From Haloarcula rubra (GTDB taxonomy: Archaea > Halobacteriota > Halobacteria > Halobacteriales > Haloarculaceae): 64,000 nt of DNA. How positions within the stretch are numbered: position 1 is the stretch's first letter; every line of letters starts with the position of its first letter. Under the pieces are notes generated by a model that saw nothing but the letters and a program-made list of their open reading frames with translations, did not search any database and had not been told where the DNA came from. A program made the position numbers and the translations under genes. The DNA is taken from positions 1 through 64,000 of the forward strand of contig NZ_RKLR01000012.1 of the NCBI RefSeq assembly GCF_019599465.1, in the 5' to 3' direction. Of this stretch, positions 1 through 64,000 are shown in pieces.

Positions 1-134
1 GGTGGCTCTCGCCCCACCGAGGAGTGTCAAAAGACAAGCTAACACCGTATCTTAGAGCCTTTCAGCTCCGCTGCGAACTCTACAGAAAACCAGGTGACGA
101 AGCGCTCAAACATGCTCTCGACGCCGCCCTCTGA
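1..134 (+). pseudogene. C-terminal end of a transposase (IS1595-like), cut by window edge
   Basis: The frame starting at base 3 is open from the window edge to a TGA at 132-134 and reads as a 43-residue protein tail with the motif WLSPHRGVSKDKL followed by YLRAFQLR. That pattern resembles the C-terminus of IS1595/ISXO2-type transposases as I recall them, but I could not compare it. The rest of the gene lies outside the window, so it may be intact. It ends only 12 bases before the next gene, which suggests that an insertion sequence abuts or has cut the 5' end of the nuclease gene that follows. Confidence 0.45.
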
Positions 135-145
135 AAATCAACAAC

Positions 146-925
146 GTGCTTCACAAGAGCGTAGATCAAATAGAGGGAGTTCATTCTTGGGAGGGAACAG
201 AAAAAGTCCGTGGTAAATTAACCTCTGCCGAGACAGAGTTCACGGAACTTCTGGTGTCTATCAGCGAGCATTCTGTCGAATTTGCATATTGGCATAAGTC
301 TCACAAAGAGTGGCGAAATATTTCGGTTCCATGTTCAGAAGTGGTAGAGAACGACCTTCCCCAAGGAATAGAAAACGTAGAAAAGCTCTATAGCACATTC
401 TACGATTTCTTCACCGTTGAGTATGATGGGGAGATAGACCATTTCAATGAAAATGTCAATTCCTCAGAGGCGACAGCGGTTCATAAAATAGAGAAAATTT
501 TCAATCGCTTTGGTGAAATTGCTCTTCCACTACGGGAACGACGATCAGACAAAGAACCACTCGAAATGAACGATGAAGCGGATGTTCAGTATCTTCTCCA
601 CGGGCTACTTAAACTGGACTTTGATGATGTCCGCCGAGAGCCGCACACCGAACGTCATAGCTCCGTGTCCCCTCGGATAGATTTCTTGATACAGGATGAA
701 ACGATTGGAATCGAAGTAAAACGAGCTTCGCCTACTCGTCAAGAGAAAGCACTTCGCAAGGAGCTATCTGAAGATAAGGAACAGTACCGGCTTGACACTA
801 ACATCGACACTCTGTTAATGTTCATATACGACCCTGAGAAGCAAATTGAAAACAAAGCCGAATTTGAGTCTTCATTCGAACAGGAAACGCCACAGATGGA
901 AACCAGAGTGACGGTCACGAGATAG
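146..925 (+). CDS. DpnII/MboI-type PD-(D/E)XK nuclease with an unassigned N-terminal domain
   Basis: This 259-residue acidic protein carries a C-terminal nuclease-like core at about residues 143-195. A conserved acidic helix (EADVQYLLHGLL) leads into D179 in RIDF and E190-x-K192 in IGIEVK, which is the PD-(D/E)XK signature in the arrangement of the REase_DpnII-MboI family. Residues 1-135 are an unassigned domain that may sense DNA or another trigger. No methyltransferase is adjacent, so this is not an ordinary restriction-modification pair. The GTG start at 146 is the first available after stops at 53 and 95. It lies 12 bases after a transposase tail, so the native N-terminus may have been replaced. 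Function as a defence effector is inference. Confidence 0.6.
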   Translation: MLHKSVDQIEGVHSWEGTEKVRGKLTSAETEFTELLVSISEHSVEFAYWHKSHKEWRNISVPCSEVVENDLPQGIENVEKLYSTFYDFFTVEYDGEIDHFNENVNSSEATAVHKIEKIFNRFGEIALPLRERRSDKEPLEMNDEADVQYLLHGLLKLDFDDVRREPHTERHSSVSPRIDFLIQDETIGIEVKRASPTRQEKALRKELSEDKEQYRLDTNIDTLLMFIYDPEKQIENKAEFESSFEQETPQMETRVTVTR

Positions 926-945
926 CACAACCGGGATTCAGATAC

Positions 946-1239
946 TCATTCTTCAAGTCGGAGGTCGTCGGCGTCTAGATCGCCCGCAAGGTAGTCGCGG
1001 CCTTTCTGCGTAATCTGGTAGTAGCCCTTCCCCTCATCAACTTTCTCCAGTAGCCCGCGTTTCGAGAGTTTCCTCATCCGGCGAGCAACCGTCTCGTGGC
1101 TCTTGTCAATGAGGTTCCGCTGGTCATGGAGATTGTACCAGACCAACGCAGGCGAGAGTACGAGAGCGTCATCTTGGACCGCGAAGAACTCCAGAATGGA
1201 GTCATCTACTTCGTTCATTCCTGCCACTCGCGGGCGCAT
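946..1239 (-). CDS. PhiH1 repressor-like winged-helix regulator
   Basis: A 97-residue winged-helix protein: residues 10-75 form the recognition domain (SHETVARRMRKLSKRGLLEKV followed by a YYQITQKGRDYL wing), and it ends in an acidic DADDL tail typical of haloviral PhiH1 repressor homologues. The start MRPRVAGMN at 1239 was chosen over a longer upstream frame because homologues begin with MRP and the upstream reading is not protein-like. It is divergent from the zinc-ribbon/recombinase operon, the usual layout of a lysogeny module. Two AGCACAA repeats at 1321-1327 and 1341-1347 lie in its promoter region and are candidate operators. Confidence 0.7.
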   Translation of the reverse strand: MRPRVAGMNEVDDSILEFFAVQDDALVLSPALVWYNLHDQRNLIDKSHETVARRMRKLSKRGLLEKVDEGKGYYQITQKGRDYLAGDLDADDLRLEE

Positions 1240-1320
1240 ACCCGGAAATCTCGCGGGTTCCCGATAGTTGCAACGGTCGGATTTATCGCGATGGGTGTGA
1301 AAGTCGTTTCTGACATATAC

Positions 1321-1347
1321 AGCACAAAGTTGAAATGGATAGCACAA
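1321..1347. promoter_or_regulatory. Tandem AGCACAA repeats, candidate repressor operator
   Basis: AGCACAAAG at 1321 and AGCACAAAA at 1341 are direct repeats 20 bp apart, about two helical turns, upstream of the PhiH1-like repressor. A third AGCACAA lies at 924-930 just past the other end of the gene. Binding is inferred from position and spacing only. Confidence 0.3.
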
Positions 1348-1529
1348 AAGTAGGGTAGGTATAGAGCGCATCACCGGGCCGTCGATGGAGCAGGTAGGGG
1401 TGAGAAAGAGTTGGACGCCGACGAGCCACCGTCGGCCGGGGTGCCGCTCTCGTGAGCGAACACATGACCACGACCGATGCACGCCGCCAAAAGACAGGTG
1501 GCACGACCGACCGCCCGCGCCCCGGTTTC

Positions 1530-1593
1530 ACTTTCACCTCCGAAATAGCGAATATTTGGGGGACGGGGTGGCGAAACGATTACTTTCACTTCC
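1530..1593. repeat. Direct repeats ACTTTCACYTCC upstream of the recombinase operon
   Basis: ACTTTCACCTCC at 1530-1541 and ACTTTCACTTCC at 1582-1593 match at 11 of 12 positions, with starts 52 bp apart, just upstream of the zinc-ribbon/recombinase operon. They could be operator sites or arm-type recombinase sites. No direct evidence separates these options. Confidence 0.35.
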
Positions 1594-1649
1594 ACCACAC
1601 GCGTCTGGATTCCTCCTTTTGTACCCCCCTCCGTCAGTCCCGAGCGGTA

Positions 1650-1910
1650 ATGTCGGAGACGAAGAAGACGGTCGAGATAGAGAACCGTAGCGACCGGTGG
1701 CGGTTCGTGTGTCCCCGCGGCCACCGGTCCTGGGAGCCCACCAACCACCACTTCTGGTGTTCGAAGTGTGCCCGCGCCGACGACGTCGACGGCGTGTTCC
1801 ACGAACTGCGTGACCGTCGCGACGGCGGGCTGCTGGAACGCGAGCAGGTCCGACTGCTGACGCCCGTTGGTCCCTACGACCGCGACCTCGACGGAGGTGA
1901 GCGCGCGTGA
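1650..1910 (+). CDS. Small zinc-ribbon-like protein encoded ahead of the recombinase
   Basis: An 86-residue hydrophilic protein with Cys/His clusters at about residues 21-42 (CPRGH, then HHFWCSKCARA) that could hold one zinc ion. Its stop overlaps the recombinase GTG start (GTGA, 1907-1910), so the two are translationally coupled. The ATG at 1650 was chosen because the frame upstream runs through the promoter-like repeat region and does not read as protein. By position it could be a recombination directionality or DNA-binding accessory factor, which is inference. I do not recognise a named family. Confidence 0.55.
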   Translation: MSETKKTVEIENRSDRWRFVCPRGHRSWEPTNHHFWCSKCARADDVDGVFHELRDRRDGGLLEREQVRLLTPVGPYDRDLDGGERA

Positions 1911-2941
1911 CCGACCTCGAACCGCTCGTCCCCGCCCGCGGCATCGAGATGTACATCGACGCCCGGCAGGACGAATTGAGCGAGGCCACGCTCCAGTCAC
2001 AGGAGTACCGGCTGGAGGCATTCAGGGAGTTCTGCGACGAGGAGGACATCGACAACCTCAACGACCTGACCGGCCGGGACCTGTACGCCTATCGCGTCTG
2101 GCGGCGCGAGGGGAACGGCCTTGACCGCGAGCCCATCGAGCCTATCACGCTCCGCGGCCAGCTGGCGACGGTCCGCTCGTTCCTCCGGTTCGCCGCGGAA
2201 GTCGACGCGGTGCCCGAGGACCTGCAGAACAAGGTACCTCTGCCCACAGTCAACGGCGGGGCCGGCGTGAGCGCAACGACGCTGGAACCGGACCGCGCCG
2301 ACGAGATACTCGACTACCTCCGGAAGTTCGAGTACGCCTCGAAGACCCACGTCATCGTCCTCCTGCTGTGGCACACCGGCGCGCGTATGGGCGGCATCCG
2401 CGCGCTGGACGTAGACGACTGTCACCTCGACGACGACAATCCCGGTGTCGAGTTCGTGAACCGACCGGACACCGACACGCCGCTGAAGAACAAGGACAAG
2501 GGCCAGCGCTGGAACGCGATCAACCACCACGTCGCCGATGTCCTCCGCGACTACATCGACGGCCCGCGGCACAGCGTCTTCGACGAGTACGGCCGCCGCC
2601 CGCTCATCACGACGACGAACGGCCGGGCGTCGCGCTCGACGATTCGCTCGGCGGTGTACAAAGTCACCCGTCCCTGCTGGCGCGGCGAGGAGTGCCCTCA
2701 CGACCGCGACCCTGAGGATTGCGATGCCACTGCGCGGAGCCTCGCTTCGAAGTGTCCCTCCGCCCGGTCCCCCCACGACGTGCGGAGCGGGCGGGTCACC
2801 TCCTACCGACGCGAGGACGTGCCCCGCCGAGTGGTGTCCGATCGACTGAACGCGAGCGACCAGATTCTCGACAAACACTACGACCGACGCGGCGAGCGAG
2901 AGAAGTCCGAACAGCGTCGCGATTACCTTCCAGATTCATGA
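1907..2941 (+). CDS. Tyrosine recombinase / phage-type integrase
   Basis: A 344-residue site-specific recombinase. Residues 10-115 form an N-terminal SAM-like core-binding domain, and the catalytic domain follows. It shows R160 (HTGARMGG), H290-x-x-R293 (SPHDVRSGR) and the nucleophile Y325 (KHYDRRG). Four cysteines (257, 263, 273 and 283) form an inserted zinc-finger-like loop before the HxxR motif, common in haloarchaeal integrases. The GTG start overlaps the preceding small gene by 4 bp. It is expected to integrate and excise the element that also carries the PhiH1-like repressor. No tRNA attachment site was found nearby. Confidence 0.85.
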   Translation: MTDLEPLVPARGIEMYIDARQDELSEATLQSQEYRLEAFREFCDEEDIDNLNDLTGRDLYAYRVWRREGNGLDREPIEPITLRGQLATVRSFLRFAAEVDAVPEDLQNKVPLPTVNGGAGVSATTLEPDRADEILDYLRKFEYASKTHVIVLLLWHTGARMGGIRALDVDDCHLDDDNPGVEFVNRPDTDTPLKNKDKGQRWNAINHHVADVLRDYIDGPRHSVFDEYGRRPLITTTNGRASRSTIRSAVYKVTRPCWRGEECPHDRDPEDCDATARSLASKCPSARSPHDVRSGRVTSYRREDVPRRVVSDRLNASDQILDKHYDRRGEREKSEQRRDYLPDS

Positions 2942-3085
2942 TTAATTCCAATTTGACAAGCCGCGGTAACTACCAGACGAAGAGACGAAACCGGCAGATT
3001 TCAACTAGTGCCTGCACGATTCTGAGTCGGGTCCAGTATCGTGGCTAATCATATCATTCTCCAAGCGGTGCCAATTGCCACATGA

Positions 3086-4042
3086 TCATTCTTCGACCGT
3101 GTCAATGAGGTCGGCCGCCGTCGCCGAAATTCGGTCCAACCGGTCATGGAGCGTCTCCGGCGCGTCGTCGTCCCACGCAGCTAGGTAGAATGCCGAGTTG
3201 TCCGGGTCCAACCCGAAGTGCCGACTCACGATGTAAGCGACGGCTTCAGCCTCGACTTCGAGACAGGATGTCTCCTCGTCAAAGTCGGGCTCGAAGTGCA
3301 ACAGGGCGTGCGCGAATTCGTGAATGAGGGTTCTCGCGAGGTCCGCACGGTTGTCCCGGTCGACAACCTCGACAATCGGATTGGTCGTCGTGACACTCCG
3401 ACGCTCGCACACCCCACGTGCCGAACCGTGCGTCCATTCCTCGGGATCGACAATGGTTGCGTCGACGCCGATGTCGTCGGTCGCCACCAACAGGTCCTCG
3501 ACGAGACCGTCTGCCTCGCCATGGGTCTTGGTCTCGAGGTCGGGTAGCGGCTCTCCCTCAGTCTGCGAGACATCGAACACCGCCGTCGGCCGGAATCCCA
3601 CGAGGCCTCGCGACCAGTTGTCTGGTTCTGCCTCATCGTACTCACACTCGGTATTTGCGTGGTACGAGGGCGAATTGCCGCACTTGGGACACTTGTTCGT
3701 GATGATGGGTGCCCAGATCCAGATCGCGTCCTCACCTTGCTGGACCTGCCGGTCGAACTCCTCTTGCCAGGTGTTGTACCCCGCGACTTTGGTCGCTTCG
3801 GGACACTGCAATTGGATGAGGAGCGTGTTCCGGGCCGAGTAATCGTGAAACTTGCTCTGGACGTCCAGCCACTGCTGGAACTGCTCGCTGGCTTGTGCGT
3901 CGTCGGTCAACTCCGCGAGGTCTGCAACCCACGCATCAAGCTGGTCACGCATGTCGTCGGCACGCGTGTCAGACTCGTCGAACGAGCAGGTAGTCTGTTG
4001 GCTGGCCGCTGTCTTGGGAAGGTCGGTTTGGATCGTCGACAT
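3086..4042 (-). CDS. ArdC-type antirestriction protein with zincin-like domain
   Basis: A 318-residue protein with the two-part ArdC layout. The N-terminal domain (about residues 30-100, with FHDYSARNTLLIQLQ and VAGYNTWQEEF) resembles the ssDNA-binding ArdC N-domain. A CPKCGN/CEY zinc-ribbon insertion follows at about 115-135. The C-terminal metallopeptidase-like domain has HEFAHALLH at about 240 and a downstream EAEAVAYIV helix. Such proteins protect incoming plasmid or viral DNA from host restriction. The start at MSTIQTDLP (4042) is preferred over an upstream in-frame extension. It lies in the mobile-element region with an orphan nuclease 2 kb away. Confidence 0.8.
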   Translation of the reverse strand: MSTIQTDLPKTAASQQTTCSFDESDTRADDMRDQLDAWVADLAELTDDAQASEQFQQWLDVQSKFHDYSARNTLLIQLQCPEATKVAGYNTWQEEFDRQVQQGEDAIWIWAPIITNKCPKCGNSPSYHANTECEYDEAEPDNWSRGLVGFRPTAVFDVSQTEGEPLPDLETKTHGEADGLVEDLLVATDDIGVDATIVDPEEWTHGSARGVCERRSVTTTNPIVEVVDRDNRADLARTLIHEFAHALLHFEPDFDEETSCLEVEAEAVAYIVSRHFGLDPDNSAFYLAAWDDDAPETLHDRLDRISATAADLIDTVEE

Positions 4043-4114
4043 CGTTGTGTCCGGGACGCACTCTCGGGCACGCCCCGCACCTCCCACGGGGCACACAAAA
4101 TCCGTCTGTGGGTG

Positions 4115-4381
4115 CTACTCGCCGTCGTCGGCAGTCGCGGCCTGCCAGCCCGTGTGGAAGTACGCAACTGCCTTGTCCGATCCAAAGGCTCGTCCAGACG
4201 GAGAATGGACGAGCAACTGCTCGTCTGGAACGACGTCGATAACGCCCTCAGCACGGAGGTCCTCGACGAGATCGTGAGCAACCGACTCGTCGAAACGCAG
4301 AGCGGCCGTTCGCTCTTTGTCGCGGTCGTTGGCTAGCTGTCGACGCTCGAATCGCTCGTAATCTGGGATAGTCTCGTCCAT
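4115..4381 (-). CDS. Small conserved-type hypothetical protein upstream of ArdC
   Basis: An 88-residue acidic protein beginning MDETIPDYERFERRQLAND. It is rich in charged helices and ends in a short C-terminal segment (VAYFHTGWQAATADDGE). It lies 72 bp upstream of the ArdC gene on the same strand and is probably cotranscribed. I do not recognise a family. A perfect 13-bp inverted repeat lies 50-90 bp upstream of its start and may control the pair. Confidence 0.6.
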   Translation of the reverse strand: MDETIPDYERFERRQLANDRDKERTAALRFDESVAHDLVEDLRAEGVIDVVPDEQLLVHSPSGRAFGSDKAVAYFHTGWQAATADDGE

Positions 4382-4430
4382 GATGTCGCGAGAGGTCGCC
4401 CTCTCGCTTCACTGGGGGCGCAAAAATCGA

Positions 4431-4470
4431 CTAACCAACAATCAGCGATTTTCTACCGATTGTTGGTTAG
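4431..4470. promoter_or_regulatory. Perfect 13-bp inverted repeat upstream of the ArdC operon
   Basis: CTAACCAACAATC at 4431-4443 and its exact complement GATTGTTGGTTAG at 4458-4470 are separated by a 14-nt loop. It lies upstream of the 88-residue gene, in the position of an operator, and has no T-run to suggest a terminator. Arms this long without mismatch in a decayed neighbourhood suggest selection. Confidence 0.55.
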
Positions 4471-4511
4471 CGACACACCACTGTGTCCGGAGCTTTCGAC
4501 CGAGAATGTGG

Positions 4512-5020
4512 TCAGGTCGGCAATTTCGGTGCAACGATGAACTGACAGATGGCCTCGGTGTCAGGGAATGGTGCGCTGATACGGACAGGATTGTGTCGAT
4601 TCACTTGGAGTTTGCAAGGAGACTCACCCGGCAAGGCACGGTCGATCGTTCGGAGGCGGCTCGTTTCGAACCGCGTCAGTGCCTCGGTAGCCTCGAATGC
4701 AACCAGTTCCTGCTGCTGATGCCGGTACACTATACTGTCGACATCGCCGTCGGCATGGACTCGGAGTTCACCGTCGTCGTCGACATCGATCTCAACCCGT
4801 TCCGAAAGGACGCTACGGCAGACAGCGAAAACGAGAGATCTGCTCGCGAGGTGTGGGATGTCTCTGACAACTCAATCTCGAAGAGACTCGCTGGGGTTCT
4901 GATGAACTCGGCCGAAAGGAGTTTAGTCATCCGGGTGATCCCGTCAACCTCGAATACGCTCGCACTAGCGTTCATAGAGAACCATCCGACATCGTCTGAA
5001 CTCATGATGAATTCCCTCAC
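4512..5020 (-). pseudogene. Frameshifted haloarchaeal protein of unknown function
   Basis: Two minus-strand frames appear to belong together. The first begins at about 5005-5020 (MSSDDVGWFSMNASASVFEV, then TKLLSAEF). The second is open from about 4871 to the stop at 4512 and contains PHLASRSLVFAVCRSVL and TLPGESPC-like segments ending in FIVAPKLPT. Joining them near 4865-4875 would give one protein of about 165 residues, so a single-base indel is the simplest explanation. Codon bias is typical of haloarchaeal genes in both halves. I do not recognise the family. Confidence 0.4.
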
Positions 5021-5101
5021 CCGCTAAGGGAGCACACAGAATCCAAGAGACGGTATGAGGGTATCATAGAACAGTTCGCATACCCCGCAAGTCGTCACAG
5101 G

Positions 5102-5346
5102 GTGAATCGTTCAGTACAGTCAAGTGACTCCGCGACACAACAGCCGCCAGTCGACGAAGGTGAAACACGCCGCGTCGAGATTGAGAGTATGGGCGATCAA
5201 GGTGACGGAGTGGCACGAGTCGAACGGGGTACGTCGTTATCGTCCCTGACACAGAAATCGGTGAACGCATCACTGTCGAGATCGAAGCGGTCAATCAGAA
5301 CGTGGCTTTTGGCACCGTCACTGAGCGACATAGCTACTACGAGTGA
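5102..5346 (+). pseudogene. TRAM-domain protein, broken by a one-base deletion
   Basis: The 5' frame reads a TRAM-domain start (ETRRVEIESMGDQGDGVARVERG). The 3' frame continues it (YVVIVPDTEIGERITVEIE, then NVAFGTV) to a TGA at 5344-5346. The frame changes at the run GAACGGGGTACG around 5223-5233, where one missing base explains the break. TRAM proteins are small RNA-binding beta-barrel proteins, usually longer at the N-terminus in haloarchaea, so this copy is probably also truncated. It should be non-functional unless the frameshift is bypassed. Confidence 0.65.
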
Positions 5347-5928
5347 TATCCATCCTACGCCGCAGGACAAGACTTTGAAATTGGATTCAAAAATGGCGAC
5401 AGGGTGGACGGACACGCTGGGAGAGTGATGGCTTCGGTCATGCCCGCATCTAACCGTTTTGATCAGGTAGTGGTTTCAGAGCAGGTGAAAGAGGGGTCAC
5501 CGGCTCTGATGGGGTGCCTCTGACAGCCCGCAGTGCGTCGTTTGATACGTGTTTTTATAGTCCTATTGGCATTAGTCCGTACTCCATTGAAAATCGCTGA
5601 GGATACCTCAGCGATACGTCGACGACCAGCCGTGGTCCTGCGGTCGCCGACGTTGCTGTCAGAGGCACGGGCATTCGGGCCCGCGTGAGGAACATGTGCT
5701 ATCCCCACTCAAAAGTTCCGAGAACATCAAAAATTGACAGACAACCTTGCACTCGAGGAATGTCGGTGCAAGACCTGTCTTCAGAAACCTACCAGTGAGT
5801 CCTAGAGAAGAATCCATAACGGACTGACATTGGTCTCCTTCAGCAGGGCATGCGTCTTTGTCTGGGAAGTTCAGATACAAGGACTCCGATATTAGTCGTG
5901 AGACCCGTGTGTGGAGTGCGCCGTTATG
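5347..5928. other. Intergenic stretch, no supported gene
   Basis: About 580 bp between the TRAM pseudogene and the HTH_10 gene. Open frames here lack a credible start and show no family motif. It may be remnant DNA. Confidence 0.4.
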
Positions 5929-6579
5929 TCACCTGTCGATTGAAAGTGATGAAAGAATGAGCCGCTTGATTCCCCGGCGAAGTAGTCCACCGGCAGCTGG
6001 TTGGGAGATCCCGAGCTCCGCTGCCACATCACGGAGGCTCGCTTCCCGAGGTTCCTCAAAGTAGCCGGCCTTGAGTGCGAGGAGTAACGCTTCACGCTGA
6101 CTCGTGGTGAGTCCTGCATCCGTTTCTAGCGGGCTCGCGTAGCCGTTCACTCGCTGTAGCTCAATTTCTATGTCGTTCTCCGACGCAAATTCCCAGAGGC
6201 GGGAGAGTTGCTCACGACTCGGCATCCAGACAGTCATAATCCAGGCTGCCCCGTCGTTTTTTATTTCAAGCGCTACCCCGTTAGAAATAGAAATGACTGG
6301 AGAGAAGAGTTGCGACTGATTCGTGTATTCAAAGCTGTAGATCGCCTCGTCGTCCGTTCGGAGGACTTGTTCGTAGTCCGCTATTGTGTGATCGTTTTGC
6401 AATCCAGCCTCAAACTGCTCGAAACTCTCTGAGTGAATGTGGTATAGATATTTACCCGAATGGGGGTCAGTTCCGGCTTCCGAGATCGGTTCTACCGTAG
6501 CTGTTTGGTCGTGAGCTAGTGTTTGTGTCAGGACCAAATCAGGATGTTGGACTCGGAAGACAGCCGTTACATCACTCAT
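5929..6579 (-). CDS. Bacterio-opsin activator-type HTH_10 transcriptional regulator
   Basis: A 216-residue regulator with the two-domain layout of small Bat-like proteins. Residues 1-150 form a BAT-type sensor domain with no obvious ligand site. Residues 155-210 form the HTH_10 DNA-binding domain, opening LTTSQREALLLALKAGYFEEPRE and continuing through a GISQPAAGGLLRRG recognition helix. No membrane segment or PAS domain is present, so it is a cytoplasmic one-component regulator. It stands alone, with pseudogenes on one side and a decayed region on the other, so no target can be assigned by context. Confidence 0.85.
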   Translation of the reverse strand: MSDVTAVFRVQHPDLVLTQTLAHDQTATVEPISEAGTDPHSGKYLYHIHSESFEQFEAGLQNDHTIADYEQVLRTDDEAIYSFEYTNQSQLFSPVISISNGVALEIKNDGAAWIMTVWMPSREQLSRLWEFASENDIEIELQRVNGYASPLETDAGLTTSQREALLLALKAGYFEEPREASLRDVAAELGISQPAAGGLLRRGIKRLILSSLSIDR

Positions 6580-7980
6580 TACCTGTACGATACGGACAGC
6601 GACTACGAATAAACTGGCCTCGTTTCTTCGTCGTTTACTGACCCTTTTATATCAAACTGCTCCTTGGCGGCATAGTCAGGCTAAGACAGGCAGACGGCTC
6701 ACTTGCGCTCAAACTGTGTACTCATTCCATCAAACGGAACGCAGGGAGGATGATGATAGTACCTCCTATGATGCACACGGTAATCTGTTCGTCCCCGATT
6801 CCCCCTGGTTGGGACTGCGATGAAAGAGGCGTCGGAATGATTACAGCTACAGTATTAAAAACGAAAGAAGCTGATTCTATTTCTTACTGACCGTATTTCC
6901 CTGTGTATACGTCCTAAACTCAGAATGAAGAGAACTGAACAAAGCTTTCAGAGCCTGCTCAGTTCTACCCGGTTCCCGAGAAGGGCGTGGTGAGCCAGGG
7001 AGATAGAATTTAACCTCATCAGCGTTATTCGTGTTCGTTCGGTGGCGTCGTTTTGTCATACACCCAATAGTACGATGTGGACAGAAATCGGAATTCTCCA
7101 TAACTGTATAACCCGTTTTTCACATCGTGTCGAAGAATCACCGAGAGAGGGTAGACCAGCAATGCTGAGTCAGAAACTGCAGTAGTACAACGAGGTCCTG
7201 ATCGATGATTGCGATGCGCAGATTGATGCCGAGTGGCCGTCGACCATACAGACGCTCTTGGGTGAGAACATGAGTGGCCGACGACCGTATTGTGACCTTG
7301 TACTCCCGACACAAAAACAGTTGGAGAATACTGTTCGGTTTGGCCCGGATTACCCTGCAGTGCTGGCGATGGGCAAGTACGCCACAACTTGTGTAGCCGT
7401 AGCTGCTTCAATTTCCCGAGGGGCTGCATGTAACCGCCTTGGCCACGCGACACGGCGTTGACGGTCCAAGTGTTTGCAGATGAGCGGGGCGAGTGCCTCG
7501 GGGCTTGACTCCGAGGGCAGTCCACTGTAACCCTGTCGGCAATCGGGAAAACGATGGTACTACCTCTTGTGTTTGTCGGGCGCTTCGCTGCATACAGCAT
7601 CCCTGGCATCGGTGACAGTATCCGGCTGCCCGTCAGCACGACGCTGTTCATCGAAGAGGGTGAGCGACTGAACGCCGTTGCCGGCAGTTTCTCGCTCCGA
7701 TAACTCTCGTGGAAGATTGGACAACTACCCGGGTCGGTGGCAGTCGGCGCAATTTAGCATCGGCGCTGATTGCATTTTGGGTGGCTGCGGCCTGTGCTGG
7801 CGCTGCTGCAGTGGGGTTTGTGGCCGTGGTAACTCGACCAGCCATGAACAATCGGCATCGACAGCTGTCAATTCTGCGGACTGAGTCCGCTTAGTTACAG
7901 TGGTCGATTGGTACAGTTTCTCTGTTCAGAGCCACTCGTGTAATCGTTGCAGAGTAAACACATGCATGGTACGGTGAGGA
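6580..7980. other. Decayed region with gene fragments only
   Basis: About 1.4 kb without an intact gene. Short protein-like plus-strand fragments appear at about 7550-7663 (VLPLVFVGRFAAYSIPGIG, ending FSLR) and 7750-7890 (a hydrophobic segment FWVAAACAGAAAVGFVAVV), but stops or frame breaks separate them. They look like remains of a membrane protein whose family I cannot name. Confidence 0.4.
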
Positions 7981-8547
7981 CTACTCGTCCGTCTCGAGTT
8001 CTTTGACTATCGTCGCAGGATTCCCCTGAACGACGACGTCGTCAGGGATGTCCTCTGTCACGACTGCTCCAGACCCAATAACAACGTCGTCACCAACCGT
8101 TACACCGGGATTGAGAACCGCTTGGCCGCCGATCCAGACATTATCGCCGACCGTCACTGGTTTGCCGTACTCCAGCCCTTTGACCCGTTCGGTCGCATCA
8201 AGCGAGTGGGTCGCGGTGTAGATGTGGACGCCTGGCCCAATCTGACAGTTCTGGCCAATATTCACTCGGCAGACGTCTAGGATAACGCAGTCGAAGTTCG
8301 CATAGAAGTTCTCTCCCACATGGATGTTGTAGCCGTAGTCACAGCGAAAGGGCGGCTCTACATGGCATTCCTCGCCAAGTGACCCGAATAGGTCTTCGAG
8401 TAGCTTTCGGCGCGTCTCATGATTGTCCGGTGCTGTCCGATTGTAGCGTCTCGTCAGGTTACGCGCATGATTCCGCTCGGCCACGAGTTCAGGATCATCG
8501 GCGGCGTATAGTTCCCCGTTCAGCATCTTCTCTTTTTCACTGGCCAT
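7981..8547 (-). CDS. maa: Maltose/galactoside-type sugar O-acetyltransferase
   Basis: A 188-residue hexapeptide-repeat acyltransferase. Residues 1-50 are the Mac N-terminal domain ([18 protein letters not shown]). Residues 60-180 form the left-handed beta-helix ([49 protein letters not shown]), with the catalytic His in TATHSLD. It should transfer acetyl from acetyl-CoA to a sugar hydroxyl in the cytoplasm. The start MASEKEKML at 8547 is preferred because it matches the usual domain start, whereas the longer upstream extension is not family-like. Substrate is not predictable from sequence. Confidence 0.85.
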
Positions 8548-8753
8548 GGTTACGGTTGCCCGGACACGTCCGATACGTATTCCGAACTCCGTTTTTGGGG
8601 ATTCGGAGGTATGCAAACCAGACGTTGCAGACAAGATGACCGAGATTTAAACTAGAGGCATAGCAAGAGTGCTGGATTCTCGAGCACCGTATTGGGGGAT
8701 CGTACGCCGGTAAGTACAGGCTGGCAACCTATCGTTCAGTATGGCGTCGTCAG

Positions 8754-8939
8754 TTAATTTGTTGTACTACAGTCAGAAATAGGATCCGTCACTTCGAAGG
8801 TTACACTGACAAGCTCGGGATTGTGATCTGCGTTTTCTTCGAGAAAGACCTCGATATCGTTGAGTTCAAGATTTTTAGTCGTCGGCTCACCGTGTTGCGG
8901 TTCGAGGGTAAACTTTCGGCGGGATAACTGGCCTGACAT
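8754..8939 (-). CDS. Small acidic hypothetical protein
   Basis: From the ATG at 8939 this is a 61-residue acidic protein (MSGQLSRRKFTLEPQHGEPT, later NPELVSVTFEVTDP). The same frame stays open to 9107, but the extra N-terminal part reads poorly. The composition is haloarchaeal, but no family is recognised. It may be a fragment of a larger gene. Confidence 0.35.
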   Translation of the reverse strand: MSGQLSRRKFTLEPQHGEPTTKNLELNDIEVFLEENADHNPELVSVTFEVTDPISDCSTTN

Positions 8940-9107
8940 GCCAAATAATTCTCTTTTTGCATGACAAATGACTGTTGCTAAGAGATATATTTCAGCCACC
9001 ATCTCTTGAAGTAACGCTACTGATGATATTGGTTTGCACAGTATCTCGTGGAAGCCGTTCTCGTCTATGGTCGGCTGTCGGGGATATTGAGACAAAAACC
9101 GGCACAC

Positions 9108-9753
9108 CGGCTTATTGAAGGGAATCTAGCGCTTCCCAGCGCTGCATGGATGGCAGGGTGTTCGGTTCCATCGCTTCAATTATGGGTATTTCAAAGGACG
9201 GAATCAACGAAACAATGATGATGCGGTCGCTGGCACGGCTAACCTAATGGACCCCCGCTGGACGTTCCTGGCGGTGGTCGCTACCGAGGAACAGACGCGA
9301 CTCAATGAACTCGGAGCGCAGGTCGAACAGTCCTGAAAACCACGCCTGGTCTAAATACCCGACGCGGTCATGGATGGTGAGGGTGAGACTTTGGCGTATG
9401 GCGGGCACCTGAGGGGGTACGGCAGTGCCCGCACTGACGGCTATCGGTCATAGTCAAATGGACGTTGTGTCTAGGCAAGTAAACCGGGCGGCGACGTCAC
9501 CCGTCGGCGGCCGCGCGCCGTACTTGCTCGCGCCCGGTGCGACGACGTTTATCGGACAGTGGACGGAGTCTACAGGGAGTTGCACTCGTCAGCGAATGAA
9601 GTGGCTTCTGGTCGGTGAATACGGCGATTGCCCACTGTCGGCGAAAATTCTCCCCGTTCGGTACAATATGATACGAAATATCATGGGCCGTGTGTCGGTT
9701 GAACGACCGGTCCTCGGCATCGTAAAAGCTGCCGTCACGTCGACAGGTACGTT
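9108..9753. other. Gene-poor stretch with a coding-like fragment on the minus strand
   Basis: About 645 bp with no intact gene. On the minus strand at about 9560-9740 a frame reads DGSFYDAEDRSF, then HDISYHIVPNGENFRRQW and FTDQKPLHSL. It looks translated in bias but has no start of its own and no recognised family, so it is probably the remnant of a lost gene. Confidence 0.35.
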
Positions 9754-11004
9754 CTAGAACGCCTCTGAGTTGCCCCCTGGTTCTGGAGCCACCCATGCGA
9801 CCGCAATCCCGCAGATGGCGAGGACTCCAGCGAGTAAGAATGCAGTATCGAATCCAGCAATGTCAACAATAACACCGCCTGCAATCGGGGCAAGGAACGC
9901 TCCCGTCAACCCAACACTCGTCTGGAACGCGACAGCTGTCGCAGCGACCCGCGAATCGACAACCTCTCGAACGTACGTGAAGGACAGGCCGAGCGTTAGC
10001 TGGACTGCAAACCCGGTGAGAACCAGGAGCCCAATGAGCAGTGGAAGTGAGCGAAATCGGGTAAAGACGAGCACGAGTGGAGCGGCAACCCCAAAAGATC
10101 CTAAGACGATGGGCTGGCGGCGACCACCGAAGATCCGGTCGGACAGGAGGCCACTACTGATCCGGGAGACAACACCGATGGCCGGAAACACGGCTACCAG
10201 AAGGCCACTCGCTGCGAGTGAAAGCCCGAGTTCCGCTGTGAGATACGATGAACCCCAGCTATTCACGAACAGGTACAACGAATAGCCGAGAAACCCGAGC
10301 AGCCCAACTGTCCAGACATTCCGGTTCTGGAGAACCGCACCGAACTCCTGAATGGAAGGCGCGTCTCCCCGGGTCGTTCCGAGTCCTCGACTGGCCGGCC
10401 AAAACAGGAGGAGACCAACGATTGTGAGGCCCGCGAATGCAACAAAGATCGCGGGCCATCCGAATCGATGCGCAATCAGTGGGCCAGTCCCCTGACCAAG
10501 TGCGAATCCGATTGGCCCACTCGCGGTGAAGATGCCGACTGCCGTTGCCCGGTTCTCAGCGTTCGCTGCCCGACTCACGATATCGATGCCCGCATTCCAG
10601 ACGACGACGTAGGCGACGCCACCGAGCGCTCGTGATGCAATCAACGATCGGTAGTCCCCTTGGCGCCCAGCGAACCATCCCCACGTCCCTGCAGCAACGA
10701 GTGTGAGAACCGCGAGTGCCATCGCGTGCCTGGAATCTGTTCGGTCGAGCACCGCCCCAGCCGGGAGGCTTGCAACCACTGCAGCGCCGAACATGATCCC
10801 GACGAGGAACCCAGCGATTGTCGGGCCGATACCCAACGAGTCACGAATGAGTGGGGTGACACTAGCCGGAACGATCTCATAGGCAGCCAATCCTGTCGAG
10901 ATGAGGCTCGCCCCAACGACGAGTCCCCACGTCGACTGGTGGTTCTGTTGTGGTTCACTGTTGGTTGCGTCTTCAGACTGGGTAGTGGTAAGTCGGCTAG
11001 TCAT
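9754..11004 (-). CDS. Major facilitator superfamily transporter
   Basis: A 416-residue permease with about 12 hydrophobic segments. The MFS motif A region lies between TM2 and TM3 (GAVLDRTDSRHAM), and a second copy (GLLSDRIFGGRRQP) lies between TM8 and TM9. Both mark it as an MFS member of the nitrate/CynX-like or general sugar/drug type. The start MTSRLTTTQ at 11004 is preferred over an upstream extension of 38 residues. It is divergent from the large HTH_10 regulator. The intergenic region holds an AATAACAAACAACT element at 11111-11124 that recurs after that regulator gene. Substrate is unknown. Confidence 0.8.
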   Translation of the reverse strand: MTSRLTTTQSEDATNSEPQQNHQSTWGLVVGASLISTGLAAYEIVPASVTPLIRDSLGIGPTIAGFLVGIMFGAAVVASLPAGAVLDRTDSRHAMALAVLTLVAAGTWGWFAGRQGDYRSLIASRALGGVAYVVVWNAGIDIVSRAANAENRATAVGIFTASGPIGFALGQGTGPLIAHRFGWPAIFVAFAGLTIVGLLLFWPASRGLGTTRGDAPSIQEFGAVLQNRNVWTVGLLGFLGYSLYLFVNSWGSSYLTAELGLSLAASGLLVAVFPAIGVVSRISSGLLSDRIFGGRRQPIVLGSFGVAAPLVLVFTRFRSLPLLIGLLVLTGFAVQLTLGLSFTYVREVVDSRVAATAVAFQTSVGLTGAFLAPIAGGVIVDIAGFDTAFLLAGVLAICGIAVAWVAPEPGGNSEAF

Positions 11005-11104
11005 TAGTTGAGGTGGTGGGCGCTGAAATCGAGAGGAGACGGTCGATCGTGATGAGGTTCGATAATCGCATATCCACGTTACATATCGCTTCGCATACCT
11101 CTGG

Positions 11105-11124
11105 GGGTTAAATAACAAACAACT
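11105..11124. promoter_or_regulatory. GGTTAAATAACAAACAACT element, copy 1
   Basis: The sequence GGTTAAATAACAAACAACT lies in the divergent promoter region between the MFS gene and the HTH_10 regulator. A near-identical element occurs at 14126-14142 and a weaker one at 14153-14173, bracketing the regulator gene. It is a candidate binding site for the HTH_10 protein. Confidence 0.45.
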
Positions 11125-11251
11125 TTGTCAATAGCTGGTCTGATGATTAACTAGCCCTACACATGTATTCCGACTCAGCACAGCAACAGAACTGGATGCA
11201 CATTCGAATCGGCATTGAAAAAATCGTTCGCGCTACCAGTGTATTCGAATA

Positions 11252-14134
11252 ATGGTTTCTTCTCCACCTGTTCTCGATTCGTCGACGGTGTTGCTCGTCG
11301 GGACGGATGACTGGATTGCGCGATTTGCCACGACCCTTGAGACACGGATTGATGCGACTGTGCATACAGCTCGAACCAAGGCGAAAGCGATCGACATCGT
11401 CCGGAAACGGACTCCGGACTGTCTCATCAGCGGATACACGCTCGAAGAAACGACGGGGCTGGAATTACTCAGAGAAATACGCACCGAAACCACGACTCTA
11501 CCGGTACTACTCTGTACCGTCGACGGGAGCGAAGCCATCGCCAGCGAGGCTATCGAGGCTGGTGTTACCGATTATATCGTGCTCACGGAACCGGTAGAAC
11601 AGATGCACGAAGAACTCCTCGAACGAAGTGAACAGGCCGTCCGATCTGCACAGCGGTCGGTAACGCAGCGGGAGCGGGCTAGACAGTTCGACGCTATCTT
11701 CAACGATTCGCGAACCGCGACGTGGGTGCTTGACCCGGATGGCTCGCTCGCCCGTGTGAACGAAACAGCACGGGAGATGATAGAAGAGGACGTCGAAACG
11801 ATCGTTGGCGAGCCATTCTGGACGCTACCATGGTGGGCAGAGACCGATGCAACGAACGCAGACATCGAACAGATCGTGGAGAGCGCACTCGGCGGAACGT
11901 TCGGCAACGCGGTCGTCCAACAGCCCCCACACGTCCAGGACCCACGCGTCATCGATCTCTCCGTGCATCCGGTCGAGAACGAACGAGGTGACCTCGTCTC
12001 GATTGTCGTCGAAGGCGTCGACATCACCGAACGCGTCGGCCTCGAACGCGATCTCCGTCAATCAGAGCAACTTCATCGCGTCACGCTCAACAACATGACC
12101 GACACCGTCCTCATCACGGATGAGGCCGGCGAGTACACCTACGTCTGTCCCAACGTCCACTTTATTTTCGGCTACACAGCTGACGAGATTCACCAGCAGG
12201 GGACAATCGACGACCTCCTCGGTGAAGATCTCTTCGACCGCGACGAACTCGCGGCTGACGGCGTTCTCAGGAACATCGAAACCACAGCGACAGACAAGGC
12301 GGGTCGCGAACACACACTCCTCGTGAACGTCCGGGAGGTCTCGATTCAGGACGGAACACTCCTCTTCAGCTGTCGGGACATTACGAAACGAAAGCAACGC
12401 GAGGAGGCCCTCGCAACGCTTCAGGAAACCGCTCGGGACTTCCTCTACGCCGAAACCCATCAGGAAATCGCCCAGCACGTCGTCGACGACACACCCGGCG
12501 TCCTCAATCTGGATGCGAGTGCGGTCTATCTCTTCGATGCCGATACCAACGATCTTCAACCGGCAGCACACTCGGCGACGATGAAAGAACTCAACGGCCC
12601 GCTCCCCACCGTTCACGCCGACGGCGAGACTCTTCCGAGTTACAGTTTCGTCGAAGACGAAGCCCTATTCTTCGACGACGTTCACGAGACGGATCGGCTT
12701 GAGAACCGGGCGACTGACCTTCGCAGTGCAGCCTACATTCCACTCGGCAACCACGGCGTTTTCGTTGCTGGTTCGGACCGAGTTGGTATCTTCGACGACG
12801 TGACCAAGGAACTGGCCGATCTGCTCGCCGCAACAGCCGAGGCAGCCCTCGACCGCGTCACGCGAGAGTCACGACTCCGTGAACAGGACCGTACGCTCCA
12901 GCAGCAAAACGAACAACTCACCGCCCTGAACCGTATCAACGAGACGATTCGGGAGATCGATCAAGCCCTCGTGCAGGCCGAAACGCGAGAGGAGATCGAT
13001 CACACGGTCTGTGAGTTGTTGACCGCCGACGATCGGTTCAGATTTGCCTGGATCGGCACAGTCGATTCAGCGACCGACACCGTCGATCCACGGGCCTGGG
13101 CAGGCACCGAAGAGGGTTATCTGGATAGCCAGTCGTTCACCGTCGACGCGTCAGGGACAGAGCCGGCCGGACAAACTGCAGCGACCAGCGACGTGACGAT
13201 GGTTACGAACGTCGCTACCGGTCTCCGTGACGAAGTCTGGCGGAAGGAGGCACTCACTCGCGACTATCTCTCTGTATTGAGTATCCCGCTCGTGTACAAC
13301 GACCTCATGCACGGTGTCCTAACAGTCTACGCTCCAGACCGGGATGCGTTCGACGAGACGACGAAAGCTGTCCTGGGTGAACTCGGTGAAACCATCGCGT
13401 CTGCTCTCAGCGCGATCGAGCGGAAGAATGCGCTGCTCTCGACCTCGATGACGCGTGTCGAGTTCGTCATCGACGATCCGGCGTTCGTCCTCACACGGCT
13501 TGCACGGGACACAGCGTGCACACTCACATATCAGGGTGGCGTCCAGCGGTCAACCGAGGGGAACTACGTGTTCGTTACTGTCGAGGGCGCAGCTCTGGCT
13601 GACGTTGCAGACACCGCTGCACAGCTAGTCGCAATCGACGATGTCCAACAGATCAGTACCGATGGTGATGGGGGTGTCTTGCGGCTTCGGCTCACTCAAC
13701 CGTTTCTGGCTCTGGAGCTGGCTGATCACGGTGCTGTCTTCCGGAAAGCGACGGCAAACCCCACCACGACAACGCTCGTCATCGATATTCCGGATAGTAT
13801 AGATGTTCGAACGATCACACAACTCGTCCGTGAGGCGTTCTCGACCGTCGAACTCCGCTCCAAACAGACGCTCGATCAGACCGCAGAACGCGACCTTTAC
13901 GCGACGTTCCTCGAGAAACTGACCGAGCGACAGCTGGAAGTGATCCAGACGGCGTACTACAGTGGGTTCTTCGAGTCACCGCGTGAGAGCACTGGCGAAG
14001 ATGTTGCAGAGACACTCGGTATCTCCCCGCCTGCATTTTATAAACACGCCCGCACGGTTCAGCGGAAACTGTTTGCCACGCTCTTCGAAGAGTATAACCA
14101 CCCCATCGCAGCCTCTGTTAGTAGGGTTCAATAA
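11252..14134 (+). CDS. Multi-sensor HTH_10 regulator: degenerate receiver, PAS, PAS, GAF, GAF, BAT, HTH_10
   Basis: A 960-residue cytoplasmic one-component regulator. Domains in order: receiver-like (12-125), PAS (145-255), PAS (273-385), GAF (389-550), coiled linker, GAF (575-725), BAT domain (about 732-880) and a C-terminal HTH_10 domain (889-945, LTERQLEVIQTAYYSGFFES, then GISPPAFYKHARTV). The receiver domain lacks its phosphoacceptor: the usual Asp is Gly in PDCLISGYTLEE, and the conserved Lys is Glu in LTEP, so it probably acts as a fold only. Downstream lie a rubrerythrin-like gene and a glutamate dehydrogenase fragment. The DNA elements at 11105 and 14126 are possible targets. Confidence 0.9.
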   Translation: MVSSPPVLDSSTVLLVGTDDWIARFATTLETRIDATVHTARTKAKAIDIVRKRTPDCLISGYTLEETTGLELLREIRTETTTLPVLLCTVDGSEAIASEAIEAGVTDYIVLTEPVEQMHEELLERSEQAVRSAQRSVTQRERARQFDAIFNDSRTATWVLDPDGSLARVNETAREMIEEDVETIVGEPFWTLPWWAETDATNADIEQIVESALGGTFGNAVVQQPPHVQDPRVIDLSVHPVENERGDLVSIVVEGVDITERVGLERDLRQSEQLHRVTLNNMTDTVLITDEAGEYTYVCPNVHFIFGYTADEIHQQGTIDDLLGEDLFDRDELAADGVLRNIETTATDKAGREHTLLVNVREVSIQDGTLLFSCRDITKRKQREEALATLQETARDFLYAETHQEIAQHVVDDTPGVLNLDASAVYLFDADTNDLQPAAHSATMKELNGPLPTVHADGETLPSYSFVEDEALFFDDVHETDRLENRATDLRSAAYIPLGNHGVFVAGSDRVGIFDDVTKELADLLAATAEAALDRVTRESRLREQDRTLQQQNEQLTALNRINETIREIDQALVQAETREEIDHTVCELLTADDRFRFAWIGTVDSATDTVDPRAWAGTEEGYLDSQSFTVDASGTEPAGQTAATSDVTMVTNVATGLRDEVWRKEALTRDYLSVLSIPLVYNDLMHGVLTVYAPDRDAFDETTKAVLGELGETIASALSAIERKNALLSTSMTRVEFVIDDPAFVLTRLARDTACTLTYQGGVQRSTEGNYVFVTVEGAALADVADTAAQLVAIDDVQQISTDGDGGVLRLRLTQPFLALELADHGAVFRKATANPTTTTLVIDIPDSIDVRTITQLVREAFSTVELRSKQTLDQTAERDLYATFLEKLTERQLEVIQTAYYSGFFESPRESTGEDVAETLGISPPAFYKHARTVQRKLFATLFEEYNHPIAASVSRVQ

Positions 14135-14173
14135 CAAACAACTAGTTCAGAATAGGGTTCTTTAACAAACATC
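14126..14173. promoter_or_regulatory. AATAACAAACAACT element, copy 2, and a related TTTAACAAACATCT
   Basis: GGGTTCAATAACAAACAACT spans the end of the HTH_10 regulator gene, and GGGTTCTTTAACAAACATCT follows 27 bp later, before the rubrerythrin-like gene. Together with the copy at 11105 they form three related sites around the regulator. A role in activating the downstream rubrerythrin/glutamate dehydrogenase transcript is inferred. Confidence 0.45.
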
Positions 14174-14248
14174 TCATTATTCCCTTATACACTTATTACG
14201 ATTTATCAGAGTGCTTCCGATCCACCGATCGGCGCTCGTGAATTCATC

Positions 14249-14392
14249 ATGAGGAATGTCGATCCTGAACCAGACGAAGAAACACCGTACGAGTGTTTCG
14301 AGTGTGGCAATGTCATCTTCGCAGAGACCAGTCCCGGCCAGTGCCCCGACTGCAGTGGCCCGATGCGAAACCGTCGAACCCCGCTTGAATGA
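14249..14392 (+). CDS. Rubrerythrin-like zinc-ribbon small protein
   Basis: A 47-residue protein with two CxxC knuckles (ECFECGN and QCPDCSG) separated by 12 residues. This is the rubredoxin-like iron or zinc fold annotated in haloarchaea as a rubrerythrin-like domain protein. Its TGA overlaps the next gene's ATG (ATGA at 14389), so the pair is coupled. The N-terminal MRNVDPEPDEETPYECFECG is typical of the family. The role is unknown; the metal is inferred from the cysteines. Confidence 0.8.
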   Translation: MRNVDPEPDEETPYECFECGNVIFAETSPGQCPDCSGPMRNRRTPLE

Positions 14393-14590
14393 CCATGGCT
14401 TCCAAAACCCATAGCTCACGCGGCGAATCAGAAGACGCGACGGTAGAATCGTCCGAGCCGGGATCGGCACTTCAAACGGCCCGTCGACAGCTGTACCGTG
14501 TTTCCGACCATCTTGACATCGACCAGAACATCGTCGAACGGCTCAAATACCCTAAAACGGTTCAGGAGGTCACAGTTCCAATCGAGCGGG
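14389..14590 (+). pseudogene. gdhB: Glutamate dehydrogenase, N-terminal fragment cut by a TnpB element
   Basis: About 66 residues match the N-terminus of haloarchaeal glutamate dehydrogenase (SALQTARRQLYRVSDHLDID, VERLKYPKTVQEVTVPIER). Just where the family continues into the substrate-binding region the frame runs into the end of an IS200/IS605-type element (GTAAGCTACCACGG from 14591). The rest of the gene is not found on the other side of the element, so the insertion was accompanied or followed by a deletion. The enzyme would otherwise interconvert glutamate and 2-oxoglutarate. Confidence 0.75.
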
Positions 14591-14598
14591 GTAAGCTA

Positions 14599-14618
14599 CC
14601 ACGGCCTGAAGGCCGTGG
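14599..14618. repeat. Right-end hairpin of TnpB element 1
   Basis: Perfect 8-bp inverted repeat CCACGGCC/GGCCGTGG with a TGAA loop, the subterminal hairpin expected to be bound by TnpA and to close the guide RNA. Confidence 0.7.
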
Positions 14619-14638
14619 CATTCAGCGTGGACTCCCAC

Positions 14639-15832
14639 TCAAGCCAAATTTGGCACGGATGTGACTCCGTTCGTGTTCACCATCCCGCTGTTCAAGCGCA
14701 CGCCTACGGGTGCGCCTCCCTCGCCTCCAGTTTGGTTGCGAAGGAGTTTTAGTCCGATGTTCTTCGAGGCGTTGTAGTCAGCGTGGTTCTCGTACCCGCA
14801 TTGCTGACACGCGAACGACTCTTGGTGGCGATTCCCGCCGTGGGTGAACCCGCACGTCGAGCACCGCTGTGACGTGTACGCAGGATTCACCTGTTCGACC
14901 GAAATACCGCGTTCTTCAGCCTTGTACTCGACGTTCTCGTACAAACTTCGGAACGCCCACTCGTGAAACTTCCGTGCGTTCGGCATTCGCTCTCGAATGT
15001 TGGTCAAGTCCTCGAAGGCGATGTGCGAGCAGTCGTTCTCGACCGCTTCTTCGACAAGCTCGTTCGCAATGCGGTGTAGTTCCTGTGTGAACCGCCATGT
15101 CTCCGTCTCACCGACCGACTGGACGTTCTCATGTGCCCACCGCGTCCCACACTCCTGAAGCGACCGACGGCGCTCAACGTACTCAGTACGCCAGTGGTTG
15201 AGTTCGTCGGCAGACCAGAACGTCCCTGCCGAAGTGACAGCGATGTTCTCAACCCCGAGGTCTACCCCAAGAACCGTTCCGTTCTTGGAGCGTTCGGGGG
15301 TGTCCACATCCGCCTTTGTTCGGATATGGAGGTAGAGTCCGTCGTCTCGCTCGTGGAGCGTCGCACCTGTTCGTTCGTAGTCCTCGTTGAACAGGTACTC
15401 TGCGTGGGGTGTGTCGCGGTCCTCGTTGGGAAGGATGTACTCGGCGGTGACACGCCCGTCAACAGTAGACAGCGTGGCGTGGTCGTCGTAGAACGTTGCG
15501 TTGCGCTGGTTGTACTCACAGAACGGGGTCGTGAACGTCGGGAGCGAAGCGTACTCTCCTTTCTTCCACTTCGATACGACGCTTTTGAGCGCGTCTACAG
15601 CGCGGTCGCGTGCGGACTGAACGTGGTTGCTGTGTAGCTCGGTTCGGTCGCGCACGTCGCTGTAGGTTTCTTCATGGAGTACGGACTTCCGTGTCTCGAC
15701 GTACTCTCCTTCGGACGCAACGTCTACGATGTAGTTAGCTGAATCGAGGAACTGCTGGATTGTCGCCCGAAGAAGGTCAGCGTCGCTATCGTCCACGTCG
15801 AGCTTGACGGGGACGGTTCGACGGACCTCCAT
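14639..15832 (-). CDS. tnpB: TnpB RNA-guided nuclease of IS200/IS605 element 1
   Basis: A 397-residue TnpB. The RuvC-like catalytic residues are all present: Asp in GVDLGVEN, Glu in IAFEDLTN and Asp in [12 protein letters not shown]. The zinc ribbon has two CxxC pairs (CSTCGF and CQQCGY) between the second and third motifs. TnpB proteins cleave DNA guided by an RNA transcribed from the element's right end and help retain the transposon. The start [11 protein letters not shown] at 15832 is chosen because homologues begin there. It is intact and should be active. Confidence 0.9.
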
Positions 15833-15922
15833 ATACCTCACAAAACACCGAGCGTTTTTATGTCTTAATTAGGGAGTCGCCCTGCCATCGACGGTGCTTG
15901 GTGGAGGGAGTGTCGGTTTCCT

Positions 15923-15942
15923 CCTGCGCCTAAAGGCGCAGG
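15923..15942. repeat. Left-end hairpin of TnpB element 1
   Basis: Perfect 8-bp inverted repeat CCTGCGCC/GGCGCAGG with a TAAA loop, about 90 bp upstream of the tnpB start. Confidence 0.65.
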
Positions 15943-16068
15943 TATCCACCTTGCATCTCTATGACGCCGCAAATCAGTCGTTCAGCTAAGCTGCTTATTG
16001 ACCAACAATCATTCTCTCGGGCGATCAGAATATTCTGGAGAGCGGACTGATTAGAACTAAAGCTGCGT

Positions 16069-16902
16069 TCAGACCCGGAATCGCACCTTAATTCCGTCCG
16101 GCCCTGTGACGGCGATACCGTCGCCCGTCTCAGTGACTGTATACTGACTGTCCGCGGCTCGCTCATGGACTTCGTCGAGTGTCTCTGTGTCGTGAAGGAC
16201 CACTTCAAACCAAGATAGACCTGTGCCGCCGGCTGGCGTTGATCGATGGTTCCACGTGTTCGCACCGATATGATGGTGGTATCCGCCAGCACCGATGAAG
16301 AGTGCGGCTGGCACTTCCGTTTGTACATCGAACCCGATGGTGTCCACGTAGAAGTCGCTGAACACCTCCAGTGAAGACACTTCGAGGTGAACGTGCCCCA
16401 CGTCCGTTCCAGCAGGAAGTCCTGACTTACCGGCGGCAACAGCCTCTACAGATTCCAGATCAAGGGGATACGTTCCCATCCGAACGCGCCCACCGTCACC
16501 GAGAGGCCAGTCCTCACGTGGGTAATCTCGGTAGATCTCGATGCCGTTGCCCTCCGGGTCAGTAAGGTACAGTGCCTCACTGACGCCGTGGTCGGATGCA
16601 CCGCCGAGTTGCCAATGCTCCCGGATGCGGGCTAATGCATCGCCCAACGCCTCACGCGAGGGAACCCTGAACGCGTTGTGGAAGAGGCCTGCTCCCGACT
16701 GGTGTCGGGAGAGTGCATCCGGGTCGTGCTCTAGGACGAGCAGCGGGGTCTCCTCGACACCGAGAACGGCTGTCGTGTCGGCGTGACTGAGAACGCTGAG
16801 TCCAACGACGTCCCGGTAGAACTCGGCCATTTCCGTGAGCTCCGAGACGCGAAGCGCTGTCCGTCCGATATGTGTTTCCTGTGGGAGTGTTTCTGTATTC
16901 AT
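16069..16902 (-). CDS. VOC-family ring-cleaving dioxygenase-like protein (CatE type)
   Basis: A 277-residue protein with two vicinal-oxygen-chelate repeats. The first starts IGRTALRVSELTEMAEFYRD and ends in GNGIEIYRDYP; the second starts DVGHVHLEVSSLEVFSDFY. Metal ligands are visible as His in GHVHLEV and Glu in GIEIYRD; a YHHHIGANTW segment lies between. It resembles catechol-2,3-dioxygenase CatE proteins, but substrate cannot be assigned. It is the last gene of an operon with DoxX and an SDR under an HxlR regulator, which suggests a response to quinones or other electrophiles. The start at 16902 is ATG; the upstream alternative is TTG. Confidence 0.8.
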   Translation of the reverse strand: MNTETLPQETHIGRTALRVSELTEMAEFYRDVVGLSVLSHADTTAVLGVEETPLLVLEHDPDALSRHQSGAGLFHNAFRVPSREALGDALARIREHWQLGGASDHGVSEALYLTDPEGNGIEIYRDYPREDWPLGDGGRVRMGTYPLDLESVEAVAAGKSGLPAGTDVGHVHLEVSSLEVFSDFYVDTIGFDVQTEVPAALFIGAGGYHHHIGANTWNHRSTPAGGTGLSWFEVVLHDTETLDEVHERAADSQYTVTETGDGIAVTGPDGIKVRFRV

Positions 16903-16932
16903 TGAAGTCAATAAAATGGATGTGGGCGCTGC

Positions 16933-17424
16933 TTATCTATCTACGACCCGCGCCTGAGACGAATCAGAAGAGCTGTCCTCGTGGTCGAACAGCACGTGTT
17001 CGATCGAGAGTGCTCCAGGGCCACTCAGAGAAAGCGCTACTGCGATCAAGGTGAGTGTGAGCGTCAGTTCGATACCATTACTCGCGGCTGGATACCCGTT
17101 GGGTAGGTGGAACAGCAGTGTCGCGACGAGCATATCGATGGCGATTACCACACTTACGATTCGAACGGCCAGGCCGGCCAGCAACAAGATGCCGCCGACA
17201 AGTTCGAGGAGACCGACACCCCATGCCGCAATCGTTGGAAGCGGAACGCCGAGGCTCGCCAAGAAGCCCGTGAACCCCGAGATGCCCATCGACTTCGGCC
17301 CGATTGCGAACACTTTGCCAACGCCAGAGATGAGCATCGGAATCCCGAGGGCGAGTCGAACGATGGCAAGACTCCACCGCCTAGCCGTCTCGGACGACTG
17401 CTGATGTGACACGGTCTGGGCCAT
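16933..17424 (-). CDS. DoxX family membrane protein
   Basis: A 163-residue inner-membrane protein with about four transmembrane helices, beginning after a short cytoplasmic tail with WSLAIVRLALGIPMLISGVG. This is the DoxX/DoxD pattern (small conserved Arg-rich first helix, GxGKVF loop, LELVGGILLL third segment). Its ATG overlaps the stop of the upstream SDR gene by one base. DoxX proteins accompany redox and thiol-stress enzymes, and the exact activity is unknown. Confidence 0.8.
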   Translation of the reverse strand: MAQTVSHQQSSETARRWSLAIVRLALGIPMLISGVGKVFAIGPKSMGISGFTGFLASLGVPLPTIAAWGVGLLELVGGILLLAGLAVRIVSVVIAIDMLVATLLFHLPNGYPAASNGIELTLTLTLIAVALSLSGPGALSIEHVLFDHEDSSSDSSQARVVDR

Positions 17425-18125
17425 TAGATCTCCACCTCTGACTGGCCGCCAGTCATCTGGACAATCTGCCCCGTGACTCCCTCATTCGAGAGTAGATGGA
17501 GTACTTCGTCGACGATGGCTTCGGGTGCGGTCCACTCGGAAAAGTCCGCATCCGGCATCGCTTCGCGATTCCCGGGAACGTCGATGAGGAACGGAGCGAT
17601 CGCGTTGACGCGGCCATCGAGTTCGACGTCGAGCGATTCGGCCAACGTGCGGACAGCGCCCTTCCCGACGTCGTACGCGAGCGTACCGCCGACAGGTTCG
17701 ATAGCCCGGTCCGAGCTGAACAGGACGACACCGCTGTGCTCGTTGAGGTGGTCCGCAAAGGCCTTGACAGTCAGGAAGGCCGTTTTCGCGTGCCGATTGA
17801 GCGCGGCTTCGAACACATCACCGTCGGTATCATTGATGCCGCCCATCGAGAACCCCCCGGCGAGGCCGACGATATGATCGACCGGCCCGAGATTGCCGGC
17901 GACAGTCTCGGCGAATGCTTCGACCGCCGCCTGATCGGTTAGATCGACCTGGTGGTACGACACTGCGTCGGCGTACTCGGCCCGCGTCTCGACACCGTCT
18001 CTTGCACTTTCGGTAACGTAGGTACCGACGACGTTGGCACCGCGATCAATGAGCGCGTCCGTCACATACGGGCCCATATTCCCGGTAGCACCGGTTACCA
18101 GCACAGTTGCGTTTTGTAGTTCCAT
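17424..18125 (-). CDS. Short-chain dehydrogenase/reductase
   Basis: A 233-residue SDR. The nucleotide-binding motif TGATGNMG is at residues 11-18, and the active site has Ser in LFSSDRA and Y-D-V-G-K (YxxxK) in LAYDVGKGA. The N-A-G motif is altered to GLAGG. It is first in a three-gene operon (SDR, DoxX, VOC dioxygenase) and divergent from an HxlR-type regulator. The ATG lies directly behind an AACTAGGTAATGTA element that is shared with the second DoxX promoter at 20351-20377. Substrate is unknown, possibly a quinone or carbonyl compound. Confidence 0.85.
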   Translation of the reverse strand: MELQNATVLVTGATGNMGPYVTDALIDRGANVVGTYVTESARDGVETRAEYADAVSYHQVDLTDQAAVEAFAETVAGNLGPVDHIVGLAGGFSMGGINDTDGDVFEAALNRHAKTAFLTVKAFADHLNEHSGVVLFSSDRAIEPVGGTLAYDVGKGAVRTLAESLDVELDGRVNAIAPFLIDVPGNREAMPDADFSEWTAPEAIVDEVLHLLSNEGVTGQIVQMTGGQSEVEI

Positions 18126-18165
18126 TACATTACCTAGTTTGTAGGCAAACCTTCTTATAGCTCAG
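18126..18165 (-). promoter_or_regulatory. Promoter/operator of the SDR-DoxX-VOC operon
   Basis: On the minus strand, CTATAAGAAGG is a TATA box about 33 bp before the start. It is followed by GGTTTGCCTACAAACTAGGT, in which GTTTG-CCTA-CAAAC is an inverted repeat, then AACTAGGTAATGTA directly before the ATG. The same arrangement precedes the DoxX gene at 20443. This is the probable site of the divergent HxlR protein. Confidence 0.6.
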
Positions 18166-18187
18166 GCAACAACCATGTGAGTAGGTT

Positions 18188-18544
18188 ATGTCGACCCAAC
18201 CACCCGAGGGTGATTCGGAGGAAAAGACCGACGTTGAGCGGCGAAATGCAGACGTCTGTAACGTCGTCGGAGCAGTTGAAGAGGTGGGGTCGAAGTGGAA
18301 ACTCGTCATACTCAACGATTTACGAGATGGAGAAAAGCGGTTCAACGAACTCAAGCGGTCGACGGGAGCGAGTTCCTATACACTGTCTCGCGTCCTTAAT
18401 GATCTGGAGGAGGAAGGATTCATCGACAACCGCAAGGAGTTGGAGTCACCAGTTGCAAGCTATTACACGTTGACCGAGAAGGGGGGCGATCTCTGCCCCG
18501 TATTTGATGCTTTAGATGAATGGGGAGCAGACTGGCTTGAGTAG
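18188..18544 (+). CDS. HxlR-family winged-helix transcriptional regulator
   Basis: A 118-residue regulator with the HxlR fold. A conserved Cys (NADVCNVVGAV) sits near the start, followed by GSKWKLVILNDLRDGEKRFN, the recognition helix SSYTLSRVLNDLEEEGFI, and the wing ASYYTLTEKG. The Cys is often a redox or electrophile sensor in this family, so a thiol-switch role is plausible. It is divergent from the SDR-DoxX-VOC operon with a 62-bp gap, and a TnpB element separates it from a second DoxX gene. Both targets share one promoter element. Confidence 0.9.
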   Translation: MSTQPPEGDSEEKTDVERRNADVCNVVGAVEEVGSKWKLVILNDLRDGEKRFNELKRSTGASSYTLSRVLNDLEEEGFIDNRKELESPVASYYTLTEKGGDLCPVFDALDEWGADWLE

Positions 18545-18641
18545 TCCAACGACCGTCCGAGTCCCTGGTATCGCTGTATCTTCGAAGAACAGCGCCGTCA
18601 TGAAACATTAGCGTAATCTTCAGAATCGCCGTTGACATCCT

Positions 18642-18661
18642 CCTCCGCCTTCAGGCGGAGG
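18642..18661. repeat. Right-end hairpin of TnpB element 2
   Basis: Perfect inverted repeat CCTCCGCC/GGCGGAGG with a TTCA loop, beyond the stop of tnpB element 2. Confidence 0.65.
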
Positions 18662-18694
18662 AATCCCACGGCACCGCACCGCTGGATTGGGATA

Positions 18695-20008
18695 TTACGG
18701 TCTGCAGTCTACCACTTGTTCCTGCGGTTGGAATCCGCTGGACAAGTCGTAAAGGTAGACTCCGGGCTGTGCCAACCAGCCGATACTCCTATCCTCGTCC
18801 AAACTGGTCGAAGACTTGGAGTTACTTTGGTTCAAGTCGAGACGGATGTTCTCCGCCCCATTCACGTTAGCGTTGAACGCTGCATCACACGGCTCGCAGA
18901 CGTACAACCCGCGCTCAAGACGCTGACTGTCGTCTTCCCTCCCGCAAACGCAACACGTCTTGCTCGTGTCTCGCTCGGACACTTCCACGACCGTGATGCC
19001 CTCGACTTTTGCCTTGTATTCGAGGATGTTGGTGAACCGGTCGAACGCCCAGCCGTGTAAGTCAAGGTTGCCGTGCTTTCCCCAGTTCTTCGACTCGCCG
19101 TCTTCGTCCTCGCGGACGCCTTCCAAGTCCCCGACGTTGATACGACCAACATCCTTCTCGACACACCGTTCAACGATGTGTTTGGCGAGACTGTGGAAGA
19201 AGTGGGTGCGGCGCTCCGACCACTTCACGTGGAGACGAGTGGCTCGTTCACCACCGGATTCGTCGCACTTGGCGATCTCTTTCGGGAAGTAGTACCCGTC
19301 CTGTTTCAGCCGATTTCCGGGGTACAGATCGGCGCCCTCGGTACTGTAGGCGACGGCGGCAAAGTTGCTGATGCCGAGGTCGATACCAGCAGTTTCGTTG
19401 CCGGGAGCGTCGGGAGTGTCGATTTCGTCTGTGCAGACAAGGTGGAGTTCCCACCGTTCCGTTGCATTGTCGTAGACGGCCCTGACTTGTTGCAGGTTTT
19501 CAACCTCTACGCCGGGCCGTGTCTCGTATTCGACGAGGATGTATTCCCACGCTCGGGGGTGTTCCTTGTGATTCGTTCCTTTGGAGAGTCTAACGCGGTT
19601 GTTATTGGTGTCGTGGCGGATGCCGTTCTGCTTCCACGTCACCGTGCTACGAGGGTGTTCTTCGTGGACGCGGCGGCCTTGGTCGTCGTAGTAGTTGCGT
19701 TTGCGGTAGCCGGGCGGATTGTCCCTGTCATCATCACTGGAGTACCACGAGCTGAAGGCTTCAGCGAGTTCCTCCAGAACCCGCTGACTGGACTGACTGT
19801 GCAGTCCCTTGTACTTGTCGTGACCTTTCAACTCGTCTTTCAACCCCTCGTGGTCGGGGATTTCGCCCGTCTCCTCCCATACGTCTCGGGAGTGGTAGTT
19901 AGCGACGTTCCAGAGCTTGCTGGCACTCCACCCGTGCCGGTCGAGCGAGTCCTCTACCTGCGCGTGGTTGAGGATTTTCGCTCGGTGGGTTCGGTGGACT
20001 TCCAGCAT
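18695..20008 (-). CDS. tnpB: TnpB-family protein of element 2, with altered RuvC residues
   Basis: A 437-residue TnpB homologue with an OrfB N-terminal domain, a RuvC-like domain (Asp kept in GIDLGISN) and a zinc ribbon (CCVCGR and CEPCDA). Two catalytic positions are unusual. The second motif reads INVGDLEGV, where family members have Glu or GDL. The third reads FNANVNGAENI, where Asp is expected in place of the second Asn (a GAC-to-AAC change). The third change would abolish metal-dependent cleavage, so this copy may be nuclease-dead. The reading frame itself is intact. It could be a decaying transposon gene or a DNA-binding derivative. Confidence 0.85.
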   Translation of the reverse strand: MLEVHRTHRAKILNHAQVEDSLDRHGWSASKLWNVANYHSRDVWEETGEIPDHEGLKDELKGHDKYKGLHSQSSQRVLEELAEAFSSWYSSDDDRDNPPGYRKRNYYDDQGRRVHEEHPRSTVTWKQNGIRHDTNNNRVRLSKGTNHKEHPRAWEYILVEYETRPGVEVENLQQVRAVYDNATERWELHLVCTDEIDTPDAPGNETAGIDLGISNFAAVAYSTEGADLYPGNRLKQDGYYFPKEIAKCDESGGERATRLHVKWSERRTHFFHSLAKHIVERCVEKDVGRINVGDLEGVREDEDGESKNWGKHGNLDLHGWAFDRFTNILEYKAKVEGITVVEVSERDTSKTCCVCGREDDSQRLERGLYVCEPCDAAFNANVNGAENIRLDLNQSNSKSSTSLDEDRSIGWLAQPGVYLYDLSSGFQPQEQVVDCRP

Positions 20009-20125
20009 CCTGAACGCCTGTATAATCGCTTATACTCGCTTCTATTGTGAAATATTGGGTTGAAGACCGGTTGAATATCCGGGCTTGCTATCGACAATGG
20101 ATTGTGGAGGGGTTGGCGGATTCAT

Positions 20126-20145
20126 CCCGCGCCTAAACACGCGGG
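20126..20145. repeat. Left-end hairpin of TnpB element 2
   Basis: Inverted repeat CCCGCG/CGCGGG with an 8-nt loop, about 120 bp upstream of the tnpB start. The inner loop looks mutated relative to element 1. Confidence 0.55.
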
Positions 20146-20342
20146 TATTCTCCTTGTTCTGTATAAGACCCGTGACCTCTTACCCAGGCGCTTGATCGTA
20201 TCTTTGTAGGCCGCATCCCTCTCTGTCACCCTTATTGATATCATCAAAATGGCAAGCCTGCAGACCTTCTCTGTCCGCCGATTCTCGCGCACCAGACTTC
20301 TGATGACATCCGTGTAACCTACTATCCTCTATGTCCGGGAAG

Positions 20343-20377
20343 CGATATATAGGTTCAAATACGAACTAGGTAACGTA
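20343..20377 (+). promoter_or_regulatory. Promoter/operator of the second DoxX gene, matching the SDR operon promoter
   Basis: GATATATAGG is a TATA box. It is followed by GTTC-AAATAC-GAAC, an inverted repeat, and by AACTAGGTAACGTA directly before an ATG at 20378. The last element matches 13 of 14 bases of AACTAGGTAATGTA before the SDR gene at 18125. Shared control by the HxlR regulator is the likely meaning. Confidence 0.6.
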
Positions 20378-20446
20378 ATGAAATCACAATTCCAGCGACG
20401 GTCAGATTGGAGACAGACGACGGCGCCGAGGGAGGTGCCCGAATGA
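20378..20446 (+). CDS. Possible 22-codon leader ORF before DoxX
   Basis: An ATG lies at the same distance from the promoter element as the SDR start and opens a frame reading MKSQFQRRSDWRQTTAPREV and then PE. The TGA at 20444-20446 overlaps the ATG of the DoxX gene (20443). This looks like a translated leader or uORF coupled to DoxX, which has its own Shine-Dalgarno. It may also be a non-coding 5' leader. No family is known. Confidence 0.35.
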   Translation: MKSQFQRRSDWRQTTAPREVPE

Positions 20447-20865
20447 TGGTGTTTGATACGGCTTCCGGCGCGGTCGTTTTCCTGCTTGCGCGGATGCTGT
20501 TCGGTGGTGTCCTCGCGTTCATGGGCCTGAACCACTTCCTGAATGCCGAGCAGATGACTCCCTACGCCGAGGCGAAGGGCCTGCCAGCGCCAGGACTAGC
20601 CGTCTACGCCAGCGGGGGTCTGCTCGTCTTCAGCGGCTTGGGCATTATCCTCGGTGTGTTCCCGGCACTAGCTGCCGGCGCACTGGCGACGTTCCTACTT
20701 GTCTCGGCGGTGACGATGCACAACTTCTGGGCCGTCCCCGAAGACCAGCAGCAAGACGAGATGACCGGCTTCCTGAAGAACGTCGTGATGGCCGGCGGTG
20801 CGCTTGCCTTGCTGGCTGCCGCGGGCACGGTGTGGCCCTACAGCGTTGGCATCTCGCTATTCTGA
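20443..20865 (+). CDS. DoxX family membrane protein (second copy)
   Basis: A 140-residue membrane protein with about four helices (VFLLARMLFGGVLAFMGLNH, a loop with PAPGLAVYASGG, then two further hydrophobic segments). The start at 20443 is supported by a strong Shine-Dalgarno GGAGGTG at 20431-20437, six bases upstream, which is unusual here because many starts are leaderless. The first ATG of the tandem ATGATG was taken. The gene carries the same promoter element as the SDR-DoxX operon and should belong to the same regulon. Function is as for other DoxX proteins: redox-linked, otherwise unknown. Confidence 0.8.
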   Translation: MMVFDTASGAVVFLLARMLFGGVLAFMGLNHFLNAEQMTPYAEAKGLPAPGLAVYASGGLLVFSGLGIILGVFPALAAGALATFLLVSAVTMHNFWAVPEDQQQDEMTGFLKNVVMAGGALALLAAAGTVWPYSVGISLF

Positions 20866-21209
20866 GATCCTGCCCACTGTTCCTTGGGCGCGCTCTTTTC
20901 AGAATGCTTTCGACAACGGTTGTGGTGTTAGACTCAAACCCGCAGTCACACGGTGTGCTTTCGAGTTCTTTCCCACACTGCTGACTGAATGCAGTTTCTG
21001 ACGATGTCACTCCCCAGCCACAGAGAACTCCAGTCTCCGTTGTAGTTTCACTACCTGTTGTCGCTCCTGTACTACCAGCTATGTCTCCACTTGAGGTGTT
21101 TACAGTAAGAGGAGTGTCACCGATGTAACTACCTGACACCGGTGTCCGCAAGCACTTTTGTACTAATTACTCCTCCCTGTAGATGCTGTTATACCTAACG
21201 CGAAATAAT
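20866..21209. other. Intergenic stretch with a possible zinc-ribbon remnant on the minus strand
   Basis: On the minus strand, 20870-21151 reads a Ser/Thr/Gly-rich protein with VLCGWGVTSS, FSQQCGKELES and PCDCGFES. This resembles a degraded double zinc ribbon at the end of a larger protein. The frame continues antisense into the DoxX gene, so it is unlikely to be an intact gene. A TATA-like TGTTATACCTA at 21187 precedes the LUD gene. Confidence 0.35.
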
Positions 21210-21866
21210 ATGTCTCAACAGAAATCAGATTACGTAGACGACGCGGATGTTGACGAATCACTGGACGAACTGGCCTCCGAAGAGGCCATTGAGGAAACTG
21301 TTCAGAGCCTTGAAAAGAACGGGTTCGATGTTATCGTCGTTGATTCAGCTGACGATGCTCTTGCGGAGCTTCAGTCACTCATCCCTGCAGAGACGTCTGT
21401 GATGAACGGCCACTCGACCACACTTGAAGAGATAGGATTCGTGGAGTACCTGAGTGAAGGGGATCACGACTGGGCGAGTCTCCCCGACGAGATCTGGAGC
21501 ATCGACGACGACGCTCAGCGCCAAGCTGCTCGCAGAGAGTCGCAAACGGCTGACTACTTCCTCGGTGGCATTAACGGCATTTCCCAGACCGGCGAACTCG
21601 TCGCGGCGGACCGATCGGGGAGCCGCATCGGTGCCTATCCGTTCGCTGCCAGTAACGTCGTCATTGTCAGTGGTGTGAACAAGATCGTGCCGACGCTCGA
21701 CGACGCGCTAGACCGACTGGAGACCGTGGCCTACCCCCTGGAAAACGAGCGTGCGAAGGAGGCATATGGCGTCGACTCCGCGATTGCCAAACAGCTTATT
21801 CTCCGCCAAGAACTCGAAGACGACCGTACTACGGTTGTTCTCATCCGCGAGCACCTCGGCTACTAG
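21210..21866 (+). CDS. LUD-domain protein (lactate utilisation LutC/YkgG-like)
   Basis: A 218-residue protein with a single LUD (DUF162) domain spanning most of its length. Motifs include DVIVVDSADDALAELQ, TSVMNGHSTTLEEIGF, GGINGISQTGELVAAD and VIVSGVNKIVPTLDDAL. LutC-type proteins act with LutA and LutB in lactate oxidation, but those partners are absent here, so this is an orphan LUD protein of unassigned role. The start at 21210 (MSQQKSDY) is preferred because a TATA box and AT-rich leader precede it. It is monocistronic. Confidence 0.85.
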   Translation: MSQQKSDYVDDADVDESLDELASEEAIEETVQSLEKNGFDVIVVDSADDALAELQSLIPAETSVMNGHSTTLEEIGFVEYLSEGDHDWASLPDEIWSIDDDAQRQAARRESQTADYFLGGINGISQTGELVAADRSGSRIGAYPFAASNVVIVSGVNKIVPTLDDALDRLETVAYPLENERAKEAYGVDSAIAKQLILRQELEDDRTTVVLIREHLGY

Positions 21867-21985
21867 CGGAAGTATCAGGTTATCGACCGGACAGTGGTCA
21901 GCGGTCGTATCTTTTTGCGTTATCAATCGTGTGCCCAATACTGAGCAACTGGTAACCCGATGTTGTATAGACTATAGACCCCGCT

Positions 21986-22070
21986 CCACGAAGGAACGTG
22001 GTCTCTCAAGCACACTCACGCGGTGTCTGCGAAATGCGTCATAGAAGCCTTGGGCCTTCACCCCCAGGGG
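21986..22070. repeat. Remnant hairpins resembling an IS200/IS605 right end
   Basis: CCACG-AAGGAA-CGTGG at 21986-22001 and an imperfect CCTTGGGCC/CCCCCAGGGG stem at about 22048-22070 resemble the right-end hairpins of the TnpB elements but have no tnpB next to them. They may be a solo end or a chance stem. Confidence 0.3.
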
Positions 22071-22072
22071 AT

Positions 22073-22663
22073 TCACAGTAACATCGCATCGACGTACTCA
22101 CTCGCAGTCTGCCGTGCCGTTTCGAGTTCCTCGAGATCATCCAACACCACTGCCCGAGTCCGGGCACCATCGACGATAGTCATCAGTGAGCGAGTTACGT
22201 GGTCAGCGTCGACATCTTCGAACACGTCTTCGTCCATTCCGTGATTGATTACTGCTTTGAGCATGTACCGAATGTACTCATCGTTTTGCTGGAAGCGCTC
22301 GCTGAATGCCTCCTTGTACGGCGCCTGACTCCGCATTTCCAGCAACGCGATCGAGAGGTCAGGATTCTCTTGTGGTTTGACGAGGAGTTCGTTGAGCAGC
22401 AATTCCAGTCGTTCCTCCGGGTCAGTCGTTTCGACATCGTGTATCGAATCGACGAACTGTTCAAGGAGATAATCGAGAAAGGCCGCGAGGAGTTCGTCCT
22501 TCGTGTCGTAGTAATAATGCACTGCAGCAGTGGATTTCCCGTATTCGTCTGCAATCCGTTTAATCGTGAGCTCGGCGTACCCGTGTTCGCGAAGTGCCCT
22601 GTAGGTCGCCTCCATGATCGCTTCGTCAGGTTCTGAAAAAGTCCGATCTGAGGGGTCGGCCAT
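22073..22663 (-). CDS. TetR-family transcriptional regulator
   Basis: A 196-residue TetR regulator. The N-terminal HTH at residues 15-60 reads IMEATYRALREHGYAELTIKRIAD and KSTAAVHYYYDTKDELLAAF, followed by a C-terminal ligand-binding domain. It lies divergent to a second TetR gene, and a 16-bp palindrome CTAACTAATTAGTTAG sits in its promoter. The start MADPSDRTF at 22663 was chosen over a 14-residue extension. Ligand is unknown. By context it probably controls the MATE exporter together with its neighbour. Confidence 0.9.
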   Translation of the reverse strand: MADPSDRTFSEPDEAIMEATYRALREHGYAELTIKRIADEYGKSTAAVHYYYDTKDELLAAFLDYLLEQFVDSIHDVETTDPEERLELLLNELLVKPQENPDLSIALLEMRSQAPYKEAFSERFQQNDEYIRYMLKAVINHGMDEDVFEDVDADHVTRSLMTIVDGARTRAVVLDDLEELETARQTASEYVDAMLL

Positions 22664-22726
22664 TGATATTGATTTAGGCTTTGGTTGGATAACGGTTGTG
22701 ACCACACGATGATTCCCGAAGAATTA

Positions 22727-22742
22727 CTAACTAATTAGTTAG
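22727..22742. promoter_or_regulatory. 16-bp palindromic operator CTAACTAATTAGTTAG
   Basis: A perfect palindrome in the promoter of the minus-strand TetR gene, 64 bp upstream of its start. A related palindrome at 22811-22824 sits at the second TetR gene. Size and symmetry fit a TetR dimer site. Confidence 0.6.
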
Positions 22743-22810
22743 CTAATGCCCCGTTAGAGATCTCAGCTAATCAGTAACTCCCATTCTATCACTGCGGCCA
22801 AAGAGTTTTG

Positions 22811-22824
22811 ACTAACTAGTTAGT
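22811..22824. promoter_or_regulatory. 14-bp palindromic operator ACTAACTAGTTAGT
   Basis: A perfect palindrome directly upstream of the plus-strand TetR gene. It shares CTAACTA/TAGTTAG half sites with the palindrome at 22727. One of the two TetR proteins, or both, should bind here. Confidence 0.6.
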
Positions 22825-22844
22825 AAGTTATGGTAGTCACCGCA

Positions 22845-23444
22845 ATGGATGATGATACAGCTACCGAAATTCTGAAAGCAACGTATCGGGTTCTCTGCGT
22901 GCACGGCTACGCTGATCTCACTCTCGAACGCATCGCTGACGAGGCAGATCGGAGCAAAGCATCCATCTATCACCACTACGATAGCAAAGAGGGTCTCTTG
23001 ATCGAGTTTCTTGACTTTCTGTACGACCAATACACTGCGCAGCTTCTGTCAATCGACGGTGGTACGCCGCGTGAACAACTCTATGCACTCCTTGACACGG
23101 TACTCACTGACGAAGACGCTGGGCCTGACCAAGAGATCCGAATCGCATTGTTGGAAGTGAAAGCACAAGCACCGTACAACGACGCCCTTCAGACGCAACT
23201 TGCCAGCTTCGATGAGGTACTCTTCGACCGGCTACGTGAGATCATCGCGGCTGGCATCGAGATGGGCGAATTCGATGCAACGGTCAAGCCGGCCGCCGCC
23301 GCTGACTTCCTCGTGACTGCCATCACGGGTGCCCATACGCGGCGTGTCGCCGTGGGGTACTCATCCGAGAAACTCTACGAAATGATAACACGGTACGCTG
23401 AAAGACAGCTTTTCGCAGACGAGCCATCGGAGGCGGCCCACTGA
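22845..23444 (+). CDS. TetR-family transcriptional regulator
   Basis: A 199-residue TetR regulator that resembles its divergent neighbour in layout. The HTH region reads ILKATYRVLCVHGYADLTLERIADEAD and KASIYHHYDSKEGLLIEF. The C-terminal effector domain contains LLEVKAQAPYND, much like LLEMRSQAPYKE in the neighbour, so the two are probably duplicates. The stop overlaps the ATG of the MATE exporter (TGATG), so it is cotranscribed with it and probably represses that operon. The ATG at 22845 is preferred over 22830 by homologue length. Confidence 0.88.
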   Translation: MDDDTATEILKATYRVLCVHGYADLTLERIADEADRSKASIYHHYDSKEGLLIEFLDFLYDQYTAQLLSIDGGTPREQLYALLDTVLTDEDAGPDQEIRIALLEVKAQAPYNDALQTQLASFDEVLFDRLREIIAAGIEMGEFDATVKPAAAADFLVTAITGAHTRRVAVGYSSEKLYEMITRYAERQLFADEPSEAAH

Positions 23445-24913
23445 TGGGGGTTCGAAATCGTATTTCCTCTCTGTTCAGAGGGCCCGACGAGTTCGATCTC
23501 ACTACGGGTGACATCGGGAAGCCTCTGTTCTTCCTGTCGATGCCGATTGTCGTGACGAACCTCTTCCAGACGGCGTACAACCTCGCCGACACGTTCTGGC
23601 TCGGTCAGTATAGCACGGATGCCCTGGCGGCGATCAGCTTCGCGTTCCCGATGGTGTTCCTGCTCATCTCCCTCGGGATGGGGATCTCCGTCGCCGGCAG
23701 TGTGCTCGTCGCCCAATTTACCGGTGCAGACGAGGAACGCGAAGCCGAGTACGCCGCCTCGCAGACGGTTACGTTTGCGGTCATTGTATCAATCCTCCTC
23801 GGCGTCGTGGGCTACTTCGGCGTTGAGACGTTCCTCAGTCTATTGGGCGCGTCGCAGGATGTCCTGCCGATGGCGACCGGCTATATGGAGGTCATCTCGC
23901 TGGGCCTACTGTTCATGTTCGGTTTCTTCGTCTTCGTTGCGCTCATGCGCGGGTACGGCGATACGATCACGCCCATGCTCGTCATGTTCGGCTCGGTCGT
24001 ACTCAATATCATCATCGACCCGTTCCTGATCTTCGGGTGGACTGTCGTAGAGAACGCGCCGCTCGTCGGTACGCTCTCCTTTCCCGAACTCGGGATCCAG
24101 GGCGCCGCCATCGCAACCGTGTTCTCGCGTGCACTTGCCCTGCTCGTTGGGCTCGCAATCATGTTCCGCGGAAACCGTGGGGTTCAGATCCATCTCCGGG
24201 AAATGATCCCGGATCTCTCGTACCTCCGGCGGCTCGTCCGCATCGGCCTGCCAGCATCGATTGAGGGTACGGGACGGGCGTTATCGATGAACTTGCTGTT
24301 GGTCATCGTCGCCCTCTTTCCGGACACGGTGGTCGCCGCCTACGGGATCGGGACGCGCGTGTTCTCGGTTATCTTTTTACCAGCTATCGCCGTCGCCCGC
24401 GGAGTGGAAACGATGACCGGTCAAAACATGGGGGCCAACAAACCAGACCGGGCAGAACGGGCAGCAGGGCTCGCAGCGAAGGTGCTCTTCGGCGTGCTGA
24501 CCGTCGCGGGTATACTCGTCTGGGTGACCGCAGCACCGATCGCCGATCTGTTCACGACAAACCCCGACGTCGTCGAGATCACCACCCAGTTCATCCGGTA
24601 TGTCGCGTTGACCTTCGGGTTTATCGGCATTATGCGGGCCTACACAGGCAGCTTTCGGGGTGCGGGGAAGACGCTCACTGCCGCGGCTATCTCCGTGCTG
24701 ATGCTGGGCGTCATCCGCTTCCCGATTGCGTGGGTTGCTGCTGGCCCACTCGGGGAACTCGGAATCTGGCTGTCGTTCTCTATCTCGAACGTTGCGGGAG
24801 CAACAATCGCCTACGTGTGGTATCAGCGTGGAGCGTGGCAAGAGACAACACTCACGGAATCTCGACTCAACCTCAGCAAAACCGCCACTGAGGCCTCAGC
24901 AGATGGAGATTGA
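23444..24913 (+). CDS. MATE-family multidrug/toxin efflux transporter
   Basis: A 489-residue protein with about 12 transmembrane segments in two MatE repeats. Family features include PIVVTNLFQTAYNLADTFWL near residue 35, MRGYGDTITPMLVM and GFIGIMRAYTGSFRGAGKTL. The N-terminal residue pattern (LADTFW) is typical of NorM/DinF-type exporters. It should expel cationic or hydrophobic compounds using sodium or proton gradients. It is translationally coupled to the TetR gene upstream, a common regulator-exporter pair. Confidence 0.9.
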   Translation: MGVRNRISSLFRGPDEFDLTTGDIGKPLFFLSMPIVVTNLFQTAYNLADTFWLGQYSTDALAAISFAFPMVFLLISLGMGISVAGSVLVAQFTGADEEREAEYAASQTVTFAVIVSILLGVVGYFGVETFLSLLGASQDVLPMATGYMEVISLGLLFMFGFFVFVALMRGYGDTITPMLVMFGSVVLNIIIDPFLIFGWTVVENAPLVGTLSFPELGIQGAAIATVFSRALALLVGLAIMFRGNRGVQIHLREMIPDLSYLRRLVRIGLPASIEGTGRALSMNLLLVIVALFPDTVVAAYGIGTRVFSVIFLPAIAVARGVETMTGQNMGANKPDRAERAAGLAAKVLFGVLTVAGILVWVTAAPIADLFTTNPDVVEITTQFIRYVALTFGFIGIMRAYTGSFRGAGKTLTAAAISVLMLGVIRFPIAWVAAGPLGELGIWLSFSISNVAGATIAYVWYQRGAWQETTLTESRLNLSKTATEASADGD

Positions 24914-24918
24914 TCGCA

Positions 24919-25299
24919 GTGACCCATTCAGAAATAGTCCCACAGTCGAAAATAGACGCACATCTCGACCAAGTTCTCAGTGATGCGGATGAACGCAGAG
25001 TCCGCCTCGCGCACGAGATTGTAGCCGAACCAGACGACAGGTGGTACAGGCAACTCGCAGTGAACGTCTACGCTTCGCTGACAGACACTCCGGATGTCGA
25101 TACTGTCCTTCCCGCTGCCACCGCAATCGAACTGCTCTGCGGGTATGTACGTCTTCGGAATTTTATCGAGATGGTCCAAGAATACCTAGCCTACGAGAGG
25201 AAGCATCAGAATCGGACGCCCGTGCAGCACCAACTTCAACTGCGGGCTCGCAAACTTCGTCGGGCAGACTGGGGCATACTGGCTCCGGTCACGATTTAA
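24919..25299 (+). CDS. Small hypothetical protein downstream of the MATE exporter
   Basis: A 126-residue acidic helical protein starting at GTG 24919 (MTHSEIVPQSKIDAHLDQVL). An in-frame TTG at 24910 overlaps the MATE stop and is an alternative start. The central segment DTVLPAATAIELLCGYVRLR resembles part of polyprenyl synthetase-like sequences, but the catalytic Asp-rich motifs are absent, so no enzyme is claimed. It is probably cotranscribed with the exporter. Confidence 0.55.
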   Translation: MTHSEIVPQSKIDAHLDQVLSDADERRVRLAHEIVAEPDDRWYRQLAVNVYASLTDTPDVDTVLPAATAIELLCGYVRLRNFIEMVQEYLAYERKHQNRTPVQHQLQLRARKLRRADWGILAPVTI

Positions 25300-25607
25300 A
25301 AGCGAGACTATCACTGTGAACCAGCTAAGCTCAAGACCAAGCCTCTGCTCAACCTATCGATTCGTAGAAAACACTTTCACCATCAACATTACGCTCGTGG
25401 TTAGTTGATCATTCTGTTGGAGCGAGAGCTCTCGTTGAGATAGTCAGTCCCAGTCAAACATTGCAAGCAGAAAGAAAGGGCAGGGAAGGGGGTGGATGGC
25501 ACGTGGGGGTGGAACCCAGCCGGTGTGGGGAGGTACATTGCCAGACCGGCCATTCTCGATTTTGGCGTGACGCTGCATAGTGCTATTACCCTACCAATCC
25601 GGTAGAG
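25300..25607. other. Intergenic stretch, nothing recognised
   Basis: About 308 bp between convergent genes, with a purine-rich GGGAAGGGGGTGG tract near 25485. No gene, hairpin or T-run terminator of note was found. Confidence 0.4.
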
Positions 25608-25886
25608 CTATGATTTTGACGTGGACGAGCCAGGCGACTCTGCAGAGACTGTCGGCTCATCTGCGCTACTCCGGTGGGTAGCGAACGTCACAGCGACCCC
25701 ATCCAACAAATGGCCGACTGCCTCGGCATGAACGTCTTTCCGTTCGGCGATCGCCGCTGGGCCGACATCCTGAGAATCGTATGTCTCGAACGCATCTGCC
25801 GGTATCTCGACCTCGTTCCCTTTAACGAGATGTCGACGTATCACGGCGAGGAGGCAGTGGATGTGGATGAGCTCTTGCTTTCGCAT
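25608..25886 (-). CDS. UPF0058 family small protein
   Basis: A 92-residue protein beginning MRKQELIHIHCLLAVIRRHL, the signature N-terminus of the haloarchaeal UPF0058 family, followed by EVEIPADAFETY and a shared AAIAERKDVHAEAVGHLLDG helix. The C-terminal tail is a low-complexity Ser/Glu stretch. The family is small, helical and of unknown function. It is followed on the same strand by no close partner. Confidence 0.8.
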   Translation of the reverse strand: MRKQELIHIHCLLAVIRRHLVKGNEVEIPADAFETYDSQDVGPAAIAERKDVHAEAVGHLLDGVAVTFATHRSSADEPTVSAESPGSSTSKS

Positions 25887-25946
25887 ACACTGTACCTCTC
25901 ACTCTAGGTCGGTAGCAATGTCACCACACTAATCCGGTATTGGCAG

Positions 25947-28601
25947 TCACAGGCCCTCGTCTGTGGTTGCCTCGACCGAGGCTGTGAGGAGTTTTTGCAA
26001 CCCTGCACGGATATGTTGATGAAACGTCGAGGGTGAAATCCCGAGTGAATTCGCTATATCGTCTCCGGTACTTAGGCGCGGCCGTTCGAAGAACCCGGCG
26101 AAATAGGCGGCTTCGAGCGCATTGCGTTGTTTGTCCGTCAATCGCTCGTCGATCGTCGAGTGGAATCGATGTCCAGTCTGAATCGGTCTATCGACAGTCC
26201 GCTTCGCCCGTAGCTCAATCTCTGCCAACGTCGTCTCGAGAATGTCGATTATACGACCCACTTCGGCCGTCTGTGGGATTTCGACACGAACGGTTCCGTT
26301 TCCGTTTTTTGCGGTCATCTCAGTGACAGTCCCGCCCATCTCTGCAATCACTGTGAGGATCGATGACTCGTCCACACCGATCTCACAGAGACAGTTACCA
26401 TTTTGATAATTGATCACTCGTGCATGATTGAGGCTCTCGAGTTGATTCGCTGTCTCTGAAACGGCCGTCGGAGATGCGCCCGTCACGGTAAAGTATTCGA
26501 GATACGAGGCGTCGTCTCGCCTCGCGATACCCTCAAGCGATACTGTCGCCTCTAGTTCTGTGGCAGTTTGGATGAAGAACTGCTGGTCGTCCCAACATTC
26601 GAATACGAGTTCGACGACACGATCCGCGGCGAGTGCCTCTTTCCGCTTCACTGCGGCTATCGCGTGTCCAATCGTTTCGCCGAGTTCCGCGAGTACTGTC
26701 TGGTGGCGCTCACCGATAGGGATCGAGTTGTCGGCATACACGACGAGGACACCATAGAGCGTCTCCCGATACGGTATCGGGATAGCGATGGGAACACTGC
26801 CGCCATCGATCGAGAGAACGTCGCTGGCTGCTTTGGATACCGGACGATTCGACCAGTCTCGACCCACACAGATGTCGTCCGTCTGGAGTGCTTGCTCAGA
26901 CGGCCACACCGTCGCGTTGTCGTTCTCGACCACGTCGAGTAGCTCATTGAGGTCGCCATCGCCGAGTCCGGCCCACGAACGGGGTGTAAGATACCGATCT
27001 GGCGACTGTGGTTCTCCGATCCACGTAGCGGCGTACGCATCCACGGTCGCGAGTCTGTCACAGACTGCCTCTTCGATAGCGGTCCGGTCACCAGCCTTTA
27101 CGAGCGCTTTTCCGATGTCGCGAATGACGGTGTTGACTCGATTCAGCCGCTCCAGATCGTCGCGCTGGCGTTCGATCTCGCGTTCACGTTCCCGCCGCTC
27201 TGTCATGTCACGTGTGACCTTCGCGAATCCCTGCAGTTCACCGTTCTCGTGAAGTGCCGTGATGGTCACGTGCGCCCAGAAGGTAGAGCCGTCCTTGCGG
27301 ACTCGATAGCCTTCGTCTTCGACGTGTCCCTCGGTGCTTGCCTCTTCGAGTAACGATTCCGGAACGCCGTTCTCGACGGCTTCCTCTGGATAGAGGACTG
27401 AAAAGTGCTCACCGAGTATCTCTGATTTGGAATACCCTTTAATTCGCTCGGCGCCGCTGTTCCAAGTTCTGATTCGTCCATCGGCATCAAGGAGGAATAT
27501 CGCATAGTCCGTGACCGCGTCGACGAACAGGTCGAACCGTTCCCGTTCACGTTCGGCCGCCTGTACCGCCGCTTTTCGGGCACTAATGTCGCGCCCTGCC
27601 CCGACGAGCCCCCAGACCGTTCCATCCCCGCGGGTGAGTGGAGCACCGTTGTACTCGTAGGGGAGTTGCGTCCCGTCCTTCGTCACGAGGAGTGATTCCT
27701 CCGTTTCGACGGTCTCCTGTTCGACGACGTTTGATATAGCCTCGGCGAGCCGTGACGTATCGCTATCGGGGACGAACTCCAGTGCGTGCATCGTGGCAAT
27801 CTCGGCATCCGAATAGCCAGTCACCGTCGGGAGGCGCTCGTTCCACCACAGCATCTGGCCGTTCGTATCGAACACATACACGATCTCGGGGATGGCGTCG
27901 AGAATCCCGTCGATCAGCGTCGACTCGTCGAGGCGATCATGTGCTTCCTCGCTGTCCGTAGTGGTTGGTTCAGACGGTTTAGATTGGAAATGGCCGTAGA
28001 GTTCCCTCGTCGTGGACCGAGCGGTGTGGCGGAGTCGATCTTGAACAGCTGCCATTGATCGCTCTTCGGCGTTGATTAGTCTCCAGGCAGTTCCATGCCG
28101 GAGCGTCTGTGGAGACACGTCAGTTGCTTCGCCTCGGTCACGGAGTGTATACGGGCGGAGGGAAGCGGCTTCGGCGGTCTTGGTGACGATATCTCGAATC
28201 CCTTTCGGCGTCAAACGGTCTCGTTCTCTGGATGGGAATAGGATAGCAGTCTCGATATCCCGGTTGTAGAGATACGATTTGAGCAGGCGTATTGTCCCCA
28301 GCGAGTGAGCTGGATCCAGTGTGATTGTCACACTGGATGTCGATTCCGAGTGTTGTGGCGGTGGTTGTCTAGCACACGGCAAAGACAGTTCACCGCTCTC
28401 GAGGTTAAGTTGGTCGACGTCGAGTTCGACGAGTTCGCTGACACGGAGACCAACGTCGTAGAGTAATGTGATGATCGCCTCGTTCCGTTGTCGAAACTGG
28501 GGCTGAAAGGACTCATCGTAACAGGCTGTCCGCAGCCGTTGGATCTGGTCTGGTTGGAGCCACGTTGCAGCTCGTTCGGGGCTGGAATTGGTGGTTGGCA
28601 T
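25947..28601 (-). CDS. Tyrosine recombinase-like domain fused to PAS-PAS-GAF-BAT-HTH_10 regulator
   Basis: An 884-residue fusion. Residues 13-205 form a tyrosine-recombinase fold with R53 (GLRVSEL), R168 (SPQTLRHG), H192 (LRHTARSTT) and Y202 (LYGHF). The His of the HxxR pair is Gln165, so the active site is incomplete. PAS domains follow at about 230-345 and 355-480, then GAF (490-655), a BAT domain (665-815) and the HTH_10 domain (821-875, LTDKQRNALEAAYFAGFFER). It looks like a cytoplasmic sensor-regulator that has recruited a recombinase fold, perhaps as a DNA-binding module. The gene stands alone and its targets are unknown. Confidence 0.88.
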   Translation of the reverse strand: MPTTNSSPERAATWLQPDQIQRLRTACYDESFQPQFRQRNEAIITLLYDVGLRVSELVELDVDQLNLESGELSLPCARQPPPQHSESTSSVTITLDPAHSLGTIRLLKSYLYNRDIETAILFPSRERDRLTPKGIRDIVTKTAEAASLRPYTLRDRGEATDVSPQTLRHGTAWRLINAEERSMAAVQDRLRHTARSTTRELYGHFQSKPSEPTTTDSEEAHDRLDESTLIDGILDAIPEIVYVFDTNGQMLWWNERLPTVTGYSDAEIATMHALEFVPDSDTSRLAEAISNVVEQETVETEESLLVTKDGTQLPYEYNGAPLTRGDGTVWGLVGAGRDISARKAAVQAAERERERFDLFVDAVTDYAIFLLDADGRIRTWNSGAERIKGYSKSEILGEHFSVLYPEEAVENGVPESLLEEASTEGHVEDEGYRVRKDGSTFWAHVTITALHENGELQGFAKVTRDMTERREREREIERQRDDLERLNRVNTVIRDIGKALVKAGDRTAIEEAVCDRLATVDAYAATWIGEPQSPDRYLTPRSWAGLGDGDLNELLDVVENDNATVWPSEQALQTDDICVGRDWSNRPVSKAASDVLSIDGGSVPIAIPIPYRETLYGVLVVYADNSIPIGERHQTVLAELGETIGHAIAAVKRKEALAADRVVELVFECWDDQQFFIQTATELEATVSLEGIARRDDASYLEYFTVTGASPTAVSETANQLESLNHARVINYQNGNCLCEIGVDESSILTVIAEMGGTVTEMTAKNGNGTVRVEIPQTAEVGRIIDILETTLAEIELRAKRTVDRPIQTGHRFHSTIDERLTDKQRNALEAAYFAGFFERPRLSTGDDIANSLGISPSTFHQHIRAGLQKLLTASVEATTDEGL

Positions 28602-28763
28602 GAACGCGAACCCTCTCTCAATGAAGGTATTGTCCCTCTAGTGTACGATTATCTGCTCCTCTAATTTAAAAACACGTGAACATTTGACGTGGTGAAGCTG
28701 GGGCGACACAGGTAACAGTAGACGTGTCCGTGGCTTCACAGTGAATCTCTACAGGCGGAGGCT

Positions 28764-29024
28764 TCACTCTGCCTCGAGAGTCAAATACCCGTCTGAGTGG
28801 ACATTGACGGTGTATTCGCAGTACTGAAACCTCACATGTCCGTCCAGTTGTGCGGATGGGTTGGGCCAGCTCGTGAACAGGGCGTCGAGCGCATCGGTGT
28901 CGATGGTGTCATGCAGTGGCGGCAGTTCGGATTCATCGACATCTTCACAGCCGGACACAGCCTGGATTACCGCTATCGACGGTGAAGCGTCCCCTTCTCG
29001 AACGTATCTAACACGTTGTGCCAT
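28764..29024 (-). CDS. HalOD1 output-domain protein
   Basis: An 86-residue single-domain protein of the haloarchaeal output domain 1 family. It carries VIQAVSGCEDVDESELPPLHDTID, then DALDALFTSW, and the beta-strand end VRFQYCEYTVNVHSDG. The ATG at 29024 was chosen; an upstream in-frame GTG at 29030 is possible. HalOD1 proteins are predicted signal-output modules of unknown biochemical function. A second HalOD1 protein lies at 36413. Confidence 0.85.
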   Translation of the reverse strand: MAQRVRYVREGDASPSIAVIQAVSGCEDVDESELPPLHDTIDTDALDALFTSWPNPSAQLDGHVRFQYCEYTVNVHSDGYLTLEAE

Positions 29025-29156
29025 TGCCACTTGTTTTTATTCACATGAGAGGATAGGTTTGGTACCGTAACTGTCCGTGGAACAGATGCTCGCCCACCAC
29101 AGGCCAAGTGCTGAATGCAGGCGTAGATCTTAGGATGTGGCTACTCTGCCAGCGAC

Positions 29157-29327
29157 ATGACTTCGGAGGCTCCTCTCGGGAGCAAGCAGTGTCTCATCCA
29201 CTACCACGAGAAGGCGTTCGTATTCCAACTCCCACACGAAGTGTGTCACAGTATCCTCTTAAGCGTTGAGCCAACTGTCGGGTCCCGGCTCCAGTCTTTC
29301 ATCAACGGCTGTCAAGAGCAACTGTGA
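29157..29327 (+). CDS. Small hypothetical protein, possibly a truncated gene
   Basis: A 56-residue frame (MTSEAPLGSKQCLIHYHEKA, then HEVCHSILLSVEPTVG, ending FINGCQEQL) with haloarchaeal codon bias and no recognised family. Its short length and the decayed surroundings suggest a fragment. Confidence 0.35.
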   Translation: MTSEAPLGSKQCLIHYHEKAFVFQLPHEVCHSILLSVEPTVGSRLQSFINGCQEQL

Positions 29328-30807
29328 CCAGGTATTTCAGCGCCGCCGATACTCTTCGAGAGCTTCTCCGCTCGCAGTTATCGATTTCCAGCGTTAGTCA
29401 GCGCTGTGAGTCGGGAGGAAACCGCAACTTGGGCACCCAGTGTGTTTCGTGGTCTGATAGCTCAATTTCCTGCTACAACTTGCACAATGGTATTGTACTC
29501 GTTCCATTAGGCGACAGTCATTCTCATAGACACATATGACTTGCGTGAGTTGAGTTCACGCAGCACTGTGTACTGGTAAGAGGGTCTCACAGACAGGCAG
29601 TTACCACTCGTATGCCCGCTGTGAATGTCTCCTACTCATAGTGGGATTACCTGCAACTGTCCCGAGTGGTTTGAGCAGTCTCTACGAGACTCGCACCCAA
29701 CTATCGCTCGTGCTGAAGCTTCTCAGCCGTCTTGTTGCCGATACTGTCGACGCGCTGGAGGTCGTCGGTGTTAGCCACGTGTAGGTCCGCCACGCTGTCG
29801 AACTTAGCAGGGAAGTTGTGGAATAGGTCGTTGCTGAGCGTCGTTACCACTCCGCTCGCGTGTACATGCGGCGCCAGGAGTCTCTCTGGGGTGTCTGGAC
29901 ACCCAGACGTTTGCCACCGACACCTTCCTCGAAATCCTCGATCGTAAGCGCACTCGGCAACGGAGCTAAAAATCTCGCAGCCCGGCGATGTCCGCCACTC
30001 CGCAGACATCCGCTAGCCCGACCGCATTGCACCCTGCCTTGACGACGTCGATACCGGCACCTAGCTGTTAATCTATCCCACGAGTAGCCACCTCGACTGA
30101 TCGACTGCAGACCACTTCACGGTCAACCAGTCCAACGGTTACACCAACTACGGCGCCCGCTGGTATATGGCCGTCGAGGGCGCCGACGCAATGCCCGAGG
30201 ACACCGTTCGATGAGTCTTCAACGCAGACTGCGACCCCGGCATCCCACAAGAAAGTCGAACGAAATTCGGTAAGTGGCGGCCGTGTATCGACGACGAGGC
30301 TCCGAACGTGGCGGTGAGGAAATGACGATGCCAGGCGCTCGCCCAGTCACATGCAGGGCGCAACGACACGCTTGTTGGAGGGCCATGCGGATCACGAGGG
30401 CGGCGTGTCGGCCGCCCGGGGGCGGACATCACCCGGACGGCCGCCAAACAGGCACACACAATCAGTGGGGGCCGATAGTGCGCAGACGCAGACTCCGTTA
30501 CAGGGCCCGATATGGATACCGGTGCCCAGTGCATTGTATCGGGGACACACCTGCTAAGTATACAGCCACTAACGAGGGGTTCGATGATGGCCAAAGCACT
30601 CTCAGAATAGCAAGAGGACTTAGTTGGAGATTGCTAAGCGGTCTTTTTCAATTCACTTGGTAGTAGATCTCTCTCTACGATCACTGGTAGATCGCGTTCC
30701 GTTGAACTTCGATCTTTCAACGATGTCCATTCGCAAATTGGAGTCCAATGATGGCTTCGGCGATACGGAAGCGGTTGAGCTGTTCGTTCGCTTCCCCATG
30801 AACTGTG
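29328..30807. other. Decayed region with a helix-hairpin-helix remnant
   Basis: About 1.5 kb without an intact gene. On the minus strand at about 29701-29850 a frame ends in FDSVADLHVANTDDLQ and VDSIGNKTAEKLQ, a helix-hairpin-helix motif of the DNA-binding type, but the upstream part is broken. A plus-strand fragment near 30120-30212 (VNQSNGYTNYGARWYMAVEG) is also isolated. These are best read as remains of deleted genes. Confidence 0.4.
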
Positions 30808-31098
30808 TCACTCAGCGTCGATCATATTCTGGGCCTCGATCGTATCCCAGACTTCCCTGCCCGCGTCTGTAACGCCATAGACACGCCCCTTCCGGCGGTC
30901 CTCAGAGACCAAGAGCGTGACGAGATCCGAATCACGTAGTTCTTGGAGTGCTCGGGATATATGTGCGATACTGAGTCCGGTTTCATCAGAAATGAGTGAC
31001 GGTGTCGCGGGTCCCTCTGCGAGGCGTTGTAATGTGTCAACGCGGTAGCGAGAACTGATGACGAAGCTAACGTCATCCCACTGCTCATCGGACGTCAT
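30808..31098 (-). CDS. Winged-helix DNA-binding protein (MarR/ArsR-like)
   Basis: A 96-residue regulator: SSRYRVDTLQRLAEGPATPS and IAHISRALQELRDSDLVTLL form the HTH, and KGRVYGVTDAGREVWDTIE the wing and last helix. It belongs to the small haloarchaeal wHTH group without an extra ligand domain. It is isolated between decayed stretches, so no target can be proposed. Confidence 0.85.
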   Translation of the reverse strand: MTSDEQWDDVSFVISSRYRVDTLQRLAEGPATPSLISDETGLSIAHISRALQELRDSDLVTLLVSEDRRKGRVYGVTDAGREVWDTIEAQNMIDAE

Positions 31099-31502
31099 AG
31101 GGGGGTCCGTCTCTGCCAGCTCTGGTCGTATTCTCCCATCATTGTAGGGTAGTTAACATATATTCATTCGGTAGCTGATTAATAGCGCTGATAGTTCAGA
31201 TGGGTAAGAAATCACAAATTCGGAGATTGCTGATGGTAATCGACTGTTTCTTCACTTGATACAGATCCCCGTCCACGACGGTGTGATCCTGACGGAATCT
31301 GAGGCTGACTAAGAGATGTGGCGACGTCGAAAGCAAGACTACCGGAACCTGTCCCTTGAGCCGCGATGGGTGACGTAGAGTGTTTTGAGTGCAAAGAGGC
31401 TAGCAAATTGCGACATCATGTGGCCGACTCCAACTGGTGACGGCTAACAGCGCTTTATCCCACTGTCGAACATTAGGGCTACAGAGAATCGAAGAGAAAG
31501 CC
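31099..31502. other. Intergenic stretch, no supported gene
   Basis: About 400 bp with only short, poorly biased frames. It ends at a hairpin that resembles an IS200/IS605 right end (31503-31518). Confidence 0.4.
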
Positions 31503-31518
31503 CACGACTTTAGTCGTG
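31503..31518. repeat. Solo hairpin CACGAC-TTTA-GTCGTG resembling a TnpB-element end
   Basis: A perfect 6-bp stem with a TTTA loop in the context CCCACGACTTTAGTCGTGAG, very similar in form to the right ends of TnpB elements. No tnpB is adjacent. It overlaps the last codons of the small membrane ORF at 31510. Confidence 0.5.
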
Positions 31519-31773
31519 AGAAAAGTCAGGATAGAATCGACCGCAAATCAACATGATGCTGTGTAGTCCAAGCAGTCCGAAAAAAAGTAGCACCTCTTGA
31601 ATACTGTCAAGGCCGGCGATTAGCAGTGGTATGTATAATAATGGCAAGATAATCGAACTCCAGAAGAGAATGCGTAACAAGCCAAATTTCACGGATTGTA
31701 GGATATTGGAGATTCTTTGGAGCAAGGGGTGGTTCAGAACGTTGTTTTTTTGCAAATCTATCGGCCCCAACAC
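31510..31773 (-). CDS. Small two-helix membrane protein, hypothetical
   Basis: An 87-residue protein from a GTG start with two hydrophobic stretches (GLLRILFWSSIILPLLYIPL and EVLLFFGLLGLHSIMLICG). It is AT-rich compared with its neighbours. Its last residues (SHD) and stop fall inside the solo insertion-element hairpin, so the native C-terminus may have been replaced. No family is recognised. Confidence 0.4.
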   Translation of the reverse strand: MLGPIDLQKNNVLNHPLLQRISNILQSVKFGLLRILFWSSIILPLLYIPLLIAGLDSIQEVLLFFGLLGLHSIMLICGRFYPDFSHD

Positions 31774-31957
31774 GACAAAGTATAATCTCGCAACGCACGG
31801 TTAGTAATCCACTCGCTACATGCTCGTGAAACCGCAGTATTCCATTTCTACAGTTGAGATAGGCCGAGTGCCCGGGGTTGTTCGAAAGACTGACGCTCTC
31901 TCATGGTGACGAGACGCAGTCGGTGCCTCGAACCATTAAACTCCGAGGCAGTTCACG

Positions 31958-32200
31958 TTAGAGTTCTGGGTCGGTGATACGCAGTTCGCCCTCAACCTCA
32001 TAGAGCCAGCCGTTGTCGAGCAGTTGTTCGATGGCATACTCAGTATCTGCTTGATCGGCTGGGAACTCTTCTTCCGCACGCAACAGTCTCTGAGCCTCTT
32101 CACGAGATATTCCGTTCTGTGGGGACTCAGTCCCAGACTCTAAGATTTCGTAGGCCTCCATGATCCAGTCCGGAAGTGAGCGCGAGTCATTTGACCACAT
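31958..32200 (-). CDS. Small acidic protein downstream of the SMC-related gene
   Basis: An 80-residue acidic protein. The segment ISREEAQRLLRAEE, then TEYAIEQLLDNGWLYEVEGE and LRITDP, has the predicted helix-helix-hairpin pattern of a compact winged helix. No family is recognised. It lies 238 bp downstream of the SMC-related ATPase on the same strand and may be part of its operon. Confidence 0.55.
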   Translation of the reverse strand: MWSNDSRSLPDWIMEAYEILESGTESPQNGISREEAQRLLRAEEEFPADQADTEYAIEQLLDNGWLYEVEGELRITDPEL

Positions 32201-32438
32201 TCGTATGCACCTGGGCTATCTGGTATCTATCGATTCGTGGGACAGTCCATTAAAACACTGCCCTCGGTGTCTGAACGGGCGACACTGAGAGGCGAACCTC
32301 AGTGATCTCACCTTCTTCCCAGCAGAGATTCCATGCTGGTCGGAAACCTATGTTTCCGAAGTATTCGCTACCTGATAGCGTGTATGCGAGGCTGGTAACT
32401 ATTGCAAGGAGACCGATCGTGTCTGTGAGTCGCGTCGA

Positions 32439-34400
32439 TCAGATGGCGGTGACGCGGGTCACGTCGTCGTCCAGTGCCTGTGCGTCTTCCGGGAGCAAGG
32501 CGACCACGAGATACTCAGCGTAGTCTTCGAAGTACTCGACGAGCTGGGCGATTCGAACCGAGTCGATAGCTTCCAGTGAGTCGAGCAACATGAACGGGAC
32601 CGTCTCGTGGAGGTCGTGGACGAGGTAGCCTGCAAGTGCGAAGATGAGCCCCGTGACCTCGCGCTCACTCTCGCTCAGATGCTCGATGGTATCTTCGTAG
32701 GCTGCCCCGGCTTCGGTCGTTCGGACGATATGGATCTCGAACGCTGTCTGCTCCACCTTCTGTCGACCTTCACGGACGGTTTCTTCAACACGCTCGATCC
32801 AGATGCGATCGAGGTTCTCATAGGCTAAGATATCGAGAATCGCGTCCATATGTTCGTTGAACTCATCGACGGCGTCAGCTTCGATCTGGTCGATCTTCGT
32901 CCGTTCGTCAGTCAGTTGCTCGACCAAGTCCTCGCGATCGTTTCGGAGGTCTTCAGCACGGTCGAGCATACTCTCGATCTCCTCGATTTCTTCAGTGACG
33001 TCCTCTAAGTCAGACTCAAGGCTGTCGATCTCGAACTCGAGTTGGTTGGCTTCTTTGTGGAGTGAGAGTACTTCCTCGAAGTCTTCGGATTCAAGGTCGT
33101 CGACGTCAGCTTCGAGCGTTTCGACGTCGTCGGTTAATTCTTTGCGCTGGGATTTGAGCGAGTCGAGCTGCGTGTCTCGGCTCTCAAGTTCGTCTTCGAT
33201 GTCCGCGAGTTTGCGCTCGATCTCTTCACGCCGATTTTGTTGCTGTTTGGCCTCACGCTGCTCTGCTTTCAGATCTTCAAGCTCTGATTTGACGTCATTA
33301 AGGTCTTGCATTAGGTCCTGTCGGCGTTCTTGGAGACGCTCGACAGTGTCCTCAATTTGGTTACGCTCGACTGTCGACCCACACGTCCAACACGTAACTG
33401 AATTACCGCCGTTACCGAGCAGTTCATCCGTTGGCGAACTAGTTGATTCAGACTGATCAGCTGCATCAAGCGTCTCGAGTATCTCGTAGTCGTCTTCTTC
33501 TAATCGCTCTTCGTTGTACTGGATGAGGCTCTGGAGGTCGGAGATCTGGGAATTCAGCGTTTGGCGTTTCTCGCGGAGTTGTTCGATCTCGGTTTCGAGG
33601 TGCTGGTGATCGCCCATCGGTGTCTCGGGTAACTCTTCGAGGTCGTCTTCGAGCTCGCTCCGTTCCTGCTTGAGTGACGTGATACTCTCGTTTTGCGTCT
33701 CGATTTGGCGCCGCACCGATTCGAGGTCTGAACGCGTTGAGCGAAGTTCGTCAAGTTTGTCTTCCAGCTCTTCTTGTTCCTGTCGACTCGTCTCAATGTC
33801 CTGATTGCTTTCGTCTATCTCTGCTTCTTTGTCAGCAAGCTCGTCCTTTTTGGCTCGTATCTGTTCCTGTATCTGCTTCCGATGTTGTTCGAGATCCGGA
33901 ATATCCGTTTTTCTATCTTCGATAGCGGCTAGTTCGTCGTTAATATCGTCTTTTCGTTCTTCTAATTCGCGTATTTTATTCTTTATCTCTCCAATATCGA
34001 CAGGCCGCATGATGATCTCACGAAGATCGTCCCCACGGGCGACAGACTGACGCGCTTCGTTGGTTTCGAGCAGGAACGCGAAGAGTTCTGCCACCTCGGG
34101 ATCGTTAAGGTAGCCGTCGCCATCGAACGCGACTGAATCACCTGCACGAGTGAGTGTCTGTTCGTAGGTTTCACCATCGAGGTCAAGTTGGACGCGACCC
34201 TCGTCGGCATCACCTTTCAGAGTCGCATGAGTGCTTCCCATCGCGGCCATTATCGATTGCAGGAATGACGTCCGGTTGGTGGCATTCTTGCCAGTCAAGA
34301 CGGTCACACCAGGGGGAATCGAAACGTGGGAACTGTCGATACCGCCTATATTCTCTACAGTGAATTCTGCTGTCTGAGACACCTGTTCGGAGGGGGCCAT
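32439..34400 (-). CDS. Archaea-specific SMC-related ATPase with zinc hook
   Basis: A 653-residue SMC/Rad50-like protein. The Walker A motif is GKNATNRTS near residue 38. Two long coiled coils (about 130-320 and 350-530) flank a CWTCGS zinc-hook motif near residue 335. The C-terminal head has SESEREVTGLIFALAGYL and the Walker B-like FMLLDSLEAID. It matches the haloarchaeal aSMCR/Sph group. Homologues are often near rod-determining factor RdfA, but no RdfA is visible here. It is expected to bind DNA or a membrane-linked partner and to dimerise through zinc. The ATG at 34400 opens the first beta strand. Confidence 0.85.
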   Translation of the reverse strand: MAPSEQVSQTAEFTVENIGGIDSSHVSIPPGVTVLTGKNATNRTSFLQSIMAAMGSTHATLKGDADEGRVQLDLDGETYEQTLTRAGDSVAFDGDGYLNDPEVAELFAFLLETNEARQSVARGDDLREIIMRPVDIGEIKNKIRELEERKDDINDELAAIEDRKTDIPDLEQHRKQIQEQIRAKKDELADKEAEIDESNQDIETSRQEQEELEDKLDELRSTRSDLESVRRQIETQNESITSLKQERSELEDDLEELPETPMGDHQHLETEIEQLREKRQTLNSQISDLQSLIQYNEERLEEDDYEILETLDAADQSESTSSPTDELLGNGGNSVTCWTCGSTVERNQIEDTVERLQERRQDLMQDLNDVKSELEDLKAEQREAKQQQNRREEIERKLADIEDELESRDTQLDSLKSQRKELTDDVETLEADVDDLESEDFEEVLSLHKEANQLEFEIDSLESDLEDVTEEIEEIESMLDRAEDLRNDREDLVEQLTDERTKIDQIEADAVDEFNEHMDAILDILAYENLDRIWIERVEETVREGRQKVEQTAFEIHIVRTTEAGAAYEDTIEHLSESEREVTGLIFALAGYLVHDLHETVPFMLLDSLEAIDSVRIAQLVEYFEDYAEYLVVALLPEDAQALDDDVTRVTAI

Positions 34401-34662
34401 ACGCCAAGGGAGTGGTTCGATCTATTAAAATCTTGCATGGTAAATTTGTTATGTCTGGGTGTAAGGCTATCCAGTCTTGTGTAGATGACAGAGAAGAGGA
34501 TACACTGCAGTAAACTAATTCACTTCACAGCCAACGCCGAGTAATATGCTCTTCCGGCTCTCTAAATCAGGGATTAGCTCGAAGTCGCCGAAAAACACAC
34601 TGAGTGTACTCTTTAATGAACTGTCCTGATTTTCCAGTGTAACAGACTCTATTCAACAACTC

Positions 34663-35616
34663 TCATATGAGAGATGGTGTCGCGAGACCGAATGCAAACA
34701 AAAATGAAAACGCAAGCAATAGCTTTCCTGTCCGTTCTAATGCTGGGTTGAGCGCCTCTCCCGTCGTCTCTTCTCGGATTGTCATCCAAAGTCGCCAAGC
34801 CAGCGGCGTCGTCAACAGTGGAGTAAGTGGAAACACACTCTGCCAACATACTGCGAAGACGAGAGGAACGAGATAGGAAAGTGCGAGCAGGGCAGTGTAC
34901 TCGATTCTACTCCACTGGTATCCAATCTTCACAGCGAGTGTCCTCTTCCCCGTTTCACGGTCGGTTTCCAGATCGCGGATATTGTTCACCACGAGAATGT
35001 TCGTCGAGAGCGCGGCCGCCGGTAAACTCGCTACGACTGCCGCAACTGGGACTGTTCCTGCAGGTATCGAAATCGGAATTGGACCCACGGTAGCGACCGT
35101 CGATACAGCCTGAACGTAGTACGTTCCTGTGACCGCAACCAAACCGAAGAAGATGAATACAAACAGGTCACCGAGGCCATGGTACCCGAACGGATAGGGT
35201 CCGCCAGTATAAGCGAATCCAGCAAGAATTGAGAGGAGACCGACAGCAATGATCGGCACGCCACCGATATATACCAAGTAGATACCGACGAGTGCTGCAA
35301 GCGAGAACGACACGTAAATTGCTCCTTGGACACGCTTGGGAGAGATAAGACCCGACTGAGTAACCCTCTGAAATCCTTCTCTGTCTTCTGTGTCAGCACC
35401 ACGAATTGCGTCGTAGTAATCATTCGTAAAGTTTGATCCTATCTGAAGAAAAAGCGCTCCGAGCAACGCAGCAACTGCAGGTCCAACAGCGAACACACCA
35501 TCGTGAATCGCTAAACCGACGCCGACGATGACTGGGGAAGCTCCTGCCGGTAGCGTCTGTGGACGGATAGCCATCAACCACGCTCTCAAACGGGCTACAC
35601 TGTGTTGATTGTCCAT
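34663..35616 (-). CDS. menA: 1,4-dihydroxy-2-naphthoate polyprenyltransferase (menaquinone biosynthesis)
   Basis: A 317-residue UbiA-family membrane enzyme with about eight to nine helices. The first Asp-rich prenyl-diphosphate site is NFTNDYYDAIRGAD near residue 65, and the second is NIRDLETDRETGKRTLAV near residue 210. The N-terminal AIRPQTLPAGASPVIVG is typical of MenA rather than other UbiA enzymes. It attaches a polyprenyl chain to dihydroxynaphthoate in the membrane. It is not accompanied by other men genes here. Confidence 0.9.
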   Translation of the reverse strand: MDNQHSVARLRAWLMAIRPQTLPAGASPVIVGVGLAIHDGVFAVGPAVAALLGALFLQIGSNFTNDYYDAIRGADTEDREGFQRVTQSGLISPKRVQGAIYVSFSLAALVGIYLVYIGGVPIIAVGLLSILAGFAYTGGPYPFGYHGLGDLFVFIFFGLVAVTGTYYVQAVSTVATVGPIPISIPAGTVPVAAVVASLPAAALSTNILVVNNIRDLETDRETGKRTLAVKIGYQWSRIEYTALLALSYLVPLVFAVCWQSVFPLTPLLTTPLAWRLWMTIREETTGEALNPALERTGKLLLAFSFLFAFGLATPSLI

Positions 35617-36412
35617 CGCTACAAGATTTCCAGTGACGCTATTTTTTTCTGTTGAGATCGATTCTCACCTGTCAGTGCGCTGTAGCGCCCATTATTCGAC
35701 CGCGAGAGCGGACGGTTCACACCGAGAGAACGAGGCCCACCGCGTGGAGCACTTGAAGGTCCTATGCGACCTGCAGGACAGAACGGGGAACATCACAGAA
35801 TTCGTCTCTCTCCCTTCCATCCACAAAATACTCGCCTCTGCGATGACGGCGTCGTCGAGTCCGGCGCCTCGAAGGCTGGTGATGAACTTCTCATCGCTGT
35901 CTCGCGACTGTTCCTCGATAATGTTGAACACATCCAATCGTGGGTGAAGTATGGTGATGAGTTCGGCCTGGAGATCCTGAACTGCGGTGTAGACGACTTT
36001 ATGGGCACTATTCTCTCCGAGGAAATCACGAAGCAAGCGGGCGGCGAGTACGGCGAGTGCCGTTCGTTCAGGGACAATGTGGATATGCTGAGCGCAATCG
36101 GGTGCCCCCCGGTCAAGCGTAACACCGACTACAGCGAGCGCCGACGGATTGACCCGGACGACAAGGTGTTCAGCCCCGATCCAGGCGTGCCGTTCGCGCG
36201 CACGCCACTACTCGGATAGAGGAATCGGGAGTGATGACGACAACACACGGGGCGCTGGCAAGTTTTTCCGCCTCACCGCAACGATGTTCGACTCATTGTC
36301 TGCGGAATATAGTTGCAAACCGTAATCTTTGAGATACCGCCTGTAGGCCTGCAACGCGGAGGTGAGTAAAAGATTATAAATACTTGAACAGGCAACCTTC
36401 TCGTTGAGAGAA
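35617..36412. other. Gene-poor stretch with a start-less coding-like frame on the minus strand
   Basis: About 795 bp. On the minus strand, 36207 down to 35692 is open for 172 codons with strong third-position GC bias (VNPSALAVVGVTLDRGAPD, then FNIIEEQSRDSDEKFITSL). There is no ATG or GTG near its start, which lies right after a TAG, so this looks like a truncated or decayed gene of unknown family. Confidence 0.4.
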
Positions 36413-36673
36413 ATGGCAGTTCAGCAAACACGACTAGAAATGGCTGAAGGGGAAGCAGACACGGTCTCTCGTGCTATTGTCCAACATGTTGCAGAGGTTG
36501 CAGACAAGGACTTGACCGAACTACCACCATTGTACGAAACGATTGACCCAGATGCATTAGATACGCTCTTAGATTCACTTGACGAAGATAACAGCTCGTT
36601 TTCGCTGGAGTTTACATATGCTGGACAACAGATTTCAATCAAAATAGATGAGACTGTGGGCTGTAGTGAGTAG
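36413..36673 (+). CDS. HalOD1 output-domain protein
   Basis: An 86-residue HalOD1 protein: VSRAIVQHVAEVADKDLTEL, then PPLYETIDPDALDTLLDSL, then LEFTYAGQQISIKID. It starts at ATG 36413 behind a TATA box (GATTATAAATA, about 40 bp upstream). Its predicted role is a signal-output module. It shares its length and layout with the protein at 28764-29024. Confidence 0.88.
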   Translation: MAVQQTRLEMAEGEADTVSRAIVQHVAEVADKDLTELPPLYETIDPDALDTLLDSLDEDNSSFSLEFTYAGQQISIKIDETVGCSE

Positions 36674-36871
36674 TCAGTAGATTATTTTTGGAATTCTAAA
36701 ATAGTCCGTCATACTAGGCAGTGAAGACGAGGGGCTCAGACGAGTCCTACATCCGCGGGAGCCATATAACGACTTACGGAAAATTGCGAGGATTAGAGGG
36801 GTCAGAAGTGACATCGTTCGTGGTGCCCTTTTATACTCGCTTTCGGACGGTCACTGCCGGTATTGGTGTCC

Positions 36872-37366
36872 TCAGTTATCCTGGACGAACGTGACTGGAC
36901 AGGGTGCCTCAAGCATCAGCGTCTGTGCCAAGCTACCGAAGACAGCTTTGTCGGTCGGAGTACGGCGACTCCCACCGACCACGAGACGGTCGGCGTCAAT
37001 CTCCGACGCTAGAGCGAGTAGTGCCTCGTCGGGTTCGCCGACCGCTCCGCGGATATCGTACTCAATCCCGATGTCCTCGAAGCGGTCGAGTATTGACTGG
37101 ACTGTCTCGTGTTTGGCGGCGATCTCGTCAGGGGAGTACTCTTCGAGGAGCTCGTCGTACTCTGACTGAGAGAGAATCTGTGGAAAGCCCCCTCCTGATA
37201 TCGGTGGGATCGTCGGCGTGAACTCGTCAGTGTCCTTAGGAATGGCGTGAGCCACTACGACGGTGGCATCGGTCGGTTTGGCGCTTTCTACAGCGACGTC
37301 GACGAGCCGGTGCACCCGGTCCTCATCTGCGTCGCTGACGGGAAGCAGGATTGACTCGACTGTCAT
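36872..37366 (-). CDS. Universal stress protein (UspA family)
   Basis: A 164-residue single-domain USP. The N-terminal strand is TVESILLPVSD and the C-terminal nucleotide-binding loop is VVGGSRRTPTDKAVFGSLAQ, in the position of the G-2x-G-9x-G(S/T) ATP-binding motif. It ends APCPVTFV. The start MTVESI at 37366 was chosen over a longer extension. A paralogue at 57828 shares the same C-terminal layout, so the two bracket the sugar-acid gene cluster. Ligand or target is unknown. Confidence 0.9.
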   Translation of the reverse strand: MTVESILLPVSDADEDRVHRLVDVAVESAKPTDATVVVAHAIPKDTDEFTPTIPPISGGGFPQILSQSEYDELLEEYSPDEIAAKHETVQSILDRFEDIGIEYDIRGAVGEPDEALLALASEIDADRLVVGGSRRTPTDKAVFGSLAQTLMLEAPCPVTFVQDN

Positions 37367-37524
37367 ATGTATACCAGTGACCATCAAGTATAATAATATT
37401 TGTTTTCCGTAATGGGCTGGCAGATTCGAAGAACGTGTCGCGTCATGTGACACCACTCACTGGTGAGGTTCGGCTTGACTACCGTGACCGATTGTCGCCA
37501 ATCTCACCAGGTCTCTATCGTCGC

Positions 37525-38775
37525 TCAGTCGTCGGAGGGTGTTTTGCTCACCGTTGAGTCGACAGTGGATCGGGTCACGAACCAAGTCGCCACGAGGGCT
37601 CCTGCGACGACGAGTTGGGCGTAACCGACGATCCGGAGCATCCCCACGCGCCCGAATGCGTCAACGAGCGGCATTGGAGCGAACGGCGAGAGCGCGAATC
37701 CACCATAGGTCATCATGGTAATACCACTCAGAGCGCGCCCGCGAACCTCCTCTTGGACGACCGACGCCACCCAGTCGTTCACCGTAGGCATGACAATGCC
37801 GAATCCCATCGCACCGGCGATGACGACACCTGCTATCACGAGTGGGGCGGAGTTAGCGGCTGTGAACAGGAGGAATCCAGCACCTCCAACAGCGAAGGCG
37901 GCCGCCATCACCGTAATGTGCTGTACGTGTTGTTTGATTCGACCATACAGCGTGGCGGCAACGACTCCCGCGACCATCACGCCCGAAATCACCAGTCCGA
38001 TCTGTGAACCGCCCACGCTGAGCGAACTTTGGAGGTAGTACGGGACCTCAATCATGACTAGATTGGTCGCCATCATCCCGAGAAGTACCAGGAGGTAGAT
38101 ACCGATCACTAGTTTCGCAGGCGCCTCCCGTACGATCTTGGCGGCCGCCTCGAGCCGGCTGACTTCGTTGTCTCTTGCCGACTCTTTCACATCGGGTTCC
38201 GGCAGGAACCGAATGATCGGTGGGACGAACAAAAGCGCCCCCGCGAAAACGAGGAAGATATATCGCCAACCGATACTCGAAGCGATGTAACCCCCAAGGG
38301 TGGCTGCGACAGCACCGCCACCGGCCTGTACCGCGCCGTAGTAACCCATAACCGATTCGCGACGGTTGCCTGAATAGTAGTCTGCGATGAGTGTCGGCAC
38401 CGTCACCATGAGTGCACCGACGGCGATTCCATCAAGAATACGCGTTGCGAGGATCAGGTAGATTGAGTCGAGGAAGAACGCGGCGCTCGTCCCGACACCG
38501 TAGATGATCACTGCAGCGATCAGGATGGGCTTGCGCGCGTACTTGTCGAGCAGATACCCTGTGAGCGGCGCGACAACGATCACGATCCACGCTGAGGTTG
38601 TGCTAACGAGCTGCGCCAGCGTCTCCGAGTTCGGCAGGTGGGAGAACGTCTCCTGGATGGCTGGAATGGTCGGATTGATTAGCGCCCCAGAGAACGACGG
38701 GATGACGCCGATTAAGACCAACGTCACGAGCATCGACCAGTGGAACGACTTCGAGTGGTCTGCCGACATGCTCAT
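37525..38775 (-). CDS. MFS transporter at the edge of the uronate cluster
   Basis: A 416-residue MFS permease with about 12 transmembrane segments. The motif A loops are GYLLDKYARKPILIA (TM2-TM3) and a weaker copy near YGRIKQH (TM8-TM9). It belongs to the general drug/sugar major-facilitator group. By position, between a USP and a BASS-family transporter beside the uronate genes, it may import a sugar acid or export a product, but substrate is not shown by sequence. Confidence 0.82.
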   Translation of the reverse strand: MSMSADHSKSFHWSMLVTLVLIGVIPSFSGALINPTIPAIQETFSHLPNSETLAQLVSTTSAWIVIVVAPLTGYLLDKYARKPILIAAVIIYGVGTSAAFFLDSIYLILATRILDGIAVGALMVTVPTLIADYYSGNRRESVMGYYGAVQAGGGAVAATLGGYIASSIGWRYIFLVFAGALLFVPPIIRFLPEPDVKESARDNEVSRLEAAAKIVREAPAKLVIGIYLLVLLGMMATNLVMIEVPYYLQSSLSVGGSQIGLVISGVMVAGVVAATLYGRIKQHVQHITVMAAAFAVGGAGFLLFTAANSAPLVIAGVVIAGAMGFGIVMPTVNDWVASVVQEEVRGRALSGITMMTYGGFALSPFAPMPLVDAFGRVGMLRIVGYAQLVVAGALVATWFVTRSTVDSTVSKTPSDD

Positions 38776-38981
38776 TCACCGGATCTTGTTCCGCTCTCCG
38801 AACGGTGCATAATTGCAAATCGACTCCCTAAGAGATGACGTGGCATACACTTAGATGTGTACCCACAACTATTATAAATATCTTTCTATGACGGTTGCAG
38901 TGAGTGCAAGGCGCTTAGGTTCAACTTTTTATGGGTCTGCCCGATTCGGTGTCTTCCCTAATAGGCGTCGAGCAGCAGTGA

Positions 38982-39818
38982 TCAGGATCGCCATACACCG
39001 GCGGCGATTCCCGGAACGATGACGCTCACGAGGCTGAATGCGATGATTGTCACGAGAACATCTGGTGAGGGAAAGCTTGTCGTCGCAACGAGCAATGCTA
39101 TGGCCGCGTTTCGAGCCGTAGTTGACGTCGCGAGGACCTCTCGGGTGGATTTTTCCGGACCACCGAAGGCGTATCCTGTGATCATCGAACCAACCACGAT
39201 CACGGAAGATATAATCATCACGCCAGTCCCGACCAGCCGGCCGATCTCGCTGACGTTGATTGCCAGCAAGAGCGCTATTAGAACAAAAAGTAAGATAGTC
39301 GAGAGCCTGCGCATCGGGCCGTGTAACGTCAAGGCGAGCGCCTGATGGCATTCACGTAAACCGAATCCTACGAGTAGTGGAAGAAGCTGAACGAGGATGA
39401 CCATCCGTGCTATCCCGATCAGGTTGACACCTACATTCCCGGGGACGAGAAGCGCCAACGACGCCGGGATTGTGAAAACGGAAACGGTCGCTAACATGAC
39501 CATGAGACCACTTGCGAAGGCAACATTGCTGTTCGATATTTCTGCGAGCTTCGGTCCGAACGGTGCACCGGGCGACACAGCAATCAAGAACAATCCGACT
39601 GTGTGACTTGTGTTCAGTGGAGCGATGAGGACTGCTGCCATCACTAATAACGGAACGCCGACGAGATTTACGAACATAGACCGCATCACGAGCCCGAACT
39701 GGGTAACCGAGGCCAGGACGTCGTCAATACGAATCTCAAGACCAACCGAGAACATAGTCGCGAGGACGAACATCGTGACCAGCGGATCCACAAGCGCGGC
39801 GGGGCTTAGAACCACCAT
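38982..39818 (-). CDS. Bile acid:sodium symporter (BASS)-family transporter
   Basis: A 278-residue membrane protein with about nine helices and the fold of the BASS family. It has a conserved SPGAPFGPKLAEISNSN crossover loop and a second one at STTARNAAIALLVATTSFP. It is likely a sodium-coupled carrier for an organic anion. It is divergent from mannonate dehydratase, with 173 bp between starts, and could supply the acid substrates of the neighbouring pathway. Confidence 0.8.
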   Translation of the reverse strand: MVVLSPAALVDPLVTMFVLATMFSVGLEIRIDDVLASVTQFGLVMRSMFVNLVGVPLLVMAAVLIAPLNTSHTVGLFLIAVSPGAPFGPKLAEISNSNVAFASGLMVMLATVSVFTIPASLALLVPGNVGVNLIGIARMVILVQLLPLLVGFGLRECHQALALTLHGPMRRLSTILLFVLIALLLAINVSEIGRLVGTGVMIISSVIVVGSMITGYAFGGPEKSTREVLATSTTARNAAIALLVATTSFPSPDVLVTIIAFSLVSVIVPGIAAGVWRS

Positions 39819-39991
39819 TCATACTTGACTCGGTCAGAGAGCGTCAAAAGTGACGTGGACCAGTCGCGTCGGCACCATGTCTGTATTCACAGCGCCTGCC
39901 TCGTTGTATTGCGGGCATCAGTACGGGCACTGGAATCTGCGGTGGTCTCGAAACGATAATGTATATACGCTTCTGCCAACATTTGGCTAAT

Positions 39992-40951
39992 ATGGTTCGA
40001 CCAGCCTTAGTGCTCCCCCCAGAGCCCGACGAGCGGTGGCAACTGGCAAAGCAGATGGGCGTCACCGACGCCGTAATACATCCTCTCGAAATCGGCGATG
40101 ACAAAACTTCGTGGACCTATGACGAGCTCCGCGGACTCCAGAACTGGCTTGAAGACGCCGGCCTGAACTTCTCCGTACTGGAAGGCAGCGTTCCGCTAAC
40201 CGACCGCGTCCGCCTTGGGCTCAAGGGCCGAGACGAAGACATCGATGAATTCAAACAGTTCCTCCGGGACTGCGGCGACCTCGGTATCTCTGTCGTCTGT
40301 TACGACTGGATGGCCGGCGTCCGCTGGGCTCGGACTGAGGCACATATCGAGTCTCGCGGTGGGTCCTACGTGACCGGCTACGACAATCAGAAGATGCAGG
40401 GTGGACCGACTGTAGCGGCTTCCGAGCGTAGCCACGAAGAGATCTTCCAGGCGTTGGCGTATTTCCTTGAGGAGGTTATTCCAGTGGCCGAAGAGGCGGG
40501 CGTCAAGCTTGGACTCCACCCTGATGATCCGCCGCGCGAGTCCGTTCGCGACGTCCCCCGTGTCGCCAATAGTGTCGAGAACTACGAGCGAATCTTAGAT
40601 GTCGTCGACAGCGAGCACAACGGCGTCACGTTCTGCCAGGGCAACTTCGCCGCGATGGGTGCAGATATCCCGAAGGCGATTCGAAACTTCGGTGAGCGAA
40701 TCAACTTCGTTCATTTCCGTGATGTCGAGGGCGATGCAAACCAGTTCGTCGAGACATGGCACGACGACGGTCCGACAGACATGCACGCAGCGATGGCAGC
40801 CTACGAGGAGGCCGTCGACGGCGAGGTGCCGATGCGACCTGACCACGTGCCAACGATGGCCGGTGAGGACAACTCCAATCCCGGCTACCACACGAAGGGA
40901 CGACTGTTCGCAATCGGCTACATGCGTGGTCTGATGGATTCAGTCGAGTAG
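39992..40951 (+). CDS. uxuA: Mannonate dehydratase
   Basis: A 319-residue TIM-barrel enzyme that converts D-mannonate to 2-keto-3-deoxygluconate. The metal and catalytic set is complete: LGLHPDDPP, CQGN with its Cys, VHFRDV and RPDHVP. The substrate loop VCYDWMAGVRWARTEAH fits the classical UxuA pattern of CYxFMPVxxWxRTxL. The ATG at 39992 lies about 25-30 bp after a TATA box (GTATATAC), which supports a leaderless start. It stands opposite the glucuronidase-transporter operon and completes the isomerase route with UxaC and UxuB. Confidence 0.9.
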   Translation: MVRPALVLPPEPDERWQLAKQMGVTDAVIHPLEIGDDKTSWTYDELRGLQNWLEDAGLNFSVLEGSVPLTDRVRLGLKGRDEDIDEFKQFLRDCGDLGISVVCYDWMAGVRWARTEAHIESRGGSYVTGYDNQKMQGGPTVAASERSHEEIFQALAYFLEEVIPVAEEAGVKLGLHPDDPPRESVRDVPRVANSVENYERILDVVDSEHNGVTFCQGNFAAMGADIPKAIRNFGERINFVHFRDVEGDANQFVETWHDDGPTDMHAAMAAYEEAVDGEVPMRPDHVPTMAGEDNSNPGYHTKGRLFAIGYMRGLMDSVE

Positions 40952-41062
40952 GGCAAAAAATAATCTATCGTACCGGTCGACGACCGATACTACCGATCAA
41001 GATTTTCTGATGTCGGTGGCGGGTGTTCTTTCAAGTGGTCCTGGCGTACTTCTACAGTGTCG

Positions 41063-42847
41063 TCACTGTTGCTCCGAGGTGTAGAAGTCCCGGAGGACGT
41101 GGAATGCTTTCTTTTTGCGACCGTGCTGATCAACGACGCCCTTCCGGTTGTAACCGCGCTGGTATTCGTTCTGGCGCATCGGTGCTCGGAAGTCGAAGAG
41201 GATCCACGGAGATATGCCGGCCACTTGCTCTTTTGCTGCGACCGCTTCCGTCTGACCCCGGTAGATTGCAGCCTGATACTCCTCACTCCAGCGGTCGTCC
41301 TCTGTTCCGTGGTTGCCCCACTTGGCACCGCCGCCGGTCTCGGAGATAACGACCGGCGTCCCGTCGGGATCATCCTGGAAGTGCTGCATATCCTCGGAAT
41401 CACCGTAGTACCATCCGAAGTACTCGTTGATACCAACCACGTCAAGGGCGTCCTCCAGCGGATCTTGGATGACAAGCCCGTCGTCGGTCTCGTCTACGAA
41501 ACACGCCGCGGTCACGAGTCGCGTGTCGTCGAGATTCCGGACATAATCGGCCATCTCTGGGAGCACCTCATTTCGAGTTTCGTCATTGTGGTCGGTCTCG
41601 TTCGCGATTGACCAGAGCACGACCGATGCGCGGTTCCAGTCGCGCTGAATCAGCTCGCGGAGCTGTTGCCGGTACAGCTCCTGTATGTCCTCGTCGCCGA
41701 AGTTGATGTCCCAGTATGCGGGGACTTCCTCCCAGAGGAGAATGCCTTCCTCGTCCGCCGTCCGGGCCATCTCTTCGGTGTGGGGATAATGTGCCAGCCG
41801 TGCGAAGTTACAGCCCAGTTCGTTGATCCACTGGAAGCGCGTCTGGACATCTTCTACGTCGAGCGCACGCCCCTTGCCAGCGACTTCCTCGTGGAGTGCT
41901 ATACCGCGGAGCCACACCTCCTCGCCGTTGACAAGGACATCGCTCCCTCGAACCTCAACCTCACGGAAGCCGACACGGTCGGTGACCGCGTCGTCGCCAT
42001 ACGTGAGTTCAATCTCGTACAGGCGTGGGTTATCAGGACTCCACAGTGTCAGGTCGTCGCGGTCGAACGAGAGCTCCGCGCTGAGCCGTCCATCACTGTC
42101 GGACGTGAGCGATTCGTCGACATCAAGTTCTGGGAGGGAGATAGCGGCCTCAGCTCCCGTATCGGACCCGTCAAGCCAGGCATCGATATGGACATCGACT
42201 GCATCATCGCTGACGGTAGTCTCGACTTTGAAGTTTCGCAGGTACGTTTCCGGGACCGAAACGAGGTCGACCGATCGGTTGACACCACCGAAGTTGTACC
42301 AGTCGGTGCTCTCGTTCGGAATACCGTCCTCGTAGCGCTTGTTATCCATCCGAAGGACGATCACGTTCTCGCCGTCTTGGAGTTCGTCGGTGATTTCGAA
42401 GCTGAAGGGTGTGTAGCCTCCCTCGTGGTCTCCGAGGCGCTCGCCGTTGAGCCAAACTTCTGCCTTGTAGTTTACCGCACCGAATCGGAGGAACGTGCGG
42501 TCTTGTTCGTCGATCTCCTCTCGGTCGAACGTCCGCGCGAACCACACCCAGCCTTCGAAGTGACGGAACTCGGGCATTTCCTCGCCCCAGCTAGATGGGA
42601 CATCCACCGAGTATCCGTCATAGATATTGAAGTCCGTGATGTCGTCGTTGCCCGACGCACTGGGCTCGTAGATCGATTCAAAGCTCAGCGCCGGCTGCCC
42701 GTCATCGTCAGGAAGTGCCGCAACGTCGTCGTCATCATCGTCGACGAAGTCGTCGAAGTAATCCCGGAACATCTCGTACTGATCGGGAATTGCCTGCCAT
42801 TCGCCGTCAAGCGAGTAGCTATCTCGCGGATACTCTAACAGTTGCAT
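41063..42847 (-). CDS. uidA: Beta-glucuronidase (glycoside hydrolase family 2)
   Basis: A 594-residue GH2 enzyme. The sugar-binding domain (to about 160), Ig-like domain (to about 260) and TIM barrel are in normal order. The acid/base Glu is in SIANETDHN near residue 414, and the nucleophile Glu is in ISETGGGAKWG near 502. NEYFGWYY and YNRKGVV (N-x-K near 566-568) are hallmarks of glucuronidases that hold the sugar carboxylate, so beta-galactosidase is unlikely. No signal peptide is seen, so it acts inside the cell on imported glucuronides. The start at ATG 42847 is preferred over the TTG at 42850. It is the last gene after the ABC importer, with its own promoter. Confidence 0.9.
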   Translation of the reverse strand: MQLLEYPRDSYSLDGEWQAIPDQYEMFRDYFDDFVDDDDDDVAALPDDDGQPALSFESIYEPSASGNDDITDFNIYDGYSVDVPSSWGEEMPEFRHFEGWVWFARTFDREEIDEQDRTFLRFGAVNYKAEVWLNGERLGDHEGGYTPFSFEITDELQDGENVIVLRMDNKRYEDGIPNESTDWYNFGGVNRSVDLVSVPETYLRNFKVETTVSDDAVDVHIDAWLDGSDTGAEAAISLPELDVDESLTSDSDGRLSAELSFDRDDLTLWSPDNPRLYEIELTYGDDAVTDRVGFREVEVRGSDVLVNGEEVWLRGIALHEEVAGKGRALDVEDVQTRFQWINELGCNFARLAHYPHTEEMARTADEEGILLWEEVPAYWDINFGDEDIQELYRQQLRELIQRDWNRASVVLWSIANETDHNDETRNEVLPEMADYVRNLDDTRLVTAACFVDETDDGLVIQDPLEDALDVVGINEYFGWYYGDSEDMQHFQDDPDGTPVVISETGGGAKWGNHGTEDDRWSEEYQAAIYRGQTEAVAAKEQVAGISPWILFDFRAPMRQNEYQRGYNRKGVVDQHGRKKKAFHVLRDFYTSEQQ

Positions 42848-42858
42848 CAATTATAGAC

Positions 42859-42898
42859 GACGGGTCAACCGCATAAAAAAGTTCTGTGACGGGTCAAC
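42859..42898. promoter_or_regulatory. Direct repeats GACGGGTCAAC around the TATA box of the glucuronidase gene
   Basis: Two perfect 11-bp copies at 42859-42869 and 42888-42898 (29 bp apart) bracket the AT-rich TATA region (CTTTTTTATG on the minus strand) upstream of the glucuronidase. Spacing close to three helical turns suggests a regulator that binds both copies. The IclR protein at 51146 is the obvious candidate. Confidence 0.55.
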
Positions 42899-42992
42899 AC
42901 TCCACGCCTCGCGTAAATTTAGGCGTCGATCGTCGTCTGCAGATCGTCTAATCTGCGACGTCAATACCCAATGCTGCGCTGACGGCCGGTCG

Positions 42993-44168
42993 TTAGTTTG
43001 AGACCTGTTCGACTCGTGGTTCGAGACCGTGGACAAGCGCATCGCCAGTCGCGTTGTCGAAGAGATGGATTTGAGCACGGTCAAGCGCGATGTCTACTGT
43101 CTCTCCGGTCTCGATGTCGACAGTCGGCTCGACGGTCATCAGCAACTGGTCTGTCTGAGTGTCGGTTTGGTCTCCCTCGTCGAGATCCGTCTCGAAGGCC
43201 ACGTCCGCTCCCTCGGGACGCAAATAAACGACGAGTTCGTCGCCCATTGGCTGGACGACGTCGACCTCCATCGTAATCACGTCCGTCGCGGTGGCCGTGG
43301 TGCGGTGGGAATCGAGGTAGACATCCTCCGGACGAACACCGAGGACAACATCATCACCGTCGTTAGCGCCGACAGACGGTGGAATGTCGATATCCATGTC
43401 GAGGTCTGGGGCGACGAACGAACCACCGTTTATCTGACCGTTGATGAACCGCATGCTGGGCGAGCCAACGAAGCCTGCGACGAACAGGTTTGCTGGCTCG
43501 TTGTAACACTCGAGCGGCGGTGCGAACTGCTGGAGTTGTCCGTCGTTGATGATGGCGATGCGGTCGGACATCGTCATCGCCTCCGCCTGATCGTGTGTGA
43601 CGTACACCGTGGTCACGTCCAGTTCCTGCTGGAGCCGCTGGAGTTCCGTCCGCATGTGAACCCGAAGCTTCGCGTCGAGGTTCGCTAACGGTTCGTCCAT
43701 CAGGAACACCTCCGGATCCATGACGATCGCTCGGCCGATAGCGACGCGCTGGCGCTGCCCGCCCGACAGTTCGTCGGGCATCCGGTCGAGCATCCCGTTT
43801 ATCTGTAAGATATCGGCAGCCTGGTCGACGCGTTTGTCGATCTCCGAGTGCTTGTAGTTCTTCAGTCGGAGGCCGAAGGTCAGGTTCTCCCGGACGGTCA
43901 TATGAGGGAACAGCGCGATGTTCTGAAACACCATCGCGATGTCCCGGTCCTTCGGGGGCTTGTTCGTCACGTCCGTCCCGGCGATCTCGATGAGACCACT
44001 GGTCGGTTTGGTCAGCCCAGACACCGTCTCGAGTGTCGTCGACTTCCCACAGCCCGATGGGCCGATGAGCGAGATGAACTCGCCGTCTTTGATGTCTAAG
44101 TTCATGTCGTCGACCGCGACGACGTCGCTGTACCGCTTCGTTACACCGTCGAGTTTGAGGTGAGTCAT
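42993..44168 (-). CDS. Sugar ABC transporter ATP-binding protein (UgpC/MsmK type)
   Basis: A 391-residue ATPase with Walker A GPSGCGKST, signature LSGGQRQR, Walker B VFLMDEP and H-loop YVTHDQAEAM. The C-terminal TOBE domain starts about residue 240 and is typical of carbohydrate importers. It energises the permeases encoded upstream in the same operon (SBP, MalF, MalG, ATPase). ATP is hydrolysed on the cytoplasmic side. Confidence 0.93.
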   Translation of the reverse strand: MTHLKLDGVTKRYSDVVAVDDMNLDIKDGEFISLIGPSGCGKSTTLETVSGLTKPTSGLIEIAGTDVTNKPPKDRDIAMVFQNIALFPHMTVRENLTFGLRLKNYKHSEIDKRVDQAADILQINGMLDRMPDELSGGQRQRVAIGRAIVMDPEVFLMDEPLANLDAKLRVHMRTELQRLQQELDVTTVYVTHDQAEAMTMSDRIAIINDGQLQQFAPPLECYNEPANLFVAGFVGSPSMRFINGQINGGSFVAPDLDMDIDIPPSVGANDGDDVVLGVRPEDVYLDSHRTTATATDVITMEVDVVQPMGDELVVYLRPEGADVAFETDLDEGDQTDTQTDQLLMTVEPTVDIETGETVDIALDRAQIHLFDNATGDALVHGLEPRVEQVSN

Positions 44169-44205
44169 GGTCTGTCTGGATGTTGGTGGTAATTGTGTGC
44201 CAAGG

Positions 44206-45114
44206 CTATCCCTTGATAGAGCCGGACGTGAGCCCGCTCACTATCTTCCGTTGTGCGAGCAGGACGATGAGCGCGACGGGCACGACGCCGATGAGGCTTG
44301 CGGCCGCCATCAGGTCGTACCTGACGGAGACCTCGGTCTGATAGCGCAACAGCCCCCAGACGATGGGCGACCAGTTCTGGGGAGAGCCGGTCGTCATCAG
44401 CTGGGAGAAAAAGAACTCGTTGTAGGCCGTGATGAACGTGAGGATACCTGCAGTGACGAATCCCGGCGCGGAGAGCGGCGCGATGATACGGTAGAGCGCG
44501 CCGATTCGAGTCGTGCCAGTTACTCGGGCAGCGTCTTCGAGCCCGTCGGGAATCTGGCTATAGAACGTCGTCAGGAGGAGGATGGCGAACGGTAGAGAAA
44601 GCGCCGTCAGTGGAAGTCCGACGGCCGCCGGTGAGTTGAACAAGTTCGGACTGCTAACTCCCAGCACGGTCACGTTCCCCGTCAGGAGTTTGAATAGCCC
44701 GACGATGAACGTCGCGCCGGGGAAATACGAGATAGAGATGAGCAAGAGGAACAGCGGCCGCTTCCCCCGGAACTCCATTCGCCCGAACGTGTATCCCGCG
44801 AGGCTCGCGAACACCAGCACGAACGCCGTCACGCCCGTCGCGATGATGAGACTGTTACGCATATAGAGGTGGAACGGAACCGCCTGAAACGCGCCGATGA
44901 ACGACGTTGGGTCGAAGCCCGCTGGCAGCAGGCCGGCACTCGTCGTTTCACCTGGTGACGAGAGCGCCAGCATCAGCAGGTAGTAGAAGGGGAACAGCGA
45001 GATGAGCAGGATAAGGAGCGTCGTCCCATAGAACGTGTACCGGAAGAGTGGGCTGGAGTCGTCGTCGAGATCGACCGCGAACAACCGGTCTGAGAGCGAG
45101 GAGTCGGGCGCCAT
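44206..45114 (-). CDS. Sugar ABC transporter permease, MalG-like
   Basis: A 302-residue permease with six transmembrane segments and the EAA loop (EDAARVTGTTRIGALYRIIA) near residue 200. The start MAPDSSLSD at 45114 places it 1 bp after the MalF stop, which is more natural than the overlapping upstream start. It pairs with the MalF-like permease to form the channel. Confidence 0.9.
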   Translation of the reverse strand: MAPDSSLSDRLFAVDLDDDSSPLFRYTFYGTTLLILLISLFPFYYLLMLALSSPGETTSAGLLPAGFDPTSFIGAFQAVPFHLYMRNSLIIATGVTAFVLVFASLAGYTFGRMEFRGKRPLFLLLISISYFPGATFIVGLFKLLTGNVTVLGVSSPNLFNSPAAVGLPLTALSLPFAILLLTTFYSQIPDGLEDAARVTGTTRIGALYRIIAPLSAPGFVTAGILTFITAYNEFFFSQLMTTGSPQNWSPIVWGLLRYQTEVSVRYDLMAAASLIGVVPVALIVLLAQRKIVSGLTSGSIKG

Positions 45115-45115
45115 C

Positions 45116-46108
45116 TCAGATACCCCCCGCACGCGAACGGCTGAGGACCACGAGGTAGATCATCGAGACCGAGCCTATCAACAACGCCGTGAGGAACGCG
45201 AGTGCCGATGCGGTCCCGTAGAGGCTCCCGTTGAACGTCCCGACGACGGCACACGTGATCGACGGCATCGTACTACAGTTGGCGATAGCGTCGATCTGCC
45301 CGTAGACGCGCATCGATCCGATAGAGGTCAGGAGCATCGCGACCATCAACGTCGGTATCGCCTGCGGGAGCGTGATCATGCGGAACTGTTGCCATCGTGA
45401 GGCCCCGGCAACCTTCGCAACGTCGTAGAGGTGCTCGTCGATGCTTTGGAGTCCCGCGAGCACGATCAGTGCGACGTATGCCGAGCGTTTCCAGATGGCT
45501 GCCAGCGTCACGATTCCGACTGTCGAAGCGCTGTTGCTGAGCGGTCGCGCCCCGACGAGGCCGATATCGTGGAGGATCCGGGTCCCGAACCCACCGGGGA
45601 TGAACATGAGGTAGAAGATCATCCCCTGGATGACGATTGGGACAGCCCAGGGAATCAGTACCGCGGTCCGCACGATGGAGCGGCCTCGGAACGTCTTGTT
45701 GAGAACTAGGGCCTGCACGAAGCCAAGCGCGGTAATCAGCACGACACTCACCGCCGTGTAGATCATCGTCGTTGGCAGAATGCTCTGGAACGGGTTGCTC
45801 AAGTCGAAGAACGGACGGATGAGTATCGCTCCGCGCTGCCCAGTCACGATTTCAACGTAGTTCTGGAGGCCGACGAACGCACCGGTGAACTGACTGAAGC
45901 TGTCCGCGTACATCGATGTCCGGAGTGTAAAGAGGATCGGCCACAGCGCGATAGCCGTGAATATCACTAGCGTCGGCGCGAGCACCAAATACGCGAACTT
46001 GGTCTCCGAGAGGTTCTCGACCCAGTTGTTCACGTAGGCACCGCTCCGTCGGAGACTGTTCGGAACTATCGACGCCTTTTGCGTTGCTGTCCGGTTACTA
46101 CTGGCCAT
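45116..46108 (-). CDS. Sugar ABC transporter permease, MalF-like
   Basis: A 330-residue permease with six to seven helices. The EAA loop is at about residue 240 (YDVAKVAGASRWQQFRMITL), the site of ATPase contact. Its ATG overlaps the end of the substrate-binding gene by 11 bp, so translation is coupled. Confidence 0.9.
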   Translation of the reverse strand: MASSNRTATQKASIVPNSLRRSGAYVNNWVENLSETKFAYLVLAPTLVIFTAIALWPILFTLRTSMYADSFSQFTGAFVGLQNYVEIVTGQRGAILIRPFFDLSNPFQSILPTTMIYTAVSVVLITALGFVQALVLNKTFRGRSIVRTAVLIPWAVPIVIQGMIFYLMFIPGGFGTRILHDIGLVGARPLSNSASTVGIVTLAAIWKRSAYVALIVLAGLQSIDEHLYDVAKVAGASRWQQFRMITLPQAIPTLMVAMLLTSIGSMRVYGQIDAIANCSTMPSITCAVVGTFNGSLYGTASALAFLTALLIGSVSMIYLVVLSRSRAGGI

Positions 46109-47585
46109 AGCTGTCCTCGATCTGCGCTAACTGTTCCTTGGCATCGGCCATCCCCTTCTTGGGAGCCTTGCTTTGGGAGACTACGTTGTGGACTTCTTGG
46201 GAGATGACCTTCGACTCCTGGAAGTAGATGGGTGTGACCGGGCGGGGCATCGCGTTGTCAGCCATCACCGAGAACGTATCCATGTACTGGCCGAAGAGCG
46301 AGTGGTTCTTCACCGCCTCGGACTGCAGGAGTTTCGGCTTCGCTGGCAGATAGCCCGACAGATTGAACCACTTGACAAGGAAGTCGTCCTTCATCACCGT
46401 TTGCAGCACTTCGAGCGCCGCGTCCTGCTTGTTGGAATTCGGATTGACCGAGAGGTTGTAGCCAGCCAGTGGTGACATCGTCCCACCGACACCCTCGTAC
46501 GTTGAGTCTGACTGTTGAATCCCATACGGCTTCGGCATGAGACCGAGTTTCTCGTTCACGGCGTCGCCGAAGTTGTCTCCCGAAGATGCGAGCTTGGCGA
46601 ACGCGGGGTTGCCGACAGTATAGGCGAACGAATTTCCGTTGAGGAAGGCATCGAGGTCTTTGGTGTATCGCCACCCGAGCACGTCAGATGGGACGATGCC
46701 ACCGACGAACGAATCGTTGTCCAGCGAGTGCTGGTCCTCGTGCCCCCACATGAACGTCCGAAGCATCCGGAGTGCGCTGAGAACCTGTTCTTCGTCGATA
46801 GTGATCGGCCGGTCGCCGACGGGTCCGAACAGATGCTCTCGACCGCCGAAGTACGCACCACCCCACTGTGACATGATGGAGTTGAACGTACAACATGTGA
46901 TGGTTTGTGAAAGCTCGAAGGGCATCGTGAGCCCATACTGGAGCCCCTGCTGCTCCTGGATATCGGCGGCGATCTGGGAGAACTCTTCCCACGATTTTGG
47001 TTCCGTACCCCAGTTCTCAGCATCGGGGTCGTACCCGGCCTCCCGAGCAAGGTCGCGCCGGTACCACATCCCTCGAACGTCCATGATGAGAGGGACCCCG
47101 AAGATGTTCCCGTTTCGGCCACGGCTCGAATCGATGCTCTCGGCGTTGTACTCGTTCTCGAGGGTCTGGACGTGTTCAGCGGGGAGTGCATCACTGAGGT
47201 TCAATAACTGTCCGCGGCGGATGAACGGGATCGACCACCCGACGTCCATAGTCAGGATGTCCGGACTGCTCCGACCGGCGTTGAGCCACTGTCGGTACTG
47301 CTCTTCCAGCGTTCCGGGTGACTTGGTACTGACCTCGATATTGATGTCCTCCGAGAGCCCCGCCTCGTGGAGCGCTGGCTCGAACTGTTCTATGGCCTGC
47401 TTTGGCGTCCGAGCTATCAAGTTCATCGATACTGTCGTCGACCCGGTTGAACCGCCACTGCCTCCCCCGGTCGTGTTTGATCCACTACCACCGTCGCCCG
47501 AACACCCAGCAATCGAGGCGCCAATGCCTGTCGTACCAACTGCTCGAATAAACCGTCGCCTGTGTACACCACTATCGTCGGACAT
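46098..47585 (-). CDS. Extracellular sugar-binding lipoprotein of the ABC importer
   Basis: A 495-residue solute-binding protein. The N-terminus has a twin-arginine signal (HRRRFIRAVGTTGIG) and a lipobox-like SIAGC, then a Gly/Ser/Thr linker, as in haloarchaeal Tat lipoproteins. The mature part has the family-1 solute-binding fold (MDVGWSIPFIRRGQLLNLSD). The start at 47585 fits a leaderless transcript from the AT-rich TATA region (ACTATTAATATT) about 30 bp upstream; 47600 is an alternative. Expected ligand is a glucuronide or oligo-uronide, judged from the neighbouring enzymes. Confidence 0.88.
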   Translation of the reverse strand: MSDDSGVHRRRFIRAVGTTGIGASIAGCSGDGGSGSNTTGGGSGGSTGSTTVSMNLIARTPKQAIEQFEPALHEAGLSEDINIEVSTKSPGTLEEQYRQWLNAGRSSPDILTMDVGWSIPFIRRGQLLNLSDALPAEHVQTLENEYNAESIDSSRGRNGNIFGVPLIMDVRGMWYRRDLAREAGYDPDAENWGTEPKSWEEFSQIAADIQEQQGLQYGLTMPFELSQTITCCTFNSIMSQWGGAYFGGREHLFGPVGDRPITIDEEQVLSALRMLRTFMWGHEDQHSLDNDSFVGGIVPSDVLGWRYTKDLDAFLNGNSFAYTVGNPAFAKLASSGDNFGDAVNEKLGLMPKPYGIQQSDSTYEGVGGTMSPLAGYNLSVNPNSNKQDAALEVLQTVMKDDFLVKWFNLSGYLPAKPKLLQSEAVKNHSLFGQYMDTFSVMADNAMPRPVTPIYFQESKVISQEVHNVVSQSKAPKKGMADAKEQLAQIEDSYGQ

Positions 47586-48045
47586 GTTACGACCAGACAT
47601 ACATATACTATAATATTAATAGTTTTTGGCCCATGCAATTTCTGATCATGCTTGAAAGACACAACCATACCACTAAAATGTAGTCTTAGATCGACTACCG
47701 ACTGAGAAGGGGCATCGGCTGCTGGATGTCTCAACTCAGAGCTTTCTGCCATCCCTCTAGCTACCCAAGCGCCCGGCGTGTCAGGCTCGTCCATTGCGAT
47801 ACCGCCAATCGTCCGAGGTCCACCCGCCGTCTGCATGGCGCACCTCATCGGTGACGAAGGTATCCTCACGGGCGAAGAAGAGAGCACAATTCGCCATACC
47901 TGCGACGGAGTTGCACTACGCTATCGTTGACCGTCGCTTGATGTCTTAGTCGGTGAAGCCCGCGGATTCTTGTGTTTCGTCGTGATATCGGTGTAGGTGA
48001 AGTGGAGACCAGCGCGGCCAACCACAGCGTCCAAAACCGATCGCC
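47586..48045. other. Promoter region of the ABC operon and intergenic stretch
   Basis: The first 60 bp hold the AT-rich promoter (ACTATTAATATTATAG on the minus strand) of the ABC importer operon. The rest, up to the SDR gene, shows no supported gene. Confidence 0.45.
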
Positions 48046-48870
48046 TCAGACGCCGCTGAACGCGGAGAATCCGCCGTCGATCGGAATCACTGTCCCGGTG
48101 ATGAACTCAGAACCGGGTGCAATCAGCCACAGAATGGTCGTCGAGAGGTCCTCCGGATCGCCGAATCGGCCTTGCGGAGTATGGTCGATGATAGACTGTC
48201 CGCGATCCGTGAACTCCCCGGTTTCCTCGTCGATCAACAGATAACGGTTCTGTTCGGTGAGGAAGAACCCCGGCGCAATCGCGTTCACGCGGATATCTGG
48301 GGAATACTCCTGTGCCATGTGGACGGCCAACCATTCCGTGAAGTTCGAGACGGCGGCCTTCGCGCCTGAATACCCGGGAATCTTGGTTAAAGGTGTGAAC
48401 GCGTTCATCGACGAAACGTTCAGGATCGTTCCCTTCCCCCGATCGGCCATGTACTTGCCGAAGGCCTGCGACGCGAGAATCGTTCCCACGAAGTTGATGT
48501 TAACGACACTTTCGAGGCCCTCCTTCGACAGATCGAAGAAGGACGTGTCTGCCCCCGTCGTTGCGTCGGGATGATTCCCGCCGGCGGCGTTGACGAGAAC
48601 GTCGATGCGCCCGAATTCGTCGACGACCGTCTCAGCGGCCGCATCCAGTTCAGCGCGGTCGAGCACCGACGCCGGAATAGTGATGGCATCGATCCCCCGT
48701 TCCGCAAGTTCGGCTCGTGTCTCCTCAAGTCCCTCTTCCCCGCGGGCGAGGAGTGCGACCTTGCCGCCGTTCTCACCGATCGCTTTTGCCATTTCGGAGC
48801 CCAAGACGCCCGATCCACCGGTTATCACGCAGACTTTGCCGTCGATATCGAAATCGTTTGGAACAGTCAT
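48046..48870 (-). CDS. uxuB: SDR-type D-mannonate oxidoreductase (fructuronate reductase)
   Basis: A 274-residue SDR. The nucleotide-binding motif is TGGSGVLG, the N-A-A-G motif is NAAGGNHPDATT (the GGNHPDATT extension marks SDR-type mannonate oxidoreductases), and the catalytic Ser and YxxxK are in LNVSSMNAF and YSGAKAA. It reduces fructuronate to mannonate with NAD(P)H, linking UxaC and UxuA. It is downstream of UxaC on the same strand with a 140-bp gap, which may hold a separate promoter. Confidence 0.85.
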   Translation of the reverse strand: MTVPNDFDIDGKVCVITGGSGVLGSEMAKAIGENGGKVALLARGEEGLEETRAELAERGIDAITIPASVLDRAELDAAAETVVDEFGRIDVLVNAAGGNHPDATTGADTSFFDLSKEGLESVVNINFVGTILASQAFGKYMADRGKGTILNVSSMNAFTPLTKIPGYSGAKAAVSNFTEWLAVHMAQEYSPDIRVNAIAPGFFLTEQNRYLLIDEETGEFTDRGQSIIDHTPQGRFGDPEDLSTTILWLIAPGSEFITGTVIPIDGGFSAFSGV

Positions 48871-49010
48871 CGTGGTCTACAACCCAGATCGTAGCGGAGG
48901 TGTATGTATGTTCGTGTTTTTGGCGAACGTGGACGAGCCGAGGACAAATCTGTCGACCCGATCTTCCGGGGCAGATTATGCCGACCGGCCTGTCAGTACA
49001 CTCGTCTACA

Positions 49011-50378
49011 CTACTCGAATCCGTAGAGAGACTTAGGTCGATCGTAGGCCAGGTGAGTCGCGAGATTCTCGGCATGAGCCATCGGTATTTGCCCTCGATC
49101 GACCAAGTCGCCAAGCATGTTCGCCAACGAACGGCGGAACATCTCGAAACGGGAACTGAACGACATCAGCTTCCGGGAATCACTCACCATCCCAGCATGA
49201 TTCGCGAGCAGGTCGACGCTGGCGACCTGACGCAATTGCTCGTCTATTCCATACGGACTGTCATTGAACCACCACGCAGGACCGACGCTGACGTTCGGGA
49301 ACGCCCGCGACAGTGTCGTGATGGACGGATAGTGTGTCGGGTCGACAGTGTAGAGGACAATATCCATTTCATTGTCGAACGTGTTCAGGAAATACCGGAG
49401 GTTATCTGTCAACTCGATCGACTGCGTCGAAACATCCCCACCCGCGTCGGCGCCGACAGTCTCGTAGAGGGAGTCACGGTAGTCGCGGACAGGCCCGATA
49501 TGAAGCTGCATGACCCAGTCTTTCTCGGCATTGAGCTTCCCTACCTCTTCGAGCAAGAACGCCTGAAGGTCACGAACACCCGTTTCCGTCAGGTTCTGTC
49601 CGTCGATGGCCCGTTGATAGAGGGTTCGCGCACGCTCTCGACTGACCGGTCTGGAGACTGGTTCGGTCAGACTGAGGTCGCTAGCCCGACAGCCGTGTTC
49701 AGCGAAGTAGTCGTGTGTCTGAGCCATGGCATCCAGGAACCCCGATAGCGTCTCGGTCCGAATTCCGGTTGCCGACTCAAGTTCTTCGACGAACCCATAC
49801 CACGATCCATTGTCAACCTGGAACGCTCGGTCAATGCGCCACGTCGGACACACGTTAAGCCCGTCAATGTCGTCGGCAGCACGTTCGTGCTCCGAGAGCG
49901 AAGAAGTCGGGTCGTCCGTCGTACAGAGAACTTCGACATCCATGGCATCGAGAAGTTCTTGAGGACGCATGTCACGGGTGGATAACTGTGCCTCTGTCTC
50001 GCGCCAGATCTCTTCAGCAGTCTCTGATGATATCGGCTTCTCGATACCAAACTGCCGTTGCAAATCGAGATGTATCCACTCGTAAGTCGGATTGCCCGCA
50101 AGTTCTGGGAAGACCTCCGCCAGTGCCATCCACTTTTCCTTGTTCGAGGCGTCGCCGGTTATCTTGTGCTCCGGAACACCTCGTTTTCGCATCATCGACC
50201 ATACGTAGTGGTCTGTCGCTCCTTCTACCTCCCAGATATCGTTCCAGCCGTCATTGGCTACGATTTCGTTGAGGTCAGCGTGACTGTGCGGGTCAACTAT
50301 CGGAAGATCTCTGATACTGTCGTACAGTTCAACAGCTTTCCCCGACTCAAGGAGGTAACTGTCATCAACGAAGCCCAT
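49011..50378 (-). CDS. uxaC: Glucuronate isomerase
   Basis: A 455-residue amidohydrolase-fold isomerase converting D-glucuronate to D-fructuronate. The start at ATG 50378 (MGFVDDSYLLESGKAVELYD) is chosen over ATG 50399 because the family begins this way and the TATA box TTTATATAT at 50401-50409 lies about 27 bp upstream, as for a leaderless transcript. Motifs are PIVDPHSHADLNEI (metal HxH), VLCTTDDP and GPAWWFNDSPYGID. It is the first enzyme of the isomerase route and sits beside UxuB. Confidence 0.92.
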   Translation of the reverse strand: MGFVDDSYLLESGKAVELYDSIRDLPIVDPHSHADLNEIVANDGWNDIWEVEGATDHYVWSMMRKRGVPEHKITGDASNKEKWMALAEVFPELAGNPTYEWIHLDLQRQFGIEKPISSETAEEIWRETEAQLSTRDMRPQELLDAMDVEVLCTTDDPTSSLSEHERAADDIDGLNVCPTWRIDRAFQVDNGSWYGFVEELESATGIRTETLSGFLDAMAQTHDYFAEHGCRASDLSLTEPVSRPVSRERARTLYQRAIDGQNLTETGVRDLQAFLLEEVGKLNAEKDWVMQLHIGPVRDYRDSLYETVGADAGGDVSTQSIELTDNLRYFLNTFDNEMDIVLYTVDPTHYPSITTLSRAFPNVSVGPAWWFNDSPYGIDEQLRQVASVDLLANHAGMVSDSRKLMSFSSRFEMFRRSLANMLGDLVDRGQIPMAHAENLATHLAYDRPKSLYGFE

Positions 50379-51145
50379 GTATTCGGGTCGCTGGTTCATA
50401 TATATAAATCTAACGACAAGCCGGGCGGTATCGAGTCGATTCTCTTGCAATCCAATAGATTCTCCAGCAACGAATCAGGTGAGAAAGGGCTTCAGACTGG
50501 GGCTTGTCCGAGCAGCTCGAGTTCATAAACGGCAGAGATAGCTCGTATGTCAGCCATTGCTGCTCGTTACGCAGTGCTCATTTGAGAATCGAATACCGGA
50601 AACGACCGTGTGTTCTCGAAGAGCGAATCACCAGTCAGTACGATAGCTTCAGCATCTAACTGTAGCAAAAATCAGACGAGACGGGTTGGAATAACACAAG
50701 TACAACAGTTATCTCATGAGTCCGTTTAAGCTGCGTCACGGTGTAGAAGGTCCTGAGTGGGAGATCGCTTCAAGTGATTATGACATTCTTAGGCCCTCAT
50801 CTAGCCGTTTCTCACTTGTCGAACGATTCTATCGGAAGTGATTGACAGGACTGGAGATCAACAAGCTGGTCCGAACGAGTTGGAAGCTGCACAGAGCACC
50901 GAGTGACGTCGGCCACCACTGTTACTAACACCAGTACACTAGTTATTTCCAACCAAAGGACCGCGTACTTCCTGTTCCGGCCCTGGAAGTATAGGTCCAG
51001 GTGCCAGACCTGCCTAGCGCGAAAGTTCCGAATGTAATTCGAATTGAAATATCTATTCTTCGTTTTCTGGCCCTTAGATGGTCTGAAACACAGGATTCGA
51101 TAGAAGAGAACAAGGTATAAGTGGCGTCGCTTTGTTGTATGAACT
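50379..51145. other. Intergenic stretch between uxaC and the IclR regulator
   Basis: About 770 bp. Its first bases hold the uxaC TATA box (TTTATATAT, 50401-50409). Elsewhere a minus-strand frame at 50812-51237 is open but has no recognised family and poor haloarchaeal bias. This divergent control region is where operators of the IclR protein may lie. Confidence 0.4.
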
Positions 51146-51910
51146 ATGCCCACGAACACGCCGCGAAAGATAGAGGCGGTCCGCAAGACCTGCCGAATTA
51201 TCGATATTCTCCAGACGCGTGGCGAGGCAGGTATCACGGAAATATCCGAAGAGATGGATTTTTCGAAGAGTGCAGTACACGGCCATCTCGCTACCCTCGC
51301 AGACGAGGGGCTCGTTGTGAAAGACGGACATTCGTATTATCTTAGTCTGCAGTTCGTCGACATCGCCGAATCAATCAAGGAGCGGATCGCGAAGCGAGAG
51401 ATCGTCAGAGAGCAAGTTCGTACGCTCGCAGAAGAAACCGGTGAAGTCGTTCACTTTGGTGCAGAGGAGAACGGGCAGGTAGTCTATCTCTCGAAATCCA
51501 AGGGTGATTCAGCAGTCGAGACCGCCTCGAAAGTCGGTAAACGGATGCCAATGCACTCGACATCGCTGGGCAAAGCAATACTGGCCGAACTACCAAGCGA
51601 AGACGCAGAACGAATCATCGACCAACACGAACTGACCGCACGGACAGAACACACGCTTACTGATCCTGACGAGCTGCTGGCGGAACTGGGCGAGACACGT
51701 GAGCGCGGATATTCCATCGACGACGAGGAAAACATCCCAGGGGTCCGCTGTATTGGGATGGCTGTCTCAGATCCGGAGGCAGGTGTCTTCGGCGCACTCA
51801 GCATCTCGGCACCATCCCAGCGGATGACAGAAGATAGAATCGAAAACGAACTCTCTGAGAAGATCGCGCAGGCCGCCAACGTCATCGAAGTCAACTCCAT
51901 GTACTCGTAA
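51146..51910 (+). CDS. IclR-family transcriptional regulator of the uronate cluster
   Basis: A 254-residue regulator. The N-terminal winged helix spans about residues 8-65 (VRKTCRIIDILQTRGEAGIT and SKSAVHGHLATLADEGLVV). The effector-binding domain follows, with MPMHSTSLGKAILAELP and a terminal GVRCIGMAVSDPEAGVFGAL. IclR proteins respond to small carboxylates and sugar acids. It is placed between the leftward isomerase arm and the rightward oxidative arm, so it probably controls both. Confidence 0.9.
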   Translation: MPTNTPRKIEAVRKTCRIIDILQTRGEAGITEISEEMDFSKSAVHGHLATLADEGLVVKDGHSYYLSLQFVDIAESIKERIAKREIVREQVRTLAEETGEVVHFGAEENGQVVYLSKSKGDSAVETASKVGKRMPMHSTSLGKAILAELPSEDAERIIDQHELTARTEHTLTDPDELLAELGETRERGYSIDDEENIPGVRCIGMAVSDPEAGVFGALSISAPSQRMTEDRIENELSEKIAQAANVIEVNSMYS

Positions 51911-51993
51911 TCCCACGCCTCAGATTGATCTACGGCGCGAAGTGGACCATCTCATCAAAACATTTGTAAGCGGGTATCGGGTATCTACCTCTG

Positions 51994-53445
51994 ATGTCGG
52001 AGAGCTACAAGAATTATGTACGCGGTGAGTGGGTCACCGCCGAGTCCGGAGAGTTGTTCAAGGTTATCGATCCAGCACAGTCCGACGAAGTCGTCGGAAT
52101 GTATCAACAGTCCAGTGAAGCGGATGCTAACGGGGCGATAGAGGTCGCAGCTGCTGCACAGGACACGTGGGCGGCAACACCCGGACCGGAGCGGGGAGCG
52201 GTGCTGAAGCAGGCGGGCGACACGCTCGCGGACCGGAAAGAGGAAGCCATCGAGACGCTGGTTCGCGAAGAAGGGAAAGCACGGTCCGAAGCAGCGGGCG
52301 AAGTGCAGCGAGCTATCGATATCTTCGCGTACTACGGTCAGAAGGCGAGGGACCTCGGGGGGAAACACAAGGCGTCTAGCAGTCGCAGCACGGACCTCTA
52401 CACGAAAGTCGAACCGCTGGGGACCGTCGGACTCATTACGCCATGGAATTACCCAATCGCGATTCCGGCCTGGAAACTTGCCCCAGCACTCGCGGCAGGC
52501 AACTCTGTCGTCATCAAGCCCGCAACCGCTGCACCTGGCCCGACGCGAATACTCTTCGAGTGCCTCGATTCGGCTGGTCTGCCAGACGGCGTCGCAAATA
52601 TGGTCACAGGCTCTGGGAGCCAAGTCGGAACACCACTCGTCGAACACGACGACATCGATGGCGTGTCCTTCACTGGAAGTACGTCCGTCGGAACGCACAT
52701 CGCAGAGAGTGCCGCTGCGGAACGCAAGCGGGTTCAATGTGAGATGGGAGGAAAGAACCCGACTGTCGTGATGCCGAGTGCGGATCTCGACGAGGCTGCA
52801 GAAATAGTCGCGAATGGAGCTTTCGGCACGACGGGCCAATCCTGTACTGCCGCGTCACGGGCCATCGTTCACGAGGACGTCTACGAGTCGTTCGTTGAGA
52901 AAGTCGTCGAATACGCCGACTCAGTGGATATCGGTGCCGGTCTGGACGACCCAGATATGGGCCCACACGTTTCGAAGAGTGAGCTCGCCTCCACGCTGGA
53001 GTATGTCGATATCGGACGTGAGGAGGGTGCCACTCTCGAAACCGGCGGGACCCGATTGAACGAGAACGACTTCGAAGACGGATTCTACGTCGCTCCGACC
53101 GTATTCTCCGACGTGAGCAACGACATGCGCATCGCACAGGAGGAGATATTTGGCCCGGTGCTATCCGTCATCGAAGCTGGTGATTTCGACGACGCGATAG
53201 AGTTAGCGAACGACACCGACTACGGACTCGCCGCGAGCATCGTGACCGATCGACTCTCTGAGGCCGACGCGTTCGTCGACCGTATTGAATCCGGTGTCGC
53301 TAAAGTGAACGAGAAGACGACTGGGCTGGAGCTACACGTTCCCTTCGGCGGCTACAAAGACTCTTCGACGAATACCTACCGCGAACAAGGAGACGCTGGC
53401 CTCGATTTCTTCACCTCGACAAAGACCGTCTATCGAAATTACTGA
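51994..53445 (+). CDS. Aldehyde dehydrogenase, probable 2,5-dioxovalerate (2-oxoglutarate semialdehyde) dehydrogenase
   Basis: A 483-residue NAD(P)-dependent aldehyde dehydrogenase. It has the FTGSTSVG cofactor loop, catalytic Glu in EMGGKNPTVV (about 249), nucleophile Cys in GQSCTA (about 283) and EEIFGPVL near the C-terminus. Next to a KdgD-like protein, the best assignment is oxidation of 2,5-dioxovalerate to 2-oxoglutarate, the last step of the oxidative uronate route. It starts the rightward gene series after the IclR regulator. Specificity is inferred from context. Confidence 0.88.
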   Translation: MSESYKNYVRGEWVTAESGELFKVIDPAQSDEVVGMYQQSSEADANGAIEVAAAAQDTWAATPGPERGAVLKQAGDTLADRKEEAIETLVREEGKARSEAAGEVQRAIDIFAYYGQKARDLGGKHKASSSRSTDLYTKVEPLGTVGLITPWNYPIAIPAWKLAPALAAGNSVVIKPATAAPGPTRILFECLDSAGLPDGVANMVTGSGSQVGTPLVEHDDIDGVSFTGSTSVGTHIAESAAAERKRVQCEMGGKNPTVVMPSADLDEAAEIVANGAFGTTGQSCTAASRAIVHEDVYESFVEKVVEYADSVDIGAGLDDPDMGPHVSKSELASTLEYVDIGREEGATLETGGTRLNENDFEDGFYVAPTVFSDVSNDMRIAQEEIFGPVLSVIEAGDFDDAIELANDTDYGLAASIVTDRLSEADAFVDRIESGVAKVNEKTTGLELHVPFGGYKDSSTNTYREQGDAGLDFFTSTKTVYRNY

Positions 53446-53579
53446 ATCCTATCATCAGTGGACAGAGCAGACCGCGTGGTGAATCGCTTCCTCAACTGTT
53501 CACGTACGTCGCCGTCGTTAGCTAATTGGAATGGGATTTATGGACAGTTATTTATACTAGCAGTTACTGGGTCTACACA

Positions 53580-54518
53580 ATGACACTCGGTATAGAGGAG
53601 GTCAAAGACCGTCTTAGAGGTGTGGCGGTCGGTCTCTTGACCCCCTTCGACGACCAAGGTGAGATAGAGTACTGGAAGATTGAAAAAAACGCACAGGCAC
53701 ATTATAAACGCGGAATTCGCACGTATCTCGCGGCTGCGAACATCAGCGAGTACCACTCCTTGTCTCAGGAAGAGCGTGTTGAGGTGACCGAAACGAGCGT
53801 GAAAGGGCTCCCATCCAACGCGTGTGTACTCGCTGGCGTCGGTGGGAGCACGTCGGCAGCCCGTGATTTGATTCAGGCCTACGACCGCATCGGCGTCGAC
53901 GCGATGATGATAATGCCGCCAGACCACACGTACCTGCACGAACGTGGGTTGCTCGACTACTATCACAAATTAGCCGACGTGACCGAAACGCCGCTGGTCC
54001 CGTACGTCCGTGGCTTCGACCCATCTGTCGAGTATCTCGCGGAGCTTTCTCGAATCGACGGTGTCGCTGGCATCAAGTATGCTCTCGAAGATCCGATAAA
54101 ACTCGGTGCGGCGACGAGCAAGGGTGCTGACGACGTCGTGTGGGTCAACGGCTTAGCAGAGCCCTACGCAGTCTCCTACTGGGCCGAGGGTGCAGAAGGC
54201 TTCTCCGCTGGTGTAAGCAATTTCCGGCCAGAGGTCGGTCTCGCCCTGTTCGAAGCACTCTCGAACGGGGACTGGGAACGCGCTCGAAACCTCCGGGATA
54301 TCTGTCTGCCCTATCAGAACTTCCGCGACCGAACCGGCCAAAACAACTCGATTGCAGGCGCTATCAGTGTCCCGGCTGTAAAGAAGGGCCTCGAACTCGC
54401 CGGGATGCACGGTGGGAGTGTGCGAGAGCCGATCCAGCCCCTGTCATCGGTAGAAGCACAAGAAGCGACGGAGATCTACAACAAATTGGACGACGATATC
54501 GCACGGCTGATTGAGTGA
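53580..54518 (+). CDS. DapA-family lyase, probable 5-dehydro-4-deoxyglucarate dehydratase (KdgD)
   Basis: A 312-residue TIM-barrel protein of the dihydrodipicolinate synthase/N-acetylneuraminate lyase family. The Schiff-base Lys is in GIKYALED near residue 165 and the helper Tyr in PLVPYVRGF. The C-terminal GFSAGVSNFRPEVGLALFEA, then P-x3-FRDR, resembles KdgD rather than DapA. KdgD yields 2,5-dioxovalerate with loss of water and CO2, the substrate of the preceding gene product. A 2-keto-3-deoxygluconate aldolase is an alternative. A TATA box (TTATTTATAC) about 35 bp upstream supports the ATG at 53580. Confidence 0.75.
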   Translation: MTLGIEEVKDRLRGVAVGLLTPFDDQGEIEYWKIEKNAQAHYKRGIRTYLAAANISEYHSLSQEERVEVTETSVKGLPSNACVLAGVGGSTSAARDLIQAYDRIGVDAMMIMPPDHTYLHERGLLDYYHKLADVTETPLVPYVRGFDPSVEYLAELSRIDGVAGIKYALEDPIKLGAATSKGADDVVWVNGLAEPYAVSYWAEGAEGFSAGVSNFRPEVGLALFEALSNGDWERARNLRDICLPYQNFRDRTGQNNSIAGAISVPAVKKGLELAGMHGGSVREPIQPLSSVEAQEATEIYNKLDDDIARLIE

Positions 54519-54566
54519 GTTATCGTAGAACAAAGAGCTAAGACAGAGACCTACGTAAGTTAGCAC

Positions 54567-55637
54567 ATGACACAAAACATGACAAGCGACACAGAATCGC
54601 TCCCGTTGCGGAGTGGACTCAGGACACGGACGCTCTCGGACGAACGACTTCGCTTCTGCCGGCAGATCGGCGTCGAAGACATCTTTCTAGACCACCGGGA
54701 TCCGCGTGGCGACGTTTTTGAAGACGAGGGTAGCAACGACAGCGAAACGATCACGATTGACGAAGGCGTCGTCCCGTCCGTTTCCGAGTTAGTACAGGCG
54801 CGCCGGCGCGCAGAAGATGCGGGCCTGCGGCTGATGGGCATCCAGTCGCTGAGTTACAACGTCTACGGAAAGATCATGCTCGGCAAGGATGGACAGGAAG
54901 CGCAACTGGAAACCATCAAGAATCTCATCCGGAACGTGGGACAGGCCGATATTCCGATACTGGGCTATCAGTGGAATCCGCGGGGCGTCGTGCCGATGCG
55001 CACATCACAGACGGTCCGTCTGCGTGGCGATGCGCGAGGGAGAGGCTTCGACATCGAGGACATCTCCGACCCGTACGAACGAGCCCCAGGTGTGGAGCGT
55101 GAGTACGAGGAAGCGGAACTCTGGGACAACTACGAACGATTCCTCGAAGAGGTCCTGCCCGTTGCCGAAGAGGCAGGCGTCGAGATGGCACTTCACCCCG
55201 CCGACCCACCCACGGTCGAACAACTCGGCGGTATCCCCCGCCTGTTTCGTAGCTTTGAGGCGTTCCAGCGCGCGATGGATCTTGTGCCGAGCGAGAATCA
55301 CGGACTTAAGCTCTGCCTTGGATGCTTCTCTGAGATGCCGGACACGGACATCACTGATGTGATAGAGTACTTCGGCTCTAACGACGATATCGTCTTCGTC
55401 CACTTCCGAGATGTCATCGGCACCTGGCCGAGTTTCACGGAGACGTTCGTCGACGACGAGCAGAGTAACTTCGATGCACTAGACGCTGTCGAAGCGCTAC
55501 AAGAGGTCGGGTTCGATGGCGTGATGGTTCCGGACCACGTCCCAGAAATCGTTGACGACACTGAGTGGGGCCACCGCTCCCGAGCCCATGCAATCGCGTA
55601 TCTCAACGGTCTGCTCGCGTGTTCTCGGCGGGAGTAA
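54567..55637 (+). CDS. UxuA-family dehydratase paralogue in the oxidative operon
   Basis: A 356-residue protein of the mannonate dehydratase family. The metal-site motifs are conserved (LHPADPP, LCLGC, FVHFRDV, VPDHVPE). Compared with UxuA at 39992, the active-site loop differs: LGYQWNPRGVVPMRTSQT and RLRGDARGRGFD replace the Cys-Tyr-Asp-Trp/Arg-Trp-x-Arg-Thr pattern. It sits between KdgD and uronate dehydrogenase genes, where an aldarate dehydratase is expected and none is otherwise seen. It may act on mannonate or on an aldarate; the second idea is inference. ATGs at 54567 and 54579 are both possible. Confidence 0.8.
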   Translation: MTQNMTSDTESLPLRSGLRTRTLSDERLRFCRQIGVEDIFLDHRDPRGDVFEDEGSNDSETITIDEGVVPSVSELVQARRRAEDAGLRLMGIQSLSYNVYGKIMLGKDGQEAQLETIKNLIRNVGQADIPILGYQWNPRGVVPMRTSQTVRLRGDARGRGFDIEDISDPYERAPGVEREYEEAELWDNYERFLEEVLPVAEEAGVEMALHPADPPTVEQLGGIPRLFRSFEAFQRAMDLVPSENHGLKLCLGCFSEMPDTDITDVIEYFGSNDDIVFVHFRDVIGTWPSFTETFVDDEQSNFDALDAVEALQEVGFDGVMVPDHVPEIVDDTEWGHRSRAHAIAYLNGLLACSRRE

Positions 55638-55739
55638 CAGCCGCTGACCGGCGGTATCCGAACTAACCAGTTTAATAGTGAAGACACGTTGTGGGAACAT
55701 ATCGCAAGTTTATTTGATTGCTTAACCGAGGTATGTTCT

Positions 55740-56603
55740 ATGAACGTGCTGGTCACCGGCGCATACGGTCGGTGTGGAACCGCCATAATCGACAATCTGC
55801 ACCAGAGCTCGGACTACGAGTTAACGTATCTGAACCGCTCTGACCGGCCTGACGATCACCGATACGGTTCGTTCGATACGCACGTCGCCGACGTATCCGA
55901 CTACAATGCGATTCGTCCCGCCTTCGACGGGCAGGACGCCGTCGTTCATCTTGCAGCCTATCCCTACACTGACGGCGACTGGTCAGATGTTTTCGAACCG
56001 AACATCCTCGGGATGTACAACGTCTTAGAGGCTGCACGGGACGCGGAAGTTGAGTCCTTTGTGTTCGGATCTACGAACCACGTGCAAGGGCTGTACGAAG
56101 CCGAACTAGCACCCGATATCTACCGGCGGGAACACCCGCTATTACTCGACCACACGGACCCCGTCCGGCCGGATTCGTTCTACGGTGCGACGAAATCGTT
56201 CGGCGAAGATATCGGCCGGTATTACGCGGAAGCAATGGATTGGCCGCGACGGTTCTATGCCCTGCGTATCTGTACTGTTCAGTCGGCCGCATACGACAAT
56301 CCATACGGCCCTGCAGAGAGACGCGTCGAAGAAGGCGAAATCACTCGGGGCGACGCAGCGTATCAACAATCAGTGAAGCGAACGAAAGCCACGTGGCACT
56401 CCCGTCGTGACTTCGCTCACCTGATCGACTGTTGTCTGCAGGACTCTGACGTGACTTACGGGATATTCAACGGCGTCAGCGCTAATGACCGCCGCTGGTT
56501 CTCCATCCAGAACGCTCGCGAACGACTCGGATATCAGCCCCAGGACAATGGCGAAACTTGGAACGAACCCCCCACGACCGAGCAGCGCGACACGGAGTCG
56601 TAA
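55740..56603 (+). CDS. udh: Uronate dehydrogenase (NAD-dependent epimerase/dehydratase fold)
   Basis: A 287-residue extended SDR. The Rossmann motif is TGAYGRCG (Gly-x-x-Gly-x-x-Gly), with SFYGATKSFGE giving YxxxK near residue 146 and FGSTNHVQGLY as the uronate-dehydrogenase substrate loop. It oxidises glucuronate or galacturonate to the aldarolactone with NAD. The ATG at 55740 is preferred; an in-frame extension begins at 55689. It is followed by a lactonase gene 48 bp downstream, the next step of the pathway. Confidence 0.85.
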   Translation: MNVLVTGAYGRCGTAIIDNLHQSSDYELTYLNRSDRPDDHRYGSFDTHVADVSDYNAIRPAFDGQDAVVHLAAYPYTDGDWSDVFEPNILGMYNVLEAARDAEVESFVFGSTNHVQGLYEAELAPDIYRREHPLLLDHTDPVRPDSFYGATKSFGEDIGRYYAEAMDWPRRFYALRICTVQSAAYDNPYGPAERRVEEGEITRGDAAYQQSVKRTKATWHSRRDFAHLIDCCLQDSDVTYGIFNGVSANDRRWFSIQNARERLGYQPQDNGETWNEPPTTEQRDTES

Positions 56604-56651
56604 CACGTCGAAACCAGAAAAGCTGAATACGACGGTACGATATCAAAGGGT

Positions 56652-57698
56652 GTGACACAAAAATTTCCCATAGCAGTTATTGGGACGTATAGCCCTGCAA
56701 ACAGTGCGGGAGTCCACACGGTCGCAGTCAATCCGGATACCGGTGCGTTGGACCAACTCGACTCCGTCGTCGCTGGCCCGGACCCTACGTTCGTCGCATC
56801 ACATCCGCACGACGATTACATCTACGCCGCAGTTCGAGCTGAACCAGAAGGTGTCATCAAGGCCTTCCAGGTTGACAACGACACCGGCGAGCTATCGCTC
56901 GTAAACAGCGTCGAGAGTGGGGCACTCAGCCCTTGTCACTGTAGTGTCGATGCGACAGGAGAGTACCTGTTTGTTGCTCATTACACAGGTGGGGCTGTGT
57001 CGATGCTCCCGCTCAAAGCCGATGGTGGAGTGGCTGCGCCGACTGCAGTTATAGAACATAGCGGCTCCAGTACCGATCCTAACAGGCAGACAAGTCCACA
57101 TCCGCACTCGGTCAATCCCGGGCCGGATAACGACTACCTCTATGTTCCGGATCTCGGAACTGATCAAGTCGTAATTTACGATATTCGGCCTGAAGAGGAC
57201 AATATCGCATTGTATCAGACGGTGGATATCGAACCTGGGTCCGGTCCACGCCACCTCTCTTTCAGTCCCGACGACGAGTATGTATACCTCATCAACGAAC
57301 TTGATTCGACGGTTACCGTCTTCCAGCGAACCCTCGACGGTGAGTTGACGAAGGAGTCGAAGGTATCCACTCTCCCATCCGATTTCGATGAAAAAAACAA
57401 GACTGCGGAGATCCAAGTTCATCCCTCCGGCCGATACGTGTTCGCCTCGAACCGGGGTCGAGACACTATCGTCACATTCGCTGTTGATGGTGACGAACTA
57501 CATCGCATTGAGGAGGCACCGACCGGTGGCGAGTGGCCCCGGCATTTCAACGTTTGTCCGACGGGAGAGACTCTCTTTGTAGAAAATCGGGATACCGACG
57601 AGGTAATCGCCTTCGATATCGACATCGAGACAGGTGGTCTCACTCAAACCGAACAACGATTGAACGTCACAGAACCGGTTTGTCTTCAGTGGATTTGA
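56652..57698 (+). CDS. Lactonase-family seven-bladed beta-propeller protein
   Basis: A 348-residue protein of the 6-phosphogluconolactonase/lactonase beta-propeller family. Blade repeats are seen as VNPDTGALDQLDSV, FQVDNDTGELSLVNS and others, with a QTSPHPHSVNPGPDNDYLYV loop of the family. It starts at GTG 56652. Next to uronate dehydrogenase it probably opens the aldaro-lactone to the free aldarate. Phosphogluconolactonase activity is less likely in this context. Confidence 0.83.
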   Translation: MTQKFPIAVIGTYSPANSAGVHTVAVNPDTGALDQLDSVVAGPDPTFVASHPHDDYIYAAVRAEPEGVIKAFQVDNDTGELSLVNSVESGALSPCHCSVDATGEYLFVAHYTGGAVSMLPLKADGGVAAPTAVIEHSGSSTDPNRQTSPHPHSVNPGPDNDYLYVPDLGTDQVVIYDIRPEEDNIALYQTVDIEPGSGPRHLSFSPDDEYVYLINELDSTVTVFQRTLDGELTKESKVSTLPSDFDEKNKTAEIQVHPSGRYVFASNRGRDTIVTFAVDGDELHRIEEAPTGGEWPRHFNVCPTGETLFVENRDTDEVIAFDIDIETGGLTQTEQRLNVTEPVCLQWI

Positions 57699-57827
57699 CG
57701 TTTCAACCGCATCCGTGCTGGTGTCGCTCTGTGTCTCATCCGTCAGCAGCCGGACAGCGACCCGCGGAGATATCGCGGTATTATCCGGTATGACGCCGCT
57801 TTTATTGCTAAAGCCGGTAATTTCTAT

Positions 57828-58367
57828 GTGGCGATAGATACAATCCTGCTTGCTCTCGGCGATAACGACGAACAGCGTGTGGAAGAACTCACTCGAGTCG
57901 CTCTCGAAATGGCTAGGCCCACTGACGCGACTATCGTAATCGGCCACGTCTTCGAGAGTGACAAAGAACCGGGTTTACTTGACGGGGTATCTGCACTCAG
58001 TGGTACTGCACCCTATCTCCTCACCGAACAGGAGTACGACCAGGTATTGGATGAGGGAGAGCTCAACGAAATCGATGACGAGTCCGCCGACGACATCGCG
58101 GCTAAGCATGCGACCGTTCAGAGCGCTGTGCAGTTGCTGAGTGAGGAAGCGCAATCATACACTGTTCGAGGCGTAGTCGGCAAACCAGGGAACGCACTCG
58201 TCGCGCTTTCCAAAGAGATCAATGCTGACCAGATCGTAGTCGGCGGCAGACGACGGTCACCGACTGACAAGGCCGTATTCGGAAGTGTTGCTCAAAATGT
58301 GATACTCAGTGCACCCTGTCCGGTTACTTTTGTCCATGGAGAGGAGGAAAATGAGACACCAGGGTGA
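57828..58367 (+). CDS. Universal stress protein (UspA family), second copy
   Basis: A 179-residue USP. The start is GTG 57828 (MAIDTILLALGDND), and the ATP-loop pattern VVGGRRRSPTDKAVFGSVAQ closes the domain before APCPVTFV. It resembles the USP at 36872 in both sequence and length, with the same DELL/LDEGE-type insertion. Its position at the end of the catabolic gene series suggests a link to carbon status, but the role is unknown. Confidence 0.9.
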   Translation: MAIDTILLALGDNDEQRVEELTRVALEMARPTDATIVIGHVFESDKEPGLLDGVSALSGTAPYLLTEQEYDQVLDEGELNEIDDESADDIAAKHATVQSAVQLLSEEAQSYTVRGVVGKPGNALVALSKEINADQIVVGGRRRSPTDKAVFGSVAQNVILSAPCPVTFVHGEEENETPG

Positions 58368-58822
58368 AAATACAATTAGACTGCAATCTGTACAGCACAC
58401 TCGTCAGAGTTGCACAAGCTACGACAAGTCCTTTTCAGACTACTGATCCTCTAGTGTCTGCAACTCGTTGCTGGCCACAAATCGATCAAGTTAAGTAGCG
58501 AAACCCCAACCGAACAAATGGCTGAACTACACGGACTGAACCTGTGACGTCGGAGAGTTCCAGTGTTCAGATTGGATCGGAGTCTGAAAACAGGTTGTTG
58601 CTGCAATAGGTCCGTGGTTTGGCCGGCATCTATTGCCCCCGTGGTTGCTTGTACCAGGTCTTCTCCGAGACCTCCACACCCCCTTGCACTAATTTTTAAA
58701 TTCATCACTCAACAAGTAATGAATCGATAATTGTAACTTACTCAAAGGCATCATTTAAATATTCTCGGATAATGTAACCAAAATTTATTTACTGAGATTT
58801 GAATTGTACATTCGATACCAAC
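58368..58822. other. Intergenic stretch with no supported gene
   Basis: About 455 bp, becoming AT-rich towards 58800. A minus-strand frame at 58451-58708 has no family features. It marks the shift from the catabolic cluster to the lower-GC biosynthetic region. Confidence 0.4.
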
Positions 58823-59473
58823 TCATTGTTTAACTAGACCTTGTAGTGTAGGAAGTTTCCAATCATAACTGACCGCCGCTAATCGCGTTGTGATAGTAAC
58901 AAGCGCGCATGTTCCAGCAGCACTGGTCCCAGAGGCCCCCATAGCCTCGGCTACAAAGAATCCAGTTCCACCCAGCACTGCACAACTCGCATAGAAGTCA
59001 TCGAACAGGATGAACGGAGATCGATCCAGAAGGATATCGGCAAACGCACCGCCACCTACGGCATTGATCGTTGCAACAGCGATAACACCAAACACCGAGA
59101 CACTTGCTTCGGTGGCCACAATAGCACCGGTTGTAGTAAAAGCCGCGAGCCCGATAGCGTCCGCAACAACAGTGATTGGATGAGTATCTGGAGATGTTAG
59201 GACGATACTCAGTACAATCGCCAATCCAACTCCAAAGAGTCCCAGACTGATTTCAACAGGTGACTGAAGTGCTAGTGGAATCCGTGACACGAAGATATCG
59301 CGCGTCGCTCCACCAGCAAAGGCCATTGTCAAACCAACGATAGTAATTCCGAGTAAGTCGAACCCCTCACGGATCGCTTTCGAGGATCCAACGAGGGCGA
59401 ATGCGATTAAACCAATCGTGTTCATCACTGCGAACGGATCGCCAAACAATGCTGTGAGGAGATTCTGACCCAT
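58823..59473 (-). CDS. TRIC/UPF0126-type membrane protein
   Basis: A 216-residue membrane protein with about seven helices and the two internal repeats typical of UPF0126/trimeric intracellular cation channel homologues. Signature segments are GLIAFALVGSSKAIREGFDL, FAGGATRDIF and AVGGGAFADILLD. Bacterial and archaeal relatives are reported as cation channels, but the physiological role here is unknown. Confidence 0.85.
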   Translation of the reverse strand: MGQNLLTALFGDPFAVMNTIGLIAFALVGSSKAIREGFDLLGITIVGLTMAFAGGATRDIFVSRIPLALQSPVEISLGLFGVGLAIVLSIVLTSPDTHPITVVADAIGLAAFTTTGAIVATEASVSVFGVIAVATINAVGGGAFADILLDRSPFILFDDFYASCAVLGGTGFFVAEAMGASGTSAAGTCALVTITTRLAAVSYDWKLPTLQGLVKQ

Positions 59474-59572
59474 TACTTATTGCTAATAGAACGAATCTAT
59501 TGAGTGCTTCGAGATTACTTTTCACTTCTAAATACCGGCGGTGGACCGAGTCATCGTTACGCGGCCATCATC

Positions 59573-60406
59573 CTAGTTACTCGTCCGATGCTCCCACATT
59601 GCTTCCGCTGTGCGGAGCGCATATACTGTTTCTTCGACGTCGTGGACCCGAACAATGTCTGCTCCGTTTTCCGCTGCGACGAGGTTGGCAGCGAGACTCG
59701 GCGCTAATCGATTGTTCGGCGGGAGGTCCATGAGTTCGGTTGTAAACGATTTGCGTGATGCACCGATGAGGACTGGGAATCCGAGCTCAGCAATTTCGTC
59801 AGTGCGAGCGATAAGTTCTATATCCTCACCGTCTCCAGTTGCGAAACCGATCCCTGGGTCAAGGATGAGTTGGTCTGAAGAAACCCCGTCGGCCATAGCA
59901 CGCTCAACATTGTTATCTAGCCGTTCACAGACCTGGGTAACTATATCATCAGTGTCCGAGGAATACTCGGGATTGACTGGAAGATTAACTGCGTCCATGA
60001 GCACTACACTGCACTCTCGTACAGCGACCAACGACCGCATTTCAGGATCGTCAAGCCCGTTTTGATCATTGATGACGTCGGCACCGGCATCTAATGCTGC
60101 ATCCGCAACGTCTGGTTTGTACGTGTCGACAGAAATCAACGCATCAATCTCAGGATTCTCAGTGATCTGTTCAATGACAGGAACAACTCGTTTTAGTTCT
60201 TCTTGAGTTGAAACAGGTTCGGCGCCCGGTCGGGTACTTTCTCCACCGACGTCGATTATGTCTGCACCCGCCTCATCAATCTCCTGAGCACGTGTAACGG
60301 CGTCCTCAACCGTCGTGTAACAGCCTCCATCAGAAAACGAATCAGGGGTAACGTTCAGAATACCCATCACTTGCGTATAATTCGCTCGTTCTAGTTTCTG
60401 TATCAT
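59573..60406 (-). CDS. folP: Dihydropteroate synthase
   Basis: A 277-residue TIM-barrel enzyme. The pterin-binding signature MGILNVTPDSFSDGG opens the protein and DIIDVGGESTRPGA follows near residue 50, with GASRKSF later. It couples p-aminobenzoate to the dihydropterin diphosphate in folate synthesis. It is followed on the same strand by no fol gene. Note its position next to trpD, which handles an aminobenzoate-type substrate. Confidence 0.92.
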   Translation of the reverse strand: MIQKLERANYTQVMGILNVTPDSFSDGGCYTTVEDAVTRAQEIDEAGADIIDVGGESTRPGAEPVSTQEELKRVVPVIEQITENPEIDALISVDTYKPDVADAALDAGADVINDQNGLDDPEMRSLVAVRECSVVLMDAVNLPVNPEYSSDTDDIVTQVCERLDNNVERAMADGVSSDQLILDPGIGFATGDGEDIELIARTDEIAELGFPVLIGASRKSFTTELMDLPPNNRLAPSLAANLVAAENGADIVRVHDVEETVYALRTAEAMWEHRTSN

Positions 60407-60455
60407 GTTTATTTAGTGTTGTCAGTATATTATTTTTGATTCTCTCTATTAGATA

Positions 60456-61457
60456 TTATTCACGTAAATCACGGAGTTTGGCGGCAGCAGCTCCCGAATC
60501 GATTGCGGCACGGGCACGAGCAACGCCTTGCTGTATCGTTTCTGTGACACCAGCAGTATATATTGTAGCGCCTGCGTTTGCAAGGATGATATTTCGCTTC
60601 GGGCCAGTAACTGAACCTGTAAGTATTCCCCGGAGATCAGCTGCATTCTCTTCAGGCGTTCCACCTGCAACCGATTCAATGGCATGGGTTTCCAGCCCTA
60701 GGTCTTCAGGAGTGATTGTATATTCCTCAACAGAATCGTCGGTAATTTCAGCGACAATCGTTTCGTCATGGACTGCAACTTCATCAAGTCCCGACCCATG
60801 CACCACAAGCGCTCGCTCAACCTCTAGCTGGGCAAGCGCTTCAGCCATAATCGGCACTAAATCTGGATTGTATACACCGACCACTTGTGCGTCAGCACCG
60901 GCAGGATTGGTCAGTGGCCCAAGTATATTGAAGATCGTCCGAATTCCAATTTCTTTGCGTGGATCAATGACGGCATCCATAGCCGGGTTAAAAACCGGTG
61001 CAAGCATGAACCCGATTCCGTCGGACTCGATTGCAGCTTCAACCTCCTGTGGTTCAGCCTCAATATTTACACCTACAGCGTCCAGTACGTCGGCGCTTCC
61101 TGATGAAGAAGAAACCGAATAGTTGCCGTGCTTGGCTACTACCGCACCTGCTCCCGCTGCGGCTATTGCGCTGGTCGTAGAGACGTTGATCGTATTATAA
61201 TCGTCACCACCAGTACCACAGATATCGACTAGCGGGGAGCAATCCGGATTGATTGTCCGCATTGTATCTCGCATCCCCTGTGCGAAGCCCGCGATCTCGG
61301 TCTTAGTCTCCCCCTTTTTGCGGAGTGCAGCGAGCAGTGCGCCAATCTGAGCCTGAGTTGCCTCTCCGAAAATCAATTGTGCGGTTTCACGCGCCTCTTC
61401 GATATCCAAATTCCTGCCGCTGGTTACGTGTTCTATGTAGTGTGTTATATCGCTCAT
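60456..61457 (-). CDS. trpD: Anthranilate phosphoribosyltransferase
   Basis: A 333-residue enzyme of the PRTase class. The CGTGGDD motif (PRPP-binding) is near residue 80, followed by NVSTTSAIAAAGAGAVVAKH, and PLTNPAGA and GLDEVAV occur later. It transfers ribose-5-phosphate to anthranilate in tryptophan synthesis. The ATG at 61457 is used; the upstream alternative is TTG. No other trp gene is near, so it stands alone. A related role with another aminobenzoate is possible. Confidence 0.9.
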   Translation of the reverse strand: MSDITHYIEHVTSGRNLDIEEARETAQLIFGEATQAQIGALLAALRKKGETKTEIAGFAQGMRDTMRTINPDCSPLVDICGTGGDDYNTINVSTTSAIAAAGAGAVVAKHGNYSVSSSSGSADVLDAVGVNIEAEPQEVEAAIESDGIGFMLAPVFNPAMDAVIDPRKEIGIRTIFNILGPLTNPAGADAQVVGVYNPDLVPIMAEALAQLEVERALVVHGSGLDEVAVHDETIVAEITDDSVEEYTITPEDLGLETHAIESVAGGTPEENAADLRGILTGSVTGPKRNIILANAGATIYTAGVTETIQQGVARARAAIDSGAAAAKLRDLRE

Positions 61458-61856
61458 AGATGGACTCTTTTGTACATTAGAACCCAAATATACACACTAA
61501 CTTAACACTATGGATTCAGGGATTATGACTTGCTCAGCGTTGGAATGTGGTGAAAATACTGTCTGAGAGAGGCAGATATAATCGTACATATAGATGTCAC
61601 TTATTCCATCTGTGCCATTCATTTCAACTATTCAGCGACTGTTAGCTGATGCCACGCTCACACTATTGAAGAAGACAACTGGAATAGGATGAATAGTCAA
61701 TCATTCTCGTCAAAGTCAGATCCAGGGTGACAACTCTCTAAGCTCCCGGAAAATTAGTTAACGGATCCGACCATGTACTTGAGATTCAGGAGAAGTCACT
61801 CTGGGACGTCATGGCTTAATCAGAAACTCAGTAATTGTGCGAATCCCCGTCGACAA
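61458..61856. other. Intergenic stretch, nothing recognised
   Basis: About 400 bp, AT-rich, between trpD and panB. It holds the likely trpD promoter. No convincing small gene was found. Confidence 0.4.
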
Positions 61857-62693
61857 TTACTTTGTTTCCTCATCAACGGCGTCAAATACGTTCTCTTGGG
61901 ATGGAAACTCACCTTCTCGCACGTCGTCTACATAAGATTCCACTGCCTCTTGGATGATGGAATTGAGATCGGTGTACTGTTTCGAAAATCGGTACGATTC
62001 TTCATTTAGACCCAATACGTCGGTGAGGACCAAAACTTGCCCGTCAACGTACCGACCTGCCCCAATGCCGATCGTGGGAATATTGACTGCCTCGGTGACC
62101 AGTTTTCCCGTCTCTTCTGTGACGGCTTCAAGGATGATGGAAAACGCTCCGGCCTCTTCCAGTTGTTCCGCCGTCTCAACCAGCGCCTCAACCGTAGCCG
62201 AACTGCCATCACCCCGCCCTTGTACGTACCCGCCTCCAATTTGATTCATCCGCTGGGGGGTCAACCCAATATGGCCGACGACTGGCATTCCAAGTTCAGT
62301 TAACCGAGACACGATCTCGACGGTCGTTTCTCCGTATGGAGCAGTCTCTAATTTCACAGCATCGGCCCCTGCCTCCTTCATGAATCGGCCGGCATTCTCG
62401 ACTGACTTTTTAAGCGACATGCCGTACGACAAGAACGGCATATCGCCGATTACCATTGCATCCTCTACCGCCCGGTCAACGGCTGCAGTATTCGACAGTG
62501 CTTCGTCGAGAGTCACCTGAAGCGTGTCATCGTACCCCAAGTGATTATCACCAGCACTATCGCCGACCAGGATCATATCTACGCCACCTGTATCTATTTG
62601 ACGGGCTAGCGGAGCATCATATGCAGTCAACATCGTGAGCGAATCTCCATCTTCATACTTTTTAGTGAGATCCGGAATTGATACGCGACCCAT
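61857..62693 (-). CDS. panB: Ketopantoate hydroxymethyltransferase
   Basis: A 278-residue TIM-barrel enzyme that makes ketopantoate from 2-oxoisovalerate and methylenetetrahydrofolate for coenzyme A synthesis. Conserved parts are LTAYDAPLARQID, ILVGDSAGDNHLGY (metal Asp), VKLETA, VVGHIGLTPQ and GIGAGRYVDGQVLVLTDVLG. It uses a folate cofactor, so it is metabolically linked to the nearby FolP. Its lower GC content matches the two preceding genes. Confidence 0.92.
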   Translation of the reverse strand: MGRVSIPDLTKKYEDGDSLTMLTAYDAPLARQIDTGGVDMILVGDSAGDNHLGYDDTLQVTLDEALSNTAAVDRAVEDAMVIGDMPFLSYGMSLKKSVENAGRFMKEAGADAVKLETAPYGETTVEIVSRLTELGMPVVGHIGLTPQRMNQIGGGYVQGRGDGSSATVEALVETAEQLEEAGAFSIILEAVTEETGKLVTEAVNIPTIGIGAGRYVDGQVLVLTDVLGLNEESYRFSKQYTDLNSIIQEAVESYVDDVREGEFPSQENVFDAVDEETK

Positions 62694-63751
62694 ACTGGAA
62701 CCGTTTCACAGCGCTATGATATATCATTCGTTATAGCCTCCGTTGTACTGCCCGGATTAACAGCTTCAGGGCTTGAGCCCAGAGCGTTTGACATGTGACG
62801 CATTCCATGATATCCACTGTATCTCTTTGAGTACAGCCACCTCATCCTATTTGTATTCATCTTTTGTTGTATAAGTGGTTTTTTACCACATTTCATGTTA
62901 GCCTGACATCAAATTTAAATTTTCATCCTATATTATAGCGATATATTTTTATTTTTGCCCTATATTTTGTTTTGGTATCTTTAATATGAGCAACTATCGA
63001 GAACTGTGTACTATCTAACTATGTATCGCTCAAGCGAATACTGCATGTTGGAATACGTCTTTAATAACTGGACTCGCCATTCAGCCACCACTCCACCATT
63101 CGGATCCCTGATTAACAGAATGCAGACGCCCAAGAGAATCGGCAAAGCAAAATCTCCTACGCAGATAGGTCAGTTGATATTGAAGGGATCAGGCGCATAT
63201 AGTAGCCAGAATACAGCTGTAGATGATCTCATCCGGTCCGAAACTCGTGTATAAAACACTTGAAGATGTGTGTGGGCTCACACAAAACTCACGAGAGAAG
63301 CATCTCTTATTGGTAGGACATTATACTCTACGCTAAGAGAATTATAAAAGAGCGAAATAATCACCGTACGGACTAGGTTCGGAGATGTCTGCCGAAGTGT
63401 ACATTCAATCCTGAAGAGGACTACGCTCGCAGAGGTGAAAACACGGCAGGAACAACATTAGCGTGGGACAGAGAGGCACTAATACGCGGGCTACAACATC
63501 GGGGCTCTCTAACCGTTACGCTGACTGAGTAGGTGACGTTGTCAGAGGCTGAGGATCAACCATGTCATGGATGCCGTTACTGTTCCTGCCATTTAGGTGG
63601 GCATACGCATACAATATAAAGATGACGGTACATCATGGTCATTTAGGTTATCCTGCTCAGTTCGTACCAGTGAGAGATTGATCAACAGATCATAAATAGG
63701 GCTGTCGCGGGTCCCATCCAATATCTCACCGCCTTGTCCCCACTATACTGA
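62694..63751. other. AT-rich stretch with no supported gene
   Basis: About 1 kb, notably AT-rich at 62880-63000. On the minus strand at about 63010-63255 a frame includes a hydrophobic segment (ICVGDFALPILLGVCILLI), possibly a remnant of a membrane protein, but it lacks clear limits. No intact gene, tRNA or IS end was found. Confidence 0.4.
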
Positions 63752-64000
63752 TTAACGACCTTTCCATTCAGGTTCTCGATCCTCAAAGAACGCGTCGATA
63801 CCCTCCTTTTTGTCTTCGGTGGCGAACAGCTGTGCGAACAGTTCCGCCTCGTAGTCGATGCCGTCGTTCAGGTCCATCTGTGACGCCGCGCGAACGCTCT
63901 CCTTGGCGTATTGGAGTGCAATAGGGCTCTTTTCCGCGATAGAGTCCGTTATCGATGCGACGGCGTCGTCAAGACCGTCTGGATCGGTCACTTCGTCGAC
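63752..64000 (-). CDS. Enoyl-CoA hydratase/isomerase family, C-terminal part, cut by window edge
   Basis: The frame is open to the window end. The visible 82 residues show the C-terminal helical part of the crotonase family: AEKSPIALQYAKESVRAASQ, then DYEAELFAQLFATEDKKEGI and AFFEDREPEWKGR. The catalytic oxyanion residues lie outside the window. It would act on enoyl-CoA esters in fatty or branched-chain acid metabolism. Confidence 0.88.
   Translation of the reverse strand, partial: VDEVTDPDGLDDAVASITDSIAEKSPIALQYAKESVRAASQMDLNDGIDYEAELFAQLFATEDKKEGIDAFFEDREPEWKGR

Follow-up and report, generated by a model that had tools for sequence, protein, structure and literature searches.

Which protein dehydrates the aldarate in the oxidative glucuronate cluster of Haloarcula rubra? 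The cluster lies in the stretch of 64,000 nucleotides analysed here (the window). An earlier note on this DNA had proposed that the step falls to a paralogue of the mannonate dehydratase UxuA, which we call UXUP. The genes that bear on the question are the following.

39959–40951, + strand: canonical UxuA mannonate dehydratase with the RPDH and GY motifs (NF003027, 234.5 versus 191 bits)
41063–42850, − strand: GH2 protein, possible source of glucuronate (best NCBIfam match beta-glucuronidase, below cut-off)
48046–48870, − strand: SDR D-mannonate oxidoreductase (NF006132, above cut-off)
49011–50450, − strand: glucuronate isomerase UxaC, isomerase branch of glucuronate catabolism (NF002794, above cut-off)
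51146–51910, + strand: IclR-family regulator, conserved upstream of most of the close-orthologue clusters described below
51994–53445, + strand: KGSADH, 2-oxoglutarate semialdehyde (2,5-dioxovalerate) dehydrogenase (passes NF052305, 827 versus 750 bits)
53580–54518, + strand: KdgD-type DHDPS-family protein, probable 5-keto-4-deoxyglucarate dehydratase/decarboxylase (below the TIGR03249 cut-off)
54567–55637, + strand: UXUP, UxuA-family paralogue and candidate D-glucarate dehydratase (from the ORF, profile scores and residue alignment)
55737–56603, + strand: Udh, uronate dehydrogenase homologue of the short-chain dehydrogenases (nearest solved structures are uronate dehydrogenases)
56652–57698, + strand: 7-bladed beta-propeller lactonase, probable glucarolactonase (PF10282)

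The rightward genes run in the order IclR, KGSADH, KdgD-type, UXUP, Udh and lactonase, so that UXUP does sit between KdgD and Udh, as had been noted. An ABC transporter lies on the other side of the cluster, together with UxaC and the SDR mannonate oxidoreductase. The KdgD, Udh and lactonase assignments all fall below equivalog cut-offs; the KdgD-type protein contains the Schiff-base lysine region GIKYA. From its genes, the window therefore holds two branches: an isomerase branch that has a UxuA to itself, and an oxidative one in which the aldarate dehydratase is the sole unassigned step. UxaC, the mannonate oxidoreductase and the canonical UxuA would make up the isomerase branch, running in parallel.

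The local absence of an aldarate dehydratase, as claimed earlier, is borne out: no conventional one is encoded in the window or on its 97-kb contig, and the possibility of one in the same regulon was rejected on that ground. The bacterial-type glucarate dehydratase is also absent on a wider scale. The TIGR03247 model at E ≤ 1e-60 matched nothing in 391 haloarchaeal genomes, with the E. coli and B. subtilis controls recovered, and the H. rubra genome contains no GarD-type (PF04295) gene. That genome does contain nine to eleven enolase-superfamily genes, two of which pass the galactonate dehydratase cut-off; several others are sugar-acid dehydratases without a substrate assignment.

UXUP is a 356-residue ORF with an ATG start. 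It scores 167.7 bits against Pfam UxuA (PF03786; cut-off 23.7), which places it in the superfamily, and with a canonical UxuA also in the window the description of it as a paralogue was correct. It falls under the cut-offs of both mannonate dehydratase models (TIGR00695, 98.8 under 199.6 bits; NF003027, 138.3 under 191 bits). Its profile matches are to UxuA models only, and TIGR03247 (GlucD) does not claim it. Among proteins of solved structure, those nearest to it in sequence are mannonate dehydratases (3ban, 1tz9 and 4eac). An AlphaFold2 model (pLDDT 79.5, pTM 0.83, built from an 11-sequence alignment) has 3ban as its top structural match at a TM of about 0.8, which predicts a UxuA-type barrel; the active-site loops at beta2 and beta4 are of low confidence.

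The active site is in part conserved. UXUP H210, C250, H279 and D323 align with S. suis H199, C237, H266 and D310, which we take from the S. suis structure to be the metal ligands, and in this respect the metal site is retained, as had been claimed. The catalytic His311 (S. suis numbering here and below) is kept as H324. The strongest differences went unmentioned in the earlier note: Trp334 stands in place of Tyr325, and Val321 in place of Arg308, the Arg of RPDH. Tyr325 and His311 were reportedly shown to be essential in a study of the S. suis mannonate dehydratase. The substrate loop said to be changed is indeed different at beta4, reading WNPRGVVPMRTS versus WMAGVRWARTE, but R145, R153 and G154 are retained within it. 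There is also an insertion of about 20 residues at 43–65, whose DHR-PRGD form, among the representatives compared, occurs only in clade A (defined below) and in relatives from Natrialba. If glucarate is bound, R44, R47, R157 and R159 are candidate loop residues for contacting its second carboxylate.

These residues were followed through an alignment of 91 sequences, 78 from the UXUP subfamily and 13 canonical. Because the Arg of RPDH served to split the two groups, the loss of Arg308 in 78/78 subfamily sequences and its presence in 13/13 canonical ones is by definition, and the independent difference is at Tyr325, where the subfamily has Trp (78/78) and the canonical sequences Tyr (13/13). In the sequences examined, the motif RPDH...GY versus [VIL]PDH...W tells the two groups apart. 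The catalytic His is kept throughout this W-type subfamily, and the metal-site residues in nearly all members. UXUP falls in clade A, 16 sequences of at least 79% identity with a support of 1.0; the node uniting the whole subfamily is poorly supported (0.29) and contains no canonical sequence. Both changes also occur in clades whose genes adjoin either UxaC within xylan-type clusters or GH115 genes. Since it is common to the whole subfamily, clades in other contexts included, the Tyr-to-Trp change alone does not assign a substrate, and the loss of Tyr and Arg was rejected as a glucarate signature.

The gene context is more discriminating. A UxuA-family match is found in 126 of the 391 haloarchaeal genomes, and 13 close orthologues of UXUP (at least 79% identity) are found among them. 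In all 13, Udh follows in the same orientation at a distance of less than 300 bp, versus 0/79 with Udh directly downstream for the other subfamily members listed. A KdgD-type gene is present in 12/13 of these loci, KGSADH in 9/13 and the lactonase in 9/13, with no lactonase found in the other four. The cluster with KdgD, KGSADH and lactonase recurs across several families. H. turkmenica carries the UXUP–Udh cluster; for this organism, an earlier haloarchaeal survey deduced the isomerase pathway and no other (PMC3102087).

Viewed from the side of Udh, 78 loci divide into 12 with a close UXUP orthologue only, 27 with an enolase-superfamily gene that we call Gci-like only, one with both, four near a more distant UXUP relative and 34 with neither. 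UXUP and the Gci-like gene are near-exclusive of one another at Udh loci. The nearest solved structure to the Gci-like protein is 4ggb/4hpn, presumably the galactarolactone cycloisomerase of Agrobacterium, and its gene occurs in 48/391 haloarchaeal genomes. A second haloarchaeal oxidative uronate cluster, with a Udh paralogue and the Gci-like protein, is seen at loci L134–L144 and L146–L147. The Natrialba relatives of UXUP (69–71% identity, L010–L012) lie beside a KdgD-like gene, with an Ldh_2 gene or a TRAP transporter at some loci, and Udh was not found near them, a context possibly compatible with direct uptake of an aldarate.

With Tyr325 lost and Udh always adjacent, UXUP probably performs the missing step, the dehydration of glucarate. 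We consider it likely that UXUP completes an oxidative glucuronate pathway as its aldarate dehydratase, and comparative genomics strongly supports such a role. The candidacy proposed in the earlier note is strengthened by the adjacency to Udh (all close orthologues, none of the other members listed), by the recurrence of the cluster and by the Gci-like gene in the same slot; it is weakened by the enolase-superfamily sugar-acid dehydratases available in trans and by the occurrence of the same residue changes in other contexts.

The route that we infer, including the substrate and product of UXUP, its catalytic details and the identity of its metal, would run as follows. Udh would oxidize D-glucuronate to glucarolactone, which the beta-propeller lactonase, or water, would open to D-glucarate. 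With a divalent metal and His324, UXUP would take the proton from C5 and drive off the hydroxyl at C4, and 5-keto-4-deoxy-D-glucarate would result. KdgD would convert this to 2-oxoglutarate semialdehyde, and KGSADH would carry the semialdehyde to 2-oxoglutarate. A Fischer comparison speaks to the choice of substrate. Numbered from C6, D-glucarate has the configuration of D-mannonate at C2, C3 and C4, so UxuA chemistry would give the substrate of KdgD, 5-keto-4-deoxy-D-glucarate. D-mannarate also matches D-mannonate, though the product would differ. Galactarate matches in neither direction: when C2 fits the mannonate-type elimination, C3 is mismatched. The surrounding genes point to glucuronate as well, and galactarate was rejected as the main substrate. 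Where glucarate and galactarate had been offered as equals, then, stereochemistry favours the first and disfavours the second.

The names in the databases suggest something else, that UXUP works in the isomerase branch as a D-mannonate dehydratase, either redundant or diverged. RefSeq labels the UXUP orthologues mannonate dehydratase, and UXUP is a member of PF03786; UxaC and a mannonate oxidoreductase are nearby, and G277 and G256, both of which have W-type relatives, showed no canonical UxuA. We regard this as unlikely. UXUP scores under both mannonate dehydratase cut-offs and is without the Tyr and Arg of all the canonical sequences, the isomerase branch already has a canonical UxuA in the window, and the strict partner of UXUP is Udh rather than mannonate oxidoreductase. 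Most of the W-type genomes checked in which the gene lies beside UxaC have a canonical UxuA elsewhere and no close mannonate oxidoreductase. Alternatively, UXUP might be the counterpart, with a UxuA fold, of galactarolactone cycloisomerase, taking glucarolactone as its substrate and converting it directly to the keto-deoxy acid. It occupies the slot held by the Gci-like gene at other Udh loci, and the four clusters in which no lactonase was found would fit. However, a lactonase gene is alongside in the other nine, no Udh was found near the Natrialba relative, and UxuA chemistry is established on open-chain acids; we think action on the lactone quite unlikely.

There is also the reading that UXUP is an epimerase or isomerase of aldarates or uronates, with dehydration carried out in trans by an enolase-superfamily dehydratase. 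The fold is common to sugar 3-epimerases, and the unassigned enolase-superfamily genes would be candidates for the second enzyme; in G337, the nearest relative, an EN2-type gene of that superfamily is about 5 kb away. Yet sugar 3-epimerases fit the UXUP model at a TM of 0.56–0.61, clearly behind the UxuA structures, and no enolase-superfamily gene is listed within 10 kb at 11 of the 13 clade A loci. Close orthologues of the EN2-type enolase (at least 74%) are present in 4/13 of the close-orthologue genomes, and for this reason it was rejected as a hidden dehydratase. An epimerase with a partner in trans therefore seems very improbable to us.

Returning to UXUP as a glucarate dehydratase, its place among known systems can be described. 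With UxuA (PF03786; S. suis 3ban, E. coli 4eac), it has in common the TIM barrel, the four metal-ligand positions, the PDH catalytic His and, as we would have it, a sugar-acid dehydration that yields a 2-keto-3-deoxy acid. It differs by Trp for Tyr325, Val for Arg308, an inserted beta2 loop, scores below the mannonate dehydratase cut-offs and its location with Udh. GudD/GlucD of the enolase superfamily (TIGR03247) has the same proposed reaction, D-glucarate to 5-keto-4-deoxy-D-glucarate, but UXUP belongs to an unrelated family with a different active site. The pathway logic is that of the Agrobacterium series Udh, Gci, KdgD and KGSADH, with the other steps alike; there an enolase-superfamily cycloisomerase works on the lactone, whereas the haloarchaeal cluster has a UxuA-like protein and a lactonase. 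Also comparable is a variant consisting of Udh, a UxuL/UxuF lactonase and an aldarate dehydratase, in which the lactone is opened and the dehydratase takes the free aldarate; in the haloarchaeal cluster that dehydratase would be of the UxuA family. This variant is among the catalogued ones, and opening of glucaro-1,5-lactone to glucarate by a lactonase is established in bacteria (PMC6353982).

On balance, we lean towards the view that a metal-dependent D-glucarate dehydratase of the UxuA fold, without the Tyr, has replaced the enolase-superfamily enzyme in the oxidation of glucuronate by haloarchaea, and that it is part of a widespread W-type subfamily, named mannonate dehydratase in databases, whose members dehydrate other sugar acids. 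If so, the missing step of haloarchaeal oxidative glucuronate catabolism would be filled, by a non-orthologous replacement of glucarate dehydratase; the UxuA family would gain a new job on a second class of substrate, and the RefSeq label of mannonate dehydratase would need correction for such proteins. The literature searched, which takes in a minority of subscription journals, yielded no description of an aldarate dehydratase from the UxuA family.

Other W-type relatives are found in varied surroundings. Those at L116–L118, L120–L122 and L124 (44–51% identity) are near UxaC and often near GH43-like genes; at L116 and L120, a nearby ORF of 360–381 aa resembles, by eye, a luciferase-type flavin oxidoreductase. 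Those at L083, L086, L087 and L088 (57–58%) adjoin genes of GH115, the alpha-glucuronidase family, and one also adjoins GH88, suggesting glucuronoxylan-derived acids as substrates. Alphaproteobacterial relatives (37–38%, L071 and L072) are clustered with a gene for a beta-propeller lactonase, and the Marinovum cluster also encodes an aldehyde dehydrogenase, an FAA-hydrolase protein and a NAD-dependent epimerase-family protein. On a Microvirga plasmid (L070:7971–10035), a Y-type and a W-type UxuA are in tandem. One further UxuA gene, the third, has the canonical RPDH/GY motifs and lies at G000:C31:183671–184579, with two enolase-superfamily genes within 20 kb.
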